Positions 1 to 37,434 of a stretch of 37,434 nt of DNA are shown in pieces. The first letter of the stretch is position 1. Each line of letters starts with the position of its first letter. The position numbers and the translations under genes are program-made. Under the pieces are notes generated by a model. That model was not told the DNA's origin. It did not search any database and saw only the letters and a program-made list of their open reading frames with translations. Source of the stretch: Candidatus Cacconaster equi (lineage in GTDB: Bacteria; Bacteroidota; Bacteroidia; Bacteroidales; UBA932); assembly GCA_018065895.1 (NCBI GenBank), contig JAGHSK010000011.1:1-37434 (forward strand), given 5' to 3'.

Positions 1-1
1 G

Positions 2-193
2 AAATACGGTTGCTGGCTGGTCAACAATGATTCGCATAGATTCGTGTTCGACCGAGAATCCAGAATGTTTTCGGAAATCAGAAGTGGACGAGTCCTGGGC
101 AAATACACCTTCGAGGAATTCGACCAACTCACCCAAGAACGAGGAATGGTCGGCGAGTTCTCACCATACGAATTCAACATCGACAAACAGTAA
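2..193 (+). CDS. C-terminal end of an unknown protein (cut by window edge)
   Basis: The frame beginning at base 2 is open from the window edge to a TAA stop and gives 63 residues. The composition is that of a normal soluble protein, ending in ...EFSPYEFNIDKQ, with many charged and aromatic residues. A different frame over the same bases (from the ATG at 27) gives a Ser/Thr/Asn-rich translation that looks like a shadow, so this frame is preferred. I do not recognise the family and the N-terminus lies outside the window. It is followed by a long gap, so it is probably the last gene of its unit. Confidence 0.6.
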   Translation, partial: KYGCWLVNNDSHRFVFDRESRMFSEIRSGRVLGKYTFEEFDQLTQERGMVGEFSPYEFNIDKQ

Positions 194-605
194 AACAAAA
201 CGGTCCTGGGATGCGGTCAGAATCACATTCCGGGGCCATCTTATCTCCCAAAAGTTTATGGGCACGTTAATTACAATTGTACAGACGGATGATTCGAACC
301 TCTACATGGTGAGAGAAACTGACAGAAAGGATATCGTCTCTTCTGATTTCGTTCGCCACCGGCGAACAATTTTATGTTCGCGGCCCGAGTAGCAGGGCTT
401 TATCCCGCCGGATAGCGGCGATATTGTTAACTCTTCAGAGGTGTAGGTCTTGTGTGCGAAACTGTTTATCTTCTCGTTGATGCTATGTGCCTCTCGTTCG
501 TATGAGGAAATCGCTCTGAAAAAATGGTTAATTTTCAATAAATTATGTTATTTTCGCAGGAACTATGAGACTCATTTCGTGTCAACGATTCAAAATCTCA
601 CTCCT
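194..605. other. Gene-poor region upstream of the M64 peptidase
   Basis: About 410 bases with no convincing gene on either strand. It holds two small perfect hairpins: GTTCGCC-ACC-GGCGAAC at 351-367, followed by an AT-rich stretch, and CGCCG-GATAG-CGGCG at 406-420. A poor -7-like match (TATTTTCG, near 569) lies about 30 bases before the lipoprotein start, without a good -33 partner. Short open frames here (for example 302-538 minus) have no recognisable domain and no supporting context. Confidence 0.5.
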
Positions 606-3035
606 ATGAAATTCTCAAATAGCTTCAAATGGTTTGTTCTCGCCACTTTTTCGGCCATTTTTGTGGCAGGATGTGTTAAACCTCCAGAGCCTGAAAAACT
701 GAAGCCCGGCCCATCCGAGCCTAAAGAAAAGGAGCAGGAAACCATTCCGGCTCCCCGGCTGTCGGTCAGTACAATCAATCTGGATCAGGAAGGAGGCACA
801 GCTACCCTGGAAGTCGTTGCGGATACGACTTGGAAAACGTTTTTTGGAGCAGATGACTGGAATCACGGCGTCAGTATTTCTCCGGACAGCGGGCATAAAG
901 GCACGACTACGGTGACGATTACTGCGACGGACAAAAAAGTCGAATTGGAACATTTCTTAATAGTATTTTACAATTACCTGCCCACTCAAGGCCAACAATC
1001 GCATCTGTATATCGAAAAAGAGGGTACGGACAAAAAAGTTCTTGAAGCCATCTCGCAGTGGCTTGTGCCTGAAAGCGGAGAATGCGAGATAGAAATGTTC
1101 CACGGGCGTATATTCACTCTTAAATTGCCGGATGTGGACGGCAAGGCCCCACGAATACTGTCCGAATTGGACTCATTGAGGCGCTTTGAACTTTTGAGCT
1201 GGAAAGGGCACGAAGGCGATTTCTCCATCTTTAAAGAATTCCCCGTTCTTGAATGGCTTTATCTGTCACTTTTCGATGTCAATGAAATTCCGAAGGAGTT
1301 TCTTTCACTGACGCGGCTCAAGAGATTTTATCTCTTTTCAACCAATCTCTCTTTCTCCGGCTCCATTCCAGAAGAATTCAGGTATTTCCCCGACTTGGAA
1401 TATCTCGAAATCGGCCCAGGCTTGGGCGGTCCTGTGCCGGAATGGGTGTTGTCGAGCAAATTCTGGCCTAATTCCAGGTCTTATATGATGGAAATAAACG
1501 ATTTTGACCCGCTTTTCCCGTCAATCACGTTTAATGACTACTCTACCGGCAAGGAATATAATCTGGCTGACGAAGTCTCGAGCCATAAATACACGATGAT
1601 TGTTGCGTATTCCTATGGCCAATATGATATACTTTATCCTTTTGCTGGAGCCCTCGGCCCATACATAGAACAGATGTATCAGGCATATAAAGATGATGGG
1701 TTTCAAGTTATTGGCATTCCACAATATTTTATTGACGATTTTGGCGATGTTGTTCCTGGATATGGACCATTTGAAGTTGCCAGCTACCCTACGGAAGCTG
1801 CCCGTAAGGAAGGATTAACTGAACTCGCAAGCTATGGCCATGAATATTATTATTACGATTCCGGTCCAGCCGACCTGACCATTCTTGACAGTGACGGAAA
1901 AATATGTATTTCTACAAACCAGACGACCGACTATTCAGCGATAGCTGATTTCCTCAAGAAAGAGTTCAGACACGGATATCTGTACGAATCGAAGGACTAC
2001 TCACGCGACGGGGAGGTAAGGCTGGTTCAGAAAGCCTCCAAAGGCAGGGGGATAGACTTGATTTTCCTCGGCAACTGCTTCTCTGACAGACAGATTGCCG
2101 ACGGGACATTCAACAAGGTAATGAATGGCGCCGTAAATGCATTCTTCTATGAGGACCCTATGTATTCGATGAGAGATCTCTTCAATATCTATATTATTAC
2201 GACTGTCTCTCCCAATGAATATTATGGCCCGGGAACCAGGTCAGCCATCGATTTGAGGTTCGATGACCCATTTTATGGTGGCAGAGCCTCTATATGGTGC
2301 AACTATGATCAGATTTATAAATACTCATCAACATTGGTTTCACCATATAACTACGGCGCGGGGCGATACATTGTAGTTAATTATCTCCCTGCAAGAAAAG
2401 GAGTTAGCACACAGTCAACATACGATGTTGATAATGGAGGTAAATACTCCGAAGGTGGATTTGATGCATTCTTAGGCGTCAGAAATGGTGTGGAGATGGT
2501 GCAATTAGTGACGCACGAAGCCTGTGGCCACGGAATTGGCAAATTGGCGGACGAGTACGAGTACCCCGGAAACAGAATGCAACCCTCTTGGCTTTCACAC
2601 GGCGAAGAAAAATTGAAAGAGCGCCAGAAGCAGGGTTTTTATACGAATTTCTCCCTCACCCCAGATCCGGAGGCAGTTCCCTGGTCGAGATTTCTGAAAG
2701 ACAGCAGATATAATGGAGAGGGTTTGGGAGTGTATCCTATCGGAACAGAAAATTTTGCCGGATACAGGAGTAGCGATAGCGTTATGGGGAACTCCCCATT
2801 CACCTGTTTTTCAGCACCGTGCAGGTACACGCTTTGGCGGGCCATATCCTATCTGGCATACGGTGACAAGTTTGAGGACAATTACGAGAATTTTGTTGAA
2901 ATGGATGCTGACGCAAGAAATTACCGTATCGACTTACTTGCAGGGAAAGATACCAGATGGTATCACCCTGACCGTGAACACGGTGGCTGCTACTACTGGT
3001 TCGAACCTCTTTCCAATAATTTCAAGGTTGATTGA
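606..3035 (+). CDS. Lipoprotein with BACON, LRR-like and thioredoxin-like regions and an M64 zinc metallopeptidase domain
   Basis: Predicted secreted lipoprotein of 809 residues. The open frame runs further upstream, but the ATG at 606 is chosen because it gives a clean signal peptide with lipobox V-A-G-C and acylated Cys23. After a Pro/Glu-rich linker comes a BACON-like beta-sandwich (about 48-110), then leucine-rich-repeat-like segments (about 175-280). Next is an AhpC/thioredoxin-like stretch (about 300-455) without a CxxC pair. The C-terminal half carries HEACGHxxGxxxDEY: zinc ligands and catalytic Glu are H637, E638 and H642, followed by D649-E650-Y651, the signature of family M64 (IgA-peptidase-like) zinc peptidases. 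It probably sits on the cell surface or in the periplasm and cleaves host or environmental proteins; the substrate cannot be inferred. BACON domains are typical of Bacteroidetes surface proteins. It stands alone, transcribed ahead of the lipid operon. Confidence 0.88.
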   Translation: MKFSNSFKWFVLATFSAIFVAGCVKPPEPEKLKPGPSEPKEKEQETIPAPRLSVSTINLDQEGGTATLEVVADTTWKTFFGADDWNHGVSISPDSGHKGTTTVTITATDKKVELEHFLIVFYNYLPTQGQQSHLYIEKEGTDKKVLEAISQWLVPESGECEIEMFHGRIFTLKLPDVDGKAPRILSELDSLRRFELLSWKGHEGDFSIFKEFPVLEWLYLSLFDVNEIPKEFLSLTRLKRFYLFSTNLSFSGSIPEEFRYFPDLEYLEIGPGLGGPVPEWVLSSKFWPNSRSYMMEINDFDPLFPSITFNDYSTGKEYNLADEVSSHKYTMIVAYSYGQYDILYPFAGALGPYIEQMYQAYKDDGFQVIGIPQYFIDDFGDVVPGYGPFEVASYPTEAARKEGLTELASYGHEYYYYDSGPADLTILDSDGKICISTNQTTDYSAIADFLKKEFRHGYLYESKDYSRDGEVRLVQKASKGRGIDLIFLGNCFSDRQIADGTFNKVMNGAVNAFFYEDPMYSMRDLFNIYIITTVSPNEYYGPGTRSAIDLRFDDPFYGGRASIWCNYDQIYKYSSTLVSPYNYGAGRYIVVNYLPARKGVSTQSTYDVDNGGKYSEGGFDAFLGVRNGVEMVQLVTHEACGHGIGKLADEYEYPGNRMQPSWLSHGEEKLKERQKQGFYTNFSLTPDPEAVPWSRFLKDSRYNGEGLGVYPIGTENFAGYRSSDSVMGNSPFTCFSAPCRYTLWRAISYLAYGDKFEDNYENFVEMDADARNYRIDLLAGKDTRWYHPDREHGGCYYWFEPLSNNFKVD

Positions 3036-3100
3036 CAGTGGAATGTAAAAGACTCAGTTTCTGAAAAACACCGACAAATCTGCCCTGTTCACCGATAATA

Positions 3101-3132
3101 GTTGCTAATCACGAACGTATTAGGTAATTTTG
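3101..3132 (+). promoter_or_regulatory. Bacteroidetes-type promoter of the lipid/polyene operon
   Basis: GTTG at 3101-3104, a 20-base spacer, then TAATTTTG at 3125-3132. This is a full TAnnTTTG -7 match and three of four -33 bases. Transcription would begin near 3138-3141, which bears on the start codon of the next gene. Confidence 0.6.
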
Positions 3133-3156
3133 GAGATTGGCGTAAAAGCGGTAAAA

Positions 3157-4509
3157 GTGGCACAAGTCAAAGGATTTTCGAAAGTGTTCAGAGGTTTTGT
3201 TTCCATCATAAACAAAGCCTACTATCGCAGGATACAGTACATCGGACTGGAGAATATCCCGCGTGACGGCAATCCTGTGGTTCTTGCTGGAAATCACCAG
3301 AACTGCATGATGGACCCGCTCAATGTGGAGGCGGCATTATCCGACAGGAAGCCATACTGCCTCACTCGCGGAGACGTGTTCAAGATCAATGGCATCATAA
3401 CACGGTTTCTGTACTGGCTCGGTCTTCTTCCTGTCACAAGAGCCAGCTTCGACGGTGTGAGCATCACCAAGTCGAAGGAATCCAACAAATCGACCTTTTC
3501 AAAGGCCGAGGAGTACCTTGGAAATGGCAACACTCTGATAATTTTCCCGGAAGCGGCACATCAGGACAAGCGCTGGCTCGGATATTTCTCCCTCGCCTAC
3601 CTGACAATGTCCTTCCAGACAGCTGAGAAGTTTAATTTCAGCAAAGAGATATACGTTGTGCCTTTTGCGCACCACTATGCCAACTATTTCCACCCATTCT
3701 ACGATTTCCTGCTCCAGTTCGGTACCCCGATAGCCTTGTCGCAGTACTACGAGCTGTACAAAACCAAGCCGCGTACGGCAATGCGCGAAGTCAACGAAAA
3801 GGTGGAGGAGCAAATCCGTTCGATGATGTTGGACATCACCGACCTGGATCACTATGCCGGTATCGACCAGCTGCGCACGGGTCCGTACGGAGCCGAATTT
3901 GCCCGAAAATGCGGATTTGACCCGGAGGATTTGAGCGAAAAGCTGAAGGCCGACAAGAAACTGGTTGCCGGTCTTGAGGCAGCATCAGCATCTGAACCTG
4001 AAAAGACAAAATCGCTTCTCGACAGACTTCAATCACTTGAAACCAAGATAATGGAGAACGGCATGCGCGACTGGGTCGTAGCAGAAAAGCCGGGGAAGAA
4101 GGAGCTTGCTCTCAGAATCCTGGCACTTGTCGCCCTGCTGCCTTTGTTCGGACTGTCAGTTGCCGTCACCTGGCCGGCTCTGCTTATTCCATATCTTCTC
4201 GGAAAGATAAAAGTCAACGGAAAGGGAGACCTTCTCTTCCAAAGCACCTGGCAGTTCGGCACCACGGTTCTGATTACCGCACCGCTGCTCTGGATACTTC
4301 CTGCACTTATCCTGCTCTTCTCCGGGGCGATATTCAAGGCTCTTGCATTTTTCATAGCGTACCCTCTCCTTCTGACGTTCGCCGTAAAATACAAGATGTT
4401 CTTCGTAAAGACGAAAGGTGTTTGGAGATATGTAACAGGCGGGAATTCGGAAAAACTTTCCGATGAGCGCAGAGCAATTATTGAAGAAATAGACAAAACA
4501 TTATCATAA
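3157..4509 (+). CDS. Membrane 1-acyl-glycerol-3-phosphate-type acyltransferase (PlsC family)
   Basis: Acyltransferase of the PlsC/LPLAT family, transferring an acyl chain from ACP or CoA to an acceptor alcohol. The catalytic NHxxxMD-type block is seen as GNHQNCMMDPL, with the later FPE block (LIIFPEAAHQD) and TR-rich motifs. Two or three hydrophobic segments follow in the C-terminal third, so the protein is membrane-bound. No ATG is available near the front. The frame could begin at TTG 3130, but that codon lies inside or before the -7 box, upstream of the expected transcript start, so GTG 3157 is preferred (450 residues); this choice is uncertain. It is the first gene of the operon, 2 bases ahead of the ketosynthase. 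In aryl polyene and flexirubin loci such enzymes load the product onto a lipid; that role is inferred here. Confidence 0.85.
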   Translation: MAQVKGFSKVFRGFVSIINKAYYRRIQYIGLENIPRDGNPVVLAGNHQNCMMDPLNVEAALSDRKPYCLTRGDVFKINGIITRFLYWLGLLPVTRASFDGVSITKSKESNKSTFSKAEEYLGNGNTLIIFPEAAHQDKRWLGYFSLAYLTMSFQTAEKFNFSKEIYVVPFAHHYANYFHPFYDFLLQFGTPIALSQYYELYKTKPRTAMREVNEKVEEQIRSMMLDITDLDHYAGIDQLRTGPYGAEFARKCGFDPEDLSEKLKADKKLVAGLEAASASEPEKTKSLLDRLQSLETKIMENGMRDWVVAEKPGKKELALRILALVALLPLFGLSVAVTWPALLIPYLLGKIKVNGKGDLLFQSTWQFGTTVLITAPLLWILPALILLFSGAIFKALAFFIAYPLLLTFAVKYKMFFVKTKGVWRYVTGGNSEKLSDERRAIIEEIDKTLS

Positions 4510-4511
4510 CT

Positions 4512-5741
4512 ATGGACAACAACAGAAGAGTAGTCATCACAGGAATGGGAATCTGGTCCTGCCTTGGCACAAGCCTCGAAGAGGTCAAAGAGTCGCTTTA
4601 CAACGGAAAATCAGGCATCATATTCGAGCCCGAACGCAAGGAGATGGGCTTCCAGTCAGGCCTTACCGCATTCGTGAAGAAACCTGAACTCAAAGGCATC
4701 GTCGACAGAGCACACAGAGTGTTCATGCCGGAAGAGGCGCAGTATGCGTATATGGCAACGGTTGACGCACTTAAAATGGCGAATCTCACCCCGGAATATA
4801 TCGAGAATCACGACATCGGTCTTCTCTACGGAAACGACAGTAGCGCAGATGCAGTCGTAAAGAGCGTTGACATAATGAGGGCAAAACACTCCACCCGCCT
4901 GGTTGGTTCCGGTGCGATATTCCAGTCAATGAACTCCACCGTTACGATGAACCTCGGTTGCCTGTTCAAACTGCGCGGCATCAATATGACCGTCAGCGCA
5001 GCCTGCGCCAGCGGTTCCCACGCAATCGGTCTTGGCTCCCTTCTCATCAAGTGGGGACTTCAGGATTGTGTCGTATGCGGAGGAGCCCAGGAGGTCAATC
5101 CTAATTCAATCGGCAGTTTCGACGGCATCAGTGCATTCTCACAAAGAGAGGACGAGCCTGAAAAGGCTTCCCGTCCGTTCGACATCAACCGTGACGGTCT
5201 CGTACCGGGCGGCGGAGCAGCCACAGTCGTAATCGAAAGTTATGAATCAGCCGTCAAGCGCGGTGCGCCTATCATTGCCGAGGTACTTGGATATGGTTTC
5301 TCCGCAAATGGCGACCACATCTCCTCCCCTAATGTCGACGGTCCTAGGAAATCCCTTCTCATGGCGCTTGAGCAAAGCGGCGTGGCAAAAGAGAAGATAG
5401 GCTACATCAATGCCCACGCCACCTCAACACACGTAGGCGACACTAATGAGGCTAAAGCCATCTATGCCGTATTCGGCGACAACATGCCTCCTGTAACCTC
5501 AACAAAGGGGCAGACAGGTCACGAAATGTGGATGGCCGGAGCAAGCGAGGTCATCTATTCGATTCTGATGATGAAGAACAACTTCATTGCAGCAAATCTC
5601 AACTTCGAAAAGGGCGATGAAGACACCTGCAAGCTGAATATCCCGGGAAAGAGAATCGACAATTACAAATTCGACACCTTTCTCTCAAACAGCTTCGGAT
5701 TCGGAGGCACCAACTCAACACTTGTAATCAAAAACCTTTAA
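4512..5741 (+). CDS. Beta-ketoacyl-[ACP] synthase (FabB/FabF-like ketosynthase)
   Basis: Condensing enzyme that extends an acyl-ACP with malonyl-ACP. It is a full-length KAS I/II fold of 409 residues. The nucleophile is Cys165 in SAACASGSH and the two decarboxylation histidines are His302 (NAHATSTHVGD) and His337 (KGQTGHE), with Lys332 before the second. The usual GHxLGAAG loop reads GHEMWMAGASE, replacing small residues by Trp and Met near the active site. That could shape chain specificity, although I recall similar loops in other Bacteroidetes synthases. Only one synthase is present, so there is no chain-length-factor partner of the kind seen in type II polyketide loci. It lies between the acyltransferase and the carrier protein. 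Confidence 0.93.
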   Translation: MDNNRRVVITGMGIWSCLGTSLEEVKESLYNGKSGIIFEPERKEMGFQSGLTAFVKKPELKGIVDRAHRVFMPEEAQYAYMATVDALKMANLTPEYIENHDIGLLYGNDSSADAVVKSVDIMRAKHSTRLVGSGAIFQSMNSTVTMNLGCLFKLRGINMTVSAACASGSHAIGLGSLLIKWGLQDCVVCGGAQEVNPNSIGSFDGISAFSQREDEPEKASRPFDINRDGLVPGGGAATVVIESYESAVKRGAPIIAEVLGYGFSANGDHISSPNVDGPRKSLLMALEQSGVAKEKIGYINAHATSTHVGDTNEAKAIYAVFGDNMPPVTSTKGQTGHEMWMAGASEVIYSILMMKNNFIAANLNFEKGDEDTCKLNIPGKRIDNYKFDTFLSNSFGFGGTNSTLVIKNL

Positions 5742-5767
5742 CAAAAGTCCCGCAAGGGCAGAATATT

Positions 5768-6007
5768 ATGGAAAAAAGTGAACTTATTGAAAAAATGGTA
5801 TCAATTCTGGCCGACGATTTCGAGATCGATCCTTCTGCCATCACCCCGGATGCTCCTATCAAGGAGACTCTCCATCTTGACAGCCTCAGCCTCGTTGACA
5901 TGGTAGGATTGGTTGAAGACGAGTTTGAAGTTGAAATCAAGGCTGCAGACCTGCCTAAGATCCGCACATTCGCCGACCTCTACGACTATGTCCATTCAAG
6001 AATGTAA
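5768..6007 (+). CDS. Acyl carrier protein
   Basis: Small acidic protein of 79 residues with the phosphopantetheine attachment motif LDSLS; the modified residue is Ser39. Helix II-like acidic residues follow (VDMVGLVEDEFEVEI). It carries the growing acyl chain between the enzymes of this operon. Its last 20 bases overlap the start of the next gene, which suggests coupled translation. It is probably a dedicated carrier and not the housekeeping AcpP, because it is embedded with pathway enzymes and lacks the standard neighbours fabD and fabF. Confidence 0.93.
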   Translation: MEKSELIEKMVSILADDFEIDPSAITPDAPIKETLHLDSLSLVDMVGLVEDEFEVEIKAADLPKIRTFADLYDYVHSRM

Positions 6008-6425
6008 AGTCGTCACGGACATTGCAAGTCTGATACCTCAGAGGTCTCCGATTGCAATGGTTGACAGGTTCGAATACATCGACCAGCGCAGCTGCCGATC
6101 CTCTTTGAATATACTTCCCGGCAACATGTTTCTTGATGATGCCGGGAATATGATTCAGGAGGGTTATCTGGAGCATATCGCCCAGAGCGCCGCCGCCTAC
6201 ATAGGCTACTGCCGTCTTCTTGAGGGCAAAACAGTGGCTCTCGGATATATCGGGGACATCCGCAAATGCAAGTTCTCGGGAAATGTCGCAAAAAAAGGCG
6301 GCATCTTGAACACTGACGTTAAAATTGTCTCCGTAGTGGGAGGTATCACAATGATTTCCGCAACCACCTCGGATGAAAACGGAGAAATATTGAATTGTTC
6401 AATGAAACTGGCTGTTGACGAATGA
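5988..6425 (+). CDS. Hotdog-fold dehydratase-like protein, ApeP-like (keeps Glu, lacks His)
   Basis: FabZ/FabA-like hotdog protein of 145 residues. The start at 5988 is chosen because the protein then begins shortly before the family's opening block (LIPQRSPIAMVDR, like FabZ LLPHRFPFLLVDR). The central helix reads EGYLEHIAQSAAAY, so the catalytic acid is Glu62, aligned with FabZ LEAMAQ. The FabZ GHFPG segment is missing; the aligned region reads MFLDDAGNMIQ, with Phe where the catalytic His should be. FLDxxGxxxxxxxxEyxAQ is, from memory, the pattern of ApeP-type proteins in aryl polyene clusters. It overlaps the ACP gene by 20 bases and the next hotdog gene by 4, so the three are likely made together. 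On its own it may not dehydrate 3-hydroxyacyl-ACP. Confidence 0.8.
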   Translation: MSIQECKVVTDIASLIPQRSPIAMVDRFEYIDQRSCRSSLNILPGNMFLDDAGNMIQEGYLEHIAQSAAAYIGYCRLLEGKTVALGYIGDIRKCKFSGNVAKKGGILNTDVKIVSVVGGITMISATTSDENGEILNCSMKLAVDE

Positions 6426-6790
6426 TGGAAGAGAACGTTTTTTTCACCGTCAAGTCGAGAAAGACTGACGAAGAAGGAAAGGAGCTGTTCCTCATACACC
6501 TGTGTGAAGGACACAAGGTGTACGAAGGGCACTTCCCCGGCAAACCGGTGTGCCCCGGCGTAATGACGCTCTCCGTTGTCCGCCAATGTGCAGAGCAGAT
6601 TGCCGGCCGCAGCCTGAAATGGTCCGAGATCAAGAACTGCCGTTTCACGGGAATGTTGTTCCCGGGATACGACGTCCTGGTCATCGTTTCGATGTGCCCG
6701 GAAGAAAACACCTTCACGGTCTGCGCAGAACTGGTCTCCCCGGACAACCATGAAAATCAGTTTCTTACCTTGAAAGGAACTTTACAGTAG
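6422..6790 (+). CDS. Hotdog-fold 3-hydroxyacyl-ACP dehydratase-like protein, ApeI-like (keeps His, lacks Glu)
   Basis: Short hotdog protein of 122 residues with the FabZ-type segment YEGHFPGKPVCPGV, so the catalytic His is His37. The acid that FabZ has 14 residues later is replaced by Ser51 (MTLSVVRQCAEQ). This is the reverse of the preceding protein, which has the acid but no His. ApeI-type proteins of aryl polyene clusters show the same HFPGxPVxPG block. Methionine codons stand at 6422 and 6425, and either could be used. It overlaps the upstream hotdog gene by 4 bases and stops 4 bases before the FAD enzyme. Confidence 0.82.
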   Translation: MMEENVFFTVKSRKTDEEGKELFLIHLCEGHKVYEGHFPGKPVCPGVMTLSVVRQCAEQIAGRSLKWSEIKNCRFTGMLFPGYDVLVIVSMCPEENTFTVCAELVSPDNHENQFLTLKGTLQ

Positions 6791-6794
6791 AAAT

Positions 6795-8258
6795 ATGACA
6801 ACTCCGGAGTACGATATCGTCGTTATTGGAGGTGGCCTTTCGGGCCTCTCCTGCGCCTATACCCTTCTGAAGGAGGGATACTCCGTCTGTGTCCTCGAAC
6901 AAGGGCACATTGTGGGAGGCGCATTCCAATCTTTCAACAGACGCGGTGCCAGATTCGACACTGGCTTCCACTATGTGGGAGGTGTGAGAAAAGGAGAAAT
7001 GATGTATCCGCTCATTTCGTATTTCGGATTGGACAATCTCCCTTGGAAAAGACTTTCCGACGAGTGCTTTTTAGAGCTTTCCGTAAGAGGACGCATGTTC
7101 CGTCTCCGTAACGGATTTGACAACTTCCGCAATGACCTCGTCAAGGAATTCCCGGATGAAGCTGATGGCATCGATGCCGTAATTGCAGTACTGCGTGACA
7201 TCAGCGATCATATGTACGACTCGCTCGCTCTCGACTGGAACATCATCGACAGTGACTGGTTCACCACATCGGCCTACGAATTCCTGCAGGAGCACATCAA
7301 ATCGCAACTTCTCAGAGACGTGTTGTGCGCCGGCGCCTTCACCACAGAACTGACCGAAACCCTGCCGTTGTACTCCTTCGCGCAGTCACTCGCCTCATTT
7401 ATCCAAGGCTCATACCGTATGAGCGGTGGCGGACAAAGGATTGCTGACACCCTTGCTTCTGAAATAGAGGCGCTCGGAGGGACCATCATCACTTGTACCA
7501 AGGTGAGCTCATTCGCATTGTCGTCCGACGGCCGCATCGAAGCCGCCATATGCGGAAGAAAGAGATTCACGGCAAAACAGTTTGTATCCACCATTCATCC
7601 AACGCTTACAATCGGGCTCATTCCGGAGACACCGTTTGTACGGAAAATCTACAGAAAAAGGATGGCCGCTCTCAAGAACAGCGTTGGAATGTTCACCACG
7701 CACCTGCTCATTCGGAAAGATACGATTCCGTACCGCAACTGTATGCTGGCCATTCACGGCAGCGACGACTTGTGGCACAACTCTTTCGAAGCCCAGGATC
7801 CTGTCCGGGAGATGCTCGTGAACTTCAATTTGCAGGAGCGGGAAGAGCCCTTTGTAAGGGACATTGACCTGCTTACCCCTATGTCGTGGGATGCAGTCAA
7901 GGAGTGGGCCGACACGGTAAGGGGCCACAGGCCGGAATCCTACGAAGAATTCAAACAGAAAAAGGCACGCGAGAGCATAGCCCTTGCGGAACAATACATT
8001 CCTCAGCTTGAGGAAAACATAGAGAGGATATGGACAAGTACGCCTCTCACATACCGCGATTACACGGGAACGGTTGAAGGATCGGCCTTCGGAGTAAGGA
8101 AATCAAGCAAAAACCTTATGGGCACCATGCTCTCCCCTCTCACACCGATAGACAACCTCTTCATATCAGGACAAAGCATGACACTGCACGGAATGCTTGG
8201 AACGATGATGTCATCAATCCGCACCTGCAGCATAATATGCAAAAAAAGAATTTTATAA
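6795..8258 (+). CDS. FAD-dependent oxidoreductase, phytoene desaturase / retinol saturase-like
   Basis: Flavoprotein of 487 residues in the CrtI/CrtISO/retinol-saturase group. The N-terminal dinucleotide-binding loop is VVIGGGLSGLS (Gly12, Gly14, Gly17) followed by the acidic residue of VLEQ and the family's GG block (HIVGGAFQSF, then FDTGFHYVGG). A GGGQRIADTL substrate-domain motif lies near residue 215, and the C-terminal FISGQSMTLHGMLG matches the family's FAD-closing motif. Such enzymes add or remove double bonds, or isomerise them, in polyenes and long acyl chains. Here it probably adjusts the unsaturation of the chain built by the neighbouring synthase; whether it saturates or desaturates cannot be read from sequence. 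Carotenoid genes (crtB, crtE) are absent, so a carotenoid role is unlikely. Confidence 0.85.
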   Translation: MTTPEYDIVVIGGGLSGLSCAYTLLKEGYSVCVLEQGHIVGGAFQSFNRRGARFDTGFHYVGGVRKGEMMYPLISYFGLDNLPWKRLSDECFLELSVRGRMFRLRNGFDNFRNDLVKEFPDEADGIDAVIAVLRDISDHMYDSLALDWNIIDSDWFTTSAYEFLQEHIKSQLLRDVLCAGAFTTELTETLPLYSFAQSLASFIQGSYRMSGGGQRIADTLASEIEALGGTIITCTKVSSFALSSDGRIEAAICGRKRFTAKQFVSTIHPTLTIGLIPETPFVRKIYRKRMAALKNSVGMFTTHLLIRKDTIPYRNCMLAIHGSDDLWHNSFEAQDPVREMLVNFNLQEREEPFVRDIDLLTPMSWDAVKEWADTVRGHRPESYEEFKQKKARESIALAEQYIPQLEENIERIWTSTPLTYRDYTGTVEGSAFGVRKSSKNLMGTMLSPLTPIDNLFISGQSMTLHGMLGTMMSSIRTCSIICKKRIL

Positions 8259-8269
8259 CATACGACAAT

Positions 8270-9001
8270 ATGGCTAAATACGCATTGGTAACCGGCGGAT
8301 CAAGAGGAATCGGCCGCGCAATATGCCTCCGTCTGGCAAAAGACGGCTTTGACATTCTCATTAACTACAGGTCCGGAAAGGATGCGGCTCTCGCAGTGAA
8401 AGCTGAAGTAGAGGCACTCGGCAGAACGGCCGAACTGCTTCCGTTTGACGTGGCGGACCTCGAATCCACCAAAGGGGCCATCGAAGCCTGGCAGGCGGCA
8501 CATAAAGATTCCTACATCGAAGTTCTCGTCAACAATGCCGGAGTCCGTCAGGACGCCGTTCTTCCTATGCTTGAGGCCGAACAGTGGCATAAGGTCATCT
8601 CAACCACATTGGACGGATTCTACAATGCCACCCGTCCTGTCGTGAGCAAAATGATGCGCAAACGCAACGGTAGGATCATCAATATGGCTTCCGTCAGCGG
8701 AATGATGGGGCTTCCGGGACAGACCAACTATTCAGCCGCAAAAGCAGGACTTATCGGAGCCACCAAGGCTCTGGCCAAGGAACTTGCAAGCCGCGGCATC
8801 ACCGTAAATGCCATTGCGCCGGGATTCATCGTCACCGATATGACAGAAGGTCTTGACAAGGAGAACCTTGAAAAGACTATTCCTGCCGGAAGATTCGGCC
8901 GCCCGGAAGAGGTTGCAGCACTCGTTTCGTTCCTTGCTTCAGAGGAATCGGCATATGTCACCGGACAGGTAATATCCATCAACGGAGGCCTCTACGCCTA
9001 A
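8270..9001 (+). CDS. fabG: 3-oxoacyl-[ACP] reductase, SDR family (FabG-like)
   Basis: NADPH-dependent ketoreductase of 243 residues. The ATG at 8270 is preferred over the ATG at 8237 because it puts the Rossmann motif TGGSRGIGR at residue 8, as in FabG. Catalytic residues are Ser141, Tyr154 and Lys158 (YSAAK). The structural Asn of the usual SDR tetrad is Thr113 here (STTLDG in place of TNL). The C-terminus ends with the expected GxVxxxNGG and a tyrosine. It would reduce the beta-keto group made by the operon's ketosynthase before dehydration. The gene starts 11 bases after the FAD enzyme. It is a pathway copy; the housekeeping fabG would normally lie elsewhere. Confidence 0.92.
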   Translation: MAKYALVTGGSRGIGRAICLRLAKDGFDILINYRSGKDAALAVKAEVEALGRTAELLPFDVADLESTKGAIEAWQAAHKDSYIEVLVNNAGVRQDAVLPMLEAEQWHKVISTTLDGFYNATRPVVSKMMRKRNGRIINMASVSGMMGLPGQTNYSAAKAGLIGATKALAKELASRGITVNAIAPGFIVTDMTEGLDKENLEKTIPAGRFGRPEEVAALVSFLASEESAYVTGQVISINGGLYA

Positions 9002-9013
9002 ACATCTGACAAA

Positions 9014-10045
9014 ATGAACCGGGGCAGAAGACGCCGTCTGACACCAATCATGATGCCGCTGCTGATTTGGGTGGCACTGCTGTTGATGCCTATTCTCATC
9101 AACCACGTGGGAGGTATCCAGCTCACGGGAAGGTGGTATGCCAGCATTATGGTGGCTCTTTTCGCCCTGATAGCGCTCTTTTACGCCGATTACTGCTATT
9201 TTGTAAAGAAATATGTGGCAAGAAAGAAGTGGCGGCAATTCATTTTCATCAATCTTGTCCTCTCCTTGCTGCTTCTGGCAGGCAGCGAGATAATCATCGT
9301 AACCTGCATATCAGACGTTGACGCCAGTGAGGCATCTCCATTGAGCGAAATAATCTACGCTTGCGGGGAATTCATCCTTCTGGCTCTTACTGCCAGTTTG
9401 AGTGTGGCCGTGAAAATGACTGAGATGACATACAGCGCAGGCATCACCATCGCCGAGATGGACAAACTCAGAGCGCAATCCGAATTGCAGAGTCTCAAAA
9501 GCCAGATCAACCCACATTTCCTGTTCAATACGCTCAACAACATCTATTCTCTGATAGCAGTTGATGCCAACAAGTCACAGAAGGCCGTTCATAGTCTGAG
9601 CCACTTGTTGAGATATATCATCTATGACTGTTCAAGCGAGAAAGTACTGCTTAAAGATGAGCTTGCATTCACCAGAGGCTACATCGATCTGGAGTCATTG
9701 CGTCTCGACAGCTCGATAAGCCTGTCTGTAGAAATACCGGAAGTATCGGATACTCTGGAGATCGCCCCACTGATATTGATTCCGTTCATCGAAAATGCCT
9801 TCAAGCACGGAGTCAGTTACTCTGAGCCATCCTCAATTGATATTCAAATAAAGGTTGACGGGAACAAACTGAACTGCCGCATACGTAACACCTCCCATCC
9901 GAAGATGGAACAAGAGGGAGAATCAGGAGTCGGTGTGAAAAATACCGTAAAACGCCTCAAGCTGCTCTATGGCAAGAATTACTCATTGAAACATGGAGAG
10001 ATGGGAGATGGCTTTTTTGAAACTGATCTGGAAATAATGTTGTAA
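9014..10045 (+). CDS. LytS-type sensor histidine kinase
   Basis: Membrane sensor kinase of 343 residues. Four hydrophobic segments (about 11-31, 42-63, 76-98, 113-134) are followed by a short coiled region and the His_kinase block LKSQINPHFLFNTLNNIYSL, whose phospho-accepting residue is His168. The ATP-binding domain has LIPFIENAFKHG (N-box) and a GVGVKNTVKRL glycine loop. No periplasmic sensor domain is evident, so the signal is probably sensed within the membrane. The gene follows fabG by 12 bases and its stop overlaps the response regulator's ATG by one base, so it is part of the lipid operon and may sense the state of the envelope. Confidence 0.9.
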   Translation: MNRGRRRRLTPIMMPLLIWVALLLMPILINHVGGIQLTGRWYASIMVALFALIALFYADYCYFVKKYVARKKWRQFIFINLVLSLLLLAGSEIIIVTCISDVDASEASPLSEIIYACGEFILLALTASLSVAVKMTEMTYSAGITIAEMDKLRAQSELQSLKSQINPHFLFNTLNNIYSLIAVDANKSQKAVHSLSHLLRYIIYDCSSEKVLLKDELAFTRGYIDLESLRLDSSISLSVEIPEVSDTLEIAPLILIPFIENAFKHGVSYSEPSSIDIQIKVDGNKLNCRIRNTSHPKMEQEGESGVGVKNTVKRLKLLYGKNYSLKHGEMGDGFFETDLEIML

Positions 10046-10764
10046 TGGCTGAAATCCCCAAAATCATAACCTGTGCAGTAGTTGAAGACGAGCCTCTCGC
10101 CCTCCAGATGATGGAGAAATATGTGAGTCAGACTCCTTTCCTCAGATTTGAAGGGGGATTCAGGAGTGCCGAAAAAATTCTTGCGGCCTTCGACTCGGGA
10201 TTCGCCCCCGACCTGCTTTTCTGCGATATCCATATGCCAAAGATGAACGGGATGGAACTCAGCCGTCACCTGAACGACAAGACCAAAGTCATCTTTGCTA
10301 CGGCCTACAGCCAATATGCCATTGAGGGATACAAGGTGAATGCAGTGGATTACCTCCTCAAACCCATAAGCTATGAGGACTTCCTCGCAGCGGCTAAACA
10401 TGCGGCAAGGGAGATTGAAAAGGAGAGCAATGCTCCTCAGAGAAACGTTCCTGCCACAATAAGCATCAAATCGGAATACCGCACCCATGTGGTCAGATTT
10501 GAAGATATCGACCGTATCGAGGGTATGGGAGACTATGTCAAGATTGTTTTTTCAAACGGCTCGTATCTTCTTTCCCTTATGCGTCTGAAGGATCTATACA
10601 GACAGCTCCCCGAAGATGACTTCATCCAGGTACACAAATCGCACATTGTACGGATTGCCGCCATCAAGTCATTCAATGCCAAATCGTTGGAAGTAGGAGG
10701 ATTTTCCGTACCCATAGGAGCGAATCACCATTCTCAGGTGGAGAGGGTACTTTCAGGCAGATAG
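10045..10764 (+). CDS. LytTR-family response regulator
   Basis: DNA-binding response regulator of 239 residues. The receiver domain (about 7-125) has the acidic pair in VEDEP, the phosphorylation site Asp61 (FCDIHMPKMNG), the Thr/Ala of FATAYS and the Lys of LLKPI. A LytTR DNA-binding domain follows (about 145-237), with IEGMGDYVKI and the FIQVHKSHIV block. It shares the TAATG junction with the kinase gene, so the two form a cognate pair. Being last in the lipid operon, it may control that operon or envelope genes elsewhere. It ends one base from the convergent smpB gene. Confidence 0.93.
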   Translation: MAEIPKIITCAVVEDEPLALQMMEKYVSQTPFLRFEGGFRSAEKILAAFDSGFAPDLLFCDIHMPKMNGMELSRHLNDKTKVIFATAYSQYAIEGYKVNAVDYLLKPISYEDFLAAAKHAAREIEKESNAPQRNVPATISIKSEYRTHVVRFEDIDRIEGMGDYVKIVFSNGSYLLSLMRLKDLYRQLPEDDFIQVHKSHIVRIAAIKSFNAKSLEVGGFSVPIGANHHSQVERVLSGR

Positions 10765-10765
10765 A

Positions 10766-11227
10766 CTAACTGCGGTCCATATCGCGGCGCATATCCTTTT
10801 CCTTGATGGATTCTCTTTTGTCGAATTCCCGTTTTCCCCGGGCCAGGGCAATATTGAGTTTCGCGTAGCCGTTCTCCGAAATGAAGAGTCTGGTCGCAAC
10901 TATCGTAAGACCTTTCTCCTTCACGGCTCGCTGGAGTTTACGCAGTTCACGCTTTGTAAGCAGCAGTTTCCTGTCACGCTTCGGATCCTGACGGCTGAAT
11001 GCCGAACCCCACCAGTATTCTGCCACATTCATGTTTTTCACGAAGAGCTCACCGCCGACGAAATAGCAGTATGAATCAACCAGAGAAGCTTTTCCTTCCC
11101 TGATCGATTTGATTTCAGTGCCGCTCAACACAATGCCTGCAGTGAAGCTTTCGAGCATCTCATACTCGAATCCCGCCTTCTTGTTGCGTATTTCAACGTG
11201 TGTCTTCTTCTTCTCCATATCAATCAT
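10766..11227 (-). CDS. smpB: SsrA-binding protein SmpB
   Basis: RNA-binding protein that delivers tmRNA to stalled ribosomes. The 153-residue length is typical. Recognisable blocks are [39 protein letters not shown] (split here as [13 protein letters not shown] and the following DSYC), the KRKLLL-like [12 protein letters not shown], and the C-terminal [15 protein letters not shown] tail that inserts into the ribosome. The ATG at 11227 overlaps the upstream gene's stop (ATGA); Met4 at 11218 is an alternative. It is the last gene of a four-gene minus-strand run with pyrH, frr and the DAHP synthase. The tmRNA gene is not in the window. Confidence 0.96.
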
Positions 11228-12249
11228 TGGCGTTCGATGGAAGCCTGATGTATTATTTTGAAAAGTTCACCTACGGCATCAGCATCCAGACCGCGTGTCC
11301 GCGCTCCTTTTGCCACTCTCGATTGAACCTCCTCCCAACGGGACTGCTGGAACACTTGCATCTTGTTGGCCCTTTTGTATTCGCCTATCTGTTCCACAAC
11401 CTTCATCCTCTCCGCAAGCACATCCAGCAAATTGTCATCAATAGTGTCGATCTTCGCTCTGAGAAGAGCTATGTTTCCTTCATTCAGAGCCTTTGAATTC
11501 TTCACCACAAGGCTTGAAAGCATTCCCACAAGTTCCTGCGGGGTCACCTGCTGGAGAGCATCGCTCTTTGCAGTATCGGGAGATATGTGGCTCTCTACAA
11601 AAAGCCCTTTGAACCCCAGATCCAGAGCTTTCTGCGAGATTTCACGCAGATACTCCCTGCTTCCCCCGATATGGCTGGGGTCGCAATACATCGGCACATC
11701 CGGCAGCATCTGCATCACGTCAATGGGAACCTGCCACTTGGGATAGTTGCGGTATCGGCTCTTTTCGTAATATGAAAAACCGCGATGGACCGTACTGATG
11801 TCAGTTATTCCGGCAGCAGAGAGCCTTTCAACGGCCCCTACCCATAAATCGACATCAGGATTAATAGGATTCTTCACGAAAACAGGGATGTCAGTACCAC
11901 GGAGAGCATCGGCGATTGCCTGCACGTCAAAAGGATTGGTAGTGGTTCGCGCGCCTATCCAGAGCATATCCATTCCCGCCTTGAGAGCCGCTTCCACGTG
12001 AGACGGAGTACCCACCTCAACCATAACCTTGTATCCCAATCGTTGCTGGACATCCTTAAGCCACGGGAAGCCCTTCTCTCCCACCCCTTCAAAACTGCCA
12101 GGCCGGGTACGAGGCTTCCACAGGCCCGCTCTGAAGGCCCGCAGATGCATTCTGCCCTCAAGAGTGTCCATTAAACGAAGTGCAGAGGCAGTAGCAAAAA
12201 CCTGCTCCCCGCTCTCCGCACTACAAGGTCCTGATACTATCTCTATCAA
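11224..12249 (-). CDS. Bifunctional 3-deoxy-7-phosphoheptulonate synthase / chorismate mutase
   Basis: Two-domain enzyme of 341 residues acting at the entry and at the tyrosine/phenylalanine branch of the shikimate pathway. Residues 1-245 are a DAHP synthase of the KDO8P-synthase-like type: GPCSAES, the [11 protein letters not shown] block and the metal-binding CDPSHIGG. Residues 250-341 are an AroQ-type chorismate mutase: [30 protein letters not shown], quoted here by its ends LRAKIDTID and [14 protein letters not shown]. This fusion order is common in Bacteroidetes and links flux to prephenate feedback. It sits between frr and smpB with 3-4 base junctions. Nothing in the window ties it to the lipid operon, although aryl polyenes elsewhere draw on aromatic precursors. 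Confidence 0.93.
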
Positions 12250-12252
12250 GAG

Positions 12253-12816
12253 TTATACAGTCATTATCTCTTTCTCCTTGGCCGCGAGAATCTCGTCAAC
12301 CTTCTTTGAGAAAAAGTCAGTCTTCTTCTGAACGGTATCTTCGCTGTCCTTCTCAGAATCCTCAGGAAGGCCCTCCTTCTGAAGTTTCTTGAGCGCCTCA
12401 ATGGCGTCACGGCGGGCATTACGAATGCTTACCTTGGCATTCTCACCGGCAGTGCGGGCCTTCTTCACAAGTTCCTTGCGGCGTTCCTCAGTCAGTGCAG
12501 GCACGTTGATACGGATGGTCTCTCCATTGTTCTGCGGAGTAAATCCAAGGTTGGCATCCATAATAGCCTTTTCAATCTTCGGAATAAGGTTCTTTTCCCA
12601 AGGCTGTATTATCATTGTCTTGGCATCCGGAGCATTGATACTTGAAACTTGAGGCAGCGGAGTCATATTTCCGTAATAATCCACCATAACACCATTGAAA
12701 ACGGCAACGTTTGCCTTACCTGCACGATAAGTCTTCAGATCCTCTTCAAGATGATTGACCGCGTTCTGCATCTTTTCGACTACAGAATCCACGGTAGCTT
12801 TTGCTTTCTCTAACAT
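12253..12816 (-). CDS. frr: Ribosome recycling factor
   Basis: Factor that splits post-termination ribosomes together with EF-G. The length of 187 residues is standard. Family blocks are HLEEDLKTYRAGKANV near the start, the PLPQVSSI(N)APDAKTMIIQPW segment in the hinge region, and the C-terminal VRNIRR-like VSIRNARRDAIEALKKL. It lies 8 bases after pyrH; the pyrH-frr pair is conserved across bacteria. It is transcribed from the promoter ahead of pyrH. Confidence 0.97.
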   Translation of the reverse strand: MLEKAKATVDSVVEKMQNAVNHLEEDLKTYRAGKANVAVFNGVMVDYYGNMTPLPQVSSINAPDAKTMIIQPWEKNLIPKIEKAIMDANLGFTPQNNGETIRINVPALTEERRKELVKKARTAGENAKVSIRNARRDAIEALKKLQKEGLPEDSEKDSEDTVQKKTDFFSKKVDEILAAKEKEIMTV

Positions 12817-12824
12817 ATCTTTGA

Positions 12825-13538
12825 TTATTGTTTGTTGCTGATTACTGTTCCCACCTTCTCTCCGTTTACAAGTTCTTCCAACGCTCCGGCACGGTTGATG
12901 TTGAACACCACGATCGGCATGTCATTCTCCTTGCAGAGAGTGAAAGCCGTAAGATCCATCACGTGCAGCTCGTCTTCCAGAGCCTTGTCAAAAGTGAGGG
13001 TGTCATACTTTTTTGCAGAAGGATTCTTCATGGGGTCGCTGTCATATACGCCATCAACCTTCGTTCCTTTGAGAAGGGCATCGCAACGAAGTTCACACGC
13101 TCTCAACGCCGCGCCGGAATCCGTCGTAAAGAAAGGGTTTCCCGTACCTCCGGAAACAAGAGCCACTCCTCCGTTCTCCATATACTCGAGAACTTCGTCC
13201 CTCATGTAATATTTGGCCATAGGCCTCATCGGAGTGGAGGTAAAGACTTCGGCTTTTACGCCCTGTCCTCTGAGGCAAAGTGACATTCCTATGCTGTTGA
13301 TGGTTGTGGCGAGCATTCCCATCTGATCACCGCGCACGCGGTCGAATCCTCTGGATGCTCCGCTCAGTCCACGGAAAATGTTACCTCCTCCGATAACGAT
13401 GGCAACCTGCACACCCGACTTCGCCACCGCGGCAATCTGTCTGGCAAAATTCTCCATTACCTTTTCGTCGAGACCGGTACCATCCGGGCCTCCCATAGCC
13501 TCTCCGCTGAGCTTGAGCAATATTCTGTTGTATTTCAT
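12825..13538 (-). CDS. pyrH: UMP kinase
   Basis: Uridylate kinase of the amino-acid-kinase fold, converting UMP to UDP with ATP. It has YNRILLKLSGEAMGG at the front, the IVIGGGNIFRG phosphate-binding loop, DQMGMLATTIN, and the C-terminal hydrophobic VVFNINRAGALEEL. Although the frame extends to 13643, the start at 13538 gives 237 residues, the normal size. It is also the first ATG clearly downstream of the likely transcript start, since the -7 box is at 13561-13568 and an ATG at 13553 would lie almost on the start site. It heads the pyrH-frr-DAHP-smpB run. Confidence 0.96.
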   Translation of the reverse strand: MKYNRILLKLSGEAMGGPDGTGLDEKVMENFARQIAAVAKSGVQVAIVIGGGNIFRGLSGASRGFDRVRGDQMGMLATTINSIGMSLCLRGQGVKAEVFTSTPMRPMAKYYMRDEVLEYMENGGVALVSGGTGNPFFTTDSGAALRACELRCDALLKGTKVDGVYDSDPMKNPSAKKYDTLTFDKALEDELHVMDLTAFTLCKENDMPIVVFNINRAGALEELVNGEKVGTVISNKQ

Positions 13539-13560
13539 CCGACAGTTCTTCATTATCAAA

Positions 13561-13592
13561 CAAAAGTAACCAAATATTATGATTTTAACAAG
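13561..13592 (-). promoter_or_regulatory. Promoter of the pyrH operon
   Basis: Read on the minus strand: CTTG, a 20-base spacer and TACTTTTG, a full TAnnTTTG -7 match. It ends 22 bases before the pyrH ATG and is divergent from the sdhC promoter. Confidence 0.65.
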
Positions 13593-13600
13593 TTTAGGCT

Positions 13601-13608
13601 TATATTTG
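13601..13608 (+). promoter_or_regulatory. -7 box of the sdhC-type gene
   Basis: TATATTTG is a full Bacteroidetes -7 match, 41 bases before the ATG at 13650. No good -33 element is seen at the usual distance. The divergent pyrH promoter lies next to it. Confidence 0.45.
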
Positions 13609-13649
13609 CATTCAGTTTGGATAAAAACGAAAAACAAAAACAAAAAACA

Positions 13650-14354
13650 ATGGCAAACATATTCAAATCATCAATTGGAAAGAAGCTGTTGATGAGTATC
13701 AGCGGACTTTTCCTCATCCTCTTTCTGACACTTCATATGTGTCTGAACCTTACCTATGTCTTTGATCCAAGCAGCAGTATGGTTGACGGCGTATGGACAG
13801 GCAAGGTATTCCAGGGGGTTTGCGATTTCATGTCCCTCGGTATTGTAAGCATTATGGTTCCTATTCTGGCAGCAGGATTCCTTGTACACATCATCTATGC
13901 TTTCATCCTCACCATCGGCAACCTCAAAGCCCGTGGTGACCAAAGATATGCAGTATCCAACAAAGCTGCGGTTGACTCATGGTCCGCAAAGAACATGTTC
14001 GTCCTCGGCATTATTGTCGTCCTCGGCATTGCATTGCACCTCACAGATTTTTGGGCAAAGATGCAGCTTGAAATGTTCAAGGGCGGCGCTGAAGGCAACC
14101 CATACGAACTGATGAACCTCACCTTCGGCAAATGGTGGGTGCTTGTCCTCTACCTCATCTGGTTCATCGCTCTCTGGTTCCACCTCACACACGGCTTCTG
14201 GAGTGCGCTCCATACCCTTGGTTGGAACAATGACATATGGCTCAAGAGATGGAAAGTCATCTGCGGCATTTACGTAACCATCATTCTTCTCGGTTTCGCA
14301 CTTATCGCAATTTATGCTTTCTGCAAGGCCAACTGCCTCTGCGGTTGCTGCTAA
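13650..14354 (+). CDS. sdhC: Succinate dehydrogenase / fumarate reductase cytochrome b subunit (b558 type)
   Basis: Membrane anchor of a quinol:fumarate reductase or succinate dehydrogenase, 234 residues. The start at 13650 gives the usual opening ANIFKSSIGKKLLMSISG; the in-frame ATG at 13617 would lie very close to the transcript start. Five hydrophobic helices are visible, with histidines suited to haem ligation in LTLHMCLNL, GFLVHIIYAF, GIALHLTDF and WFHLTHGFWSALHTLG. It matches the single-subunit, di-haem cytochrome family of Bacteroidetes. The C-terminus ends in an odd Cys-rich tail (CKANCLCGCC). Normally the flavoprotein and iron-sulfur genes follow directly; here the next gene is convergent hemW, so the gene is isolated. 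Confidence 0.9.
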   Translation: MANIFKSSIGKKLLMSISGLFLILFLTLHMCLNLTYVFDPSSSMVDGVWTGKVFQGVCDFMSLGIVSIMVPILAAGFLVHIIYAFILTIGNLKARGDQRYAVSNKAAVDSWSAKNMFVLGIIVVLGIALHLTDFWAKMQLEMFKGGAEGNPYELMNLTFGKWWVLVLYLIWFIALWFHLTHGFWSALHTLGWNNDIWLKRWKVICGIYVTIILLGFALIAIYAFCKANCLCGCC

Positions 14355-14358
14355 GCAA

Positions 14359-15417
14359 TCAGACAATAAGCTGACCCACGATCCAGTCAGAAATGAAAAG
14401 TTTCCCGGAAGGGATTCGGATCCGGGAGTCAGATTTCAGAATAGAACCGGTCCTGATCATATGATCCAGGGCCGGTTTCATTTTTTCCCGGTAATCCGCA
14501 GGAATAAGATTCAGGTCCACACCGCTGGCTGTACGGAGACCAAGCATAAGTATCTCCTCGATGCATTCCTCGTCGGTAAGTGATTCCTCTATGGGGGCGG
14601 CGCCTCCTTCATATTTGTCGATGTCGGCAAGATTCCAGCGGCGCAGACGGTCCCCGTCAAAAGAGTGCGCCGCCGCACCCACGCCCAGATAGGCGCTTCG
14701 ATTCCAATATCCGCTGTTGTGGCGCGATTCGTAACCCTCCAGACAATAGTTCGACACCTCATACTGCCGGTATCCTGCCTCCGCGAGACGGTCCTGCAGA
14801 TGGGCGTATTGGCTGAAGCACAACTCCTCGGAAGGATGTGAATACCGGCCGGTCATCTGATAGCACGAAATATGTTCGGGAGCAAGTGACAGCGCTTTGG
14901 ATATGTTGTCGTCCCACTGTCCGTCAGAGAGCCCTGTGAACCCGAAGATGAGGTCTATGGAGACATTCTTTATTCCGGCACTTCGAAGAGCTTCGACAGC
15001 CTCGGAAACCTGTGCCGAAGTATGCCTTCTGTTCATCCATTTGAGATGGGAGTCGTCGAACGACTGTACGCCCATGCTTACCCTGGTGACGCCCATTTTC
15101 CTCCACTCCCCGGCAGAAGAAGGGGTTACGTCATCGGGGTTTGCTTCCAAAGTGAATTCTTCAAACTCCGCGACACCGAAAATCTCCCTCGCCGCATCGG
15201 CAACCTTCTTCAGTTCACAGACGGGCAAAAGGGAAGGCGTCCCCCCACCGAAATACAGTGTGGCAGGAGAGACGCCTTTGAAAAAATCTCCATTGGCCGA
15301 AAGCTCCTTTACAAGAGCTTCGACATATGCTGTCCAATCACTCCTTACCCGAGAATAGAAATCGCAATAAATGCATCTCGATGCGCAGAATGGGAAATGG
15401 ACATATATGCCGGCCAT
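14359..15417 (-). CDS. hemW: Radical SAM haem chaperone HemW
   Basis: Radical SAM protein of 352 residues, related to oxygen-independent coproporphyrinogen oxidase but of the shorter HemW type that handles haem. The cluster motif is C11xxxC15xxC18 followed by DF, at the very start (HFPFCASRCIYCDF). Further family blocks are YFGGGTPSLL, EANPD, RVSMGVQSFDD, SIDLIFGF and the C-terminal LMLGLRT. It could serve haem insertion into the neighbouring cytochrome b, although the two genes are convergent and not co-transcribed. It begins 3 bases after the upstream coiled-coil membrane protein gene on the same strand. Confidence 0.92.
   Translation of the reverse strand: MAGIYVHFPFCASRCIYCDFYSRVRSDWTAYVEALVKELSANGDFFKGVSPATLYFGGGTPSLLPVCELKKVADAAREIFGVAEFEEFTLEANPDDVTPSSAGEWRKMGVTRVSMGVQSFDDSHLKWMNRRHTSAQVSEAVEALRSAGIKNVSIDLIFGFTGLSDGQWDDNISKALSLAPEHISCYQMTGRYSHPSEELCFSQYAHLQDRLAEAGYRQYEVSNYCLEGYESRHNSGYWNRSAYLGVGAAAHSFDGDRLRRWNLADIDKYEGGAAPIEESLTDEECIEEILMLGLRTASGVDLNLIPADYREKMKPALDHMIRTGSILKSDSRIRIPSGKLFISDWIVGQLIV
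14444..14486 (+). terminator. Candidate intrinsic terminator for sdhC, lying within hemW
   Basis: A long imperfect stem (GAACCGG and CCTGATCAT pairing with ATGATCCAGG and CCGGTTTC) is followed by TTTTTT at 14481-14486. It lies 90 bases after the sdhC stop, inside the 3' part of the convergent hemW coding sequence. The pairing has two single-base bulges. Confidence 0.45.
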
Positions 15418-15420
15418 AAC

Positions 15421-16434
15421 CTATTTGAGCAGCAAGTCGGCAGAGCCGATTTTCGTCTCGTCGGTATAGACGTCAACCGTATATACCCCTTTGACGAACC
15501 CTTGCGGATTTTCGAAATAAACGCAGATTTCAACTTCATCGCCCTGATAGTCAACCTCGCGGGAAGCCGAGTAAATCATCTGCTCACCGGAGCAGGTGAA
15601 CTTGTTCTGGCTGTCAGTTGCCAGAAGAACTCCATCCGGACCTTTGACCCTGATATACACGGTACGGTAGCCTTTTTCTGCAATTGAATTCTCAATAAGG
15701 CTGAGGCAGGTCTTGAGTTTCTTCACGCGGCTGCTGCGGTCGGTAGGTTTGTTTTGCGAATTGATTGCTGAAAGCACAACTCCGCGTCCTTTGACCACCG
15801 CGCCCACCGAAGCGCGTTTCGATAATTCATCTGTAGTCGTGCGGAGATTGTCGTACTGTCTCTTACTCTCCTGAGCCTCCTTGCGGGCTTCAGCAGCATC
15901 TGCCCTAAGCTCAGTATTGAGAGTATTGAGAGAATCTATCTGATGGATGTAACTCTTCATTATCGAGCGAAGTGTGCCCAATTCCTTTTCATACTGACGA
16001 ATCTTCGCCCTGTTGGTGGCTTCCGTCTTCTGGAGGCGTTCAATAAGTTGGCCGACCTTCTCTTTTTCAACAACAAGAGAGTCGTTAAGGTCAGCATTTT
16101 CGGTGCTCAGATTGTCATAATCGTGCTGCAACTCCACAAGTTCCTCGGTGAGATTCTCCTTCTCCACGTTAAGTTCCTTGACCAGAGTATTCTTGCTTAT
16201 CCATACGTACAACAGCACTGCGAGCAGAAGAGTCGCCACGACTGCAAGCACAATCATCACGGTCTTGGAACCGCCGCCGTTTCCACCGTTATATCCCCTT
16301 CCATAATTCCTTCCGTAATCCTGTCTTCTGTCATCCCGTTCATCGTCATACAGGCTTCTGCGGGAATCATTGTTTGTCCTGGCAGGGTGATCCTTCTCGA
16401 ACTGGATCATCTCCTCATCAAAATCTTCAATCAT
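15421..16434 (-). CDS. Single-pass membrane protein with long coiled coil, function unknown
   Basis: Protein of 337 residues not assigned to a named family. It has an acidic and then Arg/Gly/Asn-rich N-terminal tail (1-55), one transmembrane helix (about 57-79, TVMIVLAVVATLLLAVLLYVW), a heptad-rich coiled coil (about 82-205, many Leu/Glu/Asn), and a compact C-terminal domain (about 215-337) rich in beta-strand sequence. The topology suggests a cytoplasmic tail and a periplasmic coiled coil with a terminal domain, but orientation is not certain. I recall similar conserved proteins in Bacteroidales without a known role. It is probably co-transcribed with hemW (3-base gap). Confidence 0.75.
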   Translation of the reverse strand: MIEDFDEEMIQFEKDHPARTNNDSRRSLYDDERDDRRQDYGRNYGRGYNGGNGGGSKTVMIVLAVVATLLLAVLLYVWISKNTLVKELNVEKENLTEELVELQHDYDNLSTENADLNDSLVVEKEKVGQLIERLQKTEATNRAKIRQYEKELGTLRSIMKSYIHQIDSLNTLNTELRADAAEARKEAQESKRQYDNLRTTTDELSKRASVGAVVKGRGVVLSAINSQNKPTDRSSRVKKLKTCLSLIENSIAEKGYRTVYIRVKGPDGVLLATDSQNKFTCSGEQMIYSASREVDYQGDEVEICVYFENPQGFVKGVYTVDVYTDETKIGSADLLLK

Positions 16435-16463
16435 ATCAGAGAATCGTTTAATCGTTTCTAACG

Positions 16464-16481
16464 CAAAAATACATAAATTTG
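16464..16481. promoter_or_regulatory. Divergent -7 boxes
   Basis: TATTTTTG on the minus strand (16464-16471) faces the coiled-coil/hemW unit and TAAATTTG on the plus strand (16474-16481) faces the gene at 16504. Both are full TAnnTTTG matches, but -33 elements are poor. Confidence 0.4.
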
Positions 16482-16503
16482 CGGAGTTTTTAAGAATCCG
16501 TAT

Positions 16504-16989
16504 ATGAAATACCTTATCCGCTCCATCAAATCACTTTTCTATTTTGTAATAATTTTCTTTGTCCTTGTCTTCATAATGTTCCTTTTCACAGGCCAGAAAA
16601 GTCAGGGAATGCACTTTTCCGACATGTTTCAAGCGGGCTCCCTGCCGAAGCTTGTGTTGTTCTTCGTCGCTTTCGGCGCAATATATCCGGCCGTAAGCTT
16701 CTTCAAACGCAAACTATATACCAACAAGGATTATGCCGAGCACAGAAACTTGATTGTCTCAACTATGGAAGATATGGGTTATGAAGTGGAGAAGGAAGAG
16801 GACGGAATCGTCTCTTTCCGTAAAAAAAATACCCTTCAACGATTTTCGCGCCTGTTCTGTGAGGACAGGATCACGATGGATACAAATGAAAATCCGATTA
16901 TCGTCGAAGGTTACCGTAAAGACGTGATGAGAATTCTCAGCACTCTTTCATTCAAGATCCGCAAGGCAGAGGGAGAAGAGTTGAACTGA
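16504..16989 (+). CDS. Small two-helix membrane protein, function unknown
   Basis: Protein of 161 residues with two transmembrane helices (about 10-29 and 47-66) and a soluble C-terminal domain (about 75-161) containing alternating hydrophobic strands (GYEVEKEEDGIVSFRKK, ENPIIVEGY). I do not recognise a named family; the shape is that of a conserved Bacteroidales inner-membrane protein. It is a single gene with its own -7 box, and its stop directly abuts the stop of the convergent YegP-like gene with no spacer. Confidence 0.7.
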   Translation: MKYLIRSIKSLFYFVIIFFVLVFIMFLFTGQKSQGMHFSDMFQAGSLPKLVLFFVAFGAIYPAVSFFKRKLYTNKDYAEHRNLIVSTMEDMGYEVEKEEDGIVSFRKKNTLQRFSRLFCEDRITMDTNENPIIVEGYRKDVMRILSTLSFKIRKAEGEELN

Positions 16990-17316
16990 TTAAAGTTCAA
17001 CCACTTCAGCCGCAGGAGCGTTCTTTGCAACAGATGCGATGCCGTTGTCGCGGGTCTTCTCTGATGCATACATCTGGCTTTGGCCGATTACCTGGCCATT
17101 GGTAGCCTTGAGAACAAAGAAAGATTTACCGTTGGTGGCCGCTTTCTTTTCGAAGCGTTTCTCTTCAACAGCGTTCTTCTTTACTGAATTGATACCGTTC
17201 ACGCAGGCAGCTTTTGTCGTGTAGCCTTCGCTTGTGAGAATCACCTGACCATTGCTGGCCTTGAGGTTGAACTGGAACTCGCCATTTTTGCGAACAGAGA
17301 TTTCAAATTTTCCCAT
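16990..17316 (-). CDS. YegP / UPF0339 family protein (two DUF1508 repeats)
   Basis: Small protein of 108 residues made of two tandem copies of the DUF1508 unit. The first (about 1-50) has FEISVRKNGEFQFNLKASNGQVI and the second (about 55-100) has FFVLKATNGQVIGQSQMY; each contains the diagnostic K-A-S/T-N-G-Q-V-I core. The fold is a small beta-rich dimer of unknown biochemical role. It stands alone behind a good promoter, which suggests it can be well expressed. Confidence 0.88.
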   Translation of the reverse strand: MGKFEISVRKNGEFQFNLKASNGQVILTSEGYTTKAACVNGINSVKKNAVEEKRFEKKAATNGKSFFVLKATNGQVIGQSQMYASEKTRDNGIASVAKNAPAAEVVEL

Positions 17317-17344
17317 AGTTGACAGTTTTTGATTGCTATTGACA

Positions 17345-17376
17345 CAAAGTTATGTAAAAAATTCCCAACTTCCAAC
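17345..17376 (-). promoter_or_regulatory. Promoter of the YegP-like gene
   Basis: On the minus strand GTTG (17373-17376), a 20-base spacer, then TAACTTTG (17345-17352), a full -7 match, 28 bases before the ATG. Confidence 0.55.
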
Positions 17377-17387
17377 AGTGCAGCAGA

Positions 17388-17978
17388 TTAGAATCCATTC
17401 ACCATTTTTGCGGCACCGCACAGAGCCTCGTAGAATTGCTCTCCGTATGCATCTGTGAGCGGCACTTTCAGAAATTCATAGACCCTCACGCCATCTCTTT
17501 CCCCCTTTTCGAAAGCGCCTTTGCATATATCCCAACGATGAAGATTCAGGGCAGTGATGCCGTTTGAGAATATTTTCGCCCTTATCGGGTAGAGCCGGCA
17601 GGAGATGGGTTTGACAAATCTGCACTGCCCCGCCGAATGACATCTTTCAACAGCGCAGAAGCAAGCGCCATCTTCAAAACTGGTATATGCACACTCTTCG
17701 CCATTTCCGATGAGAGGTGTGACCATATCCCCATCACGGTCTATCTCAAAAAAACCGCACTCTTCCGCCTTTCTGCGTCCCTGGGGGCTCATCCATTTCT
17801 TGAATTGCGGATAATCGCGTTCAAGGAGGGACGCCTCCGTTTCCAGAAGCGGAGCTCCGCTGTCCCCTATGATGCAGCAAGCCCCCCGGCACTCCTCGTA
17901 ATCGCAGCTGAAATATTCTGTAACGATTTCGGAAGAGACAAGAATGTCCCCTATTTCTATGATTGGAGAGTTATTCAT
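17388..17978 (-). CDS. DUF3109 family cysteine-rich protein
   Basis: Protein of 196 residues. The start at 17978 is chosen because upstream codons in the same frame read as a low-complexity hydrophobic tail and lie before a -7 box (17994-18001). Conserved cysteines occur as DYEECRGACC near the front, then CGFFE, CAYTSFEDGACFCAVERC, and FVKPISCRLYPI, the pattern of YkgJ-like putative zinc- or iron-sulfur-binding proteins (DUF3109). The molecular role is unknown. It is divergent from the TPR gene at 18068. Confidence 0.85.
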   Translation of the reverse strand: MNNSPIIEIGDILVSSEIVTEYFSCDYEECRGACCIIGDSGAPLLETEASLLERDYPQFKKWMSPQGRRKAEECGFFEIDRDGDMVTPLIGNGEECAYTSFEDGACFCAVERCHSAGQCRFVKPISCRLYPIRAKIFSNGITALNLHRWDICKGAFEKGERDGVRVYEFLKVPLTDAYGEQFYEALCGAAKMVNGF

Positions 17979-17993
17979 CGGGCAAAAGTTTTG

Positions 17994-18001
17994 CAAATTT
18001 A
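17994..18001 (-). promoter_or_regulatory. -7 box of the DUF3109 gene
   Basis: TAAATTTG on the minus strand is a full match and ends 16 bases before the chosen ATG; no clear -33 element. Confidence 0.35.
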
Positions 18002-18067
18002 AACATAAGTTCATAATTTTGGCAGATACTTTGCAGTACACGGAACAAACAATAAAAACAAATAGAA

Positions 18068-19006
18068 ATGAAGAAAATTTTTGCAACACTTCTTATCGCA
18101 CTCTGTACTTTCGGAATCTGCTCAGCTCAGGATCTCGAAAAAGTGACGGAAACTTTCAACAGCGCCGCGACAGCTCTCGACGCAGGCAACAAGGCTGATG
18201 CAATCATGCTTTTCGAACAGGCTCTTACAGGCGCCACAGCTCTTGGTGAAGCAGGCAGCGAAGTTGCCGCACAGTGCAAGGACATTCTTCCTAAGGTTTG
18301 CCTCTCACTGGGTAAGGACCTCGCCAAAGACAAAGATTTTGACGGAGCAATGGCTCAGTTCAACAAAGCATCTGAACTTGCAGGCAAATACAATGTCGCT
18401 GACGTTGCCGATGAAATCAAGGAAGTCAAGTCTCAGGTGATGACAGCCCAGGCAGCATCCCTGATCAGCGCCAAGGATTTTGCAAAAGTTATTGAAATCT
18501 GCAACACCGCTCTCGCATCAGACCCTGCAAACGGAACAGCTGCCCTCTTCCTCGGAATGGCCCTCTCCAATACAGGCAAGGCAAACGAAGCTGTTGCAGC
18601 ATTCCAGCAGGCAATGGAAAACGGCGAACAGGAGAAAGCATCAAAGCAGCTCTCAACCACTTACCTGAAGATGGCTGCTGCATGCCAGAAGGCAAAAGAT
18701 TTCAAAGGCTGCCTCGAGAACGCACAGATGTCAGCACAATACGCTGACAACCCTCAGGCTCAGAAACTCATCGGTACCAGCGCAACTGTTCTCAAGCAGT
18801 ACAAGGTGGCTGTTGACGCTTTTGAAGCATATCTTGCAATGTCACCTAATGCCAAAGACAAAGCTCAGATTCTCTATCAGCTCGGTGATGCCACAATGAA
18901 AGCGGGCGACAACGCAAAGGCTTGCGGTTATTTCAAGCAGATTGCCCAGGATGCCAAATTCGGTGAGACTGCACGCTATTACATCACAACTCTGAAATGC
19001 AACTAG
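18068..19006 (+). CDS. Secreted tetratricopeptide-repeat protein
   Basis: Protein of 312 residues with a type I signal peptide (KKIFATLLIALCTFGICSA, cleavage likely before QDLEK). The rest is alpha-helical, with at least four TPR-like units: AATALDAGNKADAIMLFEQAL near 35-53, AKDKDFDGAMAQFNKASELA near 85-104, LFLGMALSNTGKANEAVAAFQQAM near 160-183, and LYQLGDATMKAGDNAKACGYF near 270-290. It probably acts as a periplasmic or surface scaffold; partners are not evident. Its last 10 bases overlap the start of the U32 gene, so it heads the run that continues through holB and trmB. Confidence 0.85.
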   Translation: MKKIFATLLIALCTFGICSAQDLEKVTETFNSAATALDAGNKADAIMLFEQALTGATALGEAGSEVAAQCKDILPKVCLSLGKDLAKDKDFDGAMAQFNKASELAGKYNVADVADEIKEVKSQVMTAQAASLISAKDFAKVIEICNTALASDPANGTAALFLGMALSNTGKANEAVAAFQQAMENGEQEKASKQLSTTYLKMAAACQKAKDFKGCLENAQMSAQYADNPQAQKLIGTSATVLKQYKVAVDAFEAYLAMSPNAKDKAQILYQLGDATMKAGDNAKACGYFKQIAQDAKFGETARYYITTLKCN

Positions 19007-20712
19007 CCCTCGAGCTGCTTGCACCGGCAAGAAATATGGAAATCGGCACCGCGGCCATTGATTGCGGTGCCGATGCTGTATATATTGCGGGCCCATCCTT
19101 CGGAGCACGAGCGGCCGCCGGCAATCCTGTCGGAGACATTGCCCGTCTGTGTGACTACGCACACACCTACGGGGTACGCATCTATGCAACCCTCAACACA
19201 CTTCTCGAGCCTCAGGAGTACAAGGATGCAGAAAGGCTCGTAAGGCAGTACCACGATGCCGGAGTAGATGCTCTGATCGTTCAGGACATGAACCTCCTGA
19301 ACCTTGACCTGCCTCCGATGGAGCTGCATGCCTCCACACAATCAGTCATCAGAACACCGGAAAGGGCCGCCGCCCTCGAGAAAGCCGGCTTCTCCCGTCT
19401 TATACTTGAGAGGCAGCTCTCACTTGAGCAGATAAAGGCAATCCGCGACGCAGTAAACTGTGATCTGGAGTTCTTTGTCCATGGAGCATTGTGTGTCTGC
19501 TACAGCGGTCAGTGTTATCTGAGTGAAGAACTGACCGGCAGAAGTGCCAACCGGGGATGCTGCGCGCAACCCTGCCGCTCACGATACGACCTTGTGGACG
19601 CGGAAGGCAGAATCATCGTCCGCGATCAGCCTCTCCTCTCTCTGAAGGATTACAGGCTGGACGGACGAATAGACGATCTCGTGAAATGCGGTGTATCCTC
19701 ATTCAAAATAGAAGGCAGGCTCAAAAACGCATCTTACGTAAAGAATGTGGTGCGCCACTACCGCAACGTGATAGACAATTTCATAGCGCGGAATCCACAA
19801 TATTCAAAATCCTCCTACGGACAGATTGCCGGCGGATTTGAGCCAAAACCGGATGCAACCTTCAACAGGGGCTATACTTCTGCCTGGATAGACGGAAAAC
19901 GCTGCGGAAAATGGAACAGCTCTGACTCTGCCAAATCAATGGGCGAATATGTTGGAGAGATATCTTCCGTCAATAAGGAGGGTATCACCATAAGGCTTCC
20001 GGAAGACGTACGTTTGGCCAACGGTGACGGGCTCTCCTTCGTCAAAGGAGGAGAAGAGGTGTGTGGAATGAGAGCGGAAGTTGTGCACGGCAATCAAGCG
20101 GTTCTCAAAGAGACATCGGGGCTGAGCATTGGCATGAAAGTGTTCCGCAGTCTGAATCTGCGGTTTGAAAGGGAGCTTGAGAAGAATATGCCGAAGAGAT
20201 TGATCAAAGTCGGCATATCATACACGACCTTTAATGGGGAGACCTGCCTCACAGCCACGGACGAGGCGGGTATTACCGTAAAGCTCGACGTTGAAGAGGC
20301 GCATCAGAAAGCTCAGAAATGTGAAAGGGCTGTTGAAACCCTTCACAGCCAGCTTAACAAGGTTACCGAGCCTTTCGTCTTCTCCCTTGAGAAGGTTGAA
20401 GCGGACGAGATATATTTCTACACGGCATCAGAAATCAACGGCTGGAGACGCCGGCTACGCGACATGCTGCTGCTGGAGAGCAGAAGGCCGGCTTTGAACA
20501 TCAGCGACATATCAGCCAAGGCAGGAGCGGGCAACGTCAAGCCCGGCAAGGATGAACTAATGCGGATGAAATACTGTCTGAAATGGGAATTAGGGCTTTG
20601 CCCGAAGCAGAAAGGCAAGAGTGTGGACGAGCCGCTTTACCTGGTTAACAGGAACCGCAAATTTTGTCTGCACTTCGATTGCAAAAACTGCGAAATGACA
20701 GTATCTTTGTAA
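18997..20712 (+). CDS. Peptidase U32 family protein, RlhA-like RNA hydroxylation enzyme
   Basis: Protein of 571 residues of the U32 family. The N-terminal TIM-barrel-like domain (1-290) has LELLAPARNMEIGTAAI, GADAVYIAG and ELHASTQ. Its cysteine set is HGALC166VC168YSGQC173 and RGC188C189AQPC193. A DUF3656-like middle and a C-terminal extension follow. Despite the peptidase name, characterised relatives (TrhP, RlhA) hydroxylate tRNA or 23S rRNA bases; the size and extension are closest to RlhA. The target RNA is not provable from sequence. It starts within the TPR gene and ends 3 bases before holB. Confidence 0.87.
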   Translation: MQLALELLAPARNMEIGTAAIDCGADAVYIAGPSFGARAAAGNPVGDIARLCDYAHTYGVRIYATLNTLLEPQEYKDAERLVRQYHDAGVDALIVQDMNLLNLDLPPMELHASTQSVIRTPERAAALEKAGFSRLILERQLSLEQIKAIRDAVNCDLEFFVHGALCVCYSGQCYLSEELTGRSANRGCCAQPCRSRYDLVDAEGRIIVRDQPLLSLKDYRLDGRIDDLVKCGVSSFKIEGRLKNASYVKNVVRHYRNVIDNFIARNPQYSKSSYGQIAGGFEPKPDATFNRGYTSAWIDGKRCGKWNSSDSAKSMGEYVGEISSVNKEGITIRLPEDVRLANGDGLSFVKGGEEVCGMRAEVVHGNQAVLKETSGLSIGMKVFRSLNLRFERELEKNMPKRLIKVGISYTTFNGETCLTATDEAGITVKLDVEEAHQKAQKCERAVETLHSQLNKVTEPFVFSLEKVEADEIYFYTASEINGWRRRLRDMLLLESRRPALNISDISAKAGAGNVKPGKDELMRMKYCLKWELGLCPKQKGKSVDEPLYLVNRNRKFCLHFDCKNCEMTVSL

Positions 20713-20715
20713 ATT

Positions 20716-21759
20716 ATGCAATTTGGCGATGTTATCGGGAACAGGGAGTTGAAAAAAACTCTCGCTCAGATGGTTGACAGCAACCGTCTGAGCCACGCCA
20801 TTCTCCTTTGCGAGCATAACGGAGGAGGCGCGTTTCCTCTCGCCCTTGCACTCGCACAGTACGCGAACTGCCGCGACAGGAAGGACGGGGATTCCTGTGG
20901 AGTGTGCCCGTCCTGCCACAAATACAGGAAACTCATCCATCCTGACCTGCACTTCGTTTTTCCGGTGAGCAGCACGAAAGAGCTCTCCGAAAGCGAAAAG
21001 AAGGCCCCCATATCAGACTATTTCCTGAACTCCTTTACTGATCTTGCTTTGCGCAATCCATACTTCGGGGAGCAGGAGCTGTATGAGAGCCTTGACATTG
21101 ACAACAAAAGCGGAAACATCAGCGTCAACGAGGCCAGAAGAATATTTGAAAAACTGTCATTGAGGGCCTCCGAAGGCTTTTACAAGGTAATGGTCATATT
21201 CCTGCCCGAAAAAATGAATCAGGAAGCAGGAAACAAGTTGCTCAAAATTATCGAAGAGCCACCTCAGCAGACCCTTTTTCTGCTCATCTCACACAACCCG
21301 GAGCGTGTGCTCCAGACCATCCGCTCCCGTTGCCTGAGAATCGACCTCAAACCAATGGACAGGGAGGAGAAGAATACTGCGGCTCCGGCTTCAGACAATG
21401 CCTCAATGCGGGGCACAATCACCACACTGCTGGAAGCCGTCAGCCGGAAAGACCTTGCCGCCACCTTCCCGATATGGGAGTCTCTTGCCGAGACTGGCAG
21501 AGAGAAGCAGAAAGAATTCTGTCTTTATTCGGAAGAGTTCATAAGAAAGATATTCCTGGTCGCAAACGGACTTGAATCCCTCGCCGACATCCATCCCGCA
21601 GAGGAGGAAGCCATACGCGGCCTTGCAAAGGGGCTGAAACCCCATTTTTACGAAAAGGCTTTATCCGTCCTGGACGGAGTCATATCAGCCGTCGAAGGCA
21701 ACGTCAACCCGAAACTTGTCTTCTGCGACATGTGCAACAGTCTTTTGCAAGCAATGTAG
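20716..21759 (+). CDS. holB: DNA polymerase III subunit delta' (HolB)
   Basis: Clamp-loader subunit of 347 residues. The AAA+ N-terminal domain begins with FGDVIGNRELKKTL; the P-loop position reads CEHNGGGAF, lacking GKT as expected for delta', which does not bind ATP productively. A zinc-binding set is Cys52, Cys61, Cys64 and Cys67 (CGVCPSC). Later motifs are NKLLKIIEEPP and the sensor/arginine-finger segment RSRCLRI. The order holB, PSP1-family gene, gldH is typical of Bacteroidetes, and the gene pairs by a 6-base gap with the ricT-like gene. Confidence 0.93.
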   Translation: MQFGDVIGNRELKKTLAQMVDSNRLSHAILLCEHNGGGAFPLALALAQYANCRDRKDGDSCGVCPSCHKYRKLIHPDLHFVFPVSSTKELSESEKKAPISDYFLNSFTDLALRNPYFGEQELYESLDIDNKSGNISVNEARRIFEKLSLRASEGFYKVMVIFLPEKMNQEAGNKLLKIIEEPPQQTLFLLISHNPERVLQTIRSRCLRIDLKPMDREEKNTAAPASDNASMRGTITTLLEAVSRKDLAATFPIWESLAETGREKQKEFCLYSEEFIRKIFLVANGLESLADIHPAEEEAIRGLAKGLKPHFYEKALSVLDGVISAVEGNVNPKLVFCDMCNSLLQAM

Positions 21760-21765
21760 AAAGTT

Positions 21766-22926
21766 ATGGAAAACAAGAAGAACTACGACTGCTCACGAGG
21801 CTGCGACGTTGAACGCACGCAGCAGGGGGATCTTAACGTAAACTACAATACCGGATGCTGCAAGTTGAATGCCTTCAACTGGATGGAGGGGATTCCTTCG
21901 GAGAATTTCAAGGATCTCTTCGAAGTGAGGTTCAAGAACACCCACAAAGGCATCTATCGCAACGAATCGGGCCAACTGATCAAGAAGGGTGACCTTGTAG
22001 TGGTTGAAGCCGCCACTGGTCACGACCTCGGAATCGTTACACTTGATGGTCCGATTGTAATGCGACAGCTTGCCCACAAACATATCGATCCGGCTACATA
22101 CGAATTCCGGAAGATATTCCGCAAGGCTAAAATCCTTGACCTTGAGAAATGGCAGGAGGCAATAGCCAGAGAGCACGACACGATGATCCGCTCCCGCCAG
22201 ATTGCCGCACGTCTGGGGCTCGAAATGAAGATAGGAGACGTGGAATTTCAGGGCGACGGCACCAAAGCCATCTTCTATTACATAGCCGACAAACGTGTGG
22301 ACTTCCGCCAGCTTATCAAGGACTTCGCCGAAGAGTTCCACATCAGGATAGAGATGAGACAAATCGGAGCACGTCAGGAAGCGGGGCTCATCGGGGGCAT
22401 CGGAGTATGTGGAATGCCGCTGTGCTGCTCTCGATATATGTCCGATTTTCAATCAATAACAACCCAGGCAGCAAGATGCCAGGATCTCTCCCTCAACCCG
22501 CAGAAGCTCGCAGGGCAGTGCAGCAAGCTCAAATGCTGCATAAACTACGAAGCATCCGTATATGTTGATGCACAGAAGGGACTTCCTACCGTGCGTGAGC
22601 CGCTTGAAACAAAAGAAGGGCAGGCTTACCTGATGAAGACCGACATTCTGCGTGGAATAATGTATTTCTCCTACGATCCGAAGAGCATGGCCAAATTGTT
22701 CCCGCTCAGCGCACAACAGGTAAATGAAATACTGAACGCGAACCGCAGGGGAGTCAAGCCGGATTCTCTGATGGAAGAGGACGTTGAGGAGAAGGAGACG
22801 TCATTCATAAGCGCCGTGGGTGATGAGAGCATCTCCCGATTCGACGAGAAGAAGAAGCGCAAACATCACAAACGCTCTTCGAAACGCGGAGGGAACAAAG
22901 GCGAAAAGAAGAATGAGAGCAATTAG
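21766..22926 (+). CDS. ricT: PSP1 domain protein, RicT/YaaT family
   Basis: Protein of 386 residues with the PSP1 C-terminal domain in its middle (about 95-185, EFRKIFRKA... FYYIADKRVDFRQLI), followed by the cysteine-rich block typical of the family: GVCGMPLCCSRY and later GQCSKLKCCINYE. In Bacillus the homologue is part of the Y-complex that affects RNase Y and carries iron-sulfur clusters; in Bacteroidetes its role is less clear. The C-terminus is a highly basic, low-complexity tail (KKKRKHHKRSSKRGG), suited to nucleic-acid contact. The gldH gene begins inside its last 14 bases. Confidence 0.9.
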   Translation: MENKKNYDCSRGCDVERTQQGDLNVNYNTGCCKLNAFNWMEGIPSENFKDLFEVRFKNTHKGIYRNESGQLIKKGDLVVVEAATGHDLGIVTLDGPIVMRQLAHKHIDPATYEFRKIFRKAKILDLEKWQEAIAREHDTMIRSRQIAARLGLEMKIGDVEFQGDGTKAIFYYIADKRVDFRQLIKDFAEEFHIRIEMRQIGARQEAGLIGGIGVCGMPLCCSRYMSDFQSITTQAARCQDLSLNPQKLAGQCSKLKCCINYEASVYVDAQKGLPTVREPLETKEGQAYLMKTDILRGIMYFSYDPKSMAKLFPLSAQQVNEILNANRRGVKPDSLMEEDVEEKETSFISAVGDESISRFDEKKKRKHHKRSSKRGGNKGEKKNESN

Positions 22927-23395
22927 CCGCATATTGGCAGTCCTCACACTGCTGGCCCTCGCTCTTTCCTCATGCAAGGAGCCATCGTGTGACTTCTTCC
23001 TCCTGAGCAGCGACAGAACGAGTGAAGACGGCGGATACTGCTTTGAAGTGGAGCTCACCGACACAACGGCCAGCTATCTTACACTTATTGCCGCCCGTTT
23101 CAATGCGAAGATGATTGAAAAGGCGGACTCCGACACATTTCCGCTCAACGTCACCGTCACCTCCCCCGGCGGAGAGGTGGCTGCGGAAAGTATAAGGCTT
23201 CCTTTCGGGGAAGTTGAAGGCAAAGTGAAAATGGGCAGACAAGTAAACGGAACTGTGGATATCGAGTGGCAATACCGCGACAATGTAAGAATATCCGGAA
23301 ATCAATCCGGCATCTGGAAAATAAATCTCAGGCCTGTCGACAAGGCGCTGGAGAAATACCTTGTAGGGTTAGGGTTCTCCTATAAGAAACACTGA
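22913..23395 (+). CDS. gldH: GldH-like lipoprotein
   Basis: Lipoprotein of 160 residues. The open frame extends upstream to 22820, but the ATG at 22913 gives a clean lipoprotein signal with lipobox L-S-S-C and Cys21. The mature part is mostly beta (about 45-150) with TFPLNVTVTSPGGE and GIWKINLRPVDK. Position directly after holB and the PSP1-family gene identifies it as GldH, first found as a gliding-motility lipoprotein in Flavobacterium but conserved in non-gliding Bacteroidales, where its job is not established. It overlaps ricT by 14 bases and precedes trmB by 4. Confidence 0.82.
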   Translation: MRAISRILAVLTLLALALSSCKEPSCDFFLLSSDRTSEDGGYCFEVELTDTTASYLTLIAARFNAKMIEKADSDTFPLNVTVTSPGGEVAAESIRLPFGEVEGKVKMGRQVNGTVDIEWQYRDNVRISGNQSGIWKINLRPVDKALEKYLVGLGFSYKKH

Positions 23396-23399
23396 TATT

Positions 23400-24164
23400 A
23401 TGGGAAAGGACAAACTCAGGAAATTCAAGGAGAACGAATCATTCGCCTGCCTGTTGCAACCGCGCACGGAAGAGGTGCTCAACTGCAATCACCCGATGAA
23501 AGGGCATTGGGGTGAGCGGATGTTCAAAAACGGCAATCCCATTGTTCTGGAACTCGGATGCGGAAAGGGAGAATACACCATAGCACTAGCCGAACGCTAC
23601 CCTGAAAAGAATTTCATCGGCATCGACATAAAGGGTGCCCGTCTGTGGAAGGGGGCCAAATATGCAACTCAGCACGAAATGACGAACGTTGCGTTCCTAA
23701 GGACCAGAGTCGAATTCCTGGAATCTCTCTTCGCAACTGACGAGGTCTCCGAGATATGGATTACCTTCGCCGACCCGCAGGAGCGCAAGCCCAAGAAAAG
23801 GCTCACCCACCCGCTCTTTCTGAACCGGTACAAGAAATTCCTTGTCAAGGACGGAACCGTCAATCTGAAGACAGACAGCCGCCTGCTGCACTACTTCACG
23901 CTTGAACTCGCCCGGCAGAATGGCATGACCGTCATAGAGCATAACGATGACATATATGGAAGCGGACGAGCTGATGATTTACTGTCGATAAAGACCTTCT
24001 ACGAAGCCAATTTCCTTGCACAGGGCATACCTATCACCTATCTTGCGTTCCATATCGACAATGCCGCTCCACTTGTTGAGCCGCAATGGGATCAGGAGCC
24101 TTACGAGCAGAAATACAAGACACTAACGCGTGCGGACGGCCATGTGGCCAGCCAACTCGATTAA
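23400..24164 (+). CDS. trmB: tRNA (guanine-N7-)-methyltransferase
   Basis: SAM-dependent enzyme making m7G46 in tRNA; 254 residues. The SAM-binding motif is VLELGCGKGEYTIALAERYP followed by FIGIDIKG with the ribose-binding acid. The catalytic region reads FADPQERKPKKRLTHPLFL, corresponding to the FPDPWPKKRHxKRR block but lacking the Trp-Pro, a form that I believe is usual in Bacteroidetes. The N-terminal RKFKENE is also typical. Its last 42 bases overlap the 3' end of the convergent polyprenyl synthase. Confidence 0.95.
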   Translation: MGKDKLRKFKENESFACLLQPRTEEVLNCNHPMKGHWGERMFKNGNPIVLELGCGKGEYTIALAERYPEKNFIGIDIKGARLWKGAKYATQHEMTNVAFLRTRVEFLESLFATDEVSEIWITFADPQERKPKKRLTHPLFLNRYKKFLVKDGTVNLKTDSRLLHYFTLELARQNGMTVIEHNDDIYGSGRADDLLSIKTFYEANFLAQGIPITYLAFHIDNAAPLVEPQWDQEPYEQKYKTLTRADGHVASQLD

Positions 24165-25106
24165 GTAGGATTTTTCCTGTGAATCAGGGATGATGGAAAG
24201 CGAGTCTATCGCCAAAGATGTCTCCTTTTCGGCATACCCGGCCGCATACTCCAAACCACCGTACTGTTTTACCAGACTCACGGCATCCGCCGCCAGAAGA
24301 GCGTCAGCCTTGCTGTCAGTTCCCACTTGCCGCATCCTTTGGAAGAGTTCACTGACAACAGACTTTGGAGCATTTTTAATCAAACCGAATAGCGGGAGGG
24401 TTATTTTCTTTTCGAGGATGTCCTGTCCGGTAGGTTTGCCGAGATTCAACTCAGGCGAATAATCGAGAATGTCGTCCACTATCTGAAAAGTCAGACCGAG
24501 ATGACACGCATACTGCTGGAATGCCTCAATCTCACCCTGCGTGGCCTTTACAGAGAAAGCTGCACTCATAATCGCCGCCTCAAAGAGGGAGGCAGTCTTG
24601 CGGTAAATAATTCTATAGTAGTCCTCTTCGGTGGTATCAAGAGATTCGGCCTTTTCAAGCTGGATCATCTCGCCTTCCGCGAGCATCTGAAGGCTCAACG
24701 CGAATATTCTGACAACCCTTTCGTCACAATATCCGACAATGGTTTCTATTGCCCTTGAAAGCCAGAAGTCCCCTATCAATACGGAAGTCGTAGGAGAATA
24801 CATTGACCGTATTGTCGGCGAGCCACGGCGCACGGGGCTGTCGTCCGCCACGTCGTCGTGAAGAAGAGTGGCTGTGTGAAGCATTTCCACAGCCGCTGCG
24901 CAACGAACGACATTCTCATTGCAGAAGCCTCTGAGGGCTCTTGCGGTGAGAAGCGTTAAAGTTGGTCTGAGTTGTTTGCCGGCACGTTCTCCGAGATACC
25001 CGTTAATCTTGTTGAGCGCGGAAATCTCGGATGTAAGCCTGTCGGCAAACATTTTCTGGAATTGCTTCCAGGTCTGTCCAAGATATTTCTGTATCTCGCT
25101 GTACAC
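24123..25106 (-). CDS. Polyprenyl diphosphate synthase (trans-type, octaprenyl-like)
   Basis: Trans-isoprenyl diphosphate synthase of 327 residues making the side chain of menaquinone-type quinones or a related carrier. The first Asp-rich motif is LLHDDVADD (Asp84, Asp85, Asp88) and the second is QIVDDILDY (Asp210, Asp211, Asp214); GKQLRPTL is the IPP-binding block. The Ala/Thr-rich residues before the first motif (MLHTATL) lack a bulky stop, in keeping with a long product. The start is GTG at 25106, sharing its first base with the stop of the upstream barrel gene (TAGTG); the first ATG is 18 codons further in. Its end overlaps trmB. Confidence 0.92.
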   Translation of the reverse strand: MYSEIQKYLGQTWKQFQKMFADRLTSEISALNKINGYLGERAGKQLRPTLTLLTARALRGFCNENVVRCAAAVEMLHTATLLHDDVADDSPVRRGSPTIRSMYSPTTSVLIGDFWLSRAIETIVGYCDERVVRIFALSLQMLAEGEMIQLEKAESLDTTEEDYYRIIYRKTASLFEAAIMSAAFSVKATQGEIEAFQQYACHLGLTFQIVDDILDYSPELNLGKPTGQDILEKKITLPLFGLIKNAPKSVVSELFQRMRQVGTDSKADALLAADAVSLVKQYGGLEYAAGYAEKETSLAIDSLSIIPDSQEKSYLIELAGHMAVRTR

Positions 25107-25711
25107 TAGAATACGATGGCACCGGAAATCTCCCAGCAGCCAGTTGTGTTACGAACATTCCTGATGGCATTGGCATATTCTTCGAGAGATACCACCGCAC
25201 CGAAATTCCAGGAATACTTGGCCGTAAGCTGGATATGGAAAATATTCAGTCCGAATCCCACACCAAGTCCGTATTCGAAAGGCTTGGTCTTGATCGAGGC
25301 ATCGAATATGCTTATGCCAGGCTGCTTGTTGGCTATGTTATATCCGACAAACGGAGAGGCAAAGACAAAAGGCTTCGCCACAAGAAGGTCAATTCCCCAC
25401 TGAATGTTGATCGGAAGTTCAATATACGACATCTTCCACTTAAGGTCATTGCTGCCGTTTATCTTAGTGCCCTTTACATTGAACAGAAGTTCGGGTTGGA
25501 ATGAAAAACCTCCGACAGATGCTGTCTGATATCCGATACCCGCATGCCATCCTGTATAATTATTTAAATCTACAACGCTGAAATCTTTCAGGCTGGACGA
25601 AGCTAGGTTTGAAAGAGTGACACCTCCCTTGATCAGGAAGCCCTCAGCCGAAGCCGTGGCCGCACTGAAAAAGAGAATGGCTGCTGCGAAAAGAATCGAT
25701 ATTTTCTTCAT
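25106..25711 (-). CDS. Outer-membrane beta-barrel protein (PorT/porin-like)
   Basis: Protein of 201 residues with a type I signal peptide (ILFAAAILFFSAATASA, cleavage before EGF). The mature part has alternating aromatic and glycine-rich strands, such as WHAGIGYQT, FSFQPELLFNVKG, YIELPINIQWG, YGLGVGFGLNIF and IQLTAKYSWNFG. This is the pattern of a small eight-strand outer-membrane barrel of the PorT-like family. The substrate or partner is unknown. It lies 3 bases after trxA and is coupled to the polyprenyl synthase gene, an arrangement that appears to be organisational only. Confidence 0.85.
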   Translation of the reverse strand: MKKISILFAAAILFFSAATASAEGFLIKGGVTLSNLASSSLKDFSVVDLNNYTGWHAGIGYQTASVGGFSFQPELLFNVKGTKINGSNDLKWKMSYIELPINIQWGIDLLVAKPFVFASPFVGYNIANKQPGISIFDASIKTKPFEYGLGVGFGLNIFHIQLTAKYSWNFGAVVSLEEYANAIRNVRNTTGCWEISGAIVF

Positions 25712-25714
25712 GGC

Positions 25715-26035
25715 CTATCCTATCAGAGATTCTATCTTCTTCTCGAGATCAGTTTGAGAAATTGCACCCACGTGCCTGTCGACCATCTCCCCGTTCTTGA
25801 AGAAAAGAATAGTGGGAATATTTCTGATGCCGAACTTTGAAGGGGCGTCCGAACTGTCGTCAACATTGCATTTGAAGATGTCAACCTTTCCTGCAAACTT
25901 CTCCGCCATCTGATCGACAATTGGCGAAATCATACGGCAAGGCCCGCACCAGGTGGCCCAAAAATCCACAACTACAGGCCTTCCCGCCTGCATTACAAGA
26001 TTATCGAAATTTGAATCGTTTACTGCTTGTGCCAT
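25715..26035 (-). CDS. trxA: Thioredoxin
   Basis: Classical thioredoxin of 106 residues with the active site WC30GPC33, the cis-proline segment GIRNIPTILFFKNGE, and the buried Asp of VVVDFWA. It has no signal peptide, so it is a cytoplasmic disulfide reductant. It is first in a three-gene unit with the barrel and polyprenyl synthase genes and has a well-formed promoter. Confidence 0.97.
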   Translation of the reverse strand: MAQAVNDSNFDNLVMQAGRPVVVDFWATWCGPCRMISPIVDQMAEKFAGKVDIFKCNVDDSSDAPSKFGIRNIPTILFFKNGEMVDRHVGAISQTDLEKKIESLIG

Positions 26036-26056
26036 AACATTTCATTTTGTCGGTTG

Positions 26057-26087
26057 TAAAAGTAATCATTTTTTTCAGAATGTCAAA
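26057..26087 (-). promoter_or_regulatory. Promoter of trxA
   Basis: On the minus strand TTTG (26084-26087), a 19-base spacer, then TACTTTTA (26057-26064), one base off the -7 consensus; it ends 21 bases before the ATG. Confidence 0.6.
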
Positions 26088-26108
26088 CACAAGCGCTCAC
26101 CCGCACGG

Positions 26109-26402
26109 TCAAACGCTTCGTTCAACATTCCAGACAAAAGCCCTCACTCCGATAGCCTTGTTGCGGCTGTCAAGCTTTTTGACGGTCTGCATCAATTCAT
26201 CTACTTTTTCGTCAGGAACAATCGTTATGACGGCAGAATTCATTTCCGGCCAGGTATGGGTTCCGTGACGCGGTTCTCCATCTACAGAACCACGTCCCTG
26301 AACCTGCTCAAAGAAACTGTATCCGCGAATATTCAACTCATCAAGCATGAATTCAACTCTTGAAGTGAATGCCTGATTGAAAACTATAAATACACTCTTC
26401 AT
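26109..26402 (-). CDS. Small PII-like protein linked to the RND efflux operon
   Basis: Protein of 97 residues with a ferredoxin-like/PII-like pattern: strand KSVFIVFNQAF, helix TSRVEFMLDELNIRGYSFFEQV, a loop with GRGSVDGEPRHGTHTWPEMNS quoted in part (GEPRHGTHTWPEMN), strand AVITIVPDEKVDELMQTVKKL, and a final strand IGVRAFVW. The His/Glu-rich central loop sits where PII proteins have the T-loop and could bind metal. It starts 10 bases after the RND pump gene, so it is the last gene of that operon. A regulatory or metal-sensing role for the pump is inferred from position; the family assignment is tentative. Confidence 0.65.
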   Translation of the reverse strand: MKSVFIVFNQAFTSRVEFMLDELNIRGYSFFEQVQGRGSVDGEPRHGTHTWPEMNSAVITIVPDEKVDELMQTVKKLDSRNKAIGVRAFVWNVERSV

Positions 26403-26412
26403 TGTTAGCCTC

Positions 26413-29400
26413 CTATTCTACATCATCAGCGGAAAGCTGCATGAATATATATTCCTTGCGTTGTTTTTCAAGTTTGTCGCGGTCGTTTCCACGTGACATC
26501 AAGCCATAAACCACAGGCACGATAATCAATGTAACGAACGTTGACACGAGAAGACCTCCAATGACCACGATACCCATAGGACGCCACATCTCAGATCCTT
26601 CACCATTGCTCAATGCCATAGGAAGCATACCGAGGAGTGTGGTGAAAGCAGTCATAAGCACAGGGCGGATACGCGATTCTCCTGACATCGTGATGGCCTT
26701 GTTGAGTTCATATCCGCGGTCACGCATCAAATTGATATAGTCCACAAGCACGATACCGTTCTTGACAACGATACCGATCAGCATGATGAAACCGAGCGCT
26801 CCGATCATATCAAGAGTGGTGTTGGTCACCCAAAGGGCCAGAATCACTCCGGAAACCGCAAACGGCACTGAAAGCATGATGATGGCAGGCTTCTTGAGCG
26901 ATTCGAACTGCGAGGCCATTACAACGTAGACAAGCATCACAATCAGAAGCAGGAGCACGGCCATATCGCCGAAAGTCTTCTGCTGCTCCTCATAATCACC
27001 GGCAATCCTGACAACGATTCCAGTAGGCGCAGGATGGTTGTCGATGATGGTCTGAACCTGCTGCGCAATTTCACCGAGTGACGAATCGTATGGAAGAACT
27101 GATACCTTGAGGTAACGCTGACGGCTCTTTCTCTCAATTGTAGGAGGTGCCCAATATTCCTGAATCTCGGCGATCTCGCTCAGCTTCACATTCTTTCCGG
27201 TAGCAGTCGGAATGGAAAGATTCTGCACCTTGGTGATGGAATTGCGGTCCTTCTCAAGCAGACGGACAACAATATCGTATTCATCGCCGTCCTCCTTGAG
27301 ATATCCGGCAGTCATTCCGTTCACGCGGTTACGGACATACATTGAAACCGTGGACGAATTGAGTCCGTGGGCGGAAATTTTCTCCTTGTCAAGAACAATC
27401 TTGAGCTCGGGACGATCCTTGTCGCGGCTTGAGTGCACGTCACGGGCGCCCTTCACATTCTCCCTGATGCCCTCCATCAGCTCCGCTGCATAGAGGTTTG
27501 TCTGATCGAAATCATATCCGTAAACCTCAACGTCAACGGTAGAAGAGCCGTTGCCGCCCATACCGCCCGAAGTGGTACACTGATATTCGACTATTTCAGG
27601 GTATTCCGACATTACGGCTCGCAAAGACTCCGCAATCTTGTCGATGGAACGTTCACGGGTATTCTTCTTTCCGCACACGACAGTCATCGAAATCTTGTTG
27701 TTGGACGTTGATGAGAAGAGGGATGAAAGCCCTGCATCGTCATTCGAACCGGCAGATGTCGATATAATCTGAATTTCAGGAGCGGCCTGCTTGAAATCAG
27801 CTTCAAGCGCACGCGCCGTCTTGAGAGTCTCTTCAATCCTTGTACCTCGCTGAAGCTCCACTTTTACCGAGAGACGTCCATTGTCACCGGAATGCATGAA
27901 GTCGGTACCTATCCTGCCTGCAAATACAGGGATGAGCGTGAAGATGAAGAAAGCAGCCGCTATTGCCAGTGTTGTGCCTTTATGGTTGAGACACCAGCCA
28001 AGAAGCCTTGCATATGCGGCATCTATTCTGTCAAGAGCGCTCACGATATATTTCTGATACCAGCCCTTGTGAACGTCATGCTGTACAAGATGACCGTTTT
28101 CATCGACAGAGACCTTCCTTGCCTTGAGCAATTGAGAACAGAGCATAGGGGTGAGTGAGATGGCGACGGTAGTGGAAGTACAAACCACGATGGTCACAAT
28201 CCAGCCGAGTTCCTTGAACATGATACCCGCCATACCGTTGAGCATCGTAAGAGGAACGAACACTGCAACGATTACCAATGTAGTGGCGATTACGGAGATC
28301 CAAACCTCGTTCGTGGCATAGATGGATGCCTCACGAGGACTTGAGCCGCGCTCGATATGGGTTGTGATGTTCTCCAGTACAACGATGGCATCATCCACAA
28401 CCATACCGATTGCCACCGTCAATGACGACAGCGAGATGATGTTAAGTGAACTGCCTGTAAAGAGCAGGTATATGAAGGCGACAATCAACGAAATAGGGAT
28501 TGTGATGCCGATGATGAATGTAGCCCTCCATTTTCCAAGGAACAGAAGAACCACCAGCACAACGAAAAGGAGTGCATAAAGGATGGACTCCTCAAGGGAG
28601 TTGATAGCCCCCTGGATGTTCTCCGAAGAGTCATAGATGACGCCGATATTGATGTCGGAAGGAAGCTGGCTCTTGATCTTCTCCATCTCACTGCGGACAT
28701 CTTTGCAGACCTGCACGGTATTCGCCCCGGACTTCTTTGAAACCATCATTCGGACGGCTTCCTGTCCGTTGACCTTCTCATCGAGAGTAAGATCCTTGAT
28801 GGTATCGCGTACGGTGGCGATATCACGCACGAATATCTTTCCGAAAGGAGTGTTGGCAACCACCAGATTTTCGATTTCAGCACTCTCTTCGAATTCACTG
28901 CGGACCTGGAGTTGATACTGTTCTTTCTCCATCTTGACCGTACCGCTGGAAAGGTTGAGGTTGCTGCCGCTGATGGCGCTTCCGACAGCCTCCAGAGTGA
29001 TACCGTAAGTGTCGAGCTTTGACTGGTCGATATCCACATAAACGTAGCGGTCAGGCGCTCCTGAGAGGGAGATGGTACCGATACCGTCAACGCGGTTGAG
29101 CTGGGTGACGACCTCGTCGTTGAGGATCTTGTCAAGTCCCGGATAGCTCTCCTTTGCAGTGACGTAGTACTGGATAACAGGCATCATACTGGTATTCAGT
29201 TTGAACACCATAGGTGTCGAACAACCGTCAGGTAGATTGTCCTTCATCATGTCGAGGTAACTTCGAATATCATTGGTCGCCTCGTCAAGGTTTGATCCCC
29301 ACTCGAGTTCGAGAGTTACGACTGATATGTTATCCTTTGAATTGGATGTAAGATGCTTCAATCCGTCAACGGAGTTGAGGGCATTTTCCACAAGTTTGGT

Positions 29401-29589
29401 CACGTTGGTCTCAACCTCACTCGCATTGGCACCCGGGTACGTGGTCATTACCGTAACGTACGGCGGGTCCATCTCCGGGAACTGGTCGATAGGCAGTCGC
29501 GAGAATGCGAACAGGCCTATCACGATAACTGCCACGAATATCAAGGCAGTCGTTACCGGCTTTTCTATCGCTGTTTTGTAGATACTCAT
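26413..29589 (-). CDS. RND multidrug efflux permease (AcrB/HAE-1 family)
   Basis: Inner-membrane proton-driven pump of 1058 residues, the usual size. Twelve helices are expected in two halves, with large periplasmic loops. The proton-relay pair is Asp399-Asp400 in GMVVDDAIVVLEN, and the matching Lys is in IVVKNGIVLVDY of the second half. The N-terminal PVTTALIFVAVIVIG and RLPIDQFPEMDPPYV blocks are typical of HAE-1 drug pumps, not heavy-metal pumps. It works with the adaptor and TolC-like genes directly upstream in the same operon (2-base and 13-base gaps) to expel drugs, bile acids or other amphiphiles. Confidence 0.96.
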   Translation of the reverse strand: MSIYKTAIEKPVTTALIFVAVIVIGLFAFSRLPIDQFPEMDPPYVTVMTTYPGANASEVETNVTKLVENALNSVDGLKHLTSNSKDNISVVTLELEWGSNLDEATNDIRSYLDMMKDNLPDGCSTPMVFKLNTSMMPVIQYYVTAKESYPGLDKILNDEVVTQLNRVDGIGTISLSGAPDRYVYVDIDQSKLDTYGITLEAVGSAISGSNLNLSSGTVKMEKEQYQLQVRSEFEESAEIENLVVANTPFGKIFVRDIATVRDTIKDLTLDEKVNGQEAVRMMVSKKSGANTVQVCKDVRSEMEKIKSQLPSDINIGVIYDSSENIQGAINSLEESILYALLFVVLVVLLFLGKWRATFIIGITIPISLIVAFIYLLFTGSSLNIISLSSLTVAIGMVVDDAIVVLENITTHIERGSSPREASIYATNEVWISVIATTLVIVAVFVPLTMLNGMAGIMFKELGWIVTIVVCTSTTVAISLTPMLCSQLLKARKVSVDENGHLVQHDVHKGWYQKYIVSALDRIDAAYARLLGWCLNHKGTTLAIAAAFFIFTLIPVFAGRIGTDFMHSGDNGRLSVKVELQRGTRIEETLKTARALEADFKQAAPEIQIISTSAGSNDDAGLSSLFSSTSNNKISMTVVCGKKNTRERSIDKIAESLRAVMSEYPEIVEYQCTTSGGMGGNGSSTVDVEVYGYDFDQTNLYAAELMEGIRENVKGARDVHSSRDKDRPELKIVLDKEKISAHGLNSSTVSMYVRNRVNGMTAGYLKEDGDEYDIVVRLLEKDRNSITKVQNLSIPTATGKNVKLSEIAEIQEYWAPPTIERKSRQRYLKVSVLPYDSSLGEIAQQVQTIIDNHPAPTGIVVRIAGDYEEQQKTFGDMAVLLLLIVMLVYVVMASQFESLKKPAIIMLSVPFAVSGVILALWVTNTTLDMIGALGFIMLIGIVVKNGIVLVDYINLMRDRGYELNKAITMSGESRIRPVLMTAFTTLLGMLPMALSNGEGSEMWRPMGIVVIGGLLVSTFVTLIIVPVVYGLMSRGNDRDKLEKQRKEYIFMQLSADDVE

Positions 29590-29591
29590 TT

Positions 29592-30608
29592 CTAGTTCTC
29601 CTTAACGACATTCAGTTTGACACCATCGACAAGCCTTGCTTCTCCCTTGGTGACCACTTTTGTTCCTTCGGTGATTTCATCGCTGATGATTTCCACATCT
29701 TCGTCGAAACGCTGTCCGAGCTCGACGAATACACGTTTTGCAACGCCGTTGTCATCAACATAGATATATCGTTCATTCGATCCGGTAAGTCTGAGTACCG
29801 TCTGATAAGGCACTACGAATGTATCTGCCTGACCCATAGTCATCGTCGTCTTGACGTACATACCCGGACGAAGCTTGTATGAGCCGTTGGCAATCTTGAG
29901 CTTGGCCTGGAAAGTGTGGCTTGCAGGATCGACTGTAGGATATACTATCTCGATTGTTGCAGGGAAATTCATCTCAGGATAAATGTCTGACGTAATATTG
30001 AGTTTCATTCCGGCCTTCACCAACGGGAAGTAGGTTTCAGGGATGTTCACAAGAGCTTTGAGCGTGCTGATCTGCGTAAGAACGAGGATAGGCTGGCCTG
30101 AATAAAGCTCTCCGTCTTCATAGTTCTTGGCGGAGATTACACCTGAGAAAGGAGCTTTGACAAAGGTGTTCTTCTCGAGGAATGCGAAACTCTCGCATAT
30201 CTGATCATAACTCAGTTTTGTCTGGTCATATGTCTGGGCTGCCACCGCGCCACTCTCCTTGAGAGATTCCATTCTCTGCATCTCGATGGTGAGGTTGGTG
30301 TAGGTGAGCTTCGTGGTGTTGTACTGATTCTGGTCCATTCTCACAAGCATATCGCCCTGTTTTACGTTAGCGCCTACCTCAACGTAGATATGTTCAATCT
30401 TTCCGGTAAGAGAAGGTGCTATATTCACAGTCTGATAGCCCTGGAGAGTGGTGGAAAATTCCAGAATCCTTGAAATGGTCTTCTTGTTGAGAACTGTCGT
30501 CTCCACCGGTTCGGTACGAGATTCAACACTCTTTGATTCCTGCTTCGGCCCACAGGCGGCAACAGACGCCAGAGCCAATGCGAACAACAGATATTTTGCT
30601 GATTTCAT
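29592..30608 (-). CDS. RND efflux periplasmic adaptor (membrane fusion lipoprotein)
   Basis: Adaptor of 338 residues bridging the pump and the outer-membrane channel. It has a lipoprotein signal ending A-A-C (LALASVAAC), so it is anchored to the membrane by Cys19. Then come a barrel-sandwich/lipoyl half (NIAPSLTGKIEHIYVEVGANVKQGDML in part: GKIEHIYVEVG), an alpha-hairpin (about 95-150), the second lipoyl half FSGVISAKNYEDGELY, and beta-barrel and membrane-proximal domains (VKTTMTMG, DGVKLNVV). It is the middle gene of the tripartite operon. Confidence 0.94.
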   Translation of the reverse strand: MKSAKYLLFALALASVAACGPKQESKSVESRTEPVETTVLNKKTISRILEFSTTLQGYQTVNIAPSLTGKIEHIYVEVGANVKQGDMLVRMDQNQYNTTKLTYTNLTIEMQRMESLKESGAVAAQTYDQTKLSYDQICESFAFLEKNTFVKAPFSGVISAKNYEDGELYSGQPILVLTQISTLKALVNIPETYFPLVKAGMKLNITSDIYPEMNFPATIEIVYPTVDPASHTFQAKLKIANGSYKLRPGMYVKTTMTMGQADTFVVPYQTVLRLTGSNERYIYVDDNGVAKRVFVELGQRFDEDVEIISDEITEGTKVVTKGEARLVDGVKLNVVKEN

Positions 30609-30621
30609 ATGTTTATATTTT

Positions 30622-31911
30622 TTATTTATTCAAGATTTCAGAGAGTGATATTGCGTCATCCACGATTTCGAGGACTGACTGCACATAACTTGCCTGTGCA
30701 TTTATCAGGTTAGTGCCGGCATTGGTCACGTCAAGGCTGGAGGCAATGCCGTGCTCGTATTTCTTCGTCACATTGTCGAATACACGTTGCGCCACTTCAA
30801 ATCCCTGACGCTGCGTATGGTACTTCTCCACTGCCGATTTCAGGTTGAACACCATCTGGCTGTGCTGGACCTTAAGGGCAAGTTCCGTGTCCATCAGGGT
30901 ATTGAGCTGCTTGTCGTAGGCAAGCTTCGCGTCCTTGTGGGAAGCCGTGTTGGCAAGGGAGGTGAAGATAGGGATGCTCAATGAAACACCCATCATATTA
31001 GGAGGGGTCATATTCATTGTCATCTCATTGCTGAAGTAGTGCTTGTATGTGTATTGATGGAATACGCTCAGTGTCGGAGTATTGGAGAGGCTTGAAGCGG
31101 TCACCTGCTTTCTCGCGAGTTCCGTACTGTTCTTGAGCAGCTGATAGTCATAGTTGCGGTCAAGTTCAAGCGTTTCAGACATAAGGGAGTCAATGTATTC
31201 AAGATCAAGCAGGTCATTGACCGTCTGAGTGAGAACAATCTTCACGTCCTCGTCGAGGGTAAGCTGGAGACGCATCATATTGTAAACCATCTCGAGGGCT
31301 CGTTCGGTAGAATTGATTGTCGCTTCCATCGATGCCGCCTGAACCTTGAGCTGGTCAGCCGAAGTCTGTTCCGCAACACCCACGTTCACCGAATTCTGGG
31401 TAACCTCATAAAGCTTGTTCATACTCTTCAGATTCTCCTTGAGAAGTGCAAGTGAAGACTCGGTCACAAGTGCGGAGAAATAGAGTTCCTTGACCTGATC
31501 GCGGATATCCCGCTCACTCTTCTTGAGGCTGATGTCCGCCATCTTTCTGGAAATCTTCGCCATTCCCACCGATACTGCCATCACACCGTTGAATGCGACT
31601 GAAGATGTGACGCCAAGATTTGCGTAAGGAGGCATCGCGATATCCATTCCGCCAATGCTCATTCTATAACCGAAATAGTTGGAGTAGTCAACAGTACCTT
31701 TGACCTGAGGCAGCATGGACGCAATAGCTTTCCATTTGTTTGCTTGCGCCTTCTGCACGTCAATAGCCGCATTTGCGAGAGTCCTGTTATGATCAACCGC
31801 AAACTGCTCGGCCTCTTCAAGAGAGAGCGCCAAAGTCTTCTCGGACGCCTCCTGAGCGTTAGCCGCAAATGTCCCCATCACGGCAACAAACAATATAATC
31901 AATCGTTTCAT
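30622..31911 (-). CDS. TolC-family outer-membrane efflux protein
   Basis: Outer-membrane channel subunit of 429 residues with a type I signal peptide (IILFVAVMGTFAANA, cleaved before QEAS). The mature protein opens with LSLEEAEQFAVDHNRTL and LPQVKGTVDYSNY, typical of the OEP family. It consists of two repeats of long helices interleaved with short beta segments, ending with the GIASSLDVTNAGTNLINAQASYV block. It is the first gene of the efflux operon, an order common in Bacteroidetes. Confidence 0.94.
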   Translation of the reverse strand: MKRLIILFVAVMGTFAANAQEASEKTLALSLEEAEQFAVDHNRTLANAAIDVQKAQANKWKAIASMLPQVKGTVDYSNYFGYRMSIGGMDIAMPPYANLGVTSSVAFNGVMAVSVGMAKISRKMADISLKKSERDIRDQVKELYFSALVTESSLALLKENLKSMNKLYEVTQNSVNVGVAEQTSADQLKVQAASMEATINSTERALEMVYNMMRLQLTLDEDVKIVLTQTVNDLLDLEYIDSLMSETLELDRNYDYQLLKNSTELARKQVTASSLSNTPTLSVFHQYTYKHYFSNEMTMNMTPPNMMGVSLSIPIFTSLANTASHKDAKLAYDKQLNTLMDTELALKVQHSQMVFNLKSAVEKYHTQRQGFEVAQRVFDNVTKKYEHGIASSLDVTNAGTNLINAQASYVQSVLEIVDDAISLSEILNK

Positions 31912-31930
31912 AATTCAAATAATCAGCGTG

Positions 31931-31938
31931 CAAAATTA
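31931..31938 (-). promoter_or_regulatory. -7 box of the RND efflux operon
   Basis: TAATTTTG on the minus strand is a full -7 match, 19 bases before the tolC-like ATG. The -33 region is poor, which would suit a promoter needing an activator. No regulator gene is adjacent. Confidence 0.45.
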
Positions 31939-32040
31939 GTGCAAAAAACATACCCTGCATAACATTACGGGCAGAAATACCCAATGTTATACAAATACAC
32001 CTCCGAATGTACCGTTGTTGCCCGGAAAGAAGTGCTGTCG

Positions 32041-33423
32041 TCAGTTTTTCTTCAGATTGTCCACGTACCTGTCGAGCTTGCGCAAAGTGCCCGGGATGTC
32101 GATATGCTGAGGGCAGGCAGGAGAGCACTGTCCGCATCCGACACAATGATCGGCCTGTCGGAGTTTCTCGACACTCCGGTCAAGACTCACGAGATAAGCC
32201 CGACGGTCTTTGGCATATTCAGGATCCTGCAGATCGCTGTTGACGTGACCTTCATTGACGCACTTGTTGTAATGCGCAAAAGATGCCGGGATGTTGATGC
32301 CGTACGGGCAAGGCATACAGTACTGGCAGCCGGTGCAAGGGACAAGCGGGAAATTGACATAGATCTTTGCGATATCCTCAAGCAGGGCCATCTCTTCTTC
32401 GGAGAGCGGCTCCAGAGGTGAGAATGTGGCAACATTGTCCTGAAGGTGCTCCATATATGTCATACCGCTGAGGACAGACAGAACGCCAGGGTGTGTTCCG
32501 CAGAAGCGGAAGGCCCAGGAAGCTATGCTTTCATAAGGTTTCCTTGCAAGCAGTTTGTCGGCGCAATCGTCACTGAGCGTGGCCAGGGCGCCACCAAGCA
32601 GAGGCTCCATTATCACGACAGGAATACCCCTCTTTTCAAGTTCCTTGTAGAGATATTCCGCATTGCACTCCTCCTGGTCGCGTTCGTGGGCATGCTTCCA
32701 GTCGATGTAGTTCATCTGAATCTGGACAAAATCCCAATGATATTTCCCTTCATCGTGCAGTGAAAGCATATAATCGAATACCTTCACGTCACCATGGAAC
32801 GACCATCCGAGGTTGCGGATACGGCCTGCCTCACGCTCCTTTACAAGGAAGTCAAGCACACCGTTGTCAAAAAACCTTTTGTTGAGAGTTTCCATAGGGT
32901 CCTTGCCTCCACCGATGCTGTGGAGAAGGTAATAGTCGATGTAGTCCACCTGAAGATTCTCGAACGAGGCCTTGTACATCTTGAGCGAACGTTCGAATGT
33001 CGGCTCGCCTCTTTGATTGGAGAGTTTCGTTGCGATGGTGAAGGATTCGCGAGGATGCCGTTTGAGAGCAATGCCTGTGGCAGCCTCCGACTTACCCTGC
33101 ACATATATTGGGGCTGTATCGAAATATGTCACTCCGTGTTCGATGGCATAGTCAACCATTGCATTGACGGCCTCCTGGTCGATGGTCTTCTGACCGTTTT
33201 CATCCGGTTCCGAGGTAGGCCAGCGCATACATCCATAGCCCAGGATTGAAACATTCTCCCCTTTCTGATTCTGGCGGTATGTCATTTCGCCGGGCTCTTT
33301 CTTCGATCCGACCACTTGCTTCGCAGCCTTGTCCGAGCAGGACGCAACTGCAACTACAGCCGCACTTCCGCCCAACACTTTAAGGAAGTCACGACGATTG
33401 ATATTTGATGATTTGCTTTTCAT
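32041..33423 (-). CDS. Tat-exported aldo/keto reductase with C-terminal 4Fe-4S domain
   Basis: Protein of 460 residues. The N-terminus has a twin-arginine signal (NRRDFLKVLGG; Arg10-Arg11) followed by a lipobox-like A-V-A-S-C (Cys29). The aldo/keto reductase barrel (about 47-350) shows the tetrad elements YFDTAPIY (Asp, Tyr), ATKLS (Lys) and YLLHS (His). The C-terminal part has two cluster motifs, CTGCQYCMPCPYGI and CVGCGQCSPACPQHI, so electrons may pass through iron-sulfur clusters and not only NAD(P)H. It is probably exported folded. It lies 11 bases after the membrane ferredoxin gene, its likely electron partner. The substrate is unknown. Confidence 0.9.
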   Translation of the reverse strand: MKSKSSNINRRDFLKVLGGSAAVVAVASCSDKAAKQVVGSKKEPGEMTYRQNQKGENVSILGYGCMRWPTSEPDENGQKTIDQEAVNAMVDYAIEHGVTYFDTAPIYVQGKSEAATGIALKRHPRESFTIATKLSNQRGEPTFERSLKMYKASFENLQVDYIDYYLLHSIGGGKDPMETLNKRFFDNGVLDFLVKEREAGRIRNLGWSFHGDVKVFDYMLSLHDEGKYHWDFVQIQMNYIDWKHAHERDQEECNAEYLYKELEKRGIPVVIMEPLLGGALATLSDDCADKLLARKPYESIASWAFRFCGTHPGVLSVLSGMTYMEHLQDNVATFSPLEPLSEEEMALLEDIAKIYVNFPLVPCTGCQYCMPCPYGINIPASFAHYNKCVNEGHVNSDLQDPEYAKDRRAYLVSLDRSVEKLRQADHCVGCGQCSPACPQHIDIPGTLRKLDRYVDNLKKN

Positions 33424-33434
33424 GGCTGTACCTC

Positions 33435-34937
33435 CTATTTTTCTTTGTGAACAAGATGACCTTCAACGTATATTGCGCTCAACGGGCGTGACGGGCAGAG
33501 ATTTTCGCAAGCTCCGCAGCCGATGCATTTGCCAGGATTGACTGCAGGCACCTTCAATCCGCTTCCGTCTTCCTTCTCCACCATATGGATGGCTCCCGCA
33601 GGACAATGACGCGCACAATTCCCGCAGTTGACGCCGTCGCGGTTTACAATGCAGTTCTCAGGAATCAGCACGGCGTGTCCTATCTGAATTGAAGACTTCT
33701 CTTCACGGCTTACCTTGCGGATGGCTCCGGCAGGACAAACCTCCGAGCACCTTGTGCACTCCGGACGGCAGTATCCGTTTTCGTACGACATCTCAGGCTG
33801 CATGAATGTTTCCAGTTTGGTTGAAGGACGAAGCACCCTGTTCGGACATTCTGCCACACAGAGTTGACAGCCTGTGCAATGCTGCGAGAAGTACTTGAGG
33901 CTCTGGCTTCCGGCAGGCTTGATGCTCACCTCACGCTGAGGCACCTTCTTGTCTTCAATAACGGCAAGACCTCCGTCAACGTGCTCCTCCTGAGCCTTGA
34001 GCGTTGCTGCAGCGAGTGTGGCGACACCTGTAACTATGAAGTTGCGGCGGCTCTTGTCGGCGCCACCGGCATCAGCATTGCCCTCAGATGGTTTGCAGCT
34101 GCAGGCTGCCGCCTTGCAACGCAGCTTGTATTCGATGGCTCCGCTCTTGCAGTTGTCGAGGCAGTCCATACATACGACGCAGCGGCTATAATCTATCTTG
34201 TGGTTTGCAGTATCGATGCAGGAGGCCTTGCAGCGTTTGCCGCAGACTCCGCAGTTGACACATTTCTCTGTATTGATGACTGGCGCGAACATCGAGTAGC
34301 GGCTCAGGAAACCGAGAACGGTTCCCACCGGGCAGATGTTGTTGCACCAAGTGCGGCCGCCCTTCCATGCGATGACTACAATCACAACAAAAGTGACCGC
34401 AGCCACAATGAATACCGGAATGCTCTTGATGTAAACGTCAGTTGAATAGAAGGCATAGCTGTCGGCACGCGCGGCGATCAGGGCCAGCAGGTTGTTGCCC
34501 CAGCCGTAAATCGGAGCAAACAGATTTGCGGCGATTCTTCCGTATGCGCTGTACGGTGCGATGAGAATGGCTATTGAATTGAGGCCAAAGATCATCAGAA
34601 CCACAAAAACGGCCAGCACCCCGTATCGCAGCCATTTATTCTCTTTCTTGTATCCGAAACGGTTTTTCTTTCCCTTGCGGCATCCGCTGAACCAGGAAAC
34701 TATATCCTGAAATACTCCGAGCGGGCATATTACCGAGCAATATACCCTTCCGAAGAGAAGAGTCAGTACCACGAGCAGGACTATGACCCCGAAATTCAGA
34801 GCCAGCACTGCGGGAAGCAGCTGGATTTTGGCCATCCAGCCGAACCAGGTGTGAAGCGCACCTGTAAAATCAAGGAACAGCAGCGTGATCAATGCAAAGA
34901 AGATTGCTGCCAGAACGATTCGGATCTTGCGTAACAT
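33435..34937 (-). CDS. Membrane polyferredoxin, NapH-like with NapG-like extension
   Basis: Protein of 500 residues. The N-terminal half (1-225) has about five or six transmembrane helices with two CxxxCP motifs facing one side (VYCSVICPLG and WCNNICPVG), as in NapH/CcoG-type proteins. A ferredoxin segment follows (CVNCGVCGKRCKASC, CVVCMDCLDNC). Around residues 290-315 comes an internal twin-arginine stretch, KSRRNFIVTGVATLAAATL, and then several more cluster motifs (CTGCQLCVAECP, CTRCSEVCP, CGNCARHCP, CIGCGACENLCP). This reads as a fusion of a NapH-like membrane quinol oxidase with a NapG-like ferredoxin. It may pass electrons from menaquinol to the exported aldo/keto reductase encoded next; that link is inferred. 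Confidence 0.88.
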   Translation of the reverse strand: MLRKIRIVLAAIFFALITLLFLDFTGALHTWFGWMAKIQLLPAVLALNFGVIVLLVVLTLLFGRVYCSVICPLGVFQDIVSWFSGCRKGKKNRFGYKKENKWLRYGVLAVFVVLMIFGLNSIAILIAPYSAYGRIAANLFAPIYGWGNNLLALIAARADSYAFYSTDVYIKSIPVFIVAAVTFVVIVVIAWKGGRTWCNNICPVGTVLGFLSRYSMFAPVINTEKCVNCGVCGKRCKASCIDTANHKIDYSRCVVCMDCLDNCKSGAIEYKLRCKAAACSCKPSEGNADAGGADKSRRNFIVTGVATLAAATLKAQEEHVDGGLAVIEDKKVPQREVSIKPAGSQSLKYFSQHCTGCQLCVAECPNRVLRPSTKLETFMQPEMSYENGYCRPECTRCSEVCPAGAIRKVSREEKSSIQIGHAVLIPENCIVNRDGVNCGNCARHCPAGAIHMVEKEDGSGLKVPAVNPGKCIGCGACENLCPSRPLSAIYVEGHLVHKEK

Positions 34938-34965
34938 CGTTTTATTCGTTGGGTTAAAATATTCA

Positions 34966-34973
34966 CAAATTTA
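34966..34973 (-). promoter_or_regulatory. -7 box of the polyferredoxin / aldo-keto reductase pair
   Basis: TAAATTTG on the minus strand is a full match, 28 bases before the ATG, in the divergent region shared with the tRNA-Leu gene. Confidence 0.4.
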
Positions 34974-34985
34974 ATCAAAAATTCC

Positions 34986-34993
34986 TACCTTTG
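34986..34993 (+). promoter_or_regulatory. -7 box of tRNA-Leu
   Basis: TACCTTTG is a full TAnnTTTG match ending 10 bases before the mature tRNA 5' end, the usual layout for Bacteroidetes tRNA genes. Confidence 0.5.
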
Positions 34994-35003
34994 CACAACT
35001 TTG

Positions 35004-35319
35004 GCCCAGGTGGTGGAATAGGTAGACACGCGGGACTTAAAAAGTTCTTTTTTTAGAGCACATTTGAGTGCACTCTCTGAAAAGAGGGATGTAGAATGTC
35101 GTAAATTCAAGGAAACCTTAACGGGTAATGCCGATGGCAATCTTGAGCCAAGCCTCTAACAAGAGGAAGGTGCAGAGACTAGACACGACACACCTAAAGA
35201 CAATGTCCAAGGTGAAGGAATAGTCCGGACCACAAACGAAAGGTAGCGAAAGCTATAGTGGCAAGAAAATCCCGTGGGCAGCAATGTCCGTACGGGTTCG
35301 ATTCCCGTCCCGGGCACCA
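35004..35319 (+). tRNA. tRNA-Leu(UAA) interrupted by a group I intron
   Basis: Exon 1 is 35004-35038 and exon 2 is 35266-35319, giving an 89-nt class II tRNA with encoded CCA. The acceptor stem is GCCCAGG with CCCGGGC (A5 faces C68 as one mismatch) and the discriminator is A. The D arm is GTG/CAC with GG in the loop. The anticodon stem CGGGA/TCCCG closes only when the exons are joined, giving the loop CTTAAAA with anticodon UAA. The long variable arm is GGGC/GTCC, and the T arm is ACGGG-TTCGATT-CCCGT. The break lies between U34 and A35, the same site as in cyanobacterial and plastid tRNA-Leu introns. Standard tRNA scans may miss it. The tRNA is followed by a strong terminator. Confidence 0.93.
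35039..35265 (+). ncRNA. Group I self-splicing intron in tRNA-Leu(UAA)
   Basis: A 227-nt intron with no ORF, ending in the expected terminal G. By-eye elements: P1 (exon GGACUU with AAGUUC); P2 AGAGCAC with GTGCACTCT; a small CTCT-GAAA-AGAG hairpin; P3 GTCGT with ACGAC; P4-P5 region around AAGGAAACCTT and GGCAATCTTGAGCC; P6 CCTCT-AACA-AGAGG; P7 GACTA with TAGTC; P8 CACCT with AGGTG; and a P9 region with TAGC-GAAA-GCTA inside CCAC/GTGG. GGCAATCTTGAGCCAAGCC and GTGCAGAGACTAGACAC resemble the P and R elements of the cyanobacterial tRNA-Leu intron, so an IC3-like type is likely. It should splice by the two-step guanosine pathway. Confidence 0.9.
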
Positions 35320-35322
35320 AAG

Positions 35323-35342
35323 GTCAATTTTCGAAGATTGAC
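35323..35342. repeat. 20-bp near-perfect palindrome just after the tRNA
   Basis: GTCAATTTTCGAAGATTGAC is palindromic except for one symmetric pair. It starts 3 bases after the CCA end and may form a processing hairpin in the precursor or a protein-binding site. Confidence 0.4.
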
Positions 35343-35351
35343 AAAATCATT

Positions 35352-35393
35352 AAAGGTTTGATATCAAGCGATTACTGATATCAAACCTTTTTT
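35352..35393 (+). terminator. Strong intrinsic terminator after tRNA-Leu
   Basis: A perfect 14-bp stem (AAAGGTTTGATATC at 35352-35365 with GATATCAAACCTTT at 35377-35390) has an 11-base loop and a T run at 35388-35393. It can also act on the minus strand because the left arm begins with A residues. Confidence 0.8.
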
Positions 35394-35466
35394 AATGTTG
35401 TTACATAGTGTTAAAAACAGCATGCGGATTGTGCTTCTACCTTTGATGAATTGGAGGCAATTACGC

Positions 35467-35484
35467 AAATAGTGCTATATTTGT
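35467..35484 (+). repeat. Left copy of an inverted promoter-bearing repeat
   Basis: AAATAGTGCTATATTTGT matches the right copy (37223-37241, opposite strand) apart from one inserted G. It contains TATATTTG at 35476-35483 with TTGG 21 bases upstream, so it looks like a promoter pointing into the accessory module, antisense to the recombinase gene. Confidence 0.5.
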
Positions 35485-35502
35485 ATAGCGTTTATTACAA
35501 AG

Positions 35503-35536
35503 AAATCGCCATTGTATCAATCTACAGCGGCGATTT
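35503..35536. terminator. Hairpin downstream of the recombinase gene
   Basis: AAATCGCC (35503-35510) and GGCGATTT (35529-35536) form a perfect 8-bp stem with an 18-base loop. On the minus strand it follows the recombinase stop by 21 bases and is trailed by CTTTGT, a weak T run. It may be a terminator or a recombination-related site. Confidence 0.4.
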
Positions 35537-35557
35537 TCTATATGGAGTAGGAAAGAT

Positions 35558-36115
35558 TTATCCCTTTCTGGCTCTTAAGTATAAGTACAACGTTGCGCGA
35601 CTGATTCCGGTGGCTTCAAGGATATCCTTAATCGGGATGTCTTTGGCATCGTACATCGCAAGAGCCTGCTGTATCTTCTTCTCATCAGTCCTGGGTCTGC
35701 CACCCAAGCGGCCTCTGGCACGGGCTGCAGCAAGGCCGTCCCTTGTCCGTTCGTGGGTCAGGTCCCGCTCGAACTGGCTGATTCCGGCACTGATGGTGAA
35801 CAGCAGCTTGCCGTGTGGAGTAGTGGTGTCGAGCCAGGATTCCTTCAGTGACTTGACGTCAGCTCCGCAGCCGTTGATTCTTTCTACCAGTTCGAACAGG
35901 TCCTTAGTGGATCGGCTCAGCCTTGTCAGTTCGCAGACGATGACCGTGTCTCCGTCGCGCAGTGCTTCAAGCATCCTGTTCAGTTCCGGACGCTCTTTCT
36001 TGGTGCCGGTTATCTTCTCCTGGTATATCCTCTCACAACCGTTCTTTGTCAGAGCATCCAGCTGCCAGTCCAGGTTCTGGTCAGCGGTGGAACAACGTGC
36101 ATATCCTATCTGCAT
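35558..36115 (-). CDS. Serine recombinase (resolvase/invertase family)
   Basis: Small serine recombinase of 185 residues. The N-terminal catalytic domain opens GYARCSTADQNL, so the nucleophile is Ser9 (with Cys in place of the usual Val before it). It continues with ITGTKKERPELNRML, VCELTRLSRSTKDL and the FERDLTHERTRDGLAAARARGRLGGRP linker (shown here as FERDLTHERT and RGRLGGRP). A C-terminal helix-turn-helix follows (about 160-183, KDILEATGISRATLYLYLR). Enzymes of this size resolve or invert DNA between short sites in accessory elements. It lies 12 bases after the Fic/Doc gene and is probably co-transcribed with it. Confidence 0.94.
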   Translation of the reverse strand: MQIGYARCSTADQNLDWQLDALTKNGCERIYQEKITGTKKERPELNRMLEALRDGDTVIVCELTRLSRSTKDLFELVERINGCGADVKSLKESWLDTTTPHGKLLFTISAGISQFERDLTHERTRDGLAAARARGRLGGRPRTDEKKIQQALAMYDAKDIPIKDILEATGISRATLYLYLRARKG

Positions 36116-36127
36116 AGTTTGCGGTGT

Positions 36128-37150
36128 TTATTTGTTACTTGTGTTTATGAGGTTGACGACTACCTTGACCATCATGTCCATCTCCTCGGTTTTGCTTTCG
36201 GCAATCATCAGTGTGAGCGCCACAAGTGCATTGTCAGCAATTCTCTTGCTTCCGTCGGCGGCATAGAGAATGCCGTTGTTCTCCATGAACCACAAGAACA
36301 GCGTTGCCGCAATCCTCTTGTTACCGTCAGTAAATGAATGGTTCTTTGTGACGAGATACAGCAGCGCTGCGGCCTTCTCCTCCACTGAAGGGTAGAGGTC
36401 CTTCCCGTCCCAAGTCTGGTAAATCTGTCCGATGGAGCTGCGGAAGGACTCATCCTTCTCATTTGCAAACAGAGAGCTTTCGCCGAATTTCTCCTTGAGT
36501 CCATCTATTACCTCCATCGCATTCTCATATGTAGCGTGGAACGTCTCGCCTCCGGAAGTGTTGCGAATCTCCAAACTTTGGTAGTCATAGCCGTCGAGGG
36601 TATCAAGAGCGTAGGTGTAGTCCCTCACGACATCGAATATCGAGCGGACCTGATCTTCGGCACCGGTCTCAAGGCGCAGCATCGTCCGGCCTATGGTATC
36701 AACCAGAGCCTTGAGCTCGTCGTAACGTTCCTGAATCAGGTTGTTTTTGACAGCGTAGCCCTTGATGAGGTATTCCTTCAGGACGGTGTTGGCCCAACGT
36801 CTGAAGACAACGCCGTTTTTACTCTTCACCCTGAATCCGACGGATGTAATCATCTCAAGACTGTAGTATTCCGGATATTGTGTCTGCTCAAACCCTTCAC
36901 GGCGTCCGTATTTCTTGGGTGTCGCAAATTTTGCGACCACCAATTCTCCGGCAAGTTCTTCCTTTAGAGCATTGTTGATGTGCTTGCCGATTGTTTTGAC
37001 ATCCCTACCGAACAACAGAGCCATCTGCTGGCGTGTCAGCCATACAGTATCGTTCTCAAGTTTTACTTCCAGATTAGTCTGACCGTCCGGAGTCTGATAC
37101 AGGACGATTCTTCCGATTCCTTCTTCTTCAATGATGATGTCTCTTCCCAT
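36128..37150 (-). CDS. RhuM family protein fused to a Fic/Doc domain
   Basis: Protein of 340 residues. The N-terminal part (about 15-185) is RhuM-like: IVLYQTPDGQTNLEVKLENDTVWLTRQQMALLFGRD (seen as the DGQTNLEVKL and VWLTRQQMALLFGRD blocks), KTIGKHINNAL, YYSLEMITSVGFRVKS and FRRWANTVLKEYLIKGYAV. The C-terminal part (about 200-335) is a Fic/Doc fold with NHSFTDGNKR; His271, Phe273, Asp275, Asn277, Lys278 and Arg279 match the Doc-type HxFx(D/N)xNKR motif and not the AMP-transferase HPFxxGNGR. Doc proteins phosphorylate EF-Tu; activity here is not proven. No antitoxin gene (Phd-like) is adjacent. It leads a two-gene unit with the recombinase and has its own promoter. Confidence 0.9.
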   Translation of the reverse strand: MGRDIIIEEEGIGRIVLYQTPDGQTNLEVKLENDTVWLTRQQMALLFGRDVKTIGKHINNALKEELAGELVVAKFATPKKYGRREGFEQTQYPEYYSLEMITSVGFRVKSKNGVVFRRWANTVLKEYLIKGYAVKNNLIQERYDELKALVDTIGRTMLRLETGAEDQVRSIFDVVRDYTYALDTLDGYDYQSLEIRNTSGGETFHATYENAMEVIDGLKEKFGESSLFANEKDESFRSSIGQIYQTWDGKDLYPSVEEKAAALLYLVTKNHSFTDGNKRIAATLFLWFMENNGILYAADGSKRIADNALVALTLMIAESKTEEMDMMVKVVVNLINTSNK

Positions 37151-37222
37151 TTCTATTTCCGCGTGTCAAAAAAGATAAAATCAATGGTTTTATTGCACCT
37201 TGTTTATTGGACAAGTATTTAC

Positions 37223-37261
37223 ACAAATATAGCACCTATTTCTATAGGAAACAAGTGCTAT
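37223..37261 (-). promoter_or_regulatory. Promoter and operator-like repeat upstream of the RhuM-Fic gene
   Basis: On the minus strand CTTG (37252-37255), a 20-base spacer, then TATATTTG (37224-37231). This is the right copy of the inverted repeat also found at 35467-35484. A 7-bp inverted repeat, ATAGCAC at 37229-37235 and GTGCTAT at 37255-37261, brackets the promoter and could be an operator for the DNA-binding-like RhuM half. Confidence 0.5.
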
Positions 37262-37434
37262 TCTGATTTGTCTATAAAACGGCGGTTTTTTGAACGAACA
37301 GATTTGTTTAGACGGCGTTAAACATATCAGTTGTTGAGACGATTATCTATGACTCACAACCTCAAATCAAGAGAGGACATAAAGAAGAACTGCTGAATTT
37401 TGATTACGGAATCCACCTGCGGTTGATTTCGGTA
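37262..37434. other. Right edge, no clear gene
   Basis: On the plus strand a frame is open from the TAG at 37309 to the window edge (about 41 codons, containing YDSQPQIKRGHKEELLNFDYG). It has no ATG, GTG or TTG start until nearly its end, so it may be a gene fragment left at the edge of the accessory module. I recognise no family. Confidence 0.25.

Follow-up and report, generated by a model that had tools for sequence, protein, structure and literature searches.

The group I intron of tRNA-Leu(UAA) provides a classic argument for intron antiquity. In cyanobacteria this intron has a short core, a 5′ U, a terminal G and a P1 helix formed by CUU and GAG, and we know of no cyanobacterial tRNA-Leu(UAA) intron with an endonuclease. 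An endonuclease-encoding intron in tRNA-fMet was reportedly described by Bonocora and Shub in 2001. According to the accessible text of PMC4033280, bacterial tRNA group I introns are found mostly in cyanobacteria, with a few in alpha- and betaproteobacteria. Putative tRNA-Leu-TAA group I introns have been noted in Beggiatoaceae (PMC4853749), so that the other bacterial cases named in the original prediction, in tRNA-Arg, tRNA-Ile and tRNA-fMet, form an incomplete list. The Beggiatoaceae introns interrupt the same tRNA as the intron described here, likewise outside cyanobacteria, but in another bacterial group and, in the part of that report available, with class and mobility not determined. 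For phages, a review (PMC3984707, in part) states that all introns observed by 2014 were in protein genes despite the many phage tRNA genes, and the accessible parts of two further papers (PMC7886860 and PMC6125680) do not mention tRNA introns in phages or Bacteroidota. Our search of the open-licence literature found no report of a tRNA-Leu(UAA) intron in Bacteroidota or of tRNA-Leu introns in phages; subscription journals and preprints lay outside the search and priority is unproven.

The stretch of DNA analysed here (the window) is 37,434 nt of a contig from Candidatus Cacconaster equi, a member of the Bacteroidales. A tRNA-Leu(UAA) gene at 35004–35319 on the forward strand is split by a 227-nt group I intron at 35039–35265. 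The features of the gene and of the intron fold are as follows.

35004..35038, forward strand: 5′ exon of tRNA-Leu(UAA), ending in C32 U33 U34 (ARAGORN, joined exons)
35039..35265, forward strand: group I intron, 227 nt, final G (Rfam RF00028; ARAGORN junctions; empty sites in relatives)
35266..35319, forward strand: 3′ exon of tRNA-Leu(UAA), beginning with A35 A36, CCA encoded (ARAGORN, joined exons)
35036..35068, forward strand: P1, CUU 35036–35038 with GAG 35066–35068, 27-nt loop (sequence; pairing drawn by eye)
35069..35093, forward strand: P2 hairpin with GAAA loop (changes on both sides in 7/10 pairs)
35097..35190, forward strand: P3, 35097–35102 with 35185–35190, enclosing P4, P5, P6 and P6a (100% paired)
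35177..35225, forward strand: P7, the guanosine-binding helix, 35177–35181 with 35221–35225, in a pseudoknot with P3 (invariant, 36/36)
35191..35214, forward strand: P8 hairpin (window fold and 36-intron alignment)
35228..35262, forward strand: P9 and P9a (GCGAAAGC hairpin; window fold and 36-intron alignment)

The Rfam covariance model RF00028 (Intron_gpI) matches positions 35036–35248 (+) with 64.9 bits against a gathering threshold of 50 (E 2e-14). The match spans the whole model, positions 1–253, and is the sole one in the draft assembly of 1,646,521 bases (61 contigs, 84% complete). ARAGORN detected no tRNA in the raw window and none in the unspliced stretch; with 35039–35265 removed, it called an 89-base tRNA-Leu(taa) composed of 35004–35038 and 35266–35319, all of whose arms are intact. 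The junctions on the joined exons are 35038/35039 and 35265/35266, which places the insertion point between U34 and A35; a U precedes the 5′ splice site and the intron ends in a G. The original prediction, that a group I intron of 227 nt with a final G lies between U34 and A35 and that the anticodon stem closes only once it is removed, was thus exact to the base. Just downstream of the tRNA gene, at 35558–36115 (−) and 36128–37150 (−), the list of open reading frames contains serine-recombinase-like and RhuM/Fic-like proteins, named by eye; this adjoining piece could possibly be mobile.

The window sequence forms P2, P3, P4, P5, P6, P6a, P7, P8, P9 and P9a, with GAAA loops on P2 and P9a, which includes each of the pairings (P3, P6, P7, P8 and P9) and the GAAA tetraloops proposed earlier. 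Of 36 related introns aligned for comparison (without intron L280 of G599), 34 are bacterial and two come from viral contigs; across this alignment 98.9% of 2006 cells are paired and 27 of the 56 pairs are changed on both sides, including three of six pairs in P3 and all five in P6a. None of 500 shuffles reached any of five measures. Shifting the partner by 1–3 columns reduced pairing to 32–45%; the structure was obtained with RNAalifold from 12 related sequences, 11 of them among the 36, and because it derives from some of the same sequences it is not independent of this test and is favoured over slid versions. P7 was added by hand and never varies, so that it is backed by conservation and not by covariation.

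Comparison with the cyanobacterial tRNA-Leu(UAA) introns indicates the same tRNA, the same U34/A35 site, a short core, a 5′ U, a terminal G and a CUU/GAG P1. A difference lies in P7, which is GACUA/UAGUC here and GACUC/GAGUC in the Anabaena sequence. Judged by its sequence, the window intron is a well-founded group I intron of a type already known, and its lineage is probably a mobile variant; the host group, Bacteroidota, is one for which no earlier report was found in the open-licence literature.

Among 40 genomes of the genus, 25 contain an uninterrupted tRNA-Leu(UAA) gene by a strict pattern and ten contain the full intron core, with a partial match of 34.7 bits in an additional genome, G588. 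No genome contains both; four contain neither, many of the genomes being incomplete. With 10 and 25 genomes out of 40, zero overlap would arise by chance with a probability of 3.5e-6. Since intact and filled alleles are mutually exclusive in the genus, splicing is probably needed for UUA: the intron-bearing gene is apparently the cell's only UUA-reading tRNA, and the likely essentiality foreseen for a sole UAA-decoding tRNA holds. If instead the intron were dead, its gene a pseudogene and UUA read by something else, a second copy could be missing from the incomplete assembly; but the core helices and tRNA arms are all intact and none of the ten full carriers has a pattern-matching intact copy, and we regard this reading as very unlikely.

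The same insertion, for which the original prediction proposed a search in other Bacteroidota, recurs in the family. The interrupted-gene pattern occurs in 65 of 398 family genomes and in 4 of 25 genera, the reversed pattern in none. This pattern demands ATAGTCC, so that cyanobacterial introns of the GAGTCC type fall outside it, and GAAAATCC limits matches to anticodons ending in AA. With the Rfam model and strict filters, 14 of 199 family genomes were positive, 12 of them in the tRNA-Leu(UAA) gene; two matches below the cut-off (L013 and L014, 27.7 and 24.1 bits with RF00028) were discarded, as tRNA exons were not seen beside them. In six family genomes (G674, G768, G687, G107, G177 and G677) the matches have a clearly different 3′ half; this tRNA is perhaps host to two types of intron. 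In a sample of the phylum the pattern was found in 1 of 395 genomes, solely that of the window, and in a sample of the order the core model was found in 3 of 393. One of these three, L016:1501–1629, belongs to another Bacteroidales draft genome, where the group I core lies in a phage-like stretch and, by eye, within a tRNA-Ile(UAU).

Scanning named genomes gave at least 119 stretches; 111 loci (112 places) could be refolded into tRNA-Leu(UAA) and eight could not. Among the 224 refolded places overall the window appears twice, and L008 and L089 represent the same record. In refolding, the shortest tRNA-Leu candidate was chosen; 73 of the 224 places had more candidates, and at L161 a tRNA-Phe candidate was shorter. 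Titles among the matches listed include Bacteroidales, Saprospiraceae, Chitinophagia, Cytophagales, many Alphaproteobacteria, Burkholderiales, Acidobacteria, Clostridia and Planctomycetia. We note that plasmid pAKIT_VAL, from the symbiont Candidatus Vallotia, carries one tRNA-Leu(UAA) intron (L108), and that one acidobacterial contig (L113) contains two interrupted tRNA-Leu(UAA) genes, with introns of 239 and 235 nt.

Within the genus the intron is scattered. A pyrH search matched 39 genomes, and the tree was built from the 30 loci returned (10 filled, 18 empty and 2 unknown; G588 was excluded from the state counts). On this one-gene tree the ten carriers require ten changes of state, the maximum for ten carriers, and at least eight of these are forced by starred branches. 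Shuffled labels require 8.5 changes on average, which indicates that the carriers are not clustered. Four filled/empty pairs of related genomes have flanks that can be aligned: G606/G103 (98.4% over 1616 bp; the exons do not differ, 38/38 and 50/50), G586/G080 (90.6% over 1030 bp, the 705-nt intron of G586 containing an HNH gene), G599/G114 (87.8% over 1519 bp) and G598/G593 (87.2% over 1019 bp). By pyrH identity the window genome is closest to G587 and G188, neither of which has the intron. Ungapped comparison of the window exons with their intact tRNAs gives 34/38 and 46/50 for G587 and 36/38 and 48/50 for G188, and a block about 60–430 nt upstream of the window gene is 71% identical to the block upstream of the intact G587 gene. 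A binning or assembly artefact, such as the fusion of a Bacteroidales contig with a tRNA gene from a phage, might be suspected in a draft of this completeness and contig number, but it would not account for these matches or for the recurrence of the pattern across the family, and we consider it exceedingly unlikely.

The scatter can also be read as old vertical inheritance, in which an ancestor of the family (or of the Bacteroidales) had the intron and many precise deletions removed it, with the HNH genes being lost too. Counts of changes on the pyrH tree do not distinguish gain from loss, as repeated loss from an ancestral carrier gives the same scatter; nevertheless, carriers scattered at the maximum possible number of changes argue against this history. 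The endonuclease genes bear on it further. The same-genus carriers G598 (722 nt) and G586 have an HNH endonuclease gene in the intron, as do the 725-nt introns L009 and L010 of another genus. Close relatives of the window intron carry at the same site an endonuclease gene of the kind expected of a homing intron. The window intron has no endonuclease gene in its 227 nt, and no member of the phrog_10822 family was found elsewhere in its own 84%-complete draft genome. In G598, G586, L009, L010 and the viral contig L151, the gene begins in the P1 loop. A PHROGs search with two of the proteins assigned both to phrog_10822 (E 5e-43 for L009 and 4e-46 for L151), and of three proteins searched against the Pfam HNH model L009 was above the cut-off and L151 and L095 were just below it. 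The HNH protein had a single weak match among solved structures (E 0.33).

The dN/dS ratio is 0.16 for L009/L010 and 0.09 for G598/L134, where dS (2.9) is close to saturation; silent sites are saturated in the remaining eight of ten pairs, with pN of 0.12–0.39 against pS of 0.80–1.02. By these sequence comparisons the HNH genes of the relatives are intact and, where estimable, under purifying selection. Such genes, intact in several species, would be hard to keep without homing, which speaks against vertical descent, while the identities among the seven HNH proteins of the Bacteroidales clade (68–94% mutually and about 50% to L151) are as expected after one old acquisition. The HNH protein of L053 is 66% identical to that of L151 though their cores fall apart in the tree, a sign that introns may exchange endonuclease genes. 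In six introns (L009, L010, L031, L106, L121 and L134) the HNH frame extends as far as the ribozyme core (LSALSE..RKFKE..LEPSL), some of which is therefore also coding, with RNA and protein sharing sequence.

Trees were calculated from 126–127 columns of the core and contain many open forks. The larger, of 177 rows, was derived from 231 core hits by removing 26 loci and one L151 hit that were truncated or weak and merging identical cores. In it the window intron belongs to a clade of 33 rows (97, starred), mainly Bacteroidales but including the long viral rows L177 and L180, which together with the viral L151, L192 and L223 forms a set of 37 rows (95, starred). In a reduced tree without 12 long-branch rows (L177, L180 and L195 among them), for which the bootstrap had not settled, the window clade has 31 rows (98/96, starred) and adjoins L151 and L192 (91/87). 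In both trees the closest neighbours of the Bacteroidales clade are introns from viral contigs. A second Bacteroidales group (L017, L053 and L058) lies among viral and Clostridia rows, and a third (L032, L078, L085, L095 and L105, with the viral L145) has a very long stem and an unsure placement. A single clade of all Bacteroidales rows is rejected (p-AU 0.0001), with values of 0.046 for uniting the first and second groups and 0.013 for the first and third; these tests used 113 rows, with every third remaining bacterial row, and the groups were named after the tree was seen. With the Bacteroidales introns in three groups, vertical inheritance is in our view possible but rather doubtful.

The original prediction had offered two origins, transfer from a cyanobacterial or plastid source and a wider ancient distribution. 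Transfer would explain the same gene, the same position and the similar P1 and core words, and the one Anabaena intron included is placed in the reduced tree beside the Bacteroidales and L151 group (90/69, unstarred). However, the branch of this single row is long (1.28), the sequence most similar to it is a Rhodoferax intron at 71% identity, and the window clade has viral introns closer to it; this weak test gives no support to direct descent from a cyanobacterial or plastid intron, which appears improbable. As to the second origin, the wider distribution stands, whereas a simply ancient one fits poorly with the maximal scatter, the intact HNH genes in relatives and the viral nearest introns.

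The same pattern is present in 110 viral contigs, of which 100 refold as tRNA-Leu(UAA), several of the cores being identical copies. Introns of at least 450 nt are found in 40 of these 100 and in 11 of 124 bacterial places among the matches listed, and open frames of at least 130 aa occur within 30 of the long viral introns (19 distinct) and within ten of the bacterial ones, again among the matches listed. Agrobacterium phage Atu_ph07 (NC_042013) has an interrupted gene identical to that of L195, whose intron is 278 nt long, in a stretch where its record annotates no tRNA, and an uncultured 735-kb phage record (LR756501) also contains an interrupted gene, with a 205-nt intron. For an 11-kb piece of L151, PHROGs named only a sigma factor among ten ORFs, so that the phage nature of this contig rests on IMG/VR. 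The L151 core is 81% identical to the nearest Bacteroidales core; at this identity, and about 50% for the HNH protein, no recent exchange between phage and host has been caught. In blastn against phages and plasmids the window intron matched core fragments only, the best rows covering 37% and 47% of the query; the similarity to HNH group I introns of Twort-like Staphylococcus and other phages is in the core and covers 37%. The known phage HNH introns are in protein genes, as far as the available part of PMC3984707 states, whereas the viral introns described here are in tRNA genes. A related HNH gene is present in Dulem virus 42, in an annotated neighbourhood without a tRNA. Contig L192, with 16 detected tRNAs, has two cores (178–302 and 5913–6048) besides that in tRNA-Leu(UAA), by eye in tRNA-Asn(GUU) and a CAU tRNA, and the group I core at L223:4074–4199 looks the same as the first of these.

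In our view, with a probability of roughly three in four, the window intron, itself without an endonuclease, belongs to a lineage of mobile group I introns that spread by homing and was probably ferried by phages. In the transcript, the intron would fold into P1–P9 and bind guanosine in P7; judging from the fold, cleavage at the 5′ site would follow the U of the G.U pair, and ligation of the exons at the terminal G would give a UUA-reading tRNA. The lineage would gain and lose this one site repeatedly. HNH-bearing members may cut the intronless tRNA-Leu(UAA) gene at the conserved junction ACTT^AAAATCC, with repair then copying the intron into the site, and phage tRNA genes with related introns and HNH genes would be the likeliest vehicles between species. 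The lineage resembles the tRNA-fMet intron attributed to Bonocora and Shub (2001) in being, by our reading, a group I intron with an endonuclease aimed at the anticodon region of a tRNA, but differs in the tRNA and in its HNH protein, which is of the phage family phrog_10822. It also differs from the cyanobacterial tRNA-Leu(UAA) intron, described as old in the accessible text of PMC4033280, in being patchy within a genus and in having relatives with HNH genes. Only tentatively would we go further and suppose that, across all bacteria, group I introns of tRNA-Leu(UAA) are chiefly stored in and carried by the tRNA genes of phages, that homing HNH enzymes targeting the conserved anticodon loop shuttle introns between phage and host tRNA genes, and that the "ancient" intron of cyanobacteria and chloroplasts is a branch of this pool that has lost its mobility.

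As the empty ARAGORN result for the raw window illustrates, a tRNA that is probably essential to the cell is overlooked by tRNA finders that lack a group I model. The same site has been invaded in Bacteroidota and in other phyla, and the presence of homing-type genes, filled/empty pairs and viral carriers makes the origin and spread of this intron directly testable.
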